From an uncultured Alistipes sp. (lineage in GTDB: Bacteria > Bacteroidota > Bacteroidia > Bacteroidales > UBA932): a stretch of DNA of 53,176 nucleotides. The stretch lies in contig CALZHC010000004.1 in the NCBI GenBank assembly GCA_945787505.1, forward strand, positions 1 to 53,176. The letters run 5' to 3'. How positions within the stretch are numbered: the stretch's first letter is position 1; each line of letters opens with the position of its first letter. The notes below the pieces were generated by a model that worked only from the letters and a program-made list of their open reading frames with translations, had not been told where the DNA came from and made no database searches. The position numbers were made by a program, and so were the translations under genes. Shown piece by piece: positions 1 through 53,176 of this stretch.

Positions 1-662
1 TTGGCCTTGTCCCTCACTTCATAATATAGGTTGGGGCGGTTGAATGAACTTTTGAAAACCTTGGCATCAGTCATCCCTAAGTTCTTCTGGATATCCATCT
101 GGACTTTTGGAGTCGCGGTGGCAGTGAGAGCGATTATCGGAGCTTCTCCGATTTTGGAAGAGATACTCTTTATGTGTCTGTATTCGGGTCTGAAGTCATG
201 TCCCCATTCAGAGATGCAATGTGCCTCGTCTATTGCATAAAACGATATCTTAATCTGCTTGAGCAGAGCAATGTTCTCCTCTTTGGTGAGTGATTCGGGC
301 GCTACATACAGCAATTTGGTTACACCGCTTAGCAGATCTTCCTTGACCTCCTGCAGCTGTGTTCTGTTGAGTGATGAATTGAGAAAATGGGCTACACCAT
401 TGTCCTGCGCCACGAAGCCCCTGATGGCATCCACCTGATTTTTCATTAGGGCGATAAGGGGCGAAACGACAATGGCGCATCCGTCCATCACCAATGCGGG
501 CAATTGGTAGCACAAAGATTTTCCGCCACCTGTAGGCATCAGAACAAAGGCATTGTGGCCTTCTATAAGATGCTGAATAATAGCCTCTTGATCTCCTTTA
601 AACGAATCAAAACCAAAAAACTTCTTAAGTTTGGTATGTAAATCTTCAGAATTAATCTTCAT
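1..662 (-). CDS. recQ: ATP-dependent DNA helicase RecQ (N-terminal part, cut by window edge)
   Basis: This is the first ~220 residues of a superfamily 2 DNA helicase of the RecQ type, which unwinds DNA during recombination and fork repair. The translation starts MKINSEDLHTKLKKFFGFDS and shows the Q-motif region, Walker A (MPTGGGKS) near residue 45, motif Ia (VSPLIALMKNQ), the Walker B box DEAHCISEWGHDFRP and motif III (LTATAT). The gene runs off the left edge, so the second RecA-like domain, the zinc-binding region and the HRDC domain are not visible. It diverges from the agmatinase-family gene across a 64-bp gap that contains a likely minus-strand promoter at 683-690. The identification is firm; only completeness is unknown. 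Confidence 0.95.
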   Translation of the reverse strand, partial: MKINSEDLHTKLKKFFGFDSFKGDQEAIIQHLIEGHNAFVLMPTGGGKSLCYQLPALVMDGCAIVVSPLIALMKNQVDAIRGFVAQDNGVAHFLNSSLNRTQLQEVKEDLLSGVTKLLYVAPESLTKEENIALLKQIKISFYAIDEAHCISEWGHDFRPEYRHIKSISSKIGEAPIIALTATATPKVQMDIQKNLGMTDAKVFKSSFNRPNLYYEVRDKA

Positions 663-669
663 ATTTTAT

Positions 670-677
670 TACCTTTG
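670..677 (+). promoter_or_regulatory. -7 promoter element for the agmatinase-family gene
   Basis: The sequence TACCTTTG is an exact match to the Bacteroidota sigma-ABfr -7 consensus TAnnTTTG. It lies 49 nt before the ATG at 727, a longer leader than most here. A start-stop pair ATG TAG at 718-723 sits inside this leader. Confidence 0.6.
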
Positions 678-682
678 CGCCT

Positions 683-690
683 CTAAAATA
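683..690 (-). promoter_or_regulatory. Putative -7 promoter element for recQ
   Basis: The minus strand reads TATTTTAG, one mismatch from the Bacteroidota consensus TAnnTTTG. It lies 20 nt before the recQ ATG, the same distance as seen at better-matching promoters in this window. The mismatch lowers confidence. Confidence 0.35.
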
Positions 691-726
691 TTGAAAACTT
701 TACTCTTCTGCAAAAAAATGTAGATT

Positions 727-1761
727 ATGGAAGAAAAAAAAGATAAATTCAATCCGAATGATGTAGGGGTAGCCAACGGAAATTATTTTGGCCTCCCATA
801 TCAGATAGACGATGCCGAGATAGTCCTTGTCCCGGTTCCCTGGGATGCAACTGTTTCGTACGGAAAGGGAACCGCCCGAGGCCCTGAGGCGATACTCGAT
901 GCTTCGCTTCAGGTCGATCTCTATGACGAAAAGGTCCCAAATGCCTGGGAGGTAAAGGCAGCCTCCTATCCTGTGAGTGAAGAATTGCTCGCACTGAACG
1001 ATTCGGCAAGAGAGTCGGCCGAAAGGGTTATCTCCATGCTCGAACAGGGAATAGATGTACCCCAAGACAATGAAGATATAGTAAAGGTAAACACCCTCTG
1101 TGAACGGATGAATTCCTATGTATATGAAAAAAGTTCCTCTATTATTTCCAGCGGAAAGATGCCGGTGGTAATAGGAGGGGAACATAGTGTTCCATTCGGA
1201 CAGATCAAAGCTCTCTCTGAAAAATATGGTGAGCTAGGAATTCTCCATCTCGATGCCCATGCGGATTTGAGAAAGGCATATGAAGGTTTCGAATACTCTC
1301 ATGCCTCCATAATGTACAATACAATGAACAAGATTCCTTCAATCAGTGCACTTGTGCAGGTAGGCATCAGAGATTTTTGTTCAGATGAGGCAAAATTGGT
1401 AGCTTCGCATCCGAGAATCTGCACTTTTACCGACTTCAGGATAAAGGAGAGACTTTTCAACGGCCTCACCTGGAGGAGTATCTGTGGTGATATTATCAGC
1501 AAACTGCCCCAGAATGTTTATGTCAGCTTCGATATAGACGCCCTCTCGCCCGAGTACTGTCCCAACACAGGAACACCTGTTCCGGGAGGACTCTCTTTTG
1601 CGCAGGCTGATTACCTTCTTTACCAGCTTTCGGTCAGTGGCAGAAAAATTGTAGGCTTCGACCTCAATGAGGTGGCTCCGGGTGCTGAAGGTGAATGGGA
1701 TGCAAATGTCGGAGCCAGAATACTCTTTAAGATGCTTGCATACTTTAATCCGGGAAAATGA
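727..1761 (+). CDS. speB: Agmatinase / arginase-family ureohydrolase
   Basis: This 344-residue protein belongs to the arginase/agmatinase fold of dimanganese ureohydrolases, which split guanidino compounds to urea. All six expected metal ligands are visible: His153 in GGEHS, Asp176, His178 and Asp180 in HLDAHAD, and Asp269 and Asp271 in SFDIDALSPE. The loop CPNTGTPVPGG matches the agmatinase subgroup. It is longer than E. coli SpeB (about 306 aa), with an inserted helical segment around residues 75-140. Agmatinase would make putrescine in polyamine synthesis, but substrate choice within this family cannot be read safely from sequence, and no other polyamine gene is in the window. Confidence 0.85.
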   Translation: MEEKKDKFNPNDVGVANGNYFGLPYQIDDAEIVLVPVPWDATVSYGKGTARGPEAILDASLQVDLYDEKVPNAWEVKAASYPVSEELLALNDSARESAERVISMLEQGIDVPQDNEDIVKVNTLCERMNSYVYEKSSSIISSGKMPVVIGGEHSVPFGQIKALSEKYGELGILHLDAHADLRKAYEGFEYSHASIMYNTMNKIPSISALVQVGIRDFCSDEAKLVASHPRICTFTDFRIKERLFNGLTWRSICGDIISKLPQNVYVSFDIDALSPEYCPNTGTPVPGGLSFAQADYLLYQLSVSGRKIVGFDLNEVAPGAEGEWDANVGARILFKMLAYFNPGK

Positions 1762-1762
1762 C

Positions 1763-1770
1763 TATTTTTG
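1763..1770 (+). promoter_or_regulatory. -7 promoter element for the FKBP lipoprotein gene
   Basis: TATTTTTG matches TAnnTTTG exactly. It begins 2 nt after the stop codon of the agmatinase-family gene and leaves a 25-nt leader before the ATG at 1796, so the FKBP gene probably has its own promoter. It also argues against longer in-frame starts upstream. Confidence 0.6.
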
Positions 1771-1795
1771 CAAACAGATTAAAAATAAAAACGAA

Positions 1796-2581
1796 ATGAA
1801 AAAAATCTTATCATTTTCAGCTGTAGTAGCTACAGCATTGATGATTGCTTCCTGTTCATGTGGAGGCGGTACTTACAACAAAGGAGACAGGATGCCTCAG
1901 ACTACCCAGGGAGACATTGATACTGTCAGCTATGCCTTGGGTATGTATTTCGGTCAGATGATTAAGGCTTCTCCTTTTGGAGAGATCAACCTTTCAGAAC
2001 TCCGTAAAGGTTTCAATGAAATGCTCAACGGTGAAGAAACAGCTCTGACAGAACAGGAAATCGGAATGATTATTCAGAAATACCTCAGAGAAAGACATAC
2101 TTACACTGTCGAAAAGGCAAAACAGGACGGACAGGATTTCCTCGAAGCCAACAAGGCAAAAGAGGGTGTTGTCGTATCTGAAAGTGGACTTCAGTACAAA
2201 ATTATCAGAGAAGGTTCTGGAGTTGCCCCCACTTCTCAGGACACTGTTGAGGTAAACTATGAAGGTCGTCTGATTGACGGAACTGTATTCGACTCATCAT
2301 ACGAAAGAGGCGAAACTGCCAAATTCCCCCTCACAGCTGTCATAAAAGGTTGGACAGAAGGTATCACATACGCAAAAGAAGGTGGTGAAATCGAACTTTA
2401 TATCCCTTCTGAACTTGCATACGGTGTAAGAGGCAGCGGTCCTGTACCCGGTAACTCAACACTTATCTTCAAGGTCGAACTTATCAAGGTTATGCCCTAC
2501 AACGAAGAGGCTGAAGCTGCAAAGAAACTTGCAAAGGAAAAAGCCGGCAAGCCTGTAATTAAGAAACCTTCAAGCAAATAA
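1796..2581 (+). CDS. FKBP-type peptidyl-prolyl cis-trans isomerase lipoprotein
   Basis: This is a 261-residue Mip/FkpA-like prolyl isomerase expected to assist protein folding in the periplasm. It begins with a lipoprotein signal ending MIASC, so Cys20 is the likely lipidated residue. An N-terminal dimerisation-type helical region (about 40-120) is followed by an FKBP domain (about 130-232) with the family motifs VEVNYEGRLIDGTVFDSS and SELAYG. A Lys/Ala-rich tail follows. I chose the ATG at 1796 because it starts the signal peptide and lies 25 nt after an exact promoter element. An in-frame upstream extension to 1667 would overlap the preceding gene. Confidence 0.93.
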   Translation: MKKILSFSAVVATALMIASCSCGGGTYNKGDRMPQTTQGDIDTVSYALGMYFGQMIKASPFGEINLSELRKGFNEMLNGEETALTEQEIGMIIQKYLRERHTYTVEKAKQDGQDFLEANKAKEGVVVSESGLQYKIIREGSGVAPTSQDTVEVNYEGRLIDGTVFDSSYERGETAKFPLTAVIKGWTEGITYAKEGGEIELYIPSELAYGVRGSGPVPGNSTLIFKVELIKVMPYNEEAEAAKKLAKEKAGKPVIKKPSSK

Positions 2582-2593
2582 ATTTTCGGTAAT

Positions 2594-4795
2594 ATGAACA
2601 AACGGTTGGTCGCGATACTTTCCGGGGTTGCCCTGCTTCTGGTGGTCGGTATTGTCTTTTTGTTCAACTCTCTATTCTCTGGCAAAGAGGAGAAAGGGGG
2701 TGAATACAAACCGCTTACCCAGATAGTGAATGCAATCCCCGCAGACGCGATTGCCTTTGTTGAAACCGAGAAATTGAGTGATATATTTAAGATGACTGAT
2801 CAGGGAAGTCTCCTCAAGCCCTTTTTGGGGATACTTCCCGAGAAGTCTCTCAGATGGGAGGCTGTCACCTCTCTTCTATATTCAAGCAAAAACAAGGTAT
2901 CACCCTTGCTAGTCCTCAATATTCCGGAACGTGAGGATCCCTCTGAGTTCGAAATGTTAATGAAGGAAAAATGTTCCGGAGTCATAGACAAAAGATATTC
3001 TTCACATATTATCCACTGCTCCACTGTTCCTGCCATTTCATTCTGTATCTACGGAAATGTGTTGATAGCCAGTCCTTCGATAGTATTGGTAGAATCCTCC
3101 CTGAGACATCTCGAGGAGGGCGGCTCGATAGTGGACAATCCCTGCTATTCCAATGTCTCCGGAATAACGGCCGAGCAGGGAATACTTCATATAAACCACT
3201 CCAATATCGGGAAATTTTTCTCAGGTACAGTCAATTCACGGTACATCGGCTACTCTTCATTCTTCAAGTACTTCTCTAAATGGTCCTCATTTTCATTGGA
3301 CAAAGAGAAGGGGAAATTTCAGGTCAGGGGAAGGTTTTTCAGCGAAAGCAATGCAGCCGACTATTCGTCTCTCGTCTACTCGCAACGTGAGAAAAAGTCG
3401 GACTTTACGGACATAGTGCCCGCAACATCCCTGTGGGCAATGTCAATGAGACTCACGTCAATAGAGTCATATCTTGAACATTATCGAAGCTACCTCGAAT
3501 CGGCAGGGAAAAAAAGAAACTTTTCGTTATCTGCACAGGAGCTCGAATATCTCAAGTCGCTCAAGCCTTCTGAATTGGTGTCGTTCAGAATGAGCAATGA
3601 GTCAGGAAAGGCGACGGCTATCCGTTGTTCCAATCCTCCGAAAATGAAGAGCGACTCTCTATATGTATTTACGAAGGATACCCTTATGAGAAGGGTTTTT
3701 GGAGAGGCCTTTGTGAATGATTCTGCGGGATATTGCTGTCTGAATGAGGATTGGCTTGTCTTCAGCGACAGGAAAACCATTGATAAACTGGTCAGGGAGT
3801 ATAGTTCAGGCTATCTATTTAACTTGACACAATGGATGGAGCAGACTCCTTCTGGCGATGAGATGAATCGTTCCGCAGTCTTCTCACTCTATGTAAACTC
3901 TCTCGCATATTCTGACACCTTGTCACATTTTTTCAAAAAACCATACGACAATAGGGTCAAGAATTTTTTGACATCGGAAAATTTTGCATTCTCTGCCTTG
4001 CATCTCAGCAAATCAGGGGCAAGGCTTGGAGCTCTTCTTACGCACTATAGTGAGAACCTTCAGATGCAGCCTGTACCTAAGGCGATTCCCGAACTTGAGG
4101 AACCGGATGGCTCATTCGATGAGGATGTCAAAGTGGAAGTCCCCAAGGGACCTTTTAAAGTAATTAATTTTACTGATGGAAGTGATAATTATCTTGAACA
4201 GCTTCCGAATAACTTCATAAGGCTGCTCAATAGTAAACGTAATCCTGTATGGACCATTAAGTTCAATACACCAATCTGCGGAACGGTATGTCAGATAGAT
4301 TATCTTAAGAACAACAAGCTCCAGATGCTTTTCGGTTCGGAAGATAAGGTTTATCTATTTGACAGAATAGGAAGGAAGGTTGGAAAGTTTCCTATATCTC
4401 TTGGTAAGGAGATACTCTTGGGACCACAGGTTTACGATTTCGAATCTAACAAGAATTATACTCTGGTTGTGTTGCATAAGGACAATACAATAGCCCAATA
4501 TACAATTGATGGTACGAAAGTTGTCGGATGGAAGGATATATCCATCAATGAGACTATCGTAGCACTTCCGGAACTTCTTCAAGTCGGATCCCAGAACTAC
4601 TGGATTGTAAGGACATCGAAAAGAGCCCTTATTTTCAATTCGAAAGGAGAGGTAGCCGCGAAATTTGAAGGTAAGAAGAGCCTTAAAAAGGATTTTGTCC
4701 CTCAGGTTATCTCTTCAAAAGATGTTCTGGTAACCACATTTGACGGAAAAGAATGGGTCCTGGACCTTGAAAACAAAACATTTAAAAAACGTTGA
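2594..4795 (+). CDS. Large membrane-anchored envelope protein of unknown function
   Basis: This 733-residue protein has one N-terminal hydrophobic segment (about residues 5-25) with lysines before it, so it is probably anchored in the inner membrane with the rest in the periplasm. The text after the anchor (IPADAIAFVETEKL) resembles DUF3352-type proteins, but I cannot confirm that assignment. The last ~200 residues contain repeated short beta-rich units (for example KVYLFDRIGRKVGKF and TIAQYTIDGTKVVGW), suggesting a beta-propeller-like C-terminal domain. It starts 12 nt after the FKBP gene and overlaps the next gene's region without a gap, so it is probably cotranscribed with both. No catalytic motif was recognised. 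Confidence 0.75.
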   Translation: MNKRLVAILSGVALLLVVGIVFLFNSLFSGKEEKGGEYKPLTQIVNAIPADAIAFVETEKLSDIFKMTDQGSLLKPFLGILPEKSLRWEAVTSLLYSSKNKVSPLLVLNIPEREDPSEFEMLMKEKCSGVIDKRYSSHIIHCSTVPAISFCIYGNVLIASPSIVLVESSLRHLEEGGSIVDNPCYSNVSGITAEQGILHINHSNIGKFFSGTVNSRYIGYSSFFKYFSKWSSFSLDKEKGKFQVRGRFFSESNAADYSSLVYSQREKKSDFTDIVPATSLWAMSMRLTSIESYLEHYRSYLESAGKKRNFSLSAQELEYLKSLKPSELVSFRMSNESGKATAIRCSNPPKMKSDSLYVFTKDTLMRRVFGEAFVNDSAGYCCLNEDWLVFSDRKTIDKLVREYSSGYLFNLTQWMEQTPSGDEMNRSAVFSLYVNSLAYSDTLSHFFKKPYDNRVKNFLTSENFAFSALHLSKSGARLGALLTHYSENLQMQPVPKAIPELEEPDGSFDEDVKVEVPKGPFKVINFTDGSDNYLEQLPNNFIRLLNSKRNPVWTIKFNTPICGTVCQIDYLKNNKLQMLFGSEDKVYLFDRIGRKVGKFPISLGKEILLGPQVYDFESNKNYTLVVLHKDNTIAQYTIDGTKVVGWKDISINETIVALPELLQVGSQNYWIVRTSKRALIFNSKGEVAAKFEGKKSLKKDFVPQVISSKDVLVTTFDGKEWVLDLENKTFKKR

Positions 4796-4797
4796 AA

Positions 4798-5067
4798 ATG
4801 AATTTTATCGGAATTATATTCTTAGCACTTTTTTCAATTGTCATATTGGTGATTGCCATACCTCTTTTGCTGATGAAATCTTTTGCAAACAATTTCTTCA
4901 GGAGACACGCAGAGCAGACGCAAAGACCTCGAAGCAATACTGACGGCGCAGGCAAACGAAATTCTTCTGAAGGTAAGGTATACCTCTCTAAAGAGGGTCC
5001 TCACAAGGAGAAGGTCATAACTGACAATATCGGAGATTATGTTGACTTCGAGGAGGTTAATGAATAA
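4798..5067 (+). CDS. DUF4834-like small membrane protein
   Basis: This is an 89-residue protein with an N-terminal transmembrane helix (about residues 3-24) followed by a charged, probably cytoplasmic tail ending DNIGDYVDFEEVNE. The layout fits the Bacteroidota family DUF4834, whose function is unknown. I place the start at the ATG at 4798, two bases after the preceding stop codon. A TTG at 4792 is in frame but would overlap the upstream gene and adds only two residues. It sits 5 nt before the ABC exporter gene, so it may be an accessory of that system; this is inference from position only. Confidence 0.75.
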   Translation: MNFIGIIFLALFSIVILVIAIPLLLMKSFANNFFRRHAEQTQRPRSNTDGAGKRNSSEGKVYLSKEGPHKEKVITDNIGDYVDFEEVNE

Positions 5068-5072
5068 AGTGA

Positions 5073-6896
5073 ATGGGAACATTTAAGAGAATTCTGTCAT
5101 ACGCCAAACCATATAGCAGGTTTTGGCCAGGTTATTTTGTAGCATCAATTTTCTCCGTTATATTCGGGGTGATGAACTATGCACTTATCAATCCTTTATT
5201 GGAGGTCTTGTTCGACCCCGATTCTGTGGAGATCCACAACAGCCTTCCGGAATTCTCTCTGTCAGTAGATTATTTTAAAGATATCTTTCAGTATTACCTT
5301 ACTCAGGTAATGCAGGCTCATGGAGCGTTGAGGGCACTGCTCTTCGTATGTCTTTTCCTCATAGTTACATCATTGATATCAAACCTTACCCGCTTCATCT
5401 CCCAGAAGATTCTCGTGGATATGAAGACCTATGTGATGAAGAATATCCGCAGGGACCTCTTCAACAAGATTACCAGGCTCAATGTCGATTATTTTCATGA
5501 GCAGAGGAAGGGTGATATTCTTTCCAGTGTCTCGAATGATGTCAATGAGATACAAAACTCGGTAGCCAGCAGCTTTCATATTCTCTTCAGAGAGCCGCTT
5601 CTAATCATAGGCTTTTTAGCAGGTCTGTTCTACATGTCACCTAAACTCACTATCCTTACTCTTCTGACTCTGCCGATATCTGCCGTACTGATAGGCTCTA
5701 TCACGCGCAAGCTAAGAAAGGGAGCTGTTATCACACAGACCCTGATGGGACGTATTATCAGCCATTTCGAAGAGGCAATTTCAGGTTCCAGAATTATCAA
5801 GGCATTCAATGCCCAGAAATATGTTAGAGACCATTTTGACAAGACCAACGAGGAACATAGGAGGGTCAGCAATGCTATTTGTACCAGACAGGAACTTGCC
5901 TCTCCTACCTCTGAATTTTTAGGAATCTCCGTTGCAGCAGCAGTGCTATTCTACGGCGGATTTCTCCAGTATAGGGGAGAACTCGGAATGTCACTTGCAG
6001 ATTTTGTAGTCTATATTGCATTCTATTGGAGGGTTTTGGAACCTTCCAAGGCCATCGCTTCTGCATACTCCTCAGTCCAGAAGGGACTTGTCTCCGGTGA
6101 AAGGATATTCGCAATTCTCGATGCAGAAAATTCAATTAAGAAGGCCGCAAATCCGATCCATATCTCACAGTTCAATGACTGTATCGAATATAGGAATGTC
6201 TCTTTCAAGTACTCTTCAGATTATGTTCTCAAGAACATAGATCTCACTATCCCTAAAGGAAAGATGGTGGCGATAGTCGGTCCATCCGGAGCGGGAAAGT
6301 CGACTCTTGCCGATTTGTTGCCACGGTTTTATGATGTGACCCAGGGGGAGTTGCTTATTGATGGCAAGAATGTCAAAGACCTTTACCCCAAGGAACTGAT
6401 TGCTCTTATGGGGGTGGTAAACCAGGAACCTATTCTCTTCAATGATACGGTGAGAAACAATATTACATTCGGTCTGGAGAATGTCTCGGATGAGGATGTC
6501 GTGAGGGCTGCCAAAATAGCGAATGCAGACGAATTCATCACTCAAATGGAAGATGGCTATGAAACTAACATTGGAGATCGTGGCGCCAAACTCTCCGGAG
6601 GACAACGTCAGCGGCTTGCAATTGCCCGTGCAGTTCTTAAAAATCCACCAATCTTGATTCTTGATGAAGCTACTTCTGCCCTAGATACTGAAAGTGAAAG
6701 ATTAGTTCAAGATGCCTTGACAAAACTTATGAAAAACAGAACATCCATTGTGATTGCCCATAGGCTATCCACTATCCAGCATGCTGATTTGATAGTAGTG
6801 ATGAAGGAGGGAAGGATTGTGGAAAGGGGAACTCACCAGGATCTTTTGACCAATGGTGGCCTATATGCCCACCTTTGCAGTATGCAGACATTTTAA
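5073..6896 (+). CDS. ABC exporter, MsbA-like (fused membrane and ATPase domains)
   Basis: This 607-residue half-transporter has an N-terminal six-helix exporter domain (about 15-330) and a C-terminal nucleotide-binding domain (about 360-605). Walker A is GPSGAGKS near residue 404, the Q-loop region is VNQEPILFNDTV, the signature is LSGGQ near 508, Walker B is ILILDEAT near 528, and the switch His is in IAHRLSTI. The arrangement is that of MsbA, the homodimeric flippase of lipid A and phospholipids, and Bacteroidota usually have such a gene. Other drug or lipid exporters share the architecture, so the substrate is inferred. The following gene is an acyl-CoA ligase, which supports a lipid link. 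Confidence 0.88.
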   Translation: MGTFKRILSYAKPYSRFWPGYFVASIFSVIFGVMNYALINPLLEVLFDPDSVEIHNSLPEFSLSVDYFKDIFQYYLTQVMQAHGALRALLFVCLFLIVTSLISNLTRFISQKILVDMKTYVMKNIRRDLFNKITRLNVDYFHEQRKGDILSSVSNDVNEIQNSVASSFHILFREPLLIIGFLAGLFYMSPKLTILTLLTLPISAVLIGSITRKLRKGAVITQTLMGRIISHFEEAISGSRIIKAFNAQKYVRDHFDKTNEEHRRVSNAICTRQELASPTSEFLGISVAAAVLFYGGFLQYRGELGMSLADFVVYIAFYWRVLEPSKAIASAYSSVQKGLVSGERIFAILDAENSIKKAANPIHISQFNDCIEYRNVSFKYSSDYVLKNIDLTIPKGKMVAIVGPSGAGKSTLADLLPRFYDVTQGELLIDGKNVKDLYPKELIALMGVVNQEPILFNDTVRNNITFGLENVSDEDVVRAAKIANADEFITQMEDGYETNIGDRGAKLSGGQRQRLAIARAVLKNPPILILDEATSALDTESERLVQDALTKLMKNRTSIVIAHRLSTIQHADLIVVMKEGRIVERGTHQDLLTNGGLYAHLCSMQTF

Positions 6897-6908
6897 GCTG
6901 AAAACAAT

Positions 6909-8573
6909 ATGATAACAGAATCGCTTAACAAAACAATTGAAGAGAGCATTCGTAAAAACTGGAATTGCCCTGCTCTCTCAGATTACAAAGGGGTTACTCT
7001 CTACTATAGAGATGTAGCACGTAGAATTGAGAAAATTCATATTATGTTGGATATGTGCGGAATAAAGAAAGGCGACAAGATCGCCATTTGTTCTCGCAAT
7101 CAGGCTAACTGGGGAGTTGCATTCTTAGCAGCTTTGACTTATGGAGCAGTTCCTGTTCCTCTTCTTCACGAATTTAAGCCAGGTAATATTTACCACTTGG
7201 TCAATCATTCTGAATCAAGGGTGCTTTTTGTCGGAGATATGGTGTGGGAAGGCCTTTCACAGGATGAGATGCCCGGTCTTGAAGCGATCATTCTTCTTAA
7301 TGACTTCTCGCTTCTGTATGCAAACAACACGAATATCGTCGAGGCGAGGGAACATCTCAACGAATTTTTTGGCAAGAAATACCCCAAAAGTTTCCATCCC
7401 GAATGTGTGAATTATTACAAGGACGAGCCAGATGAACTGGCGATGATCAACTATACCTCCGGTACATCCGGTTTCTCAAAAGGTGTAATGATTCCTTACC
7501 GCTCTCTCATGTCGAACGTCTTGTTCGCTTTCTCTGTACATGGCCACATGGGAAATGGTTCGAAATGTGTCTCTATGCTTCCTACTGCCCATATGTACGG
7601 TATGATGTTCGAATTCCTCTTCGAAATATGTGCAGGAAGCCATGTCCAGTTCCTGACCAAGCTGCCCAGTCCCAAGATTATTCTCGATGCGATGGCAGAG
7701 GTAAAACCTGATATCATAATATCAGTTCCTCTTGTCATTGAAAAGATCTACAAGAAAAAACTCGAGCCCATAATCAATCGCCGTGATATCAGGCTTCTTC
7801 TCAATCTCCCCGTAATTGACGAAAAGATCCACAGGAAGATCAACGCACAGCTCGAAGAGTCATTCGGTGGTAACTTTAAAGAGGTGATTATCGGCGGTGC
7901 TGCATTCAATAAGGAGGCTGAGGCCTTCTTCAGGAAGATAGGATTCAAGTTTACAGTCGGTTACGGTATGACCGAATGTGGTCCTATTATCACATATGCA
8001 CCTTGGAATAATACCAGACTCTACTCTTGCGGAAAAGCTGCTCCAAGAATGCAGATAAAGATTGATTCGGAAGATCCCGCTAATGTTCCCGGACAGATTC
8101 TTGTCAAGGGGGACAATGTGTTCCTGGGCTATTTCAAAAATGAAGAAGCTACACGTGAAGCATTTACTGATGACGGATGGTTCAAAACAGGTGACATGGG
8201 CGTGATTGATGCAGATGGATTCCTGTATATCAAGGGCCGTTGCAAGAGTATGATACTCGGGCCCTCAGGGCAGAATATATATCCAGAAGAGATCGAAGGT
8301 GAAATCAACAACATGCCTTATGTAATTGAGTCCCTCGTCGTCGAGGACAAGGGAAAGCTCGTCGCTTTGGTATATCCCGATTCGGAACTTGCTGCCAAGG
8401 ATGGTCTCTCAAAAGAGGCTCTTCTGGAAAAATTGAAATCTTCCGTTAAAGAGATGAACGAGCATGTTCCTTCATATTGCAAGGTAGCAAGCGTAGAACT
8501 CTTCCCCGAAGAGTTTGAAAAGACTCCTAAGAAGAGTATCAAGAGATATCTCTATCAAAGAACAAACAATTAA
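6909..8573 (+). CDS. AMP-dependent acyl-CoA ligase (long-chain fatty acid type)
   Basis: This 554-residue enzyme belongs to the ANL adenylating superfamily and should activate a fatty acid with ATP and CoA. The P-loop motif YTSGTSGFSKG is at about residue 181, the A5 motif is GYGMTECGP, the A7 motif is DGWFKTGDMG, and the catalytic Lys is in TPKKSIKRYL near the C-terminus. It lies 12 nt after the MsbA-like exporter gene, probably in the same transcript. Exact chain-length preference cannot be deduced. All motifs needed for both half-reactions are present. Confidence 0.9.
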   Translation: MITESLNKTIEESIRKNWNCPALSDYKGVTLYYRDVARRIEKIHIMLDMCGIKKGDKIAICSRNQANWGVAFLAALTYGAVPVPLLHEFKPGNIYHLVNHSESRVLFVGDMVWEGLSQDEMPGLEAIILLNDFSLLYANNTNIVEAREHLNEFFGKKYPKSFHPECVNYYKDEPDELAMINYTSGTSGFSKGVMIPYRSLMSNVLFAFSVHGHMGNGSKCVSMLPTAHMYGMMFEFLFEICAGSHVQFLTKLPSPKIILDAMAEVKPDIIISVPLVIEKIYKKKLEPIINRRDIRLLLNLPVIDEKIHRKINAQLEESFGGNFKEVIIGGAAFNKEAEAFFRKIGFKFTVGYGMTECGPIITYAPWNNTRLYSCGKAAPRMQIKIDSEDPANVPGQILVKGDNVFLGYFKNEEATREAFTDDGWFKTGDMGVIDADGFLYIKGRCKSMILGPSGQNIYPEEIEGEINNMPYVIESLVVEDKGKLVALVYPDSELAAKDGLSKEALLEKLKSSVKEMNEHVPSYCKVASVELFPEEFEKTPKKSIKRYLYQRTNN

Positions 8574-8590
8574 TTCTCATATAGAGCGTG

Positions 8591-9031
8591 ATGAACAAGA
8601 AACAGGAACAGTTTGACAAAAGTTACCTGAGGATGGCACTGGTATGGTCTGCCAACTCCTACTGCAAAAGAAGAAAAGTAGGCGCAATACTGGTAAAGGA
8701 TAGGATGATTATCTCAGACGGATTCAATGGTACACCGTCCGGATTTGAAAATATCTGTGAAGATGAAGAGGGAAAGACCAAACCTTATGTTCTTCACGCT
8801 GAGGCTAATGCCATTTCGAAGGTGGCTAAGTCCGGAAACGATAGCTCGGGAGCCACTCTGTATGTGACAGACGCGCCATGTATGGAGTGCTCCAAGCTTA
8901 TTATACAGGCTGGAATCAAAAGGGTCGTATATATGATAGAGTATCGTGTCAGGGATGGCATTGATCTCTTGCGCAGAGCAGGAGTGGAGGTTACCAAATA
9001 TGAATTGACAGAAGTAAAACAAAACTTATAA
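8591..9031 (+). CDS. dCMP deaminase family protein
   Basis: This is a 146-residue zinc-dependent deaminase of the cytidine/deoxycytidylate family (ComEB-like). The zinc and proton-shuttle motif HAEANAI and the second zinc motif PCMECSKL are intact, with the preceding substrate region FNGTPSGFENICEDE typical of dCMP deaminases. It would convert dCMP to dUMP for thymidylate synthesis. An adjacent GTG at 8588 could also start translation; I prefer ATG 8591. It sits 6 nt upstream of the S41 protease, an arrangement common in Bacteroidota. Confidence 0.92.
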   Translation: MNKKQEQFDKSYLRMALVWSANSYCKRRKVGAILVKDRMIISDGFNGTPSGFENICEDEEGKTKPYVLHAEANAISKVAKSGNDSSGATLYVTDAPCMECSKLIIQAGIKRVVYMIEYRVRDGIDLLRRAGVEVTKYELTEVKQNL

Positions 9032-9037
9032 TCCGAT

Positions 9038-10660
9038 ATGTCTGATAATTCCAATAGGATATGGGCTGTAGTCAGAGGTCTGCTCATAGTACTTATTATT
9101 TCACTTTTTGTTGTTCATCTTCTGTTGCTTAAGACTGATGGAAAGAAGGTAAGCAATCGGCTTTCCGAAAACTGGTCCAAACTTGAGCTGGTGCTTTCTC
9201 AGATTGAACAGAACTATGTGGATAGTCTTGATTATGATGCTATTACAGAGCAGCTGCTGCCTGTGCTCATGAAACAGCTCGACCCTCATTCTATATATCT
9301 TCCTCCTGCCCAGCTCAAGGAGGCTAACGAGGAACTCGACAGCAACTTCGAAGGAATCGGTATAACTTTCAATATCCCTCAGGATACAGCCATAGTAATT
9401 TCTGTAATCCCTTCCGGTCCCTCTTCCAGGGCAGGTCTTGTCCCCGGGGATAAGATTATAACCATAGATTCAGATACTGTAGCAGGTGTACAGATTCCAC
9501 AGGATTCTCTTGTCAGGAGGATGAGAGGTAAAAAAGGGACAACTGTCGAAATTGGAATCATGAGAGATAATGAAATGGTTGATTTTACCATTGAAAGAGA
9601 TAAGATCCCTGTCAATAGTGTGGAGGTCGCATATATGATAAACGATACTACTGGGTATGTGAAACTTGCCAAATTCTCCAAAACCTCCTACAAGGAGGTG
9701 CTTGTTTCCATGTTGGACCTCTCTGTCAAGGGAATGAAGAGGTTGATTTTTGACCTTCAGGGGAACACCGGAGGTTATTTGGATCAGGCTCTTCTTATTC
9801 TCAATGAGTTTCTTCCCAAGGGAACAATGCTGGTCTATATGGAGGGTCTTCACCGAAACAGGAGCGAGTTCAAGGCTGATGGTTCAGGTCACTTTCAAGA
9901 TTTGGAACTCATTGTCCTTATAGATCAGAACAGCGCTTCGTCAAGTGAGATTGTTGCAGGTGCTCTGCAAGATAATGACAGGGCAACTATTATCGGTAGG
10001 AGAAGTTATGGAAAGGGTATTGTTCAGGAACCTGTCTACTTTAGTGACAATTCAGGAATCCGCCTTACAGTCGCTCGTTTCCATACCGCCACAGGACGTT
10101 GTATACAGAAGCCTTACCATGCCGGTGATGACACCTATGCTTATGATATTTATGAGAGATATCGTCACGGTGAACTCACACAGGTTGACAGTATTCGTAA
10201 GAATGATTCACTCAGATTCGAAACACCCGGAGGAAGGGTCGTTTATGGAGGTGGAGGAATTATTCCTGACATCTTCGTGCCGATTGATACGACCGGTGTT
10301 ACAGATCTTCTTGTCAAAATCAACCGTCAAGCTCTTACCATCAAGTTCTCTTCACAGATGGCCCAAAGATATCGTAAGGAGTTGCTCGCCGTGGAGACGA
10401 TTGATGAACTTGATTCTCTGCTTGACTCCATGAATCTTGAAAAGACTTTTATTAGATATGTCAGGGCGTCCGGTATTCCTTTCAGCTATTCGCAATGGAA
10501 AATCTCCGGAGAGATCGTAATGACTCAGATAAGGGCATTGATAGGACGCTACTCTCCTATTGAAGATCTTGCTTTCTATCCACGACTCAATACTCTTGAC
10601 AACATGATCAAGACCGCTCTTGAATACAGATCGGATGCAGCCGCTTCGCTTCCACAGTAG
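9038..10660 (+). CDS. S41 family C-terminal processing peptidase (CtpA-like)
   Basis: This 540-residue periplasmic serine protease has an N-terminal membrane anchor or signal (about residues 8-28), a PDZ domain (about 100-185, with SGPSSRAGLVPGDKI) and an S41 catalytic domain. The catalytic serine region is QNSASSSEIVAGAL and the lysine is in RRSYGKGIVQEPV, the Ser-Lys dyad of tail-specific proteases. A long C-terminal region after the catalytic core is helical. Such enzymes trim periplasmic or envelope proteins. It is the last gene of the run from the exporter onward and is followed by a hairpin terminator. Confidence 0.93.
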   Translation: MSDNSNRIWAVVRGLLIVLIISLFVVHLLLLKTDGKKVSNRLSENWSKLELVLSQIEQNYVDSLDYDAITEQLLPVLMKQLDPHSIYLPPAQLKEANEELDSNFEGIGITFNIPQDTAIVISVIPSGPSSRAGLVPGDKIITIDSDTVAGVQIPQDSLVRRMRGKKGTTVEIGIMRDNEMVDFTIERDKIPVNSVEVAYMINDTTGYVKLAKFSKTSYKEVLVSMLDLSVKGMKRLIFDLQGNTGGYLDQALLILNEFLPKGTMLVYMEGLHRNRSEFKADGSGHFQDLELIVLIDQNSASSSEIVAGALQDNDRATIIGRRSYGKGIVQEPVYFSDNSGIRLTVARFHTATGRCIQKPYHAGDDTYAYDIYERYRHGELTQVDSIRKNDSLRFETPGGRVVYGGGGIIPDIFVPIDTTGVTDLLVKINRQALTIKFSSQMAQRYRKELLAVETIDELDSLLDSMNLEKTFIRYVRASGIPFSYSQWKISGEIVMTQIRALIGRYSPIEDLAFYPRLNTLDNMIKTALEYRSDAAASLPQ

Positions 10661-10707
10661 AGCGGGGCGGTGGCCGATAAAGTATGTAAGTAGAGAGGGG
10701 AAAAAGA

Positions 10708-10750
10708 AAAAGGTGACAGTGTGGGTCTTTCGACTTAACTGTCACCTTTT
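10708..10750. terminator. Bidirectional hairpin terminator
   Basis: A 13-bp perfect inverted repeat (AAAAGGTGACAGT and ACTGTCACCTTTT) encloses a 17-nt loop. A T-rich run follows the stem on each strand, so it can end both the protease transcript from the left and the tRNA-Leu transcript from the right. Confidence 0.8.
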
Positions 10751-10758
10751 CTGGTATG

Positions 10759-14064
<3,306 letters not shown>

Positions 14065-14074
14065 TCTTTTTACA

Positions 14075-16138
14075 ATGTCAGAATATAAACGTTATTTAGT
14101 TACCTCGGCACTTCCTTATGCGAATGGCCCTGTCCACATCGGTCACCTAGCAGGTGTATATGTTCCTGCCGATATTTATGTAAGGTATCTGCGTATGTGT
14201 GGCAAGGAGGTCTTTTTTGTGGGAGGATCTGACGAACATGGTGTACCTATCACCATCAAGGCACGCAAGCAGGGATGCTCGCCTCAGGATATTGTGGACA
14301 AGTACCACAAACTCATTAAAGAATCATTTGAAGAACTTGGAATCAGTTTTGACATTTACTCCAGAACTTCTTCCAAGATACATCATAAAACCTCTTCCGA
14401 GTTTTTCGAAAAACTCTATAAGGAGGGAAAGTTCATTGAGAAAGAGAGTGAACAGTACTATGATGAGCAGGCACATCAGTTCTTGGCAGACCGTTATATA
14501 GTAGGAACATGTCCCAAATGTGGAGCAGAGGGAGCTTATGGTGACCAGTGTGAAAAGTGCGGATGCACTCTGAGTCCCGATGAGCTTATTAATCCCCACT
14601 CGGCTTTGAGCGGAAATGCTCCTATCAAAAAGAAGACTAAACACTGGTATCTACCTCTTGATCAGTATGAACCTTGGCTTAGAGAGTGGATTCTCGAAGG
14701 TCACAAGGAGTGGAAAACCAATGTCTACGGTCAGTGTAAATCATGGTTGGACGGCGGACTTCTTCCCCGTGCTGTGAGCAGAGACCTCGATTGGGGTGTT
14801 CCTGTTCCTGTTGAGGGAGCAGAGGGAAAGGTTCTTTATGTCTGGTTTGATGCCCCTATCGGGTATATCTCCAATACCATAGAAGCTCGTCCCGATGATT
14901 GGGAAAAGTGGTGGAAGAGTGAAGATACCAAGATGGTCCATTTTATCGGAAAGGACAATATTGTCTTCCATTGCATTGTTTTTCCTTCTATGCTGAAGGC
15001 TTACGGTGACGGATACATTCTTCCTGACAATGTTCCTGCAAATGAGTTCCTCAACCTCGAAGGTGACAAGATCTCTACATCCAGAAATTGGGCGGTATGG
15101 CTTCATGAGTATCTGCGCGAAATGCCTGGAAAACAGGATATGCTCAGGTATGTTCTTTGTGCAAATGCTCCTGAGACCAAAGACAATGACTTTACATGGA
15201 AAGATTTCCAGTCTCGTTGCAATTCAGAACTTGTGGCCATTTATGGTAACTTTGTTAATAGGGCTATCGTTCTTACGCATAAGTATTTCGATGGAAAAGT
15301 TCCTGCAGATGCAGCTCCTGATGCCATCGATAGACAGACTCTCGAACAGGTTGGCGTGATTAAGGCACGTCTGTCAGATGCTCTGGAAAACTATAAATTC
15401 AGGGAAGCTGTCAAGGAGGCTATGAATCTGGCACGTCTTGGAAACAAATATCTTACTGAGACTGAGCCATGGAAGGTGGCTAAGAGCGATATGGACAGGT
15501 GTGCCTCCATCCTCAGGACATCTTTGAAGATTTGTGTAGATCTTGCAATCGCATTTGCTCCATTTACACCTTTTTCAACTGAGAAACTCCTTGGTATGCT
15601 CAATCTTCCAAAGGATGTATTGAAATGGGATAATCTCGGAAATCACGATATTCTCACCGAAGGACACCAGCTTGAAAAGGCTGAACTTCTGTTTGCAAAA
15701 GTTGAAGATGATGTTATCCAGGCACAGCTTGACAAACTTGCTGCAACTAAGCAAGCAAACCTTAAAGAGGCTGCTGCTAATGCCATTCCGGCTCCTGTGG
15801 AACCTCAGAAGAGTGAGTGTACCTTCGAGGATTTCGAGAAGATGGATATAAGGACAGCTACCGTGCTTGAGGCCGAAAGGGTTCCCAAGACAGATAAGCT
15901 TCTTAAACTGACGATTGATACGGGTATTGACAAACGTGTGATTGTATCCGGTATTGCTCAATACTATACTCCCGAAGAGATGGTAGGAAAGCAGATCTCG
16001 ATTCTGGCCAATCTTGCTCCGAGAAAGATAAGGGGAATTGAGTCCAAAGGAATGATCCTTATGGCGCGTCAAAGCGATGGCAAGATGAGATTCATCACTC
16101 CTGCCGAAAGGCTCGACAATGGTGCGACTATCGGTTAA
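14075..16138 (+). CDS. metG: Methionyl-tRNA synthetase
   Basis: This 687-residue class I synthetase charges tRNA-Met. The catalytic HIGH motif is PVHIGHLAG near residue 20, the zinc-binding knuckles are [19 protein letters not shown] (about 146-164), and the second signature is the KISTS variant of KMSKS. A C-terminal OB-fold tRNA-binding domain (about 580-687, [17 protein letters not shown]) follows. Length and domain order match the long, dimeric MetRS type. It starts 10 nt after the beta-galactosidase gene, so the two may share a transcript. Its 3' end overlaps the convergent HU-like gene by 11 bp. Confidence 0.97.
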
Positions 16139-16820
16139 CTGTACTCTTTATGAGCTCAAGTTCCTCTTCGGTATATATTATGCTGTCGAGTAGACCGAAA
16201 CGTCCAAGAAGATATATTGCAACAAGAACTATTATGATGGCGGCGATTGAAATGATTGCTGCCATCATTGCTTTTGACAGACCCTTTTTCTTCTTCTCCT
16301 TGGGGGTCTCTTTGTCTTTTTCTTGAGTGGCCTTCTTTTCAGTAATTTCGAGAGTTTTGTCGGTATGGTCCTCTTGTTGGACCTGCTTGTTCTCTTTTAT
16401 TGGCTTTACTGAAACTGGGGTAAAGCCGAAAATGTCCCTGCAAATGGAATCTTCATCTTCAGGTGTAAATATAATCACTCCGGCATTGTCTGGTGTCAGC
16501 AGACCGAGCTCAGGTAGATGGACTCTTTTTTCTTTTGAAAGTTCCCTTTTAAGATTTTCAATGCAATTGTGCATTTCGTAGGTGGTACTTTTTACTGAGA
16601 TTCCTGTTCTGGATGAACAGTATCTGATTAAAGATTCACCTGTGACTTTGGTGTCGCTTTTAAAGGAAACTGCTCCTGATGGGGGAAGGATGGTCTTTCC
16701 ATCTTCTGATATGCGGGCAGCGGAAATGCGGAACAGGAATGTGCCGAGAGATGGAACTTCTGCTTTCTGATTCTCGATCAGGCTCTCTTTGATGGTTTTT
16801 GCCAGTAGATTTAAATCCAT
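16128..16820 (-). CDS. Membrane protein with tandem HU-like domains (HU-CCDC81 type)
   Basis: This 230-residue protein begins with two short HU-like regions (about 1-60 and 61-140; for example [10 protein letters not shown] and [11 protein letters not shown]), which match the bacterial HU-CCDC81 pattern. A lysine- and glutamate-rich linker (about 145-188) leads to one transmembrane helix (about 190-214), and only ~18 residues follow. The DNA-binding-like part should be cytoplasmic. Related Bacteroidota proteins often end in a periplasmic SPOR domain, which is absent here. I use the ATG at 16820 because it lies 28 nt after an exact promoter element; an upstream in-frame start at 16871 would precede that promoter. 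The function is unknown. Confidence 0.75.
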
Positions 16821-16848
16821 TTTGGGGAAACATTTAATTTTTACCTCA

Positions 16849-16856
16849 CAAAAGTA
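16849..16856 (-). promoter_or_regulatory. -7 promoter element for the HU-like membrane protein
   Basis: The minus strand reads TACTTTTG, an exact consensus match 28 nt before the ATG at 16820. It pairs divergently with the tRNA-Asn promoter 30 bp away. Confidence 0.65.
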
Positions 16857-16886
16857 ACTTTTTTTTTGCAAATCAAAAAAAATGCT

Positions 16887-16894
16887 TACCTTTG
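16887..16894 (+). promoter_or_regulatory. -7 promoter element for tRNA-Asn
   Basis: TACCTTTG matches TAnnTTTG exactly and ends 28 nt before the tRNA. Confidence 0.65.
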
Positions 16895-16922
16895 CAACGT
16901 CTTAAAGAAAGAGACACGAAAT

Positions 16923-16996
16923 TCCTCTTTAGCTCAGTTGGTTAGAGCACCTGACTGTTAATCAGGGGGTCCTAGGTTCAAGTCCTAGAAGGGGAG
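16923..16996 (+). tRNA. tRNA-Asn (anticodon GTT)
   Basis: This 74-nt sequence forms a standard cloverleaf with acceptor stem TCCTCTT/AAGGGGA (one G-U pair), D-arm AGCTCAGTTGGTTAGAGC, anticodon stem CTGA/TCAG around CTGTTAA, and T-arm CCTAGGTTCAAGTCCTAGA wrapped around TTCAAGT. The anticodon GTT decodes Asn. CCA is not encoded. Confidence 0.96.
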
Positions 16997-16998
16997 CG

Positions 16999-17035
16999 AA
17001 AGGGACAAATCATCAGAAATGAGGTTTGTCCTTTT
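16999..17035 (+). terminator. Hairpin terminator after tRNA-Asn
   Basis: An 11-bp stem (AAAGGGACAAA with TTTGTCCTTTT, one G-U pair) encloses a 15-nt loop and runs into a T-rich tract. It begins 2 nt after the tRNA. Confidence 0.75.
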
Positions 17036-17060
17036 TCTTTTTATGTCAAGAAGAAATAAA

Positions 17061-17103
17061 AAAAAGGTTACCTGCTTCTTTTTTTGAATGGGTAACCTTT
17101 TTT
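17061..17103. terminator. Hairpin terminator between tRNA-Asn and trpS
   Basis: A 12-bp stem (AAAAAGGTTACC with GGTAACCTTTTT) has T-runs on both sides. It lies 19 nt beyond the trpS stop codon on the minus strand and probably ends the recA-trpS transcript, while also backing up the tRNA terminator. Confidence 0.75.
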
Positions 17104-17121
17104 ATTGTTTAAAGATGATGC

Positions 17122-18171
17122 TTAGAATACTTTGAATCCTACTGCTTTGCGCGCCAGTTCAAGAGTCTTTGCTGCACTTTCTCGAGCCTTCTCCCTGCCG
17201 CTCTCTACTACCTTGTGCAGATAAGCGTCATCGTTATAGACGTCATCTATCCTCTCTTTTATAGGAAGTGTCACCTTGCAGATATCCTCAGCAAGCTGCT
17301 TTTTCATATCTCCGTAACGGATGGTGCAAGTGTTGTACTTCTCCATGAAATAGTCCACTGTAGAGGGATCTGATACCAGGGACATGAGTGTGAAGAGGTT
17401 CTTGATATATTCCGGCATAGGTGCATTTGGCTCTGTGGGACCGGAGTCTGTAAGAGCCTTCTTGACTTTCTTGGTTATGGTCGCCTCGTCATCGTATAGA
17501 TAAATGCCGTTTCCTTCACTCTTGCCCATCTTGCCTGAACCGTCCAGTCCGGGTACTTTTATCAGTCCGGTGCCGAAATCCAGTGCACGGGGTTCAGGAA
17601 AGACCTCTTCTCCGTACATGTTGTTGAATCTTCTTGCCAGAACCCTTGCAAATTCGAGGTGCTGCTCCTGGTCTTTACCCACCGGGACGAAATCTGCCCT
17701 ATGGATGAGAATATCGGCAGCCATAAGTGTAGGGTAGGTGAGTAGGCCGGCATTGATGTTTATACCCTCGTCGTTATTGTCATCGTATGAAATCTCCTCC
17801 ACTGGCTTGTTTCTGGCCTGTGCTTTGGCGAGCCTGACCTTGTCCTTGAATGATGTCGTCCTTTCAAGTTCTCCCTTATATGAGAGCATATTCAGCAGAA
17901 CATAGAGTTCGCTTACCTGAGGCACATCGCTCTGAATGAAGATTGTAGCCTTCTCGGGGTCAAGTCCTGCAGCGATATATTCGGCCAAGATGATTTTTAC
18001 GCTCTTGTGAAAGTCATCCGGATGGGGATGGGTGGTAAGAGAATGCAAGTCAGCGATGAAGAAAAAACAATTGTATATATCTTGAATCCTGACAAAGTTC
18101 TTCAGTGCTCCGAAATAGTTTCCCAGATGAAGGTGTCCTGTAGAACGGATACCACTAACTACTGTATTCAT
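17122..18171 (-). CDS. trpS: Tryptophanyl-tRNA synthetase
   Basis: This 349-residue class I synthetase charges tRNA-Trp. The first signature is the HIGH variant HLHLGNYFGAL near residue 13, the AIDQ-type region appears as VGKDQEQHLEFAR (about 181), and the second signature is KMGKSEGN near 215. The length is a little above the 330-340 typical of bacterial TrpRS. It begins 7 nt after the recA stop codon, so the two genes almost certainly share one transcript, an unusual pairing. Confidence 0.97.
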   Translation of the reverse strand: MNTVVSGIRSTGHLHLGNYFGALKNFVRIQDIYNCFFFIADLHSLTTHPHPDDFHKSVKIILAEYIAAGLDPEKATIFIQSDVPQVSELYVLLNMLSYKGELERTTSFKDKVRLAKAQARNKPVEEISYDDNNDEGININAGLLTYPTLMAADILIHRADFVPVGKDQEQHLEFARVLARRFNNMYGEEVFPEPRALDFGTGLIKVPGLDGSGKMGKSEGNGIYLYDDEATITKKVKKALTDSGPTEPNAPMPEYIKNLFTLMSLVSDPSTVDYFMEKYNTCTIRYGDMKKQLAEDICKVTLPIKERIDDVYNDDAYLHKVVESGREKARESAAKTLELARKAVGFKVF

Positions 18172-18178
18172 ATTAAAA

Positions 18179-19213
18179 TCAGTCTTTAATGTTTCTGAGG
18201 GCTTCTCTAATCTTCATGTCGATCTCTTCTGCGAGTTCTACATTGTCAGTGAGCAGCTTCTTTACAGCGTCCCTTCCCTGAGCCAGCCTTGTCTCATTGT
18301 AGCTGAACCATGAACCGCTCTTCTTGATGATTTCGTATTCTACACCTAAATCCACTATCTCACCGATTCTGGAGATACCTTCACCGAATACAATATCGAA
18401 CTCTGCTTTCTTGAAGGGGGGAGCTACTTTATTCTTAACGATTTTGGCCCTTGTTCTGTTTCCTGTAGCATCCTCTCCATCCTTGAGCTGGGTGACTTTT
18501 CTTACGTCAATGCGGATTGATGCGTAGAATTTGAGAGCATTACCACCTGTGGTGGTTTCCGGATTGCCGAACATTACGCCGATCTTTTCCCTGAGCTGGT
18601 TGATAAAGATACAGCAGGTATTGGTCTTGGCAATGGTTGCTGTAAGTTTTCTGAGTGCCTGGCTCATTAAACGAGCCTGCAGACCGACTCTCTGGTCTCC
18701 CATCTCTCCCTCAATTTCGGCTTTGGGAGTAAGTGCGGCAACAGAGTCCACCACTATGATGTCTATAGCACCGCTTCGAATAAGGTTGTCAGCTATTTCG
18801 AGAGCCTGTTCACCATTGTCAGGCTGGGATATCAGGAGTGAGTCGAGGTTTACACCCAGATGTTTGGCGTATGTCCTGTCAAATGCATGTTCAGCATCTA
18901 TGATGGCAGCAATGCCACCGTTTTTCTGCGCCTGGGCAATTGCGTGGATCGCAAGGGTGGTCTTACCGCTTGATTCGGGTCCGTAGATCTCAATCACCCT
19001 TCCACGGGGGTATCCTCCTACTCCCAGTGCATTGTCAAGTGCAATCGAGCCTGAAGGGATGACAGATACTTCGGTATCGGCCTGATCCCCCATCTTCATT
19101 ATGGCACCCTTGCCGAAATCTTTCTCAATTTTGTCAAGAGTGGCTTGCAAAGCTTTCATTTTTGCAGCGTTGTTGCTGCTGGCCATTTCATTGTTTTCTA
19201 TCTCTTTCGCCAT
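18179..19213 (-). CDS. recA: Recombinase RecA
   Basis: This 344-residue protein is the central strand-exchange recombinase and SOS co-protease. Walker A is GPESSGKTT near residue 75, Walker B lies in [12 protein letters not shown], and the DNA-binding loop sequences [21 protein letters not shown] (loop L2 region) are intact. A mildly acidic C-terminal tail follows. It is the first gene of a recA-trpS operon and diverges from rlmN. Its promoter at 19235-19242 is an exact consensus match. I see no obvious LexA box in the 85-bp gap. Confidence 0.98.
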
Positions 19214-19234
19214 ATCTTTCTTTTTTAATCAGTG

Positions 19235-19242
19235 CAAATATA
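19235..19242 (-). promoter_or_regulatory. -7 promoter element for recA-trpS
   Basis: The minus strand reads TATATTTG, an exact TAnnTTTG match 21 nt before the recA ATG. Confidence 0.65.
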
Positions 19243-19264
19243 GGTTAAATTCTGATATTTTTCA

Positions 19265-19272
19265 TACTTTTG
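19265..19272 (+). promoter_or_regulatory. -7 promoter element for the rlmN operon
   Basis: TACTTTTG matches the consensus exactly and lies 26 nt before the rlmN ATG at 19299. It drives transcription away from recA. Confidence 0.65.
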
Positions 19273-19298
19273 CACTGCCACGGAAACCTTTTTGATAA

Positions 19299-20345
19299 AT
19301 GAAGAAATTATTGGGAATGACATTGGAGGAGCTCAAGCAAGTATGCTCCGAATTGGGCACTCCGGCCTATACTGCAAAACAGATTGCACACTGGCTTTAT
19401 GTAGCCAGAGTCGACTCTTTCGATAAGATGACCAATCTCTCTAAAGCTCTCAGGGAAAGGCTTTCCGGTGAGTATGAGATAGGTCGTACCAAATATCTTG
19501 ATTTTGCAGCCTCACAGGATGGAACTAAAAAATATCTCTTTCCTGTCCAAAGGGGAGAGTCTCTTTACGGAGTCGAGGCAGTGATGATTCCCGATAAGGA
19601 GAGAGCCACGCTATGTGTCTCTTCCCAGCCCGGATGCAGGATGGGATGCCGTTTCTGCATGACAGGCCGTCAGGGATACCATGGCTCGTTGGATGCAGGT
19701 GAGATAATCAATCAGTATCTGGAGGCAGATGAAAGTGCTCGACTGACCAATACGGTCTTTATGGGTATGGGAGAACCTCTGGATAACTGGGAGAATGTCA
19801 AGAAAGTTATCGAAATACTTGTTGCACCCTGGGGATTCGGGTGGAGTCCTAAAAGGATAACCCTCTCTACGATAGGTATAAACAGAGCTGTGGACGGAGG
19901 TGTGGCGCCATTGAGAAGATTTCTTGATGAGTCCTCTTGCCATCTGGCTGTCAGCCTGCACAACCCCTTTCCCGCCCAAAGGGCTGAACTTATGCCGATG
20001 GAGAAGCCATATCCTATCGAAGAGACGATATCGATTATCAAAGAGTATGACTTTACCGGTCAGCGCAGAGTGAGTTTCGAGTATATTATGTTCAATGGTG
20101 TTAATGATTCAAAGGCACATGCAGATGCACTTGCCCGACTTCTCAAGGGGCTCGAGTGCAGGATCAATCTCATCAGGTTTCACAAGATACCCGATTCTCC
20201 GTTGGAAACATCCCCCATGCCTGTGATTGAGGCATTCAAAAAGAGACTCAATGACAGTGGTATAGTAACGACGCTTCGGGCCTCAAGGGGAGAGGATATC
20301 CTTGCTGCCTGCGGCATGCTCAGTGGAAAACAAAACAAAATATGA
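19299..20345 (+). CDS. rlmN: 23S rRNA A2503 / tRNA A37 methyltransferase RlmN (radical SAM)
   Basis: This 348-residue radical SAM enzyme adds a C2 methyl group to A2503 of 23S rRNA and to A37 of some tRNAs. The iron-sulfur cluster motif CRMGCRFC is near residue 111, the SAM-binding GMGEPLDN is near 152, and the C-terminal catalytic cysteine lies in DILAACGML. The N-terminal accessory domain is present. It heads an operon with the patatin gene, whose start codon overlaps its stop codon (ATGA). Confidence 0.96.
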   Translation: MKKLLGMTLEELKQVCSELGTPAYTAKQIAHWLYVARVDSFDKMTNLSKALRERLSGEYEIGRTKYLDFAASQDGTKKYLFPVQRGESLYGVEAVMIPDKERATLCVSSQPGCRMGCRFCMTGRQGYHGSLDAGEIINQYLEADESARLTNTVFMGMGEPLDNWENVKKVIEILVAPWGFGWSPKRITLSTIGINRAVDGGVAPLRRFLDESSCHLAVSLHNPFPAQRAELMPMEKPYPIEETISIIKEYDFTGQRRVSFEYIMFNGVNDSKAHADALARLLKGLECRINLIRFHKIPDSPLETSPMPVIEAFKKRLNDSGIVTTLRASRGEDILAACGMLSGKQNKI

Positions 20346-22690
20346 AGATATTCCGGACAATCATAACTATTGCGGCAGTTTCGATCTTGCTTACTGCAGT
20401 TCCAATTTCAATTTCGGCACAGACCGATTCTGCCATGGTGATACAGAAAACCCAAAGGCCACGTATCGGGCTGGTTCTCTCCGGAGGGGGAGCCAAAGGT
20501 GCTGCCCATATCGGAGTTCTCAAGGTACTGGAGGAACTCGATATTCCTGTCGATTATATAGCGGGAACCTCTATGGGCTCCATTATAGGAGCTATGTATG
20601 CAGCTGGGTACGATCCTTATGAAATGGATTCTATTATCAGCAACCTTGACTGGTCTAGGTATATGATGGACAAGATTGACAGGGAGTACCTCTCCTATTC
20701 AGAGAAAATGCGGAAAAGGGAGTTTCTTTTCTCGATTCCGTTCTCTTTCGGCCAAAGTAAAAAGACAAAGGAAGAATCGAGGGCAGACGCCAAAAGTTTT
20801 ATCAGTTCGCTTCCCGCCGGTGTTATCGGTGGCAACAACCTTATCACTCTCTTCAACTCCCTTTTTGTCGGGTATCAGGATTCTCTCGATTTTAAGGAAC
20901 TTCCGATACCATTTGCCTGCGTGGCAACAGATATTGTCACCGGAGATGAGGTGGTTTTCAAGGATGGCAGGCTGCCCTATGCAATAAGGGCAAGTATGGC
21001 AATCCCAGGAGTCTTTTCGCCAGTGAGAATCGAGAATATGGTCCTTGCCGATGGTGGAATGGTAAATAACTTTCCTGTGGATGTGTGTAAGTCCATGGGA
21101 GCGGATATTGTCATCGGTGTCAAGGTCGCAGGAAACAAGGTCGCCAAGGCGGAAGATCTCAACTCTCTGCCTGAGCAGGTAGGTCGTTTGCTTGGAATCA
21201 TTACTCAGGCCAAGACCTCAGAGAATATTAAAGAGTGTTACATGTGCATCTCTCCGGATCTTAAGGATTACGGGATGCTGAGCTTCGACAAGAATAGTAT
21301 CTCAGATATTATAGGTATGGGGTACAAAAGTGCTGATGATCTGAGGGAGTCCCTCGTCCAGCTCAAGGAGTATCTGAATACATTCGGACCCAACACCAAA
21401 ACACTTCATGCACCAAGAGCGATGAATATGTACTCAGATACTATTTTGGTGACAGATATCAATATCAATGGTGTAGACCTCAGGGACTCGAATTGGCTTT
21501 TGCGAAGATTCGGGCTTAAAACGGATGTATATATGACCGGACAGGATATTGAAGAGAAGATTTATGGTATGAAGGGGCTCAATATCTACAAGAATGTCAA
21601 CTACACCCTCTCCGACAATGAATGGGATGATGGCTATACCCTTGACATTGACATAGAAGCCTCTCAGCCACACAGTCTCTCTGCAGCTTTGAGATTCGAT
21701 ACTCAGGAGGCTGCCTCATTCTTGCTGGATTTAGGAATAAACCACTACAGGCTTACCGGCTTCAAGATGGATGTGGCATGGAGGTTCAGCTATAACCCAT
21801 GGGGCAAAATAGAGCTAAGCTATGTTCCAGGAAGGTTTTCAAATATCAACCTCGCTTACTATTTCAAGTCTAGTGACATGTCCCTGAGGGATTTAGGAGT
21901 TGACAACAACAGCATAGAGTTTTACAAACAGAGGGTAGCTCTCTATCTGTCAGAATTTTACACAAAGAATTATTCTGTAAAAGTGGGTACTGATATTACC
22001 TACTACCATAACTCGCGCCTGTTGGTGAATGCAAGTACAGACCCTTTCTATAACACCAGAGATTCGCTCCACAGCGTGCTTGCAAGTCTTTATGGAGAGT
22101 TCCGCTTCGACAATACCGACCGTTCGGAGTTCCCTACGAGTGGAGTGAGGATGGATCTGAATGCAAGCTGGAAGTATGCTGACTTGTTGAATAAGGCAGA
22201 GTTCCTCACATTTGGGGACGTAAGGCTGAATTTCGAGTCTTTCATACCTTTGGGAGACAGGCGTTTTGTTCTTATGCCTCAGGTTTATGGAAGGTATCTT
22301 ATCACAAGGGAGAATCACTTGGCTTATGAGAATTTCGTAGGAAGTTCTGTGCCGGGCAGGTATGATGATCACCAGCTTCCGTTTGTGGGGCTTCTTCATC
22401 CGGAATATTGTCACCCTCTGGTGGTTGTCGGACGCCTTGACTTCAGGGTCAATTTTCTGGGTAGACATTATATCTCCCTGATGTATAATATTATAAGGGA
22501 TGCGGTTGATATAAAAAGTTTCTTCGCCAAGGCTTATCAGTGGAATGAATCCTATATGTCATCATATTTGGCACATGGTGCAGGTATAGGCTACTCGTAT
22601 GATATTCCGGTACTCGGTCCCATCACGCTGGAACTCAGTACCGCAAACAAGAAGTTCAATGCCTATATCAGTTTAGGCCACTATTTTTGA
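20342..22690 (+). CDS. Patatin-like phospholipase with C-terminal outer-membrane barrel
   Basis: This 782-residue protein has a signal peptide (about 1-26), a patatin domain (about 40-250) and a long C-terminal region that looks like one POTRA-type module (about 360-430) followed by a beta-barrel rich in alternating aromatic strands and ending ISLGHYF. The patatin oxyanion loop is GGGAKG (48-53), the nucleophile Ser77 is in GTSMG, and Asp237 is in DGG, so the Ser-Asp dyad is complete. The layout matches PlpD-like (type Vd) fusions in which the lipase is carried by an Omp85-like barrel. The likely substrates are membrane phospholipids, which is inference. Confidence 0.88.
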   Translation: MKIFRTIITIAAVSILLTAVPISISAQTDSAMVIQKTQRPRIGLVLSGGGAKGAAHIGVLKVLEELDIPVDYIAGTSMGSIIGAMYAAGYDPYEMDSIISNLDWSRYMMDKIDREYLSYSEKMRKREFLFSIPFSFGQSKKTKEESRADAKSFISSLPAGVIGGNNLITLFNSLFVGYQDSLDFKELPIPFACVATDIVTGDEVVFKDGRLPYAIRASMAIPGVFSPVRIENMVLADGGMVNNFPVDVCKSMGADIVIGVKVAGNKVAKAEDLNSLPEQVGRLLGIITQAKTSENIKECYMCISPDLKDYGMLSFDKNSISDIIGMGYKSADDLRESLVQLKEYLNTFGPNTKTLHAPRAMNMYSDTILVTDININGVDLRDSNWLLRRFGLKTDVYMTGQDIEEKIYGMKGLNIYKNVNYTLSDNEWDDGYTLDIDIEASQPHSLSAALRFDTQEAASFLLDLGINHYRLTGFKMDVAWRFSYNPWGKIELSYVPGRFSNINLAYYFKSSDMSLRDLGVDNNSIEFYKQRVALYLSEFYTKNYSVKVGTDITYYHNSRLLVNASTDPFYNTRDSLHSVLASLYGEFRFDNTDRSEFPTSGVRMDLNASWKYADLLNKAEFLTFGDVRLNFESFIPLGDRRFVLMPQVYGRYLITRENHLAYENFVGSSVPGRYDDHQLPFVGLLHPEYCHPLVVVGRLDFRVNFLGRHYISLMYNIIRDAVDIKSFFAKAYQWNESYMSSYLAHGAGIGYSYDIPVLGPITLELSTANKKFNAYISLGHYF

Positions 22691-22694
22691 TGGT

Positions 22695-23156
22695 ATGAAG
22701 GATGAATACTCCGCAGCTCTTGCCGCAATGATGACTTTGTGCTCGAAGAGAGAGTATTGCAGTAAGAATATTGAACGTAAACTTGCGGTGCGGGATCTCA
22801 CTCCTGAGCAGAGGAGGAAGATTATCGTACAGCTGCAGAAAGAAAAATTTCTGGATGATGGCAGGTATGCGACCTTTTTTGTCAATGACAAATCGAAGAT
22901 AAGCGGCTGGGGAAGACGAAAGATCGCCTATGCTCTTGCTGCTAAAGGTATCAGCCGGGATCTGATAGAGAGTGTTTTGGAGGGGATGGATAGTGAGTCT
23001 GCTGCCATGACTCTGGAGAAGTTGCTTAAGGCCAAAAACCGCTCCTTGAAGGAGAGCGACCCTGTCAAAAGGAGGGAAAAACTCATACGATATGCTCTTG
23101 GCAGGGGTTTTGATTATGCAGAGATACTTGAGGTTTTAAAAAGAACAGTTTTATAG
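22695..23156 (+). CDS. recX: Regulatory protein RecX family
   Basis: This 153-residue helical protein matches RecX, a modulator of RecA filament activity. It shows the repeated three-helix pattern and the family phrases CSKREYCSKNIERKL, FLDDGRYATFFVND, GRRKIAYALAAKGI and RGFDYAEILEVL. It is not adjacent to recA itself but lies in the divergent operon starting only 85 bp from recA. It is 5 nt downstream of the patatin gene and 4 nt upstream of prfB. Confidence 0.88.
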   Translation: MKDEYSAALAAMMTLCSKREYCSKNIERKLAVRDLTPEQRRKIIVQLQKEKFLDDGRYATFFVNDKSKISGWGRRKIAYALAAKGISRDLIESVLEGMDSESAAMTLEKLLKAKNRSLKESDPVKRREKLIRYALGRGFDYAEILEVLKRTVL

Positions 23157-23159
23157 AAT

Positions 23160-24251
23160 ATGATAAACGACGAACAGATAAATGAATTGAAAGAGAGGAT
23201 TTCGACACTTCACAGGTGTCTGGATATTGAAACACGCCGTAGTGAAGTGGAAAAGATGAAGGAGGAGTCTTTCGCTGATGGCTTCTGGGATGATCCAAAG
23301 AGGGCAGAGGCATTTCTCAAGGAGATGGCAGGCAAAAAGTTCTGGGTTGATGGGTACGATAAGATCTGGAGCCACTTCGGAGATCTGGAGGTATTGGTCG
23401 AGCTTGCCGGTCAGGATGAAAGCTCATCTGAGGAGATTGACTCGGCGTATGCATCCCTTGTATCTGAAATCGAGGATCTTGAACTGCGTAATATGCTTGG
23501 AAATGAGGGTGATTCTTTGGGCGCTCTTCTGAAGATCAACTCAGGTGCCGGTGGAACGGAGAGTAATGACTGGTCCGCTATGCTCATGAGGATGTATATG
23601 AGGTGGGGAGAGAGGAACAATTATAAAGTGTCTGTGTGTGATATGCTTGAGGGTGAGGATGCCGGTATCAAGTCAGTCACAATACAGTTTGAAGGAGATT
23701 ATGCTTTCGGATACCTCAAAGGTGAAAGCGGAGTACACCGCCTGGTGAGAATCTCTCCTTTCAATGCCCAAGGCAAGCGGCAGACGACATTCTCCTCTGT
23801 CTTCGTCTATCCGCTCGTGGATGACAATATTGAGATCGAGATAAATCCTTCAGATCTGGAATGGGATACATACCGTTCTTCAGGTGCCGGAGGCCAGAAT
23901 GTGAATAAGGTAGAGACAGGTGTAAGAGTTCGTCACATACCCACCGGAATTGTTGTCGAAAATACAGAGACGAGATCTCAGTTGGATAACCGCCAGAATG
24001 CACTTCGCATCCTCAAGTCTCACTTGTATGACCTTGAACTCAAGAAGAGGGAAGAGAAACGAGCCGAGCTTGAGGGCAAGAAGAAGAAGATCGAATGGGG
24101 CTCTCAGATTCGCAACTATGTTCTCCATCCGTACAAGATGGTAAAGGATCTGCGAACCGGTTACGAAACCTCGGATACTCAGGGTGTTCTGGATGGAGAT
24201 CTGAATCCCTTCATGAAAAAGTTCCTGATGGAGGGCGGAGATGAAAAATAA
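23160..24251 (+). CDS. prfB: Peptide chain release factor 2, without the programmed frameshift
   Basis: This 363-residue class I release factor terminates translation at UGA and UAA. The peptidyl-transferase motif GGQ (SSGAGGQNVNKVET) is near residue 244. The stop-codon motif occupies the region of SPFNAQGKRQTTF where RF2 has SPF. The gene reads in one continuous frame from ATG 23160. At the place where most bacterial prfB genes carry an in-frame UGA with a +1 slip (after residue 20, RCLDI), this gene has CTG GAT and no stop. An autoregulatory frameshift is therefore absent. Confidence 0.95.
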   Translation: MINDEQINELKERISTLHRCLDIETRRSEVEKMKEESFADGFWDDPKRAEAFLKEMAGKKFWVDGYDKIWSHFGDLEVLVELAGQDESSSEEIDSAYASLVSEIEDLELRNMLGNEGDSLGALLKINSGAGGTESNDWSAMLMRMYMRWGERNNYKVSVCDMLEGEDAGIKSVTIQFEGDYAFGYLKGESGVHRLVRISPFNAQGKRQTTFSSVFVYPLVDDNIEIEINPSDLEWDTYRSSGAGGQNVNKVETGVRVRHIPTGIVVENTETRSQLDNRQNALRILKSHLYDLELKKREEKRAELEGKKKKIEWGSQIRNYVLHPYKMVKDLRTGYETSDTQGVLDGDLNPFMKKFLMEGGDEK

Positions 24252-24272
24252 CAAACTATAAATAATACAGAT

Positions 24273-25895
24273 ATGGAATTCAAATATGCCCCTATGTTTC
24301 AGTTTGGCCAGGACCAGACTGAATATTATAAGATTCCCGGTTCTGAACAATATGTTTCAGTGTCGGAATTCGAAGGTACACCAATCCTCAAAATAGAGAA
24401 GGAGGGACTTACCGTGATGGCTAATACAGCCTTCCGTGATGTCAGCTTCCTTTTGCGCCGTTCTCATAATGAGCAGGTGGCTAAGATACTTTCAGATCCC
24501 GAAGCTTCGGAAAATGATAAGTATGTGGCTCTGACGTTCCTGCGTAATGCTGAGGTGGCTTCAAAGGGTAAACTGCCTCTGTGTCAGGATACAGGAACCG
24601 CTATCATCCATGGCGAGAAGGGACAGCAGGTGTGGACAAACTATTGCGATGAAGAGGCACTGTCACTCGGTGTTTACAAGACATATACCGAAGAAAATCT
24701 GCGCTATTCGCAGAACGCTCCTCTGAATATGTATGATGAGGTGAATACCAAGTGCAACCTTCCTGCACAGATTGATATTGAGGCCACACACGGAATGGAG
24801 TACCGCTTCCTATGTGTGACCAAAGGTGGTGGCTCTGCTAATAAGACATACCTTTATCAGGAGACCAAAGCGCGTATCCAGAATCCGGGAACACTCGTAC
24901 CTTTCCTTGTTGAAAAGATGAAGAGTCTGGGAACAGCTGCTTGTCCTCCCTACCACATAGCTATTGTAGTTGGTGGTACATCAGCTGAAAAGAACCTTCT
25001 TACCGTTAAGCTAGCTTCAACTCACTTCTACGATGAACTTCCCGTAACCGGAGATGAAACAGGACGTGCGTTCCGTGACATCGAACTCGAAAAGGAACTT
25101 CTCGAGGCGACTCACAAGATAGGACTCGGAGCCCAGTTCGGTGGTAAATATATGGCACACGATATTCGTGTAATTCGTCTTCCGCGTCACGGGGCAAGCT
25201 GTCCGATAGGTCTTGGCGTAAGCTGTTCTGCAGACCGCAATATCAAGGCAAAGATCAATTCTGACGGTATATGGATTGAAAAGATGGACGACAAGCCCTA
25301 CGAACTTATTCCTCAGGAACTGCGCAACGCAGCAGATGCCGGAGCTGTGGAGATAGATCTGAACCAGTCAATGGCTCAGGTGTGCAAGATTCTCTCCAAC
25401 TATCCTGTAGGTACAAGACTTAACCTCAACGGAACTATCATAGTAGGACGTGATATAGCACACGCCAAAATTAAAGCGCGTCTGGATGCCGGAGAGGGAA
25501 TGCCTCAGTATATGAAGGATCATCCTATTTACTATGCAGGCCCGGCCAAGACTCCTGCCGGAATGGCATGTGGCTCAATGGGCCCCACAACTGCAGGACG
25601 AATGGATCCTTATGTGGATGAGTTCCAGGCTAATGGAGGTTCGCTGATTATGCTTGCCAAAGGCAACCGCAGCCAAGCAGTCACCGATGCCTGCAAGAAA
25701 TATGGCGGATTCTACCTTGGATCAATCGGTGGACCTGCTGCAATTCTTGCACAGAACAATATCAAGTCAATAGAGTGTGTCGAATACCCTGAACTCGGAA
25801 TGGAGGCTATTTGGAAAATTGAGGTTGAAAACTTCCCTGCATTCATTCTTGTTGATGACAAGGGAAATGACTTCTTTAAGACTGCCGTGAAGTAA
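24273..25895 (+). CDS. fum: Fumarate hydratase, class I (iron-sulfur)
   Basis: This 540-residue protein is the long, single-chain class I fumarase (FumA/FumB type) that interconverts fumarate and malate with a 4Fe-4S cluster. The N-terminal alpha region shows [17 protein letters not shown] and the [11 protein letters not shown] motif; the C-terminal beta region shows [43 protein letters not shown] and GGPAA. Candidate cluster cysteines occur in LPLCQDTG, in the ASCPIG region and in MACGSMG-like sequences. It follows prfB by 21 nt and is probably the last gene of the rlmN operon. A hairpin terminator follows. Confidence 0.96.
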
Positions 25896-25919
25896 CAACA
25901 TAGGCGTATGTCAAAAAAC

Positions 25920-25961
25920 GAGGGTGACCAAAAAGCACAAAGTGGCTTAGAGGTCACCCTC
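25920..25961. terminator. Hairpin terminator between fumarase and apbE (tail to tail)
   Basis: A 10-bp perfect stem (GAGGGTGACC with GGTCACCCTC) encloses a 22-nt loop. It lies 24 nt after the fumarase stop and 14 nt beyond the apbE stop, so it probably serves both convergent genes. Confidence 0.75.
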
Positions 25962-25975
25962 TGGTTTTATGTCTC

Positions 25976-26992
25976 TTATTCCCAATCACCTACCTTTATT
26001 ACATTGTCACCGCATATAAGATATGCCTTGGTATCACTGCGTGAACTGAAGAACTCTTCTGCGGTCTGTGTTCCGGCAGACATGGCGAATGTCGCAAGCG
26101 CGTCCGCGATTGTTGCATTTTTTGCTATAATAGTGGCACTCAGTAGATTATGGTGGGTGGGGAAACCTGTATGAGGATCTATTGAATGGGCGTATTTCTC
26201 GCCGTCAATGATAAAGAATTTGCGGTAGTTTCCTGAAGTGACGATTCCGCAGTCAGTTACCTCTACTATTTCCTGAATGTTCTCACCGGCATTCATGTTG
26301 CCATCCACAGGCTTGTCTATGCCTATACGCCATTTGCCACCCTTGGCGTTTCTGCCCTTGCAGACAATCTCCATTCCTACCTCGACAAGGTAGTTTTCAA
26401 CGCCTCTGCTCCTGAGGGAGTCTGCAATTACATCGCATGTATAACCTTGTGCTATTGCGTTGAAATTCAGTCTTGCGCGTGGGTCTCGCTTGTATATCCT
26501 GTCGCCTCTGAGCTCGAACATATCCATTCCGCAAAAGCTCTTTATCGAATCTATAGCCCCTTTTTCTACTGCATTTATTATCAGGGAATCCATGCTCTCG
26601 CTGTTTTTGAATCCGAATCCCCAGTAATCGAAAACCGGGCCTGCGCTCACATCGAAAAACCCATCTGTGATGCGGCTTATTGAATCCGATATCCTGAAAA
26701 GCTCAATGAAATATTTGTTAAGCTCTATATCGCTCCCGATTGCGGAATTGTTAAACCGGGAGATAACAGATTCGGGGTTATAGCCGGAGAGTGTCGTCTC
26801 AATCTCGCTCAAGATGGAATTAACCATCCTCGAGATCTCTTTCTCATCACCTTGTGGTGAATAAATTATGTGGAACGTCCCCCCTTGGGCGAAACCTTCA
26901 ATCCGCCTGTATCCCTGCCTGCAGCCTGTGATTGTGACAGTAAGGATGGACAGAGCCAGCAACAAACTTACTTTGTATCTCTTTTTCGGCAT
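25976..26992 (-). CDS. apbE: ApbE-family FAD:protein FMN transferase, lipoprotein
   Basis: This 338-residue flavinyltransferase attaches FMN to Thr/Ser residues of partner redox proteins in the periplasm. It starts with a lipoprotein signal ending TITGC, so it is probably membrane-tethered. The family motifs are visible: GTFHI near residue 39, FDVSAGPVFDYWGFG, LNFNAIAQGYTCD, and the C-terminal HSIDPHTGFPTHHNLLSATI and ADALATFAMS. No Nqr, Rnf or other flavoprotein target is in the window. Its promoter (27015-27022) gives a 22-nt leader. Confidence 0.94.
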   Translation of the reverse strand: MPKKRYKVSLLLALSILTVTITGCRQGYRRIEGFAQGGTFHIIYSPQGDEKEISRMVNSILSEIETTLSGYNPESVISRFNNSAIGSDIELNKYFIELFRISDSISRITDGFFDVSAGPVFDYWGFGFKNSESMDSLIINAVEKGAIDSIKSFCGMDMFELRGDRIYKRDPRARLNFNAIAQGYTCDVIADSLRSRGVENYLVEVGMEIVCKGRNAKGGKWRIGIDKPVDGNMNAGENIQEIVEVTDCGIVTSGNYRKFFIIDGEKYAHSIDPHTGFPTHHNLLSATIIAKNATIADALATFAMSAGTQTAEEFFSSRSDTKAYLICGDNVIKVGDWE

Positions 26993-27014
26993 ATTTATTG
27001 GTATTTAACTTGTA

Positions 27015-27022
27015 CAAAATTA
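27015..27022 (-). promoter_or_regulatory. -7 promoter element for apbE
   Basis: The minus strand reads TAATTTTG, an exact consensus match 22 nt before the apbE ATG. Confidence 0.6.
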
Positions 27023-27034
27023 GTTTTTTTTCTT

Positions 27035-27042
27035 CATATTTG
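27035..27042 (+). promoter_or_regulatory. Possible -7 element for the FISUMP lipoprotein gene
   Basis: CATATTTG differs from TAnnTTTG only at its first base and lies 31 nt before the ATG at 27074. The match is weak. Confidence 0.25.
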
Positions 27043-27073
27043 TATTTTGTGACTAAAGTATAGCTATAATAGT

Positions 27074-28093
27074 ATGACACATACCAGATACGGTTTTATA
27101 TTGACACTGCTGACTCTTTCATTCATTCTCTTCTCAGGATGCAAAAAGGAAGAGGAGGCTACAAAAGAGTTCATGAAGGGAAGTGTGACCTGTTCAATAC
27201 CTACGTATGTAGTAACCAACGAGATAGTATCTGCCTACGCAGAGGGGATCACTACACCTAAAAATCCTGCATACTTTTGGTATTCACCTGAGTTGGGCAT
27301 AGATACTCTTTGGGACAGGAACATAACATTCACGGTTCCGGAAACCCCAGGAACTTATTCAATAGAACTCACTGCAGAGGCCCCGGGATATTATATATCT
27401 ACCAAAAACATAGAGATTACAGCAATCAACACCTCTTCGGTCTCCGGCCTTAAAGCCTCTGACAGAACATTCACTGATCCGCGTGACGGATATGAGTACA
27501 TGATTAAGGATTACGGGAACCTTACATGGTTCGTGGAGAACCTTGCCTATGCCGGTACTCCTGAAGCTCCGGTGGGTGTCGCTTATGAGAACTCGGGATC
27601 TATTGACAAGCTCTTCGGCAGACTATACTCATGGAACGAAGCTACCTCATCACACTCAGGCAGCGGTCTTGGCAATGGTCCGCAAGGAATCTGTCCTGAA
27701 GGATGGTCAATTCCCACAGGAGAGGACTGGGAAGATTTGGCTAAGGCCCTAAACGGTGGAGAGCCTCTGGGCTTTCTCGATACTTGGGAAGGACTTGGCT
27801 CAATATGTTCGGCCTCTGTTACACTCAACGGTGAAAATATGTGGCCCTACTCGCCTGACAACAATCATTCAAATGATTCTGGATGGAACGGTATACCCGT
27901 TGGAAACTCTTCTGACAATTATCAGAATTTTGAAAATGTCTCCGTTTATGGAATGTGGTGGAGTTCCAAAGAGGTCAATGATGGACAGGAAGCCTGCTAC
28001 CGTTACATTCATTATAATAGCAGTGCTTTCAACCTTCACTATGTTGACAAAGATAGTTATGGTATCTCCGTAAGATGTGTAAAACTGAAATAA
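27074..28093 (+). CDS. FISUMP-domain lipoprotein
   Basis: This 339-residue secreted protein has a lipoprotein signal ending LFSGC (Cys at about 23), an N-terminal PKD/Ig-like beta-sandwich (about 35-130) and a C-terminal domain (about 135-339) of the Fibrobacter succinogenes major paralogous type. The latter shows DGYEYMIKDYGNLTWFVENL, FGRLYSWNEA, GICPEGWSIPTGEDWEDLA, GMWWSSKE and GISVRCVKL, the usual FISUMP landmarks. Such proteins are surface-exposed and of unknown binding function. It stands alone between apbE and lemA, with a 21-nt gap to lemA. Confidence 0.85.
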   Translation: MTHTRYGFILTLLTLSFILFSGCKKEEEATKEFMKGSVTCSIPTYVVTNEIVSAYAEGITTPKNPAYFWYSPELGIDTLWDRNITFTVPETPGTYSIELTAEAPGYYISTKNIEITAINTSSVSGLKASDRTFTDPRDGYEYMIKDYGNLTWFVENLAYAGTPEAPVGVAYENSGSIDKLFGRLYSWNEATSSHSGSGLGNGPQGICPEGWSIPTGEDWEDLAKALNGGEPLGFLDTWEGLGSICSASVTLNGENMWPYSPDNNHSNDSGWNGIPVGNSSDNYQNFENVSVYGMWWSSKEVNDGQEACYRYIHYNSSAFNLHYVDKDSYGISVRCVKLK

Positions 28094-28114
28094 TCAACTA
28101 ATTATTATACGTTT

Positions 28115-28708
28115 ATGAAAAAAAGTACATGGATATGGATAGCAGTGATAGCTGTAGTTGCTATCTTGTTTTTCTGGGTTAAGAATTCTTATAACTCAAT
28201 GGTCAGAATGGATGAAAATGTACAGAAAGCCTGGTCTCAGGTCGAAAATGTATATCAGAGAAGAATGGACCTCATTCCCAATCTCGTGGCCACTGTCAAG
28301 GGTTATGCTTCACATGAGTCAAGTACTCTGGAGGCTGTAATCAACGCTCGCGCAAAGGCAACTCAGACCATGATTGACCCTACCAACCTTACCGAAGAAC
28401 AGATTGCTGCATTCCAGAGTGCTCAGAGTGAACTCTCGGCAGCAGTAGGAAGACTTTTGGTATCTGTTGAACAGTATCCTGATCTGAAGGCAAATCAGAA
28501 TTTCCTCGAACTTCAGGCTCAGATTGAAGGTACTGAAAACAGAATTACAGTAGAGAGAAATAAATTCAATGAATCTGCACAGCAGTACAATACAATGATT
28601 CGCAAATTCCCGGACAATATCATCGCATCACTTTTCGGTTTTGAAAAGAAGGGATATTTCAAGTCTCAGGAAGGAGCAGCTACTGCACCCAAAGTCTCTT
28701 TTGAATAA
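28115..28708 (+). CDS. LemA family protein
   Basis: This 197-residue protein has one N-terminal membrane helix (about 5-24) and a helical-bundle domain. The family phrases YNSMVRMDENVQKAWSQVENVYQRRMDLIPNL (residues 26-57) and ENRITVERNKFNESAQQYN are unmistakable; the protein ends near a conserved Phe-Gly-Phe segment. LemA proteins are membrane-tied with the bundle on one face of the membrane; their exact role is unknown. Its stop codon overlaps the start of the next gene by one base, forming a LemA-TPM-TPM operon. Confidence 0.92.
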   Translation: MKKSTWIWIAVIAVVAILFFWVKNSYNSMVRMDENVQKAWSQVENVYQRRMDLIPNLVATVKGYASHESSTLEAVINARAKATQTMIDPTNLTEEQIAAFQSAQSELSAAVGRLLVSVEQYPDLKANQNFLELQAQIEGTENRITVERNKFNESAQQYNTMIRKFPDNIIASLFGFEKKGYFKSQEGAATAPKVSFE

Positions 28709-29145
28709 TGAGAGTCAAAGAAATTCTGGACAAACATGCGCAGAAGCGTATGGTCGAATCCATAGCAAAGGCTGAAAAAAATACCTCAGGCGAGATTCGC
28801 ATTCACATAGAATCCGTCTGTAAAGGAGACCCTTGTGAAAGGGCAGCCCATGTTTTCAATAAACTTGGTATGTGCAATACAAATTTGCATAACGGAGTAT
28901 TGATTTATGTCGCTTACCAGAGTCGCTCGCTCTCCATAATAGGTGACAGTGGTATCAATGAAAAGGTAGGCGCTGATTTCTGGAACGATGTAAGGGATTG
29001 TATGGTAAGTAGTTTTGCAAATGGAGAATTTGAAAAGGGACTTACTGATGCGGTCGGAATGGTGGGTGAAAAGCTTAAAACTTATTTCCCTTACTCTAAA
29101 AATGATGTAAATGAACTTTCGGATGAAATCTCATTTGGTGAATAG
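28708..29145 (+). CDS. TPM-domain protein without signal peptide
   Basis: This 145-residue protein is essentially a single TPM domain (TLP18.3/Psb32/MOLO-1 fold), with SGEIRIHIE near residue 26, LHNGVLIYVAYQSRSLSIIGD near 61 and a C-terminal helix. It has no signal peptide or membrane helix, so it is predicted to be cytoplasmic, unlike the next gene. It overlaps lemA by one base at its start and overlaps the following gene at its end, showing tight coupling. Related operons occur widely in Bacteroidota; their function is unknown. Confidence 0.87.
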   Translation: MRVKEILDKHAQKRMVESIAKAEKNTSGEIRIHIESVCKGDPCERAAHVFNKLGMCNTNLHNGVLIYVAYQSRSLSIIGDSGINEKVGADFWNDVRDCMVSSFANGEFEKGLTDAVGMVGEKLKTYFPYSKNDVNELSDEISFGE

Positions 29146-29932
29146 ACTTTCCCTGATAACCATATTGGTCTTCTTTCAATGTGCCAGCCTGTGTGCCGGC
29201 ATAGTGAAAAAGCCCTCTGTATCGCTTCCTGTCAATGACTTTGCAGGAATCTTCTCACAGTCACAGCAGAATGAACTCAATTCAACTCTTGTAAGATTTG
29301 CTGATTCCACATCCAATAGGATAGTGGTAGTGACTGTAAATGATCTGGATGGATACCCGATTGCCGAGTATGCCCAGCAAGTCGGTGAGCAGTGGGGCGT
29401 GGGAAATAAGGAATTTGACAACGGTATAGTAATATTGGTAAAGCCCAAGATTGGAAGCAGCCGTGGAGAGGTCTTCATCGCAACGGGTTACGGTCTTGAA
29501 GGTGCAATTCCTGATGCTACAGTCAAGCGTATCATCGAACAGGAGATGATACCTGAATTCAAGAATAATGAATACTATCACGGTGTATCCAATGCGGTGA
29601 ATGTCCTTATGAAACTCGCCGGTGGTGAGTATTCCGCAAAAGAGTATGAGTCCGGTGATGAAGAAGACCTCCTGCTGGACATCATAGCTCTGGTGGTGAT
29701 GTTGGGAGTAATATGGATACTCCTGTTGATTATCGCCCCTAAAAAGAGCAAAGTCATACAGAGTGGCAAATCTTCAGTAACAAAGGATATAGTGGATGCT
29801 GTTATCCTCTCTGAAATCTTCAAGTCCTCAGGAAGGGGAGGCGGTGGTCACTCAGGTTTTGGAGGTGGTGGATTTACCGGTGGTTTCGGAGGCGGACACT
29901 TTGGTGGTGGTGGAGCCGGAGGCTCATGGTAG
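29123..29932 (+). CDS. TPM-domain protein (YgcG-like) with Gly-rich tail
   Basis: This 269-residue protein has a signal peptide (about 1-23), a periplasmic TPM domain (about 30-160, with VNDFAGIFSQSQQNEL and DNGIVILVKP), a transmembrane helix (about 185-207) and a glycine-rich tail with repeated GGGG/FGGG units ending GGAGGSW. That is the classic YgcG layout. I prefer the ATG at 29123, which gives a clean signal peptide; ATG 29111 is also in frame and adds four residues. The 5' end overlaps the preceding TPM gene and the 3' end overlaps the convergent phoH by 9 bp. Confidence 0.88.
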   Translation: MKSHLVNRLSLITILVFFQCASLCAGIVKKPSVSLPVNDFAGIFSQSQQNELNSTLVRFADSTSNRIVVVTVNDLDGYPIAEYAQQVGEQWGVGNKEFDNGIVILVKPKIGSSRGEVFIATGYGLEGAIPDATVKRIIEQEMIPEFKNNEYYHGVSNAVNVLMKLAGGEYSAKEYESGDEEDLLLDIIALVVMLGVIWILLLIIAPKKSKVIQSGKSSVTKDIVDAVILSEIFKSSGRGGGGHSGFGGGGFTGGFGGGHFGGGGAGGSW

Positions 29933-30889
29933 AGAATCTGTCTGTGCTTCGAATGCCTTTATTATCTTGGTAACAAGAGGATGTCTTACAATATCCTCCT
30001 TGCCGAAGTTGATAATACTAATTCCCTTGATATCTTTGAGGAGTTCGGTCCCTTTAATCAGACCGGACTCTTTTTTATTGGGCAGGTCTATCTGTGTGGC
30101 GTCACCCGTGACTATAAATTTGGCATTGCTTCCCATTCTGGTAAGGAACATCTTGAGCTGACCCAGTGTCGTGTTCTGAGCCTCGTCCAGTATAACGAAG
30201 GCATTGTCAAGAGTCCTTCCCCTCATATATGCCAAAGGGACGATTTGTATTACACCCTCCTCTAAATACGACTGGAGCTTTTTGCTATCTATCATATCTC
30301 CAAGTGCATCGTAGAGTGGCTGGAGGTAGGGATCAAGTTTCTCTTTAAGATCACCTGGAAGGAAGCCCAGTCGTTCTCCTGCCTCGACAGCAGGTCTGGT
30401 AAGTATGAGTCTTCTGACCTCCTTGTTTTTCAGAGCTCTCACAGCAAGAGCTATTGCTGTGTATGTCTTGCCTGTGCCGGCAGGACCTATGGCGAAGATA
30501 AGATCGTTATGTGGATATTCTTTAAGCAGTCTCTTTTGGTTTCTGGTCTTTGCCTTGATGGCCTTTCCTCTGTTCCCCCATAGGATTATGTCCGAATCTG
30601 CGTTCTCATGTAATACCTCCTCGACTGTAGTGTGGTACTCGTTCTTGTCGAAGAACCGCTCCAGAAACTCCTCCTCGCGCTCGCTTGCGAATCCTCTTCT
30701 TTTCATCTCTATAAGTTCCTGAATGCGGGAGTAGAGCAGGGCAGATTCTTCGGGCTCTCCCCCAATGGCTATGACATTTCCCCTTGCATGAAGAGTAGCT
30801 TTAGGAAATTTTCTCTTCATCAGTTCTATATTGCAGTTTCCGGCTCCGTAAATCTCAACCGGGTCTACCCCTTCTATTTCAATTTGCAT
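29924..30889 (-). CDS. phoH: PhoH-family ATPase
   Basis: This 321-residue protein has a small KH-like N-terminal region (about 1-75) and a PhoH ATPase domain. Walker A is GPAGTGKTYTA near residue 132, Walker B is VILDEAQNTT near 234, and the arginine-rich phrases RPAVEAGERLGFLPGDL and FIVTGDATQIDLP are diagnostic. PhoH/YbeZ ATPases are linked to RNA metabolism and ribosome work. I use ATG 30889; a TTG at 30898 is in frame. It overlaps the end of the upstream capA gene by 11 bp. No ybeY is adjacent. Confidence 0.93.
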   Translation of the reverse strand: MQIEIEGVDPVEIYGAGNCNIELMKRKFPKATLHARGNVIAIGGEPEESALLYSRIQELIEMKRRGFASEREEEFLERFFDKNEYHTTVEEVLHENADSDIILWGNRGKAIKAKTRNQKRLLKEYPHNDLIFAIGPAGTGKTYTAIALAVRALKNKEVRRLILTRPAVEAGERLGFLPGDLKEKLDPYLQPLYDALGDMIDSKKLQSYLEEGVIQIVPLAYMRGRTLDNAFVILDEAQNTTLGQLKMFLTRMGSNAKFIVTGDATQIDLPNKKESGLIKGTELLKDIKGISIINFGKEDIVRHPLVTKIIKAFEAQTDSLP

Positions 30890-31916
30890 CTTTATCAAAT
30901 AGCTTTTTATATTTTATGTATGTCTCTTTCATCATTTTGTAATCTGCTTTGTTGAGGAAAAGTTCCTCTTTGTCCAGATATCGTTCTACAGGAAGAATTG
31001 TATATTTTTCTGAGAACATTCCTTTTCTGGAACACCAAACCGGGATTGGCTCTGCATCGCAAATGTGAGGGATTGGCTCAGTGGCGATTTTTATGCGCAG
31101 CATCAGCCCTAAAGGTGTCCCTTCATGGCTCATGTTGGATATAAGGTTTCCCATCGAGTAGAGGGTTATTCGCTCCTCCCTGACCACAAGCGGCTGGATG
31201 ATATGAGGATGACCTCCTATTACCGCATCTGCTCCACAGTAATAGAAAAACTCTTCCCATCTCCTTTGGATCTTGTTCGGAGTGGTGACATATTCATCTC
31301 CCCAGTGGGGCAGGGCGATTATGATATCGGCATCCTTCTCTCTGGCCCTTCCTATTGCCTTACGTATGTAGCTGCTGTCAAGATGACCTACGATATATGG
31401 CTCCGGGACAGGGATTCCATTGGTTCCGTATGTTACATTTACCAATGCAAGCCTCAGACCGTTAATCTCGACCATCAGTGGGTTACGTGTGATTTCGTCA
31501 CGGCTGTCCCTGAATGCACCGGTGTGCTCAATGCCGAGTGTGTCGTATGTATCAAGAGTGCTGCGCAGGCCTCTTTTGCCTTTGTCGCATATGTGGTTGT
31601 TGGCGCATAGAAATATATCGAATCCGGCATCGGCTGCCTCTTTGGCAAGCGCTGCAGGAGCTGAAAAGGTCGGGTACCCTGTAAAAGGAGTTACTCCCAC
31701 TGTAAACTCCATATTGACCACGGCAAGATCTGCCCTGTTTACCTCTTCTGCGATGTATTTGAAGTAATCCGAGTAGTCGTACCCGTAATTGTCGTTGAGC
31801 GGGGTCCCGTCTATATGGGCATTGTTCAGCTGTGGCTGATGTTGCATCAGATCACCTGCAAAGAGGATAGTCAGTGTGTCAACAGCTATGGCACAACACA
31901 GTGAAATAAGTCCCAT
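30879..31916 (-). CDS. CapA-family poly-gamma-glutamate-synthesis-like metallophosphatase
   Basis: This 345-residue protein starts with a short hydrophobic segment, probably a signal peptide, followed by the CapA/PgsA calcineurin-like domain. Metal-binding motifs are LFAGDLMQHQPQ near residue 17, LCANNHICDKG, ALPHWGDEY and GGHPHIIQP. Members are named after capsule poly-gamma-glutamate synthesis, but without capB/capC genes nearby that role is not supported here. It is the middle gene of the DUF389-CapA-PhoH operon, with a 4-nt gap upstream. Confidence 0.9.
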   Translation of the reverse strand: MGLISLCCAIAVDTLTILFAGDLMQHQPQLNNAHIDGTPLNDNYGYDYSDYFKYIAEEVNRADLAVVNMEFTVGVTPFTGYPTFSAPAALAKEAADAGFDIFLCANNHICDKGKRGLRSTLDTYDTLGIEHTGAFRDSRDEITRNPLMVEINGLRLALVNVTYGTNGIPVPEPYIVGHLDSSYIRKAIGRAREKDADIIIALPHWGDEYVTTPNKIQRRWEEFFYYCGADAVIGGHPHIIQPLVVREERITLYSMGNLISNMSHEGTPLGLMLRIKIATEPIPHICDAEPIPVWCSRKGMFSEKYTILPVERYLDKEELFLNKADYKMMKETYIKYKKLFDKDAN

Positions 31917-31920
31917 CCTG

Positions 31921-33279
31921 TTATTCCTGGGTCAAAATTATGTTCCCGAAGTCTATCCTTACTGCAATCCAGTTCTTGAGCTTTTCCATCTCTTCATTGC
32001 TCAAGGGAGTTTCTGCAGTTAAGGTGACTGATATCACCTCTTTCTGTTCCATGGTCTTGGGATCAATTTCGAATCCGCGTGAAATGGCTACATACTTGAT
32101 CTCTTTGTACTGGGCGCACATCTCTTTGGTGAGCTGTTCGAAGGGAAGGTTCTTTGATTTGTAGATGTCAAGCTCCTCCTTGAGTTTGGCTATCTGCTCT
32201 TCTCTCTTGCTGATCTCCATGTCGTTCCTTTCAAAGATGCTTTGGAATGCTGTTCTGTTAGTCAGGTCTTCCTGTGTTACCGTAGCATTCTGTCTGATGA
32301 TCAATTGTTCAGGGCTGATACCAAAGGTGTTGGCTGATTTGTAGAGCATATCCTTTTCTTTGTCGGAGAGAGCCTCTCCTGCAATGAAAATCTCCAAGGT
32401 AGAGGGTTTGGTCTTATGGTCAATCTTATAGTCGTAGATATAGCTGCTGGCCATATTTTTGTTCAGGTTGATGAATCCTTTGGCATCCTGCTGGAACGAG
32501 TTTTCCTTAATCATTACCACTGCTGTCCATATACTTGGCGCGATGATGACAAGCAGAAGGAGGGAGATCCACCTGGTAGCTCTCTTCTGTTTTACAGGAT
32601 CTGCAAATTTATGAATCGGGAATTTGAGATATTTGACCGTCAGAAATGTAGCAATTGCGATGAATACGCTGTTTATGAAAAAGAGGTATAGGGCTCCAAT
32701 GAAATAGGTGGGTTGCAGGGTTGCAAGTCCGTATCCTACAGTACAGAGGGGAGGCATAAGTGCTGTGGCAATAGCCACGCCTGAGATGACTGTACCCTTT
32801 TCCTTGTTACATACTTCCACTATGCCCGCAAACCCGCCGAACAGGGCTATCAGTACATCATATATCGTCGGATTGGTCCTGGCCAGAAGTTCTGTGGGAT
32901 TCTCCAGTTCAAGAGGGGATACGAGGAAGTAGAGTGTTGACGCCAGAATACTGATCGCGACCATTATGACAAGGTTAGTAAGCGATTTTTTGAGGAAGTC
33001 AGTATCGTTGATTCCAAGCCCGAAGCCTACACCGTGTATAGGGCCCATGAGGGGTGAAACCAGCATCGCACCGATTATCACCGGTATGGAGTTTATATTC
33101 AGCCCTACTGATGCTATCACTATGGCAAATGCAAGGATATACACATTAGGACCTCTGAATTCGATATTGTTCCTGATAGAAATTTCGGCCCTTTCTTTGT
33201 CTACATGTTCGCTCAGGGCGATAATGTGCCTTATCTTGACGGCCGATCTTTTCATTATTCCTTTCAAATAAGTATTCAT
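31921..33279 (-). CDS. DUF389 family membrane protein (TIGR00341-like)
   Basis: This 452-residue protein carries the DUF389 core near residues 35-240, with several transmembrane helices and the phrases GAMLVSPLMGPIHGVGFGLG and GVAIATALMPPLCTVGYGL. After a last membrane helix (about 225-250) there is a large C-terminal soluble region with a coiled coil (about 350-380). DUF389 proteins have no settled function. It is the first gene of the reverse operon with capA and phoH. A second in-frame ATG eight codons in (MKRSAVKIRH) could be the true start. Confidence 0.88.
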   Translation of the reverse strand: MNTYLKGIMKRSAVKIRHIIALSEHVDKERAEISIRNNIEFRGPNVYILAFAIVIASVGLNINSIPVIIGAMLVSPLMGPIHGVGFGLGINDTDFLKKSLTNLVIMVAISILASTLYFLVSPLELENPTELLARTNPTIYDVLIALFGGFAGIVEVCNKEKGTVISGVAIATALMPPLCTVGYGLATLQPTYFIGALYLFFINSVFIAIATFLTVKYLKFPIHKFADPVKQKRATRWISLLLLVIIAPSIWTAVVMIKENSFQQDAKGFINLNKNMASSYIYDYKIDHKTKPSTLEIFIAGEALSDKEKDMLYKSANTFGISPEQLIIRQNATVTQEDLTNRTAFQSIFERNDMEISKREEQIAKLKEELDIYKSKNLPFEQLTKEMCAQYKEIKYVAISRGFEIDPKTMEQKEVISVTLTAETPLSNEEMEKLKNWIAVRIDFGNIILTQE

Positions 33280-33306
33280 GTTTCAGTTGTTTTCTTTTTT
33301 AGGGTG

Positions 33307-33314
33307 TAAAAATA
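33307..33314 (-). promoter_or_regulatory. Possible -7 element for the DUF389-capA-phoH operon
   Basis: The minus strand reads TATTTTTA, one mismatch from TAnnTTTG, 27 nt before the ATG at 33279. Confidence 0.35.
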
Positions 33315-33344
33315 CATTTTTTTGGGGGAACAACATAAAATACC

Positions 33345-33352
33345 TACTTTTG
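33345..33352 (+). promoter_or_regulatory. -7 promoter element for the SPOR lipoprotein-gcvT operon
   Basis: TACTTTTG matches the consensus exactly and gives a 29-nt leader to the ATG at 33382. It lies downstream of a longer in-frame start at 33322, which is therefore unlikely to be used. Confidence 0.65.
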
Positions 33353-33381
33353 TTGAGTTATTATTACAAAATCGTTTTAGT

Positions 33382-33867
33382 ATGAAAAGTTTCAGAATCA
33401 TACCCGTACTGATGGTTTCAGTATTGGTTTTTACAGGATGTGATTTCTTCCGTTCAATTGTCGGAAAGCCTACCTCCAAAGAGATTGAGAAGATGAAACA
33501 GGAATCTCTCGCCAAGATAAAAAAACAAAGGGAACTTGATTCTTTGAAATTGGTCAATGAACGTATTGCCAGAGAAAGGTTGGAAGAAGAACAGCGTAAT
33601 TCTTTGGAAAACAAGGGTCGTTATCATGTAATAATCGGTGCGTATAGGGATTATGCAAACGCTGACAGAATGTTCTCCACTTTGGAGAAGGATGGTTATT
33701 CTCCCTATTTCGTCAATTTTAGTAACGGTCTCAGGGGTGTGTCAGTGGTAGCTTGTCAGGATTTGCGCAAGGCTCTTGGCGAGGCAGACCGTCTGCTGGA
33801 GCATACATATTGCCCTGATGATATTTGGATTTACGACATTAAACAGAATATTCACATAAACAGATAA
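33382..33867 (+). CDS. SPOR-domain lipoprotein
   Basis: This 161-residue protein has a lipoprotein signal ending VFTGC (Cys20), a charged coiled-coil segment (about 30-75) and a C-terminal SPOR domain (about 80-155, YHVIIGAYRDYANADRMFSTLEKDGY, residues split around ADRMF). SPOR domains bind denuded glycan strands of peptidoglycan, typically at division sites. I use the ATG at 33382, which begins the signal peptide and follows an exact promoter element. It lies 9 nt upstream of gcvT, with no evident functional tie. Confidence 0.87.
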   Translation: MKSFRIIPVLMVSVLVFTGCDFFRSIVGKPTSKEIEKMKQESLAKIKKQRELDSLKLVNERIARERLEEEQRNSLENKGRYHVIIGAYRDYANADRMFSTLEKDGYSPYFVNFSNGLRGVSVVACQDLRKALGEADRLLEHTYCPDDIWIYDIKQNIHINR

Positions 33868-33876
33868 TTGATTAAT

Positions 33877-34983
33877 ATGAAAACAACCGCTTTTACTAAT
33901 AGACACATTGCTTTAGGTGCCAAAATGGTACCTTTTGCAGGTTTCAATATGCCTGTAGAGTATGTAGGTATCAATGAAGAACACAACACTGTGAGAAATG
34001 GTGTCGGTGTATTCGATGTTTCCCACATGGGTGAAATTTGGGCAAAAGGTCCCAATGCACTTGCGTTCGTTCAGTATGTATCTTCAAACGATGCTTCTCT
34101 TCTTTATCCTGGCAAAGTGCAATATACCTGTTTCCCCAACGGAAAGGGTGGTATCGTGGATGACTTCCTTCTCTATTGTATAGACGCTGAAACATATCTT
34201 CTCGTTGTCAATGCTTCAAATATTGAAAAGGACTGGAACCATCTCTGCGCAATTGCACCTAAATTCGGAATGACTCCCGGCAAGGAACTCTACAATGCTT
34301 CAGATGAAATCTGCCAGCTTGCAGTTCAGGGTCCCAAGGCTATTGCTGCAATGCAGAAACTCACAGACGAAGATGTGACATCAATGGAGTACTATACCTT
34401 CAAGAAGATGAAATTTGCCGGTATTGATGTAATCTTCTCGATTACAGGTTACACTGGAGCAGGCGGATGTGAAATCTATGCTGCAAACGAAGATGCTGAC
34501 AAACTCTGGGAAGCAGTATTTGCTGCAGGCGAAGAATTCGGTATTAAACCTATCGGTCTTGGTGCACGTGACACCCTCAGACTCGAAATGGGATTCTGTC
34601 TCTACGGCAACGATATCGATGATACTACATCACCTCTTGAAGCAGGTCTGGGCTGGATTACCAAATTCAGTGAAGCAAAAGGTGATTTCATTGACAAGGA
34701 ATACATGCTCAATCTCAAGGCAGAAGGTCTCAAACGTAAACTCGTAGGTTTCGAACTTATCGACAGAGGAGTTCCCCGTCACGGATATGAAGTATGTGAT
34801 GCTGAAGGAAACGTTATCGGTCATGTGACCTCAGGTACTATGTCTCCTTCAATGAACAAGCCTATCGGTATGGCTTATGTCAACACTCCTTTCAATAAGG
34901 TAGGAAACGAAATCTATATCAAAGTCAGAAACAGACTTCTCAAAGCTGCTGTAGTTAAGATCCCTTTCTATAAGGCTCAGTAA
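33877..34983 (+). CDS. gcvT: Aminomethyltransferase (glycine cleavage T protein)
   Basis: This 368-residue folate enzyme is the T protein of the glycine cleavage system, releasing ammonia and forming 5,10-methylene-tetrahydrofolate. Family landmarks include [13 protein letters not shown] near residue 15, [43 protein letters not shown] and the C-terminal [16 protein letters not shown]. Length matches the family. The ATG at 33877 is preferred; a TTG at 33868 adds three residues. gcvH and gcvP are not in the window. Confidence 0.97.
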
Positions 34984-34987
34984 GACT

Positions 34988-36295
34988 GTGAAGTATCGTT
35001 TTGTAATATCCTTATTGATTTTCACATTTTCTCTCCTTTGTGCTTCGGCACAAGGAGGGAAAGTGTTGAATAGACATGTGGAGGCCCTCTCTGATATCAC
35101 TCTCAGGGGAAGGGCGGCAGGCTCCGAAGGAGAGGCTTCGGCAGCCTCTTATTTTTATAACTACCTTAAGGAAAGCGGGGTGGAGATGCTCACGGGTGAA
35201 GAGGGGGATCTCTTTACCATTCTGACCGGGGATACCTTGGTGTCGCGCAATATTATCGGTGTAGTTGAGGGGTGTGATCCTGTGTTACGCAATCAGTATG
35301 TTGTGGTGGCAGCAAATCTGGATCATCTTGGAGTAAATATCCTTAATGTAAATGGGGAGAAAAGGGAACAGGTTTTCCGCGGTGCAAATGACAATGCATC
35401 CGGACTCGCTGTTGTAATGGAACTTGCGAAGGAGGTCGCGGCAACTTCGTACATGTTTCGCAGATCAGTGATATTCGCCGCTTTCGGATCCAAGGAGGAG
35501 GGAATGGCAGGCTCGTGGTACTTTCTGAACAAATCATTCGGCCATCAGGAAAATATATCATTGATGGTGAATCTCCTTTCTGTAGGATTCACCGGACCGG
35601 ATAACAAGTTCAGCTCGTATGTCCCGATGCCCTCGAAGCAGATATCCTCAATAGCTTCCGCGCTTAGGGATAGGGGAGGACTTTTTTATCCCACTTATTA
35701 TACCGGGGCTCCTGATATGAGTTCCGATTATCTCGCTTTTTATGAAAAAAATATTCCCTCTGTGATCTTCACTTCGGGGAAAGACCTCTATTTCAGGAGT
35801 GTGAATGATATACCATCGAACCTTGATTATGAATCGATGGAGTATATGACTGACTATATCTACTCTTTTGTGCTTGAAGCTGCCAATTCGGAAGAGATGG
35901 CGGGCCGTCCTGACAAGAGGGATAAAGATGATAATGATAAGGAAAACAATGAACCTGCCGACAGGATATACTCACCTTTTGATGTGGATACTCCTCCATC
36001 ATTCTTCAAAGGAGATGAGTCCCGTTTCCTAACGGACTGGGTATACAAATATCTAAGGTATCCGGACTATTCTCTGAGTCAGGGAATACAGGGTACCGTA
36101 AAGATTGAGTTTATTATAGAAAAGGACGGAACCCTTTCAAATGTTCGCGTACTCTCTGCTCCTGCTGATGATCTCGAAAACGAGGCTGTACGGGTGGTGA
36201 GCGCATCTCCTAAATGGAAAGCCGGGGTTCTTGCAGGCAAGAAGGTAAGGGTGAGGTACACTCTTCCTATCGAGTTCAGACTTAAAAAGAAGTAA
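34988..36295 (+). CDS. Degenerate M28-fold protein with C-terminal TonB_C domain
   Basis: This 435-residue secreted protein has a signal peptide (1-21), an M28 aminopeptidase-like domain (about 27-298), an acidic Asp/Lys/Asn-rich linker (about 303-335) and a TonB_C domain (about 345-433). Aligned by family motifs, the first zinc ligand His is Asn110 (AANLDHLG), the catalytic Glu is Lys169 (GSKEEG), the NLDM Asp is Leu197 and the last ligand His is Phe269. Asp135 and Glu170 remain. It is therefore probably not an active metallopeptidase and may instead bind a ligand or partner. It starts with GTG, 4 nt after gcvT. There is no frameshift, so it looks maintained. Confidence 0.85.
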   Translation: MKYRFVISLLIFTFSLLCASAQGGKVLNRHVEALSDITLRGRAAGSEGEASAASYFYNYLKESGVEMLTGEEGDLFTILTGDTLVSRNIIGVVEGCDPVLRNQYVVVAANLDHLGVNILNVNGEKREQVFRGANDNASGLAVVMELAKEVAATSYMFRRSVIFAAFGSKEEGMAGSWYFLNKSFGHQENISLMVNLLSVGFTGPDNKFSSYVPMPSKQISSIASALRDRGGLFYPTYYTGAPDMSSDYLAFYEKNIPSVIFTSGKDLYFRSVNDIPSNLDYESMEYMTDYIYSFVLEAANSEEMAGRPDKRDKDDNDKENNEPADRIYSPFDVDTPPSFFKGDESRFLTDWVYKYLRYPDYSLSQGIQGTVKIEFIIEKDGTLSNVRVLSAPADDLENEAVRVVSASPKWKAGVLAGKKVRVRYTLPIEFRLKKK

Positions 36296-36318
36296 TAGGA
36301 TAATTATCTATATATAGA

Positions 36319-39087
36319 ATGGCAAAAGATTACATTTTTTCAGAGATTGAAAAGAAGTGGCAGAATAATTGGGCCCAGAACAATACATTTAAGGTAGAGG
36401 AAGATCCCCACCGTCCTAAATTCTATGTTCTGGATATGTTCCCTTACCCCTCTGGGGCGGGACTTCATGTAGGTCATCCGTTAGGATATATCGCCAGCGA
36501 CATCTATAGCAGATACAAGAGGCTGTGCGGTTTTAATGTGCTCCATCCGATGGGATTCGATGCTTTCGGACTTCCTGCCGAACAGTATGCAATCCAGACA
36601 GGACAGCACCCTGCAAAGACAACAGAAGATAATATAGCAAGATATAGAAAACAGCTCGATAAGATTGGCTTCAGTTACGACTGGTCACGTCAGGTGCGTA
36701 CATGCGATCCTCAGTATTATAAATGGACTCAGTGGGCTTTTCTCCAGATGTTCTCGCATTGGTACGATTCGGCTCTTCAGAAGGCCCGTCCAATCAGCGA
36801 ACTCGAGGAGATTTTTGCCACTGCCGGCAATATCGGTCTTCAAGCAGCCTGCGGCAGTGTCATAGAGTTTGATGCAGATTACTGGAAAGGTTTGAGTGAC
36901 GAGCAGAAGAGCTCTATTCTGATGCAGTACAGAATTGCCTACCTTGGCGATACCTCTGTTAACTGGTGCCCGGCCTTGGGAACTGTGCTGGCAAATGATG
37001 AGGTCAAAGAGGGACTCTCTGTCAGAGGCGGTTTCCCTGTTGAACAGAAAAAGATGAAACAGTGGCAGCTCCGTGTTTCTGCGTATGCAGAACGTCTTCT
37101 CAAGGATCTTGATACCCTTGAATGGAGTGATTCACTCAAGGATATGCAGAAAAACTGGATTGGTCGTTCAGAAGGTGCCGAGATGATATTCAAGGTACTG
37201 AATGGAGATAAGGAGTATGATGTCAAGATTTTTACTACCAGAGCAGATACAGTCTTCGGTGTTACCTTTATGGTTTTGGCACCCGAGAGCGAATGGGTCG
37301 AAAAGCTCACCAGCGAAGAGTGTGCTGATGCTGTCAAGGAGTATCTTACCATGTCGAAGAAGAAGACTGAAAGGGAGAGAATGGCCCAGACTCATAACGT
37401 CACAGGTGTATTTACCGGTTCCTACGCTATAAATCCTTTTACTGGTGAGAAAATTCCCGTGTGGATATCAGAGTATGTTCTGTCAGGTTACGGAACAGGA
37501 GCGATTATGGCAGTTCCTGCACACGATAGCCGTGACTATGCCTTCGCAAGACATTTCAACCTCCCTATAATTCCTCTCATCGAAGGATGCGATGTCTCCC
37601 AAGAGTCCTTTGATGCCAAAGAGGGCATCATGTGTAATTCCGGCTTCCTTACAGGTATGCAGGTCAAAGATGCTATTCCCGCTGCTATTGCAAAGGTTGA
37701 GGAGTTAGGTATTGGTAAGAGGAAGGTCAATTATCGTCTCCGTGATGCCATCTTCTCAAGGCAGAGATACTGGGGAGAACCCTTCCCTATATACTATAAG
37801 GATGGCGTCGCTACTGCGATGCCAGAGAGTGCCCTGCCTCTGGAACTTCCTGAAATTGACCAGTTCAAGCCTACAGAGAGTGGAGAACCGCCTTTGGCAC
37901 GTGCTACTTCATGGAACTATGAAGGTTATCCCATCGAGACGAGCACAATGCCAGGATTTGCAGGTAGCAGTGCCTACTATCTCAGATACATGGATCCTCA
38001 CAATACCAAGGCGCTGGTATCTTCTGAGAAAAACGGATACTGGAGGAGTGTCGACCTCTATATAGGAGGTACTGAACACGCCACAGGTCATCTTATCTAC
38101 TCCCGTTTCTGGAACAAGTTCTTATATGATTTGGGATATGTCTGTGAAAATGAACCGTTCAAAAGACTCGTCAATCAGGGTATGATTCAGGGTAGATCAA
38201 ACTTTGTCTACAGAATCGTAAATACCAATACATTTGTCTCTTATAACCTCAAGGATCAGTACAAGACTACTGAGATTCACGTGGATGTAAATATTGTCCA
38301 TAATGACAGGCTTGATATAGAGGCATTCAGAAATTGGCTGCCGGAGTACCAGAACGCTGAATTTATTCTTGAAGATGGAGAATACATCTGTGGATGGGCC
38401 ATTGAAAAGATGAGCAAATCGATGTTCAATGTGGTAAATCCCGATTATGTATGTGAATCATACGGTGCAGATACCCTTAGGCTGTATGAAATGTTTTTGG
38501 GACCTCTGGAACAGTCTAAGCCATGGGATACCAAGGGAATAGACGGTGTTCACAGATTCCTCAAGAAATTCTGGCGTCTCTTCTACAAGGGAGATGAATT
38601 GCTTGTGAGTGATAGCGAACCCTCAAAGGCAGAACTTAAGGTTCTCCACACACTCATCAGAAAGGTGTCATCGGATATAGAGAACTTCTCGTTCAATACA
38701 TCTGTAAGTGCGTTCATGATTGCCATAAACGAACTTTCTGATCTGAAGACCACCAGTTCACAAATTCTTGAGCCGCTGGTCATCATGCTCTCCCCTTTCG
38801 CTCCGCATATTGCCGAAGAACTATGGGAGGCTATGGGACACGACAGTTCTGTTATGAATGCAAGATTTCCTGAGTATGTAGAAAAGTATACAGTAGAGGA
38901 TTCTTTTGATTATCCTGTCTCATTCAACGGAAAGATGAGGTTTAAAATAACCCTTCCCAAATCCCTCTCAGTCAAAGAGGTAGAAGAGGCTGTCAAGGCA
39001 GATCCCAATACGGCAAGGTATGTAGGTTCTGCTACAATCAAGAAAATCATAGTGGTTCCTTCAAAGATTATCAATGTCGTCATTTAA
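36319..39087 (+). CDS. leuS: Leucyl-tRNA synthetase
   Basis: This 922-residue class I synthetase charges tRNA-Leu. The HIGH signature lies in [16 protein letters not shown] near residue 40, the editing (CP1) domain occupies about 225-480 with the [15 protein letters not shown] motif, and the KMSKS signature is [11 protein letters not shown] near 700. The C-terminal anticodon-binding region is complete. It lies 23 nt after the M28-TonB_C gene. A tRNA-Leu is in the same window but far away. Confidence 0.98.
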
Positions 39088-39101
39088 TCAAATTATACCA
39101 A

Positions 39102-40022
39102 ATGAGTAACTTTAAATCTATTTTTAAGGTAGTTATCGACTATGTTATAATTACTTTAGGTCTGTTGTGTTACACGGGCGGATGGGTTATATTCGTCATT
39201 CCCAACAAGATGGTCGGTGGAGGTGTTTCCGGTATCGGTGCAGTTATCCAGTATGCTACCAATGGTGCCATACCTGTCAGCTGGACCTTCTTCGTCATCA
39301 ACATAGTCCTCCTTCTCATAGCCCTCAAGGTTCTGGGTAAAGGTTTTGGCGCGAAGACGGTGTATGCTATTATCGTGGCATCTCTCTTCTTCGATATCCT
39401 TCCAAAGGTTCTCCCGCAAGATTTCATTCAGGACATTGCCATAGACAACGGAAAATTCCTGTGTACTCTGCTTGGCGGTGCCCTCTCCGGCCTTGGTATC
39501 GGACTTACCTTCAGTAAGGGTGGAAGTACAGGAGGTACAGATATCATCGCTCTTATGGTAAATAAATACCGCAGTATCTCTCCAGGTAAGGTGATCATGT
39601 TCCTGGATATCTTTATTGTCGGTTCTTCTGTATTCCTTCCTTCTGAAAAGAGCTTCGGACTGAGGATAGCTGATATAATGTACGGTTATATTCTTGTATT
39701 CGTCGTAGGCTATGTGGTCGACCTCTACATGGCTGGCAGCAAGCAGTCGATGCAGGCATTCATCTTCTCCAAAAAGAGTACTGAAATTGCAGACCTGATC
39801 TCTAACGAGCTCCATAGAGGTGTCACTGTTCTCGATGGTCAGGGATGGTATACAAAGGCGCACGAAAAGGTTCTTCTCGTTGTTATCCGTAAAACAGAGT
39901 CTGCGATGCTTCTTTCTCTCATCAGACAGGTCGACAGGGATGCCTTTATCTCAATCGGTTCAGTCATGGGCGTTTACGGCCAGGGTTTCGATAAGATAAA
40001 AGACAATAAACAGAAAAAATAG
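39102..40022 (+). CDS. YitT family membrane protein (DUF2179)
   Basis: This 306-residue protein has about six transmembrane helices (residues 8-205) including the family phrase FSKGGSTGGTDIIALMVNKY, followed by a soluble C-terminal DUF2179 domain (about 215-300, RGVTVLDGQGWYTKAHEKVLLV). Function is unknown; YitT/YvjA proteins are suspected transporters. It follows leuS by 14 nt and is probably the last gene of that run. A strong dyad and a new promoter follow. Confidence 0.9.
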   Translation: MSNFKSIFKVVIDYVIITLGLLCYTGGWVIFVIPNKMVGGGVSGIGAVIQYATNGAIPVSWTFFVINIVLLLIALKVLGKGFGAKTVYAIIVASLFFDILPKVLPQDFIQDIAIDNGKFLCTLLGGALSGLGIGLTFSKGGSTGGTDIIALMVNKYRSISPGKVIMFLDIFIVGSSVFLPSEKSFGLRIADIMYGYILVFVVGYVVDLYMAGSKQSMQAFIFSKKSTEIADLISNELHRGVTVLDGQGWYTKAHEKVLLVVIRKTESAMLLSLIRQVDRDAFISIGSVMGVYGQGFDKIKDNKQKK

Positions 40023-40044
40023 TCATTTAGAAAAAATATCTTTT

Positions 40045-40080
40045 TTCAGAAATGTAAAAATTGCTTTTACGATTTCTGAA
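40045..40080. repeat. Strong inverted repeat between the YitT gene and the AraC pair
   Basis: TTCAGAAATGTAAAA (40045-40059) pairs with TTTTAC (40065-40070) and ATTTCTGAA (40072-40080), giving 15 bp interrupted by one bulged G at 40071 and a 5-nt loop ATTGC. The stem is AT-rich and is not followed by a clear T-run on the plus strand, so it is not a textbook terminator. It lies 28 bp before the AraC promoter element and could be a terminator, an RNA hairpin or an operator. Confidence 0.7.
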
Positions 40081-40107
40081 TAATCGGCACCGAGGGTGAT
40101 TTCATAA

Positions 40108-40115
40108 TAATTTTG
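40108..40115 (+). promoter_or_regulatory. -7 promoter element for the AraC gene pair
   Basis: TAATTTTG is an exact consensus match and leaves a 19-nt leader to the ATG at 40135. Confidence 0.6.
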
Positions 40116-40134
40116 GATATATACTAAAATTATT

Positions 40135-40809
40135 ATGGAACCACTCTTTTTTATTTTTGCAGAATTATTCAAATCACTGCTCTTTTCATTTTTACTCTTC
40201 CGGATGGTGCAAATACTCTCCGGTCAGCTTCCAAAATGGATGGCGTATCTGATACATATTTTAAATACTCTTTCATTGTCAGCTTCATTGATAACGCTGG
40301 GGAAGTGGAGTTGCGGATATGTCATCTGGGTATTACTGTGTCTGAACTTTCGCTATTGCTTCAAGCCCGAAAGGAGGCAAAACACCAAAATAAATGATTA
40401 TGAAAAGGATGTCTCAGAACCGCAGATTCTGTCCGAGAATCCGGCCGCATCTGACTTTTCTAATATCTCCAATGTCAAACAGCGCCTTTTAGAGTATTTT
40501 GAAAAGGAAAAGCCTTATCTGTCACCATTCCTTACCATAGACAGGGTTGCATCCGATATCTATACGAACAAGACATATATTTCCAAGATCATAAATGATG
40601 AGATGAAAATGAATTTCCGGGAATTTGTTAATTCTTACAGGGTTAAGGAGGCAATCCGTATTTTCAGTGAAGATGAGGATATTGCTATAAATAAACTAAA
40701 GGATCTTTCCGGTTTTAACAGCTATTCATCTTTTTCAACAGCATTTAAACAACATGCCGGCACTACTCCCGGTGAGTGGAGGCGGGATTTGAAGGGGAGG
40801 AGAGAATAA
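40135..40809 (+). CDS. Membrane-anchored AraC-family regulator
   Basis: This 224-residue protein has two or three N-terminal transmembrane helices (about 4-26 and 36-76), a short linker (about 80-110) and a C-terminal AraC/HTH_18 DNA-binding domain (about 118-220). The HTH shows LTIDRVASDIYTNKTYISKII and the second helix region GFNSYSSFSTAFKQHAGTTPGEWRR, the usual AraC signature. The anchor is far shorter than that of seven-helix AraC receptors, so it may be a cut-down sensor. Its stop codon overlaps the start of the next gene (TAATG), so the two are translationally coupled. Confidence 0.85.
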   Translation: MEPLFFIFAELFKSLLFSFLLFRMVQILSGQLPKWMAYLIHILNTLSLSASLITLGKWSCGYVIWVLLCLNFRYCFKPERRQNTKINDYEKDVSEPQILSENPAASDFSNISNVKQRLLEYFEKEKPYLSPFLTIDRVASDIYTNKTYISKIINDEMKMNFREFVNSYRVKEAIRIFSEDEDIAINKLKDLSGFNSYSSFSTAFKQHAGTTPGEWRRDLKGRRE

Positions 40810-41180
40810 TGAACAGTGTGGATGAATTGATTTATGAGATTGTCGATGACAAGGTCAAGAAAAACAAGTTGTATCTGGACCCGCATATGACTCTTGAAAA
40901 ACTTTGTGATGTGGTGGGGGCGAACCGAACATATGTATCACGTGCCGTCTGCTCCAAACACAAAAATCTCAAGGATTACCTTAACGGAATGAGGACCGAG
41001 AATCTTATAGAGGAGATAACTTCCTACAAGTGTAATGACAGTAATTTTGAGGATCTGGACGAATTGGCTTGCAGTTACGGTTTTCCTTCGCGCAAGAGTA
41101 TGGACAGAATCCTGGCAAAGCATACCGGTGTGAGTTACCGTTCGCTCAGAAAGAGACTTAAGCGAGAATCTTGCCGATGA
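40809..41180 (+). CDS. Small AraC-like HTH protein, partner of the preceding regulator
   Basis: This 123-residue protein is almost only an AraC-type double HTH. It aligns along its length with the C-terminal domain of the preceding gene: MTLEKLCDVVGANRTYVSRAV matches its first HTH, and YGFPSRKSMDRILAKHTGVSYRSLRKRL its second. It lacks the membrane helices. The ATG at 40809 overlaps the preceding stop codon; an in-frame upstream start at 40776 would overlap more. Its 3' end overlaps the convergent holA by 23 bp. A regulatory role is inferred from fold only; targets are unknown. Confidence 0.78.
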   Translation: MNSVDELIYEIVDDKVKKNKLYLDPHMTLEKLCDVVGANRTYVSRAVCSKHKNLKDYLNGMRTENLIEEITSYKCNDSNFEDLDELACSYGFPSRKSMDRILAKHTGVSYRSLRKRLKRESCR

Positions 41181-42180
41181 GTTCTGTCAGAAGCTCTCCT
41201 TCAGTGGCGCTTCCTGATGTGCCGTTCTTCGATTTGATGTCGTACTCTCTAAGGTAGGCGATTATCTTCATCGTTTTGCTTAGGGAGTATGAACGGGCGG
41301 CAGCTATATATGGTCCGAAGAGTCGCATCATCTTCGCAGTACTCTCTATGGAACTTTTGTTGGCTGAACTGGTCGCATGTAGCTGCTCGAGTTTTGAAAA
41401 AAAGAAAAAGAGAAACCCAAGGGTCTTGGGTAATGGGTAGGTCTTCGGAGATTCTCCAAAATAGTATGCTAACTTGAATGCTTTTCCGGCATCTCGTACA
41501 GCGAGCGCATTTGTGAGTTCTGTGATGGAGTATTCCCTGCTTATGCCTACATTCTTTTCGATGTGGGCAACTGTGATTGTTTTCTCTGTGGGGGAGATTG
41601 TCTTGGTGAGCTTGTCGGTCTCCCTCTTTATCTTCCTCAGGTCGTTGCCTGCGTACTCGGCCATCAGAGCGGCCCCTTCGTTGTCGATTCTAAGTCCTCT
41701 TGAGGCGAAGTAGTCGCAGATCCATTGTGGCATTCTATCCTCACGGATTTTTGGGGACTCTATTACAACGCCCTTCTTGCATATCTCTTTGTAGAACTTG
41801 CTTCTTTTGTCCAAACTCTTGCCGTTTATGCAGACTACCAGCACGGTAGTTGGTGAGATTATAGGGAGGTATTTTTCCAGATCATCTATTCTTTTTGCAA
41901 GCTGCCCCTCTTTGATTACTACCACTCTTCTTTGGGCCATCATGGGGAATTCACAACATAGAGAAATTATGCTCTCGATGTCGGCATCTGCCCCGTAAAA
42001 GATATGCTGGTTGAAGTCCCTTTCGTGTGGTTCGAGGGCCTTTTCCATTATTAGGCTGCAGAGCTCTTCGGTATAAAATGGCTCCTCTCCCATCAATATA
42101 TAGATCGGACTGAAGATGCCATTTTCGACATCCTTAAGGGTTTTTCGGTAGAGAGCGTAATCAAATTCCTGTTTGGCCAT
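41158..42180 (-). CDS. holA: DNA polymerase III delta subunit
   Basis: This 340-residue protein matches HolA, the clamp-loader subunit that opens the sliding clamp. Landmarks include PIYILMGEEPFYTEEL near residue 22, MMAQRRVVVIKEGQL, the VVCINGKSLDKRSKFYK segment, and LRKIKRETDKL near 170. It is somewhat divergent from the E. coli protein, as usual in this phylum. The exact promoter element at 42186-42193 lies only 5 nt before the ATG, so the message may have almost no leader. Confidence 0.92.
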   Translation of the reverse strand: MAKQEFDYALYRKTLKDVENGIFSPIYILMGEEPFYTEELCSLIMEKALEPHERDFNQHIFYGADADIESIISLCCEFPMMAQRRVVVIKEGQLAKRIDDLEKYLPIISPTTVLVVCINGKSLDKRSKFYKEICKKGVVIESPKIREDRMPQWICDYFASRGLRIDNEGAALMAEYAGNDLRKIKRETDKLTKTISPTEKTITVAHIEKNVGISREYSITELTNALAVRDAGKAFKLAYYFGESPKTYPLPKTLGFLFFFFSKLEQLHATSSANKSSIESTAKMMRLFGPYIAAARSYSLSKTMKIIAYLREYDIKSKNGTSGSATEGELLTELIGKILA

Positions 42181-42185
42181 AGCGA

Positions 42186-42193
42186 CAAAGGTA
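42186..42193 (-). promoter_or_regulatory. -7 promoter element immediately upstream of holA
   Basis: The minus strand reads TACCTTTG, an exact TAnnTTTG match. Only 5 nt separate it from the holA ATG, so transcription should begin at or next to the start codon. Confidence 0.5.
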
Positions 42194-42226
42194 AATACTT
42201 TTTTTGGAAGAAAAGCGCAAAGTCCC

Positions 42227-42234
42227 TAATTTTG
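42227..42234 (+). promoter_or_regulatory. -7 promoter element for the serine palmitoyltransferase operon
   Basis: TAATTTTG matches the consensus exactly and gives a 25-nt leader to the ATG at 42260. Confidence 0.65.
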
Positions 42235-42259
42235 CATGTTTAAATAAACACTATTCAAG

Positions 42260-43447
42260 ATGAATGAACCTATAAATGAAGCTTGCAGCAAGTTTACTCT
42301 TCCGCAAGAGTGTAAAGAAAAAGGTATTTATCCTTACTACACTCCTATCGAATCGGAACAGTCTACCGTGGTAAAGGTTGGGGGGAAGGATGTTATGATG
42401 TTCGGCTCGAACAGTTACCTTGGTCTTTCTGATGACCCTCGCCTTAAGGAGGCTGCAAAGAATGCGATTGACAAGTATGGTACCAGCTGCTCCGGATCCA
42501 GATTCTTGAACGGAACTTTGGATATACACATGGCTCTGGAAAGAAAGTTGTGTGAACTCCTCGGTAAGGAGGAGTGTGTGACTTTCAGTACAGGTATGCA
42601 GGTAAACCTGGGTGTTGTTTCGGCATTGGGTTTTAGAGACGGTTATGTGATATTGGACTCTTTGGATCATGCCTCTATCATTGACGGAAGCAGACTCTCT
42701 TTTGCCAAAGTTTTGAAATTTAAGCACAATGATCTTGCCTCTTTGGAACAGAAACTCAAAAGCTGTGAAATAGACAAGCCTAAGCTCATTGTAGTGGATG
42801 GTATCTATTCCATGGAGGGTGATATTGCACCTCTTCCTCAGATGTGTGACCTTAAGGAGAAGTACAATGCCCTTCTGATGGTGGATGATGCACACGGCCT
42901 TGGTGTTCTGGGAAGAAACGGTCGCGGTACATCAGACCATTTCGGTGTTACAGACAGAGTAGACTTGATTATGGGTACTTTCTCCAAATCGTTTGGCTCA
43001 CTGGGCGGTTTTATTGCCGGTAACAGTAATATAATCAACTATATCAAGCATAATTCACGCTCTCTTATCTTCAGTGCATCCATGCCTCCTGCCAATATTG
43101 CAGCAGCCTCTAAGGCTATTGATATCATGCTCGAGGAACCTCAGAGAATAAAACATCTTTGGGATCTTGCTGACTATGCGCGTGCAGCATTCCGTAAGGC
43201 CGGTTTCAATACAGGAAACAGTGAATCTCCTATTCTTCCTCTTTTTGTGGGTGATATGCTAAAGGCAATGAGTGTTGTTCATCTTGCGCTTGATGAAGGT
43301 ATTTTTGTAACACCTGTAATTCCACCGGCTGTTCCTCAGAACGGCTCTATGATCCGTTTTGCATTGATGGCAACCCATACCTTTGAACAGGTGGATATTG
43401 CTGTCGAAAAGCTGACATCCATCTTCAAAAAACTGGAAATCTTCTGA
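42260..43447 (+). CDS. spt: Serine palmitoyltransferase (alpha-oxoamine synthase family)
   Basis: This 395-residue PLP enzyme should condense L-serine with an acyl-CoA to 3-ketosphinganine, the first step of sphingolipid synthesis. The PLP lysine is Lys243 in GTFSKSFGSLGG; the cofactor Asp/His pair lies in LMVDDAHGLGVLG, and the N-terminal GSNSYLGLSDDP and SGSRFLNGT motifs are typical. The related glycine C-acetyltransferase and 8-amino-7-oxononanoate synthase share these, but the N-terminal YYTPIES and the overall match favour the Bacteroidota sphingolipid enzyme. It heads an operon with the HsdR_N and cca genes. Other sphingolipid genes are not adjacent. Confidence 0.85.
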   Translation: MNEPINEACSKFTLPQECKEKGIYPYYTPIESEQSTVVKVGGKDVMMFGSNSYLGLSDDPRLKEAAKNAIDKYGTSCSGSRFLNGTLDIHMALERKLCELLGKEECVTFSTGMQVNLGVVSALGFRDGYVILDSLDHASIIDGSRLSFAKVLKFKHNDLASLEQKLKSCEIDKPKLIVVDGIYSMEGDIAPLPQMCDLKEKYNALLMVDDAHGLGVLGRNGRGTSDHFGVTDRVDLIMGTFSKSFGSLGGFIAGNSNIINYIKHNSRSLIFSASMPPANIAAASKAIDIMLEEPQRIKHLWDLADYARAAFRKAGFNTGNSESPILPLFVGDMLKAMSVVHLALDEGIFVTPVIPPAVPQNGSMIRFALMATHTFEQVDIAVEKLTSIFKKLEIF

Positions 43448-43451
43448 TAAG

Positions 43452-43847
43452 GTGGATACTCTGTACGATCCGTTGAGAAAGAAAGAGGTAGCTGCGACTC
43501 CTGAAGAGTATGTCAGACAGGCTGCCATTGACTGGCTCCATAGGGAGATGGGTATCCCTTTGCAGATGATGAGATCCGAAGTAGCTTTCTCTTTCAACGG
43601 TCTGTGCTGGCGTGCTGATATTGTAGTCTACGGAAAAGATGCCTCTCCTGTGATGTTGGTGGAGTGCAAGGCCCCTTCGGTTGCCTTGAGCCCTGATACA
43701 ATTCGTCAGGGAATCAGGTACAACCGTGTTCTGAAGGTGCGATATCTCTGGTTTACCAATGGCAAAAGTTCCTATTTCTGTGAAAGGGAGGAGGATGGTA
43801 GTGACAGGTATCGTTTTTTGTCGGAAATTAAAAAAATAGAATTGTAG
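43452..43847 (+). CDS. Stand-alone HsdR_N-type nuclease-fold protein
   Basis: This 131-residue protein matches the N-terminal nuclease domain of type I restriction HsdR subunits but stands alone. A PD-(D/E)XK core is visible: Asp56 in WRADIVVY and Glu71-Cys72-Lys73 in VECKAPS, with Glu43 and the Gln86 region also in place. No helicase, specificity or methylase subunit is nearby, so it is not part of a restriction system. It begins with GTG, 4 nt after the spt stop codon, and ends 8 nt before cca. In many Bacteroidota a similar gene lies beside holA. Its substrate is unknown. Confidence 0.83.
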   Translation: MDTLYDPLRKKEVAATPEEYVRQAAIDWLHREMGIPLQMMRSEVAFSFNGLCWRADIVVYGKDASPVMLVECKAPSVALSPDTIRQGIRYNRVLKVRYLWFTNGKSSYFCEREEDGSDRYRFLSEIKKIEL

Positions 43848-43855
43848 TTGGGGTG

Positions 43856-45328
43856 ATGGTAGTTTCGAATGATTTTAAAGATAAATTTGATCTTGGTTCT
43901 GATCTTTTTGCCTTGGTCTCCGAGTGTGCTCGCGAGCTGGGGGTAAAGGCTTATGTCATCGGAGGCTATGTGAGAGATTCCATTCTTGGACGCCAGAGCA
44001 AGGATATAGACATTGTCGTTGAGGGCAGTGGAACAGAGCTTGCTTCCAAAGTGGGACAGAAGCTCTGTTCGCATGTTTCTGTTTTTGCCAGGTACGGTAC
44101 AGCTATGGTGAGGACTCCTGATGGTATGGAGATCGAGTTTGTAGGTGCCAGAAAGGAGTCGTATAGTGCAGATTCCCGCAAGCCCGCTGTAGAGCAGGGG
44201 ACTCTTACTGATGATCAGCTCAGGCGAGATTTTACCATCAATGCTCTCTCTTTCTCTCTTCAGAGGGAAGACTACGGCTCTTTGTATGATCCCTTTGGAG
44301 GTCTGGCTGATCTTGAAAGGGGACTTATCATGACACCACTTGATCCGGACAGAACATTCAGTGATGATCCCCTGAGGATGATTCGCGCCATAAGGTTTGC
44401 TACGAAGCTCTCCTTTACCATTGACCCCATTGTTTTTGATTCCATCAAACGTAACAGGCACAGGCTTGCGATTCTTTCTGCTGAAAGGGTGAGTGAGGAG
44501 CTCAACAAGATTCTTATGACTTCGAAGCCCTCTGTGGGATTCTATCTATTAGATGATGCCACTTTGCTGGATCTGATCCTGCCGCAGTTGACAGATCTGA
44601 AGGGGGTCGAGACTCAGCATGGAAAAGGTCACAAGGATAATTTTGTCCACACACTTAAGGTACTTGACAATATCGTCCCCTATACTGATAACCTTTGGCT
44701 CAGATGGGCTGCCCTTCTTCACGATATAGGCAAGTTCCCCACCAAGAGGTATGAGAACGGAATCGGATGGACTTTCCACGGTCACGATGTCGTGGGGGCT
44801 GCAATGGTTCCCAAGGTATTTCGTCATCTTAGGATGCCGATGAACGAGAAGATGAAATATGTCGCCAAGATGGTTCAACTCCATCTTCGTCCCATTGCGC
44901 TGGTTCAGGAGGAGGTCACAGATTCTGCTGTAAGGCGTTTGCTTTTCGATGCTGGCGATGATGTATGGGATCTGATGACTCTTTGTGAGGCAGACATTAC
45001 ATCCGGAAACGGAAAGGTAGTAGAGAGACACCGAAACAATTTTCAGCTTGTGCGCCAGAAGCTAAAGGATGTTGTCGAGAAGGATGACATCAGAAATTTC
45101 AAGAATCCTGTCACCGGAGAACTGATTATGCAGTGTTTTGGTATAGGTCCGTGTGCTTTGATCGGTACCATCAAGGAGGCAGTTAAGAAAGCTATTATCG
45201 ACAAGGAGATAGAGAACAGCTACGAGGCTGCTGTCGGTAAGATGATGAGTGTTGCTGCAGAGTTAGGTCTTACTCAGGTCGCTCCCCTCCCTTCCTCTTC
45301 GGATTCATTGGAAACCACCCCTTTCTGA
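43856..45328 (+). CDS. cca: CCA tRNA nucleotidyltransferase with HD domain
   Basis: This 490-residue class II nucleotidyltransferase should add or repair the CCA end of tRNAs, which is needed because neither tRNA gene here encodes CCA. The catalytic head has GGYVRDSILGR and the metal motif KDIDIVVEG (about 37-57), followed by RRDFTINAL near 125 and the RMIRAIRFATKL region. A C-terminal HD phosphohydrolase domain has LLHDIGKFPTKR near 285. A GTG at 43853 is an alternative start. Its 3' end overlaps the convergent DUF4491 gene by 59 bp. Confidence 0.95.
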   Translation: MVVSNDFKDKFDLGSDLFALVSECARELGVKAYVIGGYVRDSILGRQSKDIDIVVEGSGTELASKVGQKLCSHVSVFARYGTAMVRTPDGMEIEFVGARKESYSADSRKPAVEQGTLTDDQLRRDFTINALSFSLQREDYGSLYDPFGGLADLERGLIMTPLDPDRTFSDDPLRMIRAIRFATKLSFTIDPIVFDSIKRNRHRLAILSAERVSEELNKILMTSKPSVGFYLLDDATLLDLILPQLTDLKGVETQHGKGHKDNFVHTLKVLDNIVPYTDNLWLRWAALLHDIGKFPTKRYENGIGWTFHGHDVVGAAMVPKVFRHLRMPMNEKMKYVAKMVQLHLRPIALVQEEVTDSAVRRLLFDAGDDVWDLMTLCEADITSGNGKVVERHRNNFQLVRQKLKDVVEKDDIRNFKNPVTGELIMQCFGIGPCALIGTIKEAVKKAIIDKEIENSYEAAVGKMMSVAAELGLTQVAPLPSSSDSLETTPF

Positions 45329-45572
45329 CCCTTTTCTTCTGCTCGAATAATTCAAGAATACTCCAAAGACTTGAGCAACCCAGTACACCCAGGAGCGGGC
45401 TCATAATCTCATTTTCCACCCAAAGGCTTGCCACTATGAACGATATGCCGGCAATGGCAAATACCCACCAGCACTTTGTTCCGAAATAATATTCTGACTT
45501 GATGACAATTGGATGAAATAATCCGATTATAACGAATGTGATGACTGCAATCAATAATCCTGAAAAGTTCAT
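45270..45572 (-). CDS. DUF4491 family small membrane protein
   Basis: This 100-residue protein has three hydrophobic helices (about 4-22, 32-50 and 55-72) and ends in a basic tail. The phrases LFHPIVIKSEYYFGTKCWWVF, split around EYYFG, and ELFEQKKRVRKGWFPMNPKR are typical of DUF4491, a family of unknown function in Bacteroidota. Although its 3' end overlaps cca by 59 bp, the family match supports it as a real gene. Confidence 0.85.
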   Translation of the reverse strand: MNFSGLLIAVITFVIIGLFHPIVIKSEYYFGTKCWWVFAIAGISFIVASLWVENEIMSPLLGVLGCSSLWSILELFEQKKRVRKGWFPMNPKRKGGERPE

Positions 45573-45601
45573 ACGTTTCTACTTAATAAATTAATAAAAA
45601 A

Positions 45602-45624
45602 GACTGCCCTTCGCACGGGCAGCC
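45602..45624 (-). terminator. Hairpin terminator after the DUF2795 gene
   Basis: On the minus strand GGCTGCCC pairs with GGGCAGTC (one G-U) around a 7-nt loop, and a run of six T follows at once. It lies 9 nt beyond the DUF2795 stop codon. Confidence 0.82.
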
Positions 45625-45633
45625 TTGATTTTT

Positions 45634-45855
45634 CTAATATTCTTCCTCGTTAAAGAAAAAGTCGTCTTTACTGGGGTAATCGGGCCAGATCTCTTCGATA
45701 GTTTCGTAAACTTCTCCATCATCTTCCAAATCCTGAAGGTTTTCAATTACTTCAAGAGGTGCGCCAGATCTGGTGGCGTAATCGATCAACTCATCTTTAG
45801 TTGCGGGCCAGGGAGCATCTTCAAGCTTAGAGGCCAATTCTAATGTCCAATACAT
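45634..45855 (-). CDS. DUF2795 family small protein
   Basis: This 73-residue acidic protein reads MYWTLELASKLEDAPWPATK and then DELIDYATRSGAPLEVIENL, characteristic of the DUF2795-type small proteins conserved in Bacteroidota. It has no signal or membrane helix. Its function is unknown. A promoter element at 45900-45907 and a strong terminator at 45602-45624 suggest a single-gene transcript, which is often abundant. Confidence 0.88.
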   Translation of the reverse strand: MYWTLELASKLEDAPWPATKDELIDYATRSGAPLEVIENLQDLEDDGEVYETIEEIWPDYPSKDDFFFNEEEY

Positions 45856-45899
45856 ACTTCTAAATATCTAAATATTAGTTTGCATTTTCAAATGGGCGG

Positions 45900-45907
45900 C
45901 AAATATA
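45900..45907 (-). promoter_or_regulatory. -7 promoter element for the DUF2795 gene
   Basis: The minus strand reads TATATTTG, an exact match, 44 nt before the ATG at 45855 and directly after the stop of the adenosyltransferase gene. Confidence 0.5.
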
Positions 45908-45910
45908 TGA

Positions 45911-46447
45911 TTATTTCTCTATTATCCAAAAATCTTCGGGCACATTTTCCTGATAACACCTGAAACGGCCTAAAGTAAAGAGGTAGTCGGATAGCCTGTT
46001 GAGGTAGCGTGCAGTGTACGATACTCCTTCCGAAGTGTCATTAAGTGCCACTACCGAACGTTCAGCTCTTCTGCACACGGTTCGTGCAAAATGTGCAAGA
46101 GAGGCCGAGCGGGGTCCTGCAGGAAGGATAAATGCTCTCTGTGGCGGCATTTTGGAGGTCATTCCGTCTATAAGTCTCTCGAGTACAGCTATATTCTCAT
46201 CTTTGAGTGTAGGAAGGCTCTTTACATCGTTCTCTGAGGCGACATACGCGGATGCGGTCATCAGTACCTCTTGGATTTTACGTATTTCCGAGTCAATCTC
46301 CGGTATGTCTGCCCTGATAATGCCCAAAACGGATATAAGCTCGTCAATGTCTCCGTATGCTCTCACGCGTGCACAGGCCTTGGATACGCGTTGTCCACCG
46401 ACAAGGGAGGTGGTTCCTTCATCACCTGTTTTTGTGTATATTGCCAT
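45911..46447 (-). CDS. Cob(I)alamin adenosyltransferase (PduO type)
   Basis: This 178-residue enzyme transfers the adenosyl group of ATP to cob(I)alamin to make coenzyme B12. The N-terminal ATP-binding motif IYTKTGDEGTTSLVGGQRVSK is split by TTSLV around residues 3-23, the YGDIDELISVLG motif follows, and the C-terminal ARTVCRRAER and LNRLSDYLFTLGR are intact. It begins 11 nt after the orphan ABC ATPase gene and shares its transcript. No B12 riboswitch or other cobalamin gene is seen nearby. Confidence 0.94.
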   Translation of the reverse strand: MAIYTKTGDEGTTSLVGGQRVSKACARVRAYGDIDELISVLGIIRADIPEIDSEIRKIQEVLMTASAYVASENDVKSLPTLKDENIAVLERLIDGMTSKMPPQRAFILPAGPRSASLAHFARTVCRRAERSVVALNDTSEGVSYTARYLNRLSDYLFTLGRFRCYQENVPEDFWIIEK

Positions 46448-46458
46448 AGTACTTAAAT

Positions 46459-47166
46459 TTATTTTATGTTTTTATCATATTCCACCATACCGTCTCTGAT
46501 ATGGATAATCCTCGAGCCATTCATTGCAACTTCATCGTCGTGGGTAACCATCAATATGGTGTGCCCGGCACTGTTGAGTTCTGTGAAGAGCGAAAGAATT
46601 TCATCGGAAGAGCGTGTATCAAGATTACCTGTAGGTTCATCAGCCACGATAATCGAGGGGCTGTTTATTAAGGCTCTTGCGATGGCAACCCTCTGCCGCT
46701 GACCGCCCGAGAGTTCACTCGGAAGATGCGAAAATCGTTCCAAGAGTCCGACCCTCTCCAATGCCTGCATTGCACGAGTGCGTCGAAGTTTGGATGGAAC
46801 GCCTGCAAATAACATGGGAATTTCCACATTTTCAACTGCATTCAGCCGTGGAAGCAGATTGAATGACTGAAAGACAAAACCTATCTCGCGATTCCGTATT
46901 CCTGCCAGTTCATTGTCATTCATGCCAAAAACATTGCTGCCTCTGATGTAGTATTCACCCTCTGTGGGAGTGTCCAGACAGCCAACTATATTCATCAGTG
47001 TGGACTTTCCTGAGCCGGAAGGCCCCATGATACATACAAATTCACCTTTGGTCACAACAAGAGATATATCCTTCAGTACCTTGAGTTCCCCCTCTGCGCA
47101 AGGGTATGACTTGCTTATCCTGCATAGTCGTATTACCTCGCTCTTCTTACAATTCCCCGTTTCCAT
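46459..47166 (-). CDS. ABC transporter ATP-binding protein (MacB/LolD type)
   Basis: This 235-residue ATPase subunit has Walker A GPSGSGKST near residue 46, the Q-loop GFVFQSFNLLP near 96, signature LSGGQRQR near 147, Walker B IIVADEPTGNLD near 165 and the switch His in VTHD. The sequence type is that of MacB and LolD, which power export of macrolides or lipoproteins. No permease gene is adjacent; the downstream neighbour is the cobalamin adenosyltransferase. I chose ATG 47166 since the extension to 47346 would run into the divergent folE gene. Confidence 0.9.
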   Translation of the reverse strand: METGNCKKSEVIRLCRISKSYPCAEGELKVLKDISLVVTKGEFVCIMGPSGSGKSTLMNIVGCLDTPTEGEYYIRGSNVFGMNDNELAGIRNREIGFVFQSFNLLPRLNAVENVEIPMLFAGVPSKLRRTRAMQALERVGLLERFSHLPSELSGGQRQRVAIARALINSPSIIVADEPTGNLDTRSSDEILSLFTELNSAGHTILMVTHDDEVAMNGSRIIHIRDGMVEYDKNIK

Positions 47167-47189
47167 ACGCTTCAAATCCAAATACGAGT

Positions 47190-47197
47190 CTAAAGTA
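47190..47197 (-). promoter_or_regulatory. Putative -7 element for the ABC ATPase gene
   Basis: The minus strand reads TACTTTAG, one mismatch from TAnnTTTG, 23 nt before the ATG at 47166. Confidence 0.4.
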
Positions 47198-47228
47198 ACA
47201 ATAAATTGGCAGTTTTGTACATTTTGTC

Positions 47229-47236
47229 TAATATTG
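47229..47236 (+). promoter_or_regulatory. Possible -7 element for folE
   Basis: TAATATTG differs from TAnnTTTG at one base and lies 37 nt before the folE ATG. The call is weak. Confidence 0.3.
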
Positions 47237-47273
47237 CACAGTTTTTTTGACACAATAGGAAAAATAGAGAGAT

Positions 47274-47873
47274 ATGGCTTATCACAGGATAGATGACTAC
47301 GATCCCATTGCCACCGCTGAGCTGGCAAAACACTATAAAGAGACATTGAGACTTTTAGGAGAAGATCCCGAAAGGGAAGGACTGCTCAAGACCCCGGAGA
47401 GAGTGGCTAAAAGTATGCAGTTCCTCACTCAAGGCTATTTTATGGATGGTGCGGAGATTCTCCGTTCTGCAATGTTCAAGGAGGAGTACCAGCAGATGGT
47501 GATAGTGAAGGATATCGAGCTTTTCTCCATGTGTGAGCATCACCTTCTGCCTTTCTACGGCAAGGCGCACGTTGCGTATATTCCCAACGGTTACATTACC
47601 GGTCTGAGCAAGATTCCCCGTGTCGTGGAGTGTTTCGCCAGACGACTTCAGGTGCAGGAGAGGCTGACGGTCCAGATCCGCGACTGTATTCAGGAGACTC
47701 TGCATCCCCTTGGAGTCGGAGTCGTGATCGAAGCCTCCCACATGTGCATGCAGATCAGAGGAGTCCAGAAACAGCACTCAGTAACCACCACTTCTGCTTT
47801 CACCGGTGGTTTTCTCAAGGATGAAAGGACTCGTAGTGAATTTATGCACCTTATCGGTGTATCCATTCACTAA
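47274..47873 (+). CDS. folE: GTP cyclohydrolase I
   Basis: This 199-residue enzyme converts GTP to dihydroneopterin triphosphate, the first step of folate synthesis and also of the queuosine pathway. The zinc motif [18 protein letters not shown] is near residue 80, and the C-terminal [24 protein letters not shown] (split by RGVQK) carries the third zinc cysteine and the catalytic His. It is convergent with queE-queD, which use its product. Confidence 0.97.
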
Positions 47874-47891
47874 TATTTGAGGGTGCAGTAA

Positions 47892-48668
47892 TCATACTCC
47901 TTTGAGGTCATCGTAAAGATCTATGTGGAGGCGTGTCGAAAAGCGTACTCCTTTGCCAACGGCAAGCTCTGCAATCTTTCGCTTGACCTCAGGGGTAAGT
48001 TCCCGGATGGTCTGTCCTTGAGGCATGAGGATGATCTCCTCTCTCTTTATGAGAGCAGGCCTAAGGAAGAGCTCTTCGATTTCATTCCATTCTTCCTCTT
48101 TACTTATAACAAATTTAAACCAATGTTCCGTTCCCGCTCTGCCAAGCTGCAATATTGCTTTGGGGTTATACCTTCTCTCCAAAGGGATGCCGCTTGAGGC
48201 GAGTTTGGGTGAGTTGTTCCAGCAGTCCACGAGGGTGAGCAGAGCTTCGTTTTGCGGAGCTATTGTCAGACTTGCATCATTTTCCATCTCTATGAAAATA
48301 TTTCCTGCACACTTCCTGAGCCCTACAATGAATTTTGTGAGGGAGTCCTGCTGGAGTAGAGGAGAACCTCCGGTAATAACCAGATGAAATCCGCTGATTA
48401 GTTTCTCCACTAGCGACTCTCTGATGAAAAGGGATATAAGCGAGTCGATAGAGAAAGCTGTCGAACTTTGCCATATCTCTTTGGTATCGCACCACTTGCA
48501 GTTGAGGTGACAGCCCGCCAGCCTTAAAAATATTGCCGGATGTCCGGTATAGACCCCCTCTCCCTGAAAGGCGTCTGAGAAGAGTTCGGAAATCCTCAGA
48601 ACGGGTAGGGTGGAAGAGATGGATTCTGTGTCGTATCTCTGACCGGGGGTTATGATATATCTTGACAT
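47892..48668 (-). CDS. queE: 7-carboxy-7-deazaguanine synthase (radical SAM)
   Basis: This 258-residue radical SAM enzyme turns 6-carboxytetrahydropterin into 7-carboxy-7-deazaguanine in queuosine synthesis. The substrate loop FSDAFQGEGVYTGHPAIFLR lies near residue 30 (split by GEGVY), and the cluster motif CHLNCKWCDT follows at about 53, the CX3CX2C type. GGSPLLQ is the SAM-binding GGE-like motif with Ser in place of Glu. Its start overlaps the end of queD by 19 bp, showing coupling. Confidence 0.92.
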   Translation of the reverse strand: MSRYIITPGQRYDTESISSTLPVLRISELFSDAFQGEGVYTGHPAIFLRLAGCHLNCKWCDTKEIWQSSTAFSIDSLISLFIRESLVEKLISGFHLVITGGSPLLQQDSLTKFIVGLRKCAGNIFIEMENDASLTIAPQNEALLTLVDCWNNSPKLASSGIPLERRYNPKAILQLGRAGTEHWFKFVISKEEEWNEIEELFLRPALIKREEIILMPQGQTIRELTPEVKRKIAELAVGKGVRFSTRLHIDLYDDLKGV

Positions 48669-49207
48669 GGAGAGGTCTCGTATATGGATGCGGGAAGCTG
48701 ACTGAGTATAGAGGGTGAGAAGACTACATCCTTGGAGAAGTCTCGCATTGTCGCCAGTAGAGGCTCTCCGTTTTCTGTCTCTGCATATCCGCTCTGAGTT
48801 TCGTGCAGACGTACAGATTTGACCTTTACACAGCCCTCTGAATTCTTGTATTCCTTATTTGAGAGTATAGTTTCTATGGTTGTGTGGAGGTAGAGGGCGA
48901 TGTTCTCAGATGTGGGGTTGAAAGGGAATTCAATCCACCTCTCATTGACCTTCTTGATAGTCTCGTTTAGAAGCGTTTCCTCTTTTGACCAGAGAAAATG
49001 GCAGTGGTCGAGGCAATCGACGAATGATTTGACCTCCTCTTTTAGCAGGCCGAAGTCGAGAACCATTCCTGCTTTGTCCAGGGTATAGCTCTGCAGAAAC
49101 AGTTCCAGTATGAAGGAGTGGCCGTGGACATTTTTGCGGCATCTCTCGCTGGAACAGTCTCTTACAATGTGAGAAGCCTCGAATTTGAATAGTTTCCGTA
49201 TAATCAT
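48650..49207 (-). CDS. queD: 6-carboxytetrahydropterin synthase, extended
   Basis: This 185-residue enzyme of the PTPS family makes 6-carboxytetrahydropterin from dihydroneopterin triphosphate. The zinc ligands are in FEASHIV and VHGHSFILE, the catalytic cysteine is in RCRKNVHGH, and DFGLLKEEV plus LDHCHFL are family landmarks. It is longer than the usual ~120 residues because of extra C-terminal sequence (from about 145). ATG 49207 lies 32 nt after an exact promoter; ATG 49222 is an alternative start. It heads queD-queE. Confidence 0.9.
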   Translation of the reverse strand: MIIRKLFKFEASHIVRDCSSERCRKNVHGHSFILELFLQSYTLDKAGMVLDFGLLKEEVKSFVDCLDHCHFLWSKEETLLNETIKKVNERWIEFPFNPTSENIALYLHTTIETILSNKEYKNSEGCVKVKSVRLHETQSGYAETENGEPLLATMRDFSKDVVFSPSILSQLPASIYETSPCQDIS

Positions 49208-49239
49208 AAAAACAATCAGCATTATTTAGTTACAAGTTT

Positions 49240-49247
49240 CAAAAATA
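49240..49247 (-). promoter_or_regulatory. -7 promoter element for queD-queE
   Basis: The minus strand reads TATTTTTG, an exact consensus match. It is 32 nt before ATG 49207 or 17 nt before ATG 49222. Confidence 0.6.
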
Positions 49248-49262
49248 ATAAATAAAAAAGAA

Positions 49263-49270
49263 TATATTTG
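49263..49270 (+). promoter_or_regulatory. -7 promoter element for the CDF transporter operon
   Basis: TATATTTG is an exact consensus match, 27 nt before the ATG at 49298, and divergent from the queD promoter 15 bp away. Confidence 0.65.
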
Positions 49271-49297
49271 CGGGATTGTTTTCAACAATCGTGACAA

Positions 49298-50215
49298 ATG
49301 AAGATTAATAGTGATTTCAAAAGAGAGAAGACCATCAGAAAAGTTACTTTCATAGGTGCTCTGGTCAATATCTTCCTGACGGTATGTAAAATCATTGCCG
49401 GCATATACGGCAGGTCAGCTGCTATGATGGCTGATGGAGTGCATTCGTTGTCAGATCTTCTGAGTGATTTTGTGGTTCTTGTCTTTACTAAAATTTCATC
49501 TAAAAAGAATGATAGGGATCACTCATATGGACATGGAAAGTTCGAGACTCTGGCTACTGCGATAGTGAGTATAATTCTCTTAGTCGTCGGTGTGAGGCTA
49601 ATGGTAGATGCAATAGAGCGTGTGTTTGCTTTTTTCTCAGGAGAAGAGATTGCAAGACCTGGAGTCATTGCACTTGTGGCGGCTATAGTCTCCATCTTTG
49701 CTAAGGAGGTACTTTTCAGGGTTACAAAAAAGGTTGGGGATGATGTCAATAGTCCCGTTGTTGTGGCAAATGCATGGCATCATCGCAGTGATGCACTATC
49801 GTCAATCGGCTCATTTGCAGGTATAGGAGGCGCAATGCTTCTGGGACCCAAATGGTATTTCCTTGATCCGGTGGTATGTATCATTATCAGTATTGCCATT
49901 ATAGTTGTAGCAGTGAAGATGGCTGTTCCTGCCTTGGAAGAACTTCTCGACAAATCGCTTCCAGATGATAATGTCAAGAAAATAGAGAAACTCGCCTTAG
50001 GAGTTCCCGGCGTAAGAGATATTCATGAACTAAAGACCCGCCGTAGCGGAATAGATGTTCTTATAGAGGCACATATCCTTGTAGACCCAAGTCTCACAAT
50101 AGTACAGGCACACGAGATCTCTTCCAATGTGGAAAAGGTGCTTGAATCAAACTTCGGATATCATACACAGATAAATATTCATGTCGAACCTGATGTAAAA
50201 AATAATAGGCCATGA
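49298..50215 (+). CDS. Cation diffusion facilitator family transporter
   Basis: This 305-residue protein has about six transmembrane helices and a C-terminal cytoplasmic dimerisation domain (about 215-300). Transport-site motifs are MADGVHSLSDLLSD near residue 43 and NAWHHRSDALSS near 157, the HxxxD/DxxxD pattern of zinc/iron/manganese exporters. Metal choice cannot be fixed from sequence. Its stop codon overlaps the ATG of the following esterase gene (ATGA), so the three-gene run is one operon. Confidence 0.93.
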   Translation: MKINSDFKREKTIRKVTFIGALVNIFLTVCKIIAGIYGRSAAMMADGVHSLSDLLSDFVVLVFTKISSKKNDRDHSYGHGKFETLATAIVSIILLVVGVRLMVDAIERVFAFFSGEEIARPGVIALVAAIVSIFAKEVLFRVTKKVGDDVNSPVVVANAWHHRSDALSSIGSFAGIGGAMLLGPKWYFLDPVVCIIISIAIIVVAVKMAVPALEELLDKSLPDDNVKKIEKLALGVPGVRDIHELKTRRSGIDVLIEAHILVDPSLTIVQAHEISSNVEKVLESNFGYHTQINIHVEPDVKNNRP

Positions 50216-51195
50216 TGAAGCTCCTTCTTCTGTGCTGTATGGGAATTATGCAGCCCCAATCTGTTACCTCAATGAGTTCAGCTGATTCGGTAATGAAAAG
50301 TCAAGCTGATGCCTTTATCGCCTCCACTCCTGCCGATTTGCAATCAAAGCAATGTTCTGCCGTTGTCAGAGCAATCGAGGGAGACTTTGTCCCTTTGGAG
50401 AGAGTAAGAAAGTCCAGAAACACTTCACCGCAATATTCGCAGAACCTGAAGGTGCGTGATTTCGGCAATTACCGACTGTACGAGCCAGTCTCAACAGAAG
50501 GTGAATCACTTCCCCTTCTGATATATCTTCACGGAGGAGGATGGACATTTGGCAGCCTTAACAGTTGTGCAGCTTTTTGCGATGCAGTAGCCTCTTCCGG
50601 TATGATAAAGGTTCTGGCCGTAGATTACCGTCTTGCTCCTGAACACCCCTATCCATGTGCTCTCGATGATTGCAAAGAGGCTATCAGATATGCTGTTGGA
50701 CATTGCCGAGAATTGGGAATTGATCCGGAGCGTATCACCATAGGAGGAGATAGTTCCGGAGGAAATCTTGCCATCGCTACGGCTCTCTCATGTGAAATCA
50801 ATGTCAGTTCACTGCTTCTTTTCTATCCTGTTACCAAGGCATACAATGATGGTTCACACTCATGGAAAAAGTATGGAGATGGATATGGTCTCAATTCAGA
50901 TCTGATGGAGGCTTTTAATAAGGCATATCTTCCCTATGGACAAGATCCAGACAAGCTGGCAAGTGTTGGGGATGCACCTGATGCCCTTCTGGAAAGATTG
51001 CCGCGTACGCTATTAGTTGCAGCGGGAAGAGATATATTGTGTGACCAGGGAAGGGAGTTCGCTGCAAGGAATCAGGATCGTGTGACAAGGATTGAATTCA
51101 GTGATGCTGTTCATCTTTTTATCACAGTCCCCGGACAGATGGCGGCATTTTCTGAGGCAGTCAGATTGACTGTTGACTTTATGACAGGGGAATAG
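50212..51195 (+). CDS. Alpha/beta hydrolase (hormone-sensitive-lipase/acetyl-esterase type)
   Basis: This 327-residue enzyme has a likely signal peptide (about 1-20), the oxyanion-hole motif HGGGWTFGS near residue 103, the nucleophile serine in GGDSSGGN near 180, and a C-terminal Asp/His region (GRDILCDQG and DAVHLF). The arrangement is that of the HSL (family IV) carboxylesterases. The natural substrate is unknown. It is translationally coupled to the cation transporter upstream and lies 2 nt before the BASS-type gene. Confidence 0.88.
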   Translation: MMKLLLLCCMGIMQPQSVTSMSSADSVMKSQADAFIASTPADLQSKQCSAVVRAIEGDFVPLERVRKSRNTSPQYSQNLKVRDFGNYRLYEPVSTEGESLPLLIYLHGGGWTFGSLNSCAAFCDAVASSGMIKVLAVDYRLAPEHPYPCALDDCKEAIRYAVGHCRELGIDPERITIGGDSSGGNLAIATALSCEINVSSLLLFYPVTKAYNDGSHSWKKYGDGYGLNSDLMEAFNKAYLPYGQDPDKLASVGDAPDALLERLPRTLLVAAGRDILCDQGREFAARNQDRVTRIEFSDAVHLFITVPGQMAAFSEAVRLTVDFMTGE

Positions 51196-51197
51196 CT

Positions 51198-52229
51198 ATG
51201 AACAAGTTTATGAAATTCCTTAGGGAGTGGATGCTGGTGGTCGGAATGGTTTTAGGCGCCTCTCTCTATATTATCTATTACAGTATAGAACCTCTCCACT
51301 TTGCAGGTCCTTTTCTGAATAAAGCTGTGGCAGTGGTACAGCCGCTACTTCTCTTTTTGATGCTCTTCATGACATTCTGCAGAATTGAACCCAAGCAGAT
51401 GAAACCTCATCGATGGCATTGGTGGCTGCTTCTGGTTCAAGGCGGAAGTTTTACAGTTATGGGACTTGCCGCATGGGCTATCCTCAATCTGGCCCCTGTC
51501 GGACACCATGAATCTGTCGTGCTTCTGGAGAGTGGAATGCTATGTATGATATGTCCTACAGCTACCGCAGCGGCTGTCGTCACGGGCAAACTCGGGGGAG
51601 ATGTCGCAGGAGTGACCACATATACTATCCTCATTAATATCCTTACTGCTGTTCTCGTGCCGCTCATAGTCCCTCTTATACAGCCAATGGACGGGATGAC
51701 ATTCTGGTCGGCCTTTTCAATAATTCTCGCGAAGGTATTCCCGCTTCTGATAATGCCGTGTATAAGCGCATGGATAGTCAGATATCTCTTTCCAAAGTTA
51801 CACTCATTCCTGCTCAGGTTTCCGGACATTCCATTCTATATCTGGGCAATGTCGCTTACCTTGGCCATTGCTGTCAGTACGAAATATATAGTAAAATCAA
51901 CAATGAGTATTACACTTCTTCTTCTGATAGGTCTTGTCTCTCTAGTCGGCTGCATAATCCAGTTTGCCATCGGCAAGTACATAGGCAGCTCCTACAAGAG
52001 TAGTAAGATCGGTATTTCCGAAGAGTCTGAGCGCAGAGGCCGTGCCATAAGGAGGGTTACAGCGGGACAGGCTCTTGGTCAGAAGAATACAGTATTTGCT
52101 ATCTGGATGGGATATACCTTCATGACCCCTGAAAGTGCTATAGTAGGGGGACTTTATAGTATCTGGCACAATCTGTTTAACACCTGGCAGTTGCACCGCG
52201 TTGCCAAACGTGGGGCGACTAAGGTATGA
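51198..52229 (+). CDS. BASS-family-like membrane transporter
   Basis: This 343-residue protein has eight to nine transmembrane helices and resembles bile acid:sodium symporters (BASS). The two signature-like regions are SGMLCMICPTATAAAVVTGKLGG, split around TATAA near residue 115, and GQALGQKNTVFAIWMGYTF near 290, the latter typical of the family crossover helix. Substrates of bacterial BASS members vary (bile acids, pantoate, organic acids), so none is assigned. It ends overlapping the convergent lipid kinase gene by 11 bp. Confidence 0.78.
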   Translation: MNKFMKFLREWMLVVGMVLGASLYIIYYSIEPLHFAGPFLNKAVAVVQPLLLFLMLFMTFCRIEPKQMKPHRWHWWLLLVQGGSFTVMGLAAWAILNLAPVGHHESVVLLESGMLCMICPTATAAAVVTGKLGGDVAGVTTYTILINILTAVLVPLIVPLIQPMDGMTFWSAFSIILAKVFPLLIMPCISAWIVRYLFPKLHSFLLRFPDIPFYIWAMSLTLAIAVSTKYIVKSTMSITLLLLIGLVSLVGCIIQFAIGKYIGSSYKSSKIGISEESERRGRAIRRVTAGQALGQKNTVFAIWMGYTFMTPESAIVGGLYSIWHNLFNTWQLHRVAKRGATKV

Positions 52230-53055
52230 TTACATCTATCGCACCGGGTATTACCGAGATATCGAGAACCTTGCCGCAGGTGTAACAGTCTCCGTCCAGA
52301 TGCGCTGGGCCCTCTGTTGCTCTGATTATCTGTACTTTGGAGGCTTTTAGACATTTTACGCCTTTGTCTTTGTGCAGCTTGCCTGTCATAAGTCTGAATG
52401 CAAGCCTTGGAATATCTGTAAATGAGAATGGAGCTACTATAGTAATGTCCAGCAGAGCGTCATCAGATGAGGCCAAAGGGGCTATAATGGCACCGTTGCC
52501 CCATTGGTTGGAATTGCAGACGGTAATCATTGCTGCCTTGATGACAAACGATTTCCCGTCTGCTGTTACGGTGTACTCCTCCGGGGTGAACTTTCTCCAT
52601 ACCTTCAAACCCTGCAGTACATAGTTCATCATTCCGCGCTTTCCGGACTTTGCGAACTCTTGGCTCACTATGGCATCAAAGCCTACTCCGCACACAGAAG
52701 CGAAGATTCTGTCGTTAATCTTTCCTATATCCATACTCTTGGTATGGCCGTCTGCGAGGGTCTTGAGCGCCTTTTTGTAATTTCTGCTGATGCCAAGGTG
52801 CAGTGCGAGCCCATCTCCGCTTCCGCAAGGGAGAATGCCTAGAATTTTACCACTTCCGTAGAGAGACCTGACTATCTCGTTGACAGTTCCGTCACCACCG
52901 ACAGCTACTATCTTTTCATCATCCGAAGAGGCCGCAATTTCACTTGCATGACCGGAAAACTCTGTATAGGTCACTCTGTAGCCTCTCCTTTTTATCTCCT
53001 TGATAATACGTCTTTTACGACCGTTGCCTGATATTGGGTTTACAATGAAAAGCAT
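52219..53055 (-). CDS. Diacylglycerol/sphingosine-kinase-like lipid kinase (YegS family)
   Basis: This 278-residue protein belongs to the DAGK catalytic fold. The N-terminal NPISGNGR and the nucleotide motif VGGDGTVNEIV near residue 54 are intact, as are LPCGSGDGLALHLG and the DGD segment near the C-terminus (HLDGDCYTCG). It would phosphorylate a lipid with ATP: phosphatidylglycerol, diacylglycerol or a sphingoid base. Its start codon overlaps the stop codon of the upstream sulfatase-like gene (TAATG), suggesting coupled synthesis. Confidence 0.88.
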   Translation of the reverse strand: MLFIVNPISGNGRKRRIIKEIKRRGYRVTYTEFSGHASEIAASSDDEKIVAVGGDGTVNEIVRSLYGSGKILGILPCGSGDGLALHLGISRNYKKALKTLADGHTKSMDIGKINDRIFASVCGVGFDAIVSQEFAKSGKRGMMNYVLQGLKVWRKFTPEEYTVTADGKSFVIKAAMITVCNSNQWGNGAIIAPLASSDDALLDITIVAPFSFTDIPRLAFRLMTGKLHKDKGVKCLKASKVQIIRATEGPAHLDGDCYTCGKVLDISVIPGAIDVIIP

Positions 53056-53176
53056 TATCTGTAGATATTAAGCGATTCGTCATATACAGGAGATTCTATT
53101 CCCATGAAATGGAGAATGCTGTGGAAAACATGGTATTGTCCCACTTTGTCTATCTCCTTAATCTTGTCAACTCCTT
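53055..53176 (-). CDS. Sulfatase / phosphoethanolamine-transferase-like protein (C-terminal end only)
   Basis: Only the last 40 residues are in the window, read as GVDKIKEIDKVGQYHVFHSI then LHFMGIESPVYDESLNIYR. This resembles the ends of alkaline-phosphatase-superfamily phosphoethanolamine transferases and LTA synthase-like sulfatases, where a phrase like vFHTLLDLAGI is followed by a loosely conserved tail. The catalytic part lies outside the right edge. The stop codon overlaps the lipid kinase start. The family call is tentative because so little is visible. Confidence 0.5.
   Translation of the reverse strand, partial: GVDKIKEIDKVGQYHVFHSILHFMGIESPVYDESLNIYR

Follow-up and report, generated by a model that had tools for sequence, protein, structure and literature searches.

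The zinc aminopeptidases of the M28 family, among them those of Vibrio proteolyticus (1amp) and Streptomyces griseus (1cp7), resemble the protein described here in fold and in the order of their motif blocks; they differ from it in that four of its six metal and base positions are replaced and that it carries a TonB_C tail. M28-fold pseudopeptidases are best known from animals, and the transferrin receptor and nicastrin are non-peptidase M28 homologues in which the fold, without a working zinc site, serves as a binding module. They offer a parallel in mode of action, an M28 fold kept for binding after its zinc site has ceased to work. However, both are membrane proteins of eukaryotes and contain other domains, whereas the present protein is bacterial, secreted, and TonB_C-tailed and has intact orthologues at the same gene position. 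In the open-access literature, we found no relevant report of an M28-TonB_C protein or of an inactive bacterial M28 protein.

The TonB_C fold is shared with the TonB energy transducer, and TonB C-terminal domains bind TonB boxes by beta-augmentation (PMC11658791). The fusion protein has the TonB_C domain that is expected of an energy transducer but shows no evident proline-rich, periplasm-spanning part, and ExbB/ExbD coupling of its own is not expected.

An M28-TonB_C fusion gene between gcvT and leuS

The window, that is, the whole 53,176-nucleotide stretch of DNA analyzed, contains on its forward strand, which also carries the neighbouring genes given below, an uninterrupted reading frame at 34988..36295 with a GTG start codon at 34988 and a stop codon at 36293-36295. 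Translation, Pfam, and orthologues identify its 435-residue product as an M28-TonB_C fusion protein, a pseudopeptidase. Residues 1-22 (34988..35053) were recognized by eye as a probable type I signal peptide, ending in LLCASA and cleaved before Q; it looks cleavable, and no inner-membrane anchor is evident at the N terminus. In the AlphaFold2 model, these residues are part of an N-terminal helix. The M28 fold, without its zinc site, occupies residues 23-300 (35054..35887), as supported by Pfam, alignments, orthologues, and AlphaFold2/Foldseek. The Peptidase_M28 profile (PF04389) matches residues 88-294 with an E value of 2.8e-25 and 89.6 bits against a cut-off of 21.3. A charged variable linker, supported by low model confidence and column entropy, follows at residues 301-342 (35888..36013). 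It had been called acidic, which is only roughly right: there are about 12 acidic residues but also 7 basic ones. The TonB_C domain, supported by Pfam, dN/dS, entropy, and a tree, spans residues 343-435 (36014..36292), with a match to PF03544 at residues 355-432 (E 1.2e-17, 64.5 bits).

Only 4 nt separate the stop codon of gcvT (33868..34983) from the GTG start of the fusion gene, and 23 bases separate the end of the fusion gene from leuS (36319..39087); both genes are conserved neighbours identified by synteny and Pfam. A third conserved neighbour, recognized by Pfam (SPOR, 24.2 bits) and synteny, encodes a SPOR-domain probable lipoprotein (33322..33867). Most loci have the SPOR protein and/or gcvT upstream and leuS together with a yitT-like gene downstream; in Cryptobacteroides loci, the SPOR gene lies directly upstream of the fusion gene, and no gcvT was found between them. 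The SPOR neighbour weakly suggests a cell-wall context, but because the neighbourhood consists mostly of housekeeping genes, synteny is only a weak functional hint.

At E <= 1e-38, the fusion protein was found in 317 of the 349 genomes of the family to which the window belongs, including 217/233 good genomes, and in 15 of 25 genera. At the same threshold, no match was obtained in any of the 291 genomes that represent other Bacteroidales families. Judging from its Cryptobacteroides and Egerieousia members, the family is very probably UBA932.

Loss of the zinc site in a retained M28 fold

Profile (PF04389) and fold (Foldseek matches to M28 aminopeptidases) place the protein in the M28 family. 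When it was aligned by phmmer to solved M28 enzymes, N110 fell on His97 and D135 on Asp117 of the Vibrio aminopeptidase, while K169, E170, and L197 fell on Glu151 (the general base), Glu152, and Asp179, in the residue numbering of that enzyme. The last histidine ligand corresponds to R270, as seen in the alignment to the Aneurinibacillus aminopeptidase 2ek8 and to all orthologues. An active zinc peptidase has the ligands His, Asp, Glu, Asp, and His and a glutamate base; here, these positions hold N110, D135, E170, L197, and R270, with K169 in place of the base. N110, K169, L197, and R270 are thus the changed residues, and D112, D135, and E170 the retained ones.

The initial annotation, made from an ungapped alignment of the motif blocks, had read the first histidine as replaced by Asn110, the base glutamate by Lys169, and an aspartate by Leu197. 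These three readings agree with the solved M28 enzymes and with 110 loci, and the alignments likewise confirm that Asp135 and Glu170 are kept. It was also right that the last histidine is lost, but the replacing residue is not Phe269 but R270, one position further on. Conserved ligands elsewhere in the domain were ruled out by alignment to the solved enzymes and to intact orthologues. Moreover, the substitutions recur in orthologues that are 46-95% identical to the window protein, and they are therefore not due to chance. On these alignments, zinc catalysis has very likely been lost in the window protein, which would most likely no longer hydrolyze peptides. With two of the five ligands, D135 and E170, still in place, weak binding of some metal may be conceivable.

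Structure prediction had been suggested as a check and returned a confident M28 fold. AlphaFold2 modelled the window protein with a mean pLDDT of 92.5 and the intact orthologue L047 with one of 92.6, the pTM being 0.72 in both cases; the linker is flexible, with a pLDDT of 51-81 over residues 301-330 of the window protein. For the dead and the intact model alike, the first PDB matches in Foldseek were M28 zinc aminopeptidases; for the window protein, the matches to 1amp and 1cp7 had E values of about 1e-14 to 1e-16 and target-normalized TM-scores of 0.73-0.77. From the models, we are confident that the predicted M28 fold is retained in the dead window protein.

The window genome also encodes a second, unlinked M28 protein (L033/L167; contig C62, 758-1720, minus strand). 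It is tailless and has lysine in place of the general-base glutamate and tyrosine in place of the last histidine; of 19 matched loci that come from the genus and the family, most share these substitutions.

A series of intact and dead orthologues

The 110 loci were fetched and aligned at the ligand columns. Leaving aside the distant outgroup L030, a full set of ligands together with the base is found in seven loci (L024, L029, L042, L046, L047, L052, and L056), and six of these, L029 being the exception, carry the TonB_C tail. Because some orthologues combine a full active site with the same tail, the TonB_C fusion preceded the loss of the site. Two big clades have different fixed dead sites: N110/K169 in the window clade, most members of which read N-D-D-K-E-x-R at the site positions, and R110/G135/S169 in a large Cryptobacteroides clade that includes Candidatus Cryptobacteroides merdipullorum and reads R-D-G-S-x-D-N. 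Further combinations occur in other lineages. A search for orthologues sharing both the substitutions and the tail, as proposed at the outset, thus yielded a family-wide series. That intact and dead forms are paralogues was ruled out by their common gene neighbourhood.

In a tree built after removal of the ligand columns, the intact forms were placed near the base. Parsimony gave 6 full-site losses with regain barred, 10 losses of at least two of the five metal ligands, and 4 full-site changes when unrestricted, counts that hinge on a quickly built tree in which many forks are weak. From these sequences, we estimate that the site was lost in about 6-10 independent events. Gains of Lys/Arg made up 11 of 109 changes at the ligand columns compared with 4 of 158 at control columns holding Asp/Glu/His; this excess, a pattern noticed post hoc, would fit a scenario in which basic residues take over the charge of the zinc.

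The intact-site loci that were read have a glyoxalase-fold gene between gcvT and the M28 gene (L042:3566-3946 and L047:3594-3998). Other intact-site loci have gaps of matching size at that position, and the gene is absent from the dead clades. This distribution could be plain phylogeny.

Purifying selection after loss of the site

When the window gene was compared with that of its sister species, the two proteins being 95% identical, the M28 part had an NG86 dN/dS of 0.073, the TonB_C domain one of 0.025, and the linker one of 0.48; leuS and the SPOR gene of the same species pair gave 0.051 and 0.15, respectively. Both dN/dS and column entropy show the TonB_C domain to be more strongly conserved than the M28 body. 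The catalytic residues have been lost while purifying selection continues, as expected of a pseudoenzyme.

These values bear on whether the gene is simply in decay, its catalytic residues lost by drift ahead of deletion. Recurrent loss of the site and the drifting of position 170 in Cryptobacteroides are what decay would produce, but the low dN/dS of the M28 part, a frame that is open in nearly all orthologues, and the presence of the gene in nearly all good genomes of the family make this explanation extremely unlikely. Together with the family-wide series, the M28-part value upholds the first reading of the gene as a maintained M28-fold protein and not a decaying pseudogene.

Column conservation is clade-specific. 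N110, D112, N136, E170, and D247 are invariant in the window clade (n = 17; N110 and E170 each 17/17), and R110, D112, N113, G135, and N136 are invariant in the Cryptobacteroides clade (R110/G135 49/49), where position 170 drifts freely. These invariant columns indicate that the old pocket has been kept in new forms, with parts of it in the Cryptobacteroides clade as the exception. The protein might then be an enzyme of altered chemistry, which would use D112, D135, and E170 with the new K169 and R270 and one metal or none. Such an enzyme would account for a pocket that, in the window clade, is not simply drifting, and for the fold retained in the AlphaFold2 model. Yet the window protein no longer has either histidine ligand, the general base, or Asp197, the large sister clade has glycine at position 135 in addition to the drift at position 170, and no alternative catalytic set is common to all; from the sequences, we judge this possibility very unlikely.

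The TonB_C tail

The initial annotation held a soluble TonB_C domain to be unusual, a view that the rest of the order contradicts. In Bacteroidales, TonB_C domains sit likewise on unrelated bodies, including WG-repeat, M56, vWA, MORN-like, and other proteins, several of which, WG-repeat proteins among them, have a signal peptide and no obvious membrane anchor and are apparently secreted and soluble; the bodies differ, however, and none of those examined is an M28 domain. Examples include L149, L151, and L154, with tails on vWA, unknown, and WG-repeat proteins, respectively. In a tree based on few columns, the M28-fused tails group together and apart from other TonB_C tails, including those of true TonB, with the exception of one long-branch TonB row. 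This single group fits a single fusion event. The window tail is about 47% identical to the TonB tail of the sister species.

The window genome encodes ExbD as well as receptors with plug domains, and a soluble TonB_C domain could in principle compete with or tune true TonB by occupying the TonB boxes of receptors, damping or timing nutrient import while the M28 body acts as a mere carrier. A complete TonB_C domain with a conserved core, receptors and ExbD in the same genome, and a tail under tighter constraint than the body would all suit this role. The separate grouping of the fusion tails, the long-branch row excepted, speaks against it, as does the conservation of the M28 body, which is thus more than a carrier, and we regard such competition as unlikely.

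In a profile search of the window genome, the fusion tail was the only TonB_C domain above the cut-off. The idea that it is the sole TonB_C of the genome was dropped, a missing assembly stretch being likelier, since the sister species has an mdh-tonB-hflX block (L145:2876-5825) that is wholly unmatched at the DNA level in the window assembly, which is rated 99.66% complete. This absence is probably an assembly gap and possibly a deletion that would leave no ordinary TonB. A 245-residue protein encoded on contig C17 of the window genome (L035:991-1728) appears to have a single transmembrane helix at its N terminus and matches TonB_C weakly, with 22.2 bits, below the cut-off. Genes of the exbB/exbD type lie a few kb upstream of its own gene, which adjoins a uridine-kinase-like gene, and the protein is a candidate divergent TonB.

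A proposed role as a binding protein

For a dead M28 protein, a binding or docking role appears to be the best remaining reading. We therefore propose, with a probability of roughly 0.6, that the window protein is a secreted periplasmic pseudopeptidase, a non-catalytic binding protein that docks through its TonB_C domain to a partner in the outer membrane or cell wall. The pseudoenzyme part has strong support, and the docking partner is inferred. Trees and synteny support an ancestor of the zinc M28 aminopeptidase type, encoded beside gcvT/leuS, that gained one TonB_C tail early in the family. The two-zinc site then decayed repeatedly, while purifying selection held the fold, the tail, and the gene position. 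The metal-free M28 body would offer a binding surface, and the tail would dock, through strand addition, onto a partner that lies in the outer membrane or is associated with the wall and that offers a TonB-box-like peptide. By analogy with TonB, we give docking through the tail slightly less than an even chance. The co-conserved SPOR lipoprotein might join in the docking, but a partnership with peptidoglycan or the SPOR protein is rather unlikely. In the window clade, the basic residues K169, often R197, and R270 could conceivably neutralize carboxylates left without zinc, and in Cryptobacteroides, R110 might perhaps pair with D197/D112.

Extended to the family, this would make the fusion a periplasmic adaptor: after the gain of TonB_C, the M28 domain would repeatedly have been freed from catalysis to work with the outer membrane or wall as a structural or a regulatory partner. 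It would do so across hundreds of UBA932 species, in some clades with an internal salt-bridge network in place of the zinc. We put forward this wider reading only tentatively, as possible and not as probable. In a large bacterial group from gut and rumen, a single gene position holds the protein in both intact and dead form, joined to the same docking tail, and the site has been lost several times. This position thus provides a natural series for asking what an M28 fold is used for after catalysis has ceased, and the series also bears on the role of TonB_C tails on Bacteroidales proteins that are unable to reach the inner-membrane motor.

Follow-up and report, generated by a model that had tools for sequence, protein, structure and literature searches.

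Two adjacent genes for AraC-type proteins, lying at positions 40135-41180 of the 53,176-nucleotide stretch of DNA analysed here (the window), form a pair that is conserved across the family of the host organism and is not a decayed remnant. Gene 1 encodes a regulator in which an AraC DNA-binding domain (DBD) is anchored in the membrane, and gene 2, which starts on the stop codon of gene 1, encodes such a domain on its own. Joint action of the two proteins is inferred because the pair is conserved and its genes are coupled. Our preferred reading, to which we give about even odds (a probability of roughly 0.5), is that the genes form a bicistronic unit transcribed from its own promoter and insulated by a hairpin, whose membrane-held and free DBDs would act together on neighbouring half-sites.

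A membrane-anchored and a free AraC domain encoded by overlapping genes

Gene 1 (40135-40809, forward strand) is an open reading frame of 224 amino acids in which hydrophobic helices are followed by a linker and an AraC domain. The DBD, assigned to residues 112-217 (40468-40785) from the Pfam match at residues 142-217 and from DBD alignments, scores against HTH_18 with an E value of 1.4e-13 and 51.3 bits, above the curated cut-off of 33.6 bits. The membrane domain is restricted to residues 1-80 (40135-40374), as judged from hydropathy, from the similarity of its first helix to that of relatives, and from the length of those relatives, at about 390 amino acids. A Kyte-Doolittle scan gives two helices at a threshold of 1.6 and three at 1.0, so that the sequence-only reading, which had described two or three membrane helices joined to an AraC helix-turn-helix (HTH) domain, was fair in leaving the number open. 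Membrane helices and DBD are contained in a single chain, as in membrane-integrated one-component regulators.

Gene 2 (40809-41180, forward strand) encodes 123 amino acids. Its ATG (40809-40811) lies inside the TAATG at 40807-40811, giving the one-base overlap with gene 1 that had been noticed from the letters, and the two genes overlap or nearly touch in most relatives as well. Against HTH_18 the protein scores 20.3 bits (E 6.8e-4), under the cut-off of 33.6 bits, yet the full domain is covered. Three relatives pass this cut-off (L303, 60.7; L300, 66.0; L301, 47.2 bits) and a fourth, L079, stays under it with 22.7 bits. An AlphaFold2 model with a mean pLDDT of 88.6 shows a seven-helix domain with both HTHs kept. 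Foldseek matches this model to AraC-type DBDs of the PDB with probability 1.00 and a best E value of 1.5e-3, none falling below 1e-3; the neighbours include MarA and SoxS, which consist of a DBD only. According to the model, then, gene 2 is a protein of the two-HTH, seven-helix AraC-type fold. Residues N39, R40, Y42, R62, G91 and F92 are kept in all 16 aligned family members, and a hydropathy scan of gene 2 relatives found no hydrophobic helix. A whole-genome search aligned the DBDs of both genes with 26% identity (E 1.1e-5), in keeping with the earlier description of gene 2 as a diverged, HTH-only protein aligning with the DBD of gene 1. As a separate observation, the gene 2 frame lacks its usual stop in two same-genus genomes and runs on opposite the convergent gene holA, for 217 codons in G003 (L066:8329-8982) and 249 codons in G013 (L074:8264-9013).

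Conservation of the pair within the family

The host assembly comprises 1.5 Mb in 76 contigs and is 99.66% complete. The named relatives that a gene 2 alignment brought up belong to Candidatus Coprenecus and to other Bacteroidales that are likewise uncultured; NCBI ranks place Coprenecus in the Rikenellaceae, and we take the family of the host and these relatives to be GTDB UBA932. Of the 18 other genomes of the same genus, Candidatus Coprenecus, 15 carry the pair in this gene order and have holA following it. Loss of the pair in the remaining three (G004, G006 and G015) was considered and rejected: these genomes also lack the neighbouring essential gene leuS (E <= 1e-50), and thus the locus is missing from the assemblies. 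In all 15 fetched same-genus loci the order is leuS, one or two yitT genes, gene 1, gene 2 and convergent holA, with leuS and yitT visible in 14, since L071 sits at a contig end.

A gene-1-type DBD was detected at E <= 1e-24 in 140 of 199 genomes of the family. From the longer ranked list we sampled 128 gene 1 loci (28 plus 100), and 107 of these carry a second AraC open reading frame directly downstream; two of the 107 (L091 and L263) are doubtful, as the score of their second frame for gene 2 is no higher than that for gene 1. The distance between the stop of gene 1 and the start of gene 2, which is rough because the first ATG was used, falls between -50 and +10 nt in 86 of the 107 loci and is zero or negative in 72; it exceeds +10 nt in nine and lies below -50 nt in 12. 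Gene 2 is missing from all three g16 and all 17 g46 loci of the sample, which indicates that gene 1 can do without it, and from one of 16 g15 loci (L233), where the place fetched is probably not the orthologous one.

Outside the family, no second AraC frame was found beside the seven-helix AraC genes of other families in 16 loci (L092-L107). This control is not absolute, because a similar layout occurs in G388, from another Bacteroidales family, where a 445-amino-acid, six-helix AraC gene is followed after about 360 bp by a DBD-only AraC frame (L322:4650-6665), which may be a separate or distantly related instance of this arrangement. An order-wide search of 198 genomes at E <= 1e-24 returned 42 places, among them two with short frames outside the family, in G244 (197 amino acids) and G388 (166 amino acids). 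Three of the points by which the earlier proposal could be judged came out in its favour. First, the adjacency is conserved, in every same-genus genome with an assembled locus and in the 107 family loci. Second, the pair is absent from close relatives only where leuS is absent too. Third, gene 2 is not a frameshifted remnant, its frame being intact in 15 of 15 same-genus loci and its dN/dS low.

Selection on both genes and possible origin of gene 2

Nei-Gojobori estimates of dN/dS for gene 2 were 0.105 (L073/L077), 0.066 (L073/L078) and 0.16 (L066/L074), and for gene 1 in the same pairs 0.19, 0.137 and 0.136, with dS above 1, close to saturation, in L073/L078 and L066/L074. On these ratios the pair is under purifying selection, and the low values for gene 2 together with the constant order in the 15 same-genus loci imply that the pair is more than a chance arrangement. 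Comparison of the window with G001 is uninformative for gene 2, where a single synonymous change is the only difference, because the whole of 40500-41750 is 99-100% identical between them; the flanks drop to 87%, and a recent recombination event, or else strong constraint, may account for the identical tract.

A tree built from 110 DBDs shows gene 1 as one clade (support 97) and gene 2 as another, weaker one (79). The best tree does not join the two: gene 1 groups instead with many solo seven-helix AraC-type proteins of other families (support 84). Forcing gene 1 and gene 2 together costs 6.7 log units, with a p-AU of 0.384. The tandem duplication that had been proposed is therefore a possible, though unproven, origin of gene 2, since the best tree separates the genes and a joint clade is not rejected. 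Gene 2 branches are longer than those of gene 1, implying faster evolution, and this, with the HTH_18 score below cut-off in the window, is compatible with a weaker or changed contact of gene 2 with DNA.

A -7-like promoter element and a hairpin at the start of gene 1

The start codon of gene 1 lies in the 3' arm of a hairpin at 40093-40147 of the forward strand (arms 40093-40114 and 40126-40147), identified from a dyad, from RNA folding and from covariation. The 5' arm contains TAATTTTG (40108-40115), a match to TAnnTTTG, the Bacteroides -7 element according to PMC7366714. The T, A, TTT and G of this element are invariant in 12 Coprenecus starts of one alignment and 13 of another, about 20-30 nt upstream of the start codon in most Coprenecus loci.

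In the window, 19 of 22 base pairs of the dyad are matched (z 6.9), the RNA fold has a z score of -6.29 over 96 nt, and a U-rich run follows the stem up to about position 40158. The window is strongly diverged from other Coprenecus in this stretch and still folds. Most Coprenecus have the U-rich run, which is encoded by the first codons of gene 1 (M-E-T-F-F-I-F or similar). Tested against shuffled sequences, the dyad is significant (p <= 0.05) in 13 of the 15 Coprenecus loci, and the same holds for 24 of the 103 other loci and for 27 of the 240 starts used as controls; 118 of 129 loci (window included) entered this test, those with a far-internal first ATG or at contig ends being dropped along with L079 and L091. 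After removal of the near copies L064 and L077, 13 distinct Coprenecus loci remain, the window among them; their folding energies range from -21 to -34.5 kcal/mol and their z scores from -3.0 to -9.6. A start codon paired with upstream sequence at z <= -2.5 was recorded in 12 of these 13, in 18 of 103 loci from other genera and in 13 of 240 controls, two of which (L085, and L299 at 8080) turned out to be gene 1 under a different choice of start. RNAalifold predicts 18 pairs for the 13 loci, seven with two-sided changes; over the hairpin alignment 91.9% of cells are paired, with 19 two-sided changes, and the covariation of 0.369 (0.235 when shuffled) was not reached in any of 500 shuffles and beats all slides. 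In a different alignment, a shorter, seven-pair version of the dyad did not covary significantly (120 of 500 shuffles as high).

The same dyad could be a DNA operator rather than an RNA hairpin, with two inverted half-sites of about 18-20 bp through which the pair would regulate itself. AraC-type DBDs cover about 18-20 bp, the arms measure 18-30 bp and are centred on the presumed transcription start, and the significance in 13 of 15 Coprenecus loci would serve an operator as well. Against an operator, GU outnumbers AC among the dyad mismatches in Coprenecus by 42 to 15 (33 of 57 expected; p 0.011), an excess that is better explained by an RNA hairpin. Moreover, the stem is followed by the U-rich run, and the sense strand folds better on average than the antisense strand (-27.9 vs -21.8 kcal/mol), although the difference in z scores is not significant (p 0.08). 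We regard the operator as doubtful, but as deserving weight; it concerns the hairpin only and is compatible with any reading of gene 2.

Other searches around this element returned little. The hairpin was not listed by a generic terminator scan, which may be unsuited to it in the stems and loop lengths that it allows; no direct-repeat operator was found, and Rfam gave nothing relevant. A covariance model of the hairpin, run over 26 sources, recovered the Coprenecus starts of the window and L065 only, plus a weak place in L186 (E 0.062). Searching 12 genomes with the Coprenecus motif GTCTCYRTYRTAWCTTTG revealed no regulon: the motif occurs at 13 places, of which 11 are starts of gene 1, each in a different genome, and the other two are the mirror arm in G016 and an unrelated place with one mismatch in contig 5 of G000, while the reversed pattern, used as control, matched three times. 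Separately, the Coprenecus holA start was also seen in a strong dyad (CTGCAAAGTTA...TAAnTTTGCAG; L065:8603 and L067:9242), whose sequence resembles a pair of -7 elements turned towards each other, as divergent promoters would have them.

Repeated reduction of the membrane part

The anchor of two or three helices, which had been presented as the form of gene 1, turns out to be a reduction of a seven-helix form, since most relatives have about 360-410 amino acids and about seven membrane helices. In a model of the full-length relative L118 (387 amino acids; mean pLDDT 79.7, pTM 0.54, 15 sequences), residues 2-221 fold into seven long helices, and a linker that is disordered leads from these to the DBD. 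Among the 128 sampled loci, 81 have the longer frames, 79 of them with five to eight hydrophobic helices. The other 47 have gene 1 frames shorter than 260 amino acids, with one helix in 38, none in seven and two in two. On the DBD tree, built with the window and without the weak gene 1 scorers L079 and L091 (127 rows), the short state occupies 47 rows and requires at least eight changes, in seven genera. Some of the most extreme cases may be effects of assembly or insertion. In G146 (L327:2844-5064), an ATPase-like gene and a second open reading frame stand directly upstream of a 129-amino-acid gene 1, as if inserted into the membrane part.

Loci with a short gene 1 usually keep gene 2 (43 of 47), which suggests that the two DBDs outlast the sensor. 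The first helix of gene 1 in the window resembles helix 1 of the seven-helix relatives (six of 200 shuffles as good), and none of its remaining helices could be assigned to helices 2-7 by the shuffle test. Comparison of the membrane domain with the PDB gave only weak resemblances to rhodopsins and GPCRs, at E values of about 0.05 or worse. If the crude helix counts hold, an odd number of helices would remain (from seven to three or one), which would leave the DBD on the same side of the membrane.

Neighbouring genes

The sequence-only reading had seen no transporter beside the pair, overlooking the gene directly upstream (39102-40022, forward strand), which encodes a membrane protein of the YitT family with a C-terminal DUF2179 domain (PF02588 and PF10035). 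Together with leuS, yitT lies upstream of the pair in the window, and it lies upstream of gene 1 in 100 of 128 sampled family loci. A fixed link between pair and yitT is not general, because the fetched stretches upstream of the pair contain yitT in none of ten g45 and none of four g17 loci. We consider yitT a candidate, and the nearest one, for a target of the pair. A loose parallel is that YczE membrane proteins, which have DUF161 in common with YitT, are tied to dedicated regulators in other phyla, according to PMC4944035. One yitT copy is present in the window, in G001 (L064) and in G007 (L068), and 12 other same-genus loci have a second copy, 42-45% identical, while L071 stops at the end of its contig.

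Downstream, a convergent gene on the reverse strand (41158-42180), presumably holA for the delta subunit of DNA polymerase III, shares 23 bp with the end of gene 2, and its position is unchanged in the 15 fetched same-genus loci. Between holA and an HSDR_N gene, the window and G001 carry a gene of the PLP-dependent aminotransferase family (Aminotran_1_2; 42260-43447), found in none of 14 other same-genus loci. PADLOC detected nothing except one weak mad1 match (E 0.007), and a phage search found nothing.

A different neighbour follows the pair in some relatives. In six genomes (G164, G101, G173, G196, G201 and G070; L286-L291), corresponding to five of 15 g4 and one of two g9 loci, the gene 2 frame continues without a stop into ettA, the gene of an ABC-F translation factor, giving open reading frames of 706-733 amino acids. 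EttA was recognized by TIGR03719 in two of these joint frames, and in the other four by 74-89% identity to those two over the joint frame. From sequence, such a frame may yield either one protein or an ettA translated from its own ATG. In loci of g16 and g46, which lack gene 2, ettA directly follows gene 1 in eight of ten examined (L292-L298 and L328).

How the pair may work

Under our preferred reading, both genes would make up a single bicistronic unit of regulation, transcribed from a promoter of its own and separated from leuS-yitT by the hairpin. First, gene 1 would be a one-component regulator whose membrane part keeps its AraC DBD at the inner face of the membrane. Second, coupled translation from the gene 1 mRNA would provide gene 2 as a second, soluble AraC DBD without a sensor. 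Third, the two DBDs would occupy neighbouring half-sites, the membrane protein bringing or modulating its free partner, with the net effect of an AraC dimer split over two chains. As to expression, the hairpin would act like a terminator on transcripts arriving from yitT and would also cover the start codon, and an mRNA from the pair's own promoter, beginning in or near the loop, would escape it. Sensing in the membrane by gene 1, autonomous use of the promoter, termination at the hairpin and joint binding to DNA are all inferred steps of this proposal.

Gene 2 could instead antagonize gene 1, as a sensorless DBD that occupies the same sites or contacts the DBD of gene 1, that is, a built-in dominant negative that sets a threshold. 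A DBD-only protein that is made from a common mRNA and shares 26% identity with the gene 1 DBD would suit this role, and conserved coupling would hold the two at a set ratio. However, the recognition-helix regions are conserved differently, with NRTYxSRA and R..LDR in gene 2 and TNKxYLS and SFxxAF in gene 1. This suggests that the two proteins have half-sites that differ, and we find an antagonist rather unlikely.

We hold it improbable that gene 2 is a small regulator of other genes that has only the operon in common with gene 1. MarA and SoxS act as such independent small regulators and are, as DBD-only proteins, among the structural neighbours of the gene 2 model, and the continuation of gene 2 into ettA in six genomes would also agree with a role of its own. 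Nevertheless, gene 2 stands almost always directly behind gene 1, including in ten of ten g45 loci without an upstream yitT, and a non-exhaustive search did not find it as a family on its own. Last, a decaying leftover of a duplicated regulator, to which the sub-threshold Pfam score in the window, the long branches and the absence from g16 and g46 could point, is disfavoured to the point of being very improbable by the low dN/dS of gene 2 in three pairs of relatives, its intact frame throughout the genus and its retention where gene 1 has lost most of its membrane part.

Relation to known regulators and implications

The pair has partial counterparts among known regulators. Closest to gene 1 are the solo seven-helix AraC-type proteins of Bacteroidales with which it groups in the best DBD tree; they likewise have N-terminal membrane helices and a C-terminal AraC DBD, in about 350-400 amino acids. 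We found no family name for them. These proteins have no adjoining DBD-only gene (16 loci), whereas gene 1 of the window has two to three helices and a second DBD beside it. ToxR-like regulators (CadC, ToxR; PMC5936718) also join a DBD and a membrane anchor in one chain without a phosphorelay. They are bitopic and carry a winged HTH at the N terminus and a sensor in the periplasm; gene 1, with its C-terminal AraC HTH, several helices and no periplasmic domain, is not of that type. The co-component systems VtrA/VtrC and ToxR/ToxS, as described in PMC9214523, resemble the pair in their partly overlapping genes, in a membrane-bound transcription factor and in the idea of an obligate partner. That partner is a periplasmic sensor in the VtrA/VtrC type (PMC9214523), unlike gene 2, which is a second cytoplasmic DBD.

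In size and fold gene 2 resembles stand-alone AraC domains of the MarA/SoxS type. The second HTH of AraC proteins usually ends in TPxxYR; gene 2 differs in departing from this end and in being tied to a gene for a membrane-bound AraC protein. The best-supported classification, from sequence features, would be a variant of membrane-integrated one-component regulators that is neither of the ToxR nor of the co-component type. No description of such a membrane-bound and free AraC pair was found in searches covering open-licence PMC papers. Only about 3% of one-component regulators are membrane-integrated and most are soluble, according to PMC5936718.

It is tempting to go further, and to speculate that the pair is a split AraC regulator, in which a tethered and a co-translated free domain make up one DNA-binding unit, the seven-helix sensor is repeatedly discarded while the halves persist, and the mRNA starts inside a hairpin that ends upstream transcripts and masks the start codon in any RNA that reads through, so that the pair would be made only from its own promoter, the free half being joined to EttA in some relatives. 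Taken as a whole, we consider this extended version unlikely. If true, the joining of gene 2 with EttA would link a DNA-binding domain to an energy-sensing translation factor. A DBD on both the membrane protein and a free partner would offer a membrane-held protein a simple route to the chromosome; the natural series of seven-helix, two-to-three-helix and one-helix forms lets the purpose of the sensor be asked; and the site at which hairpin, promoter element and start codon coincide would provide a clean test case for insulation against read-through in Bacteroidales.
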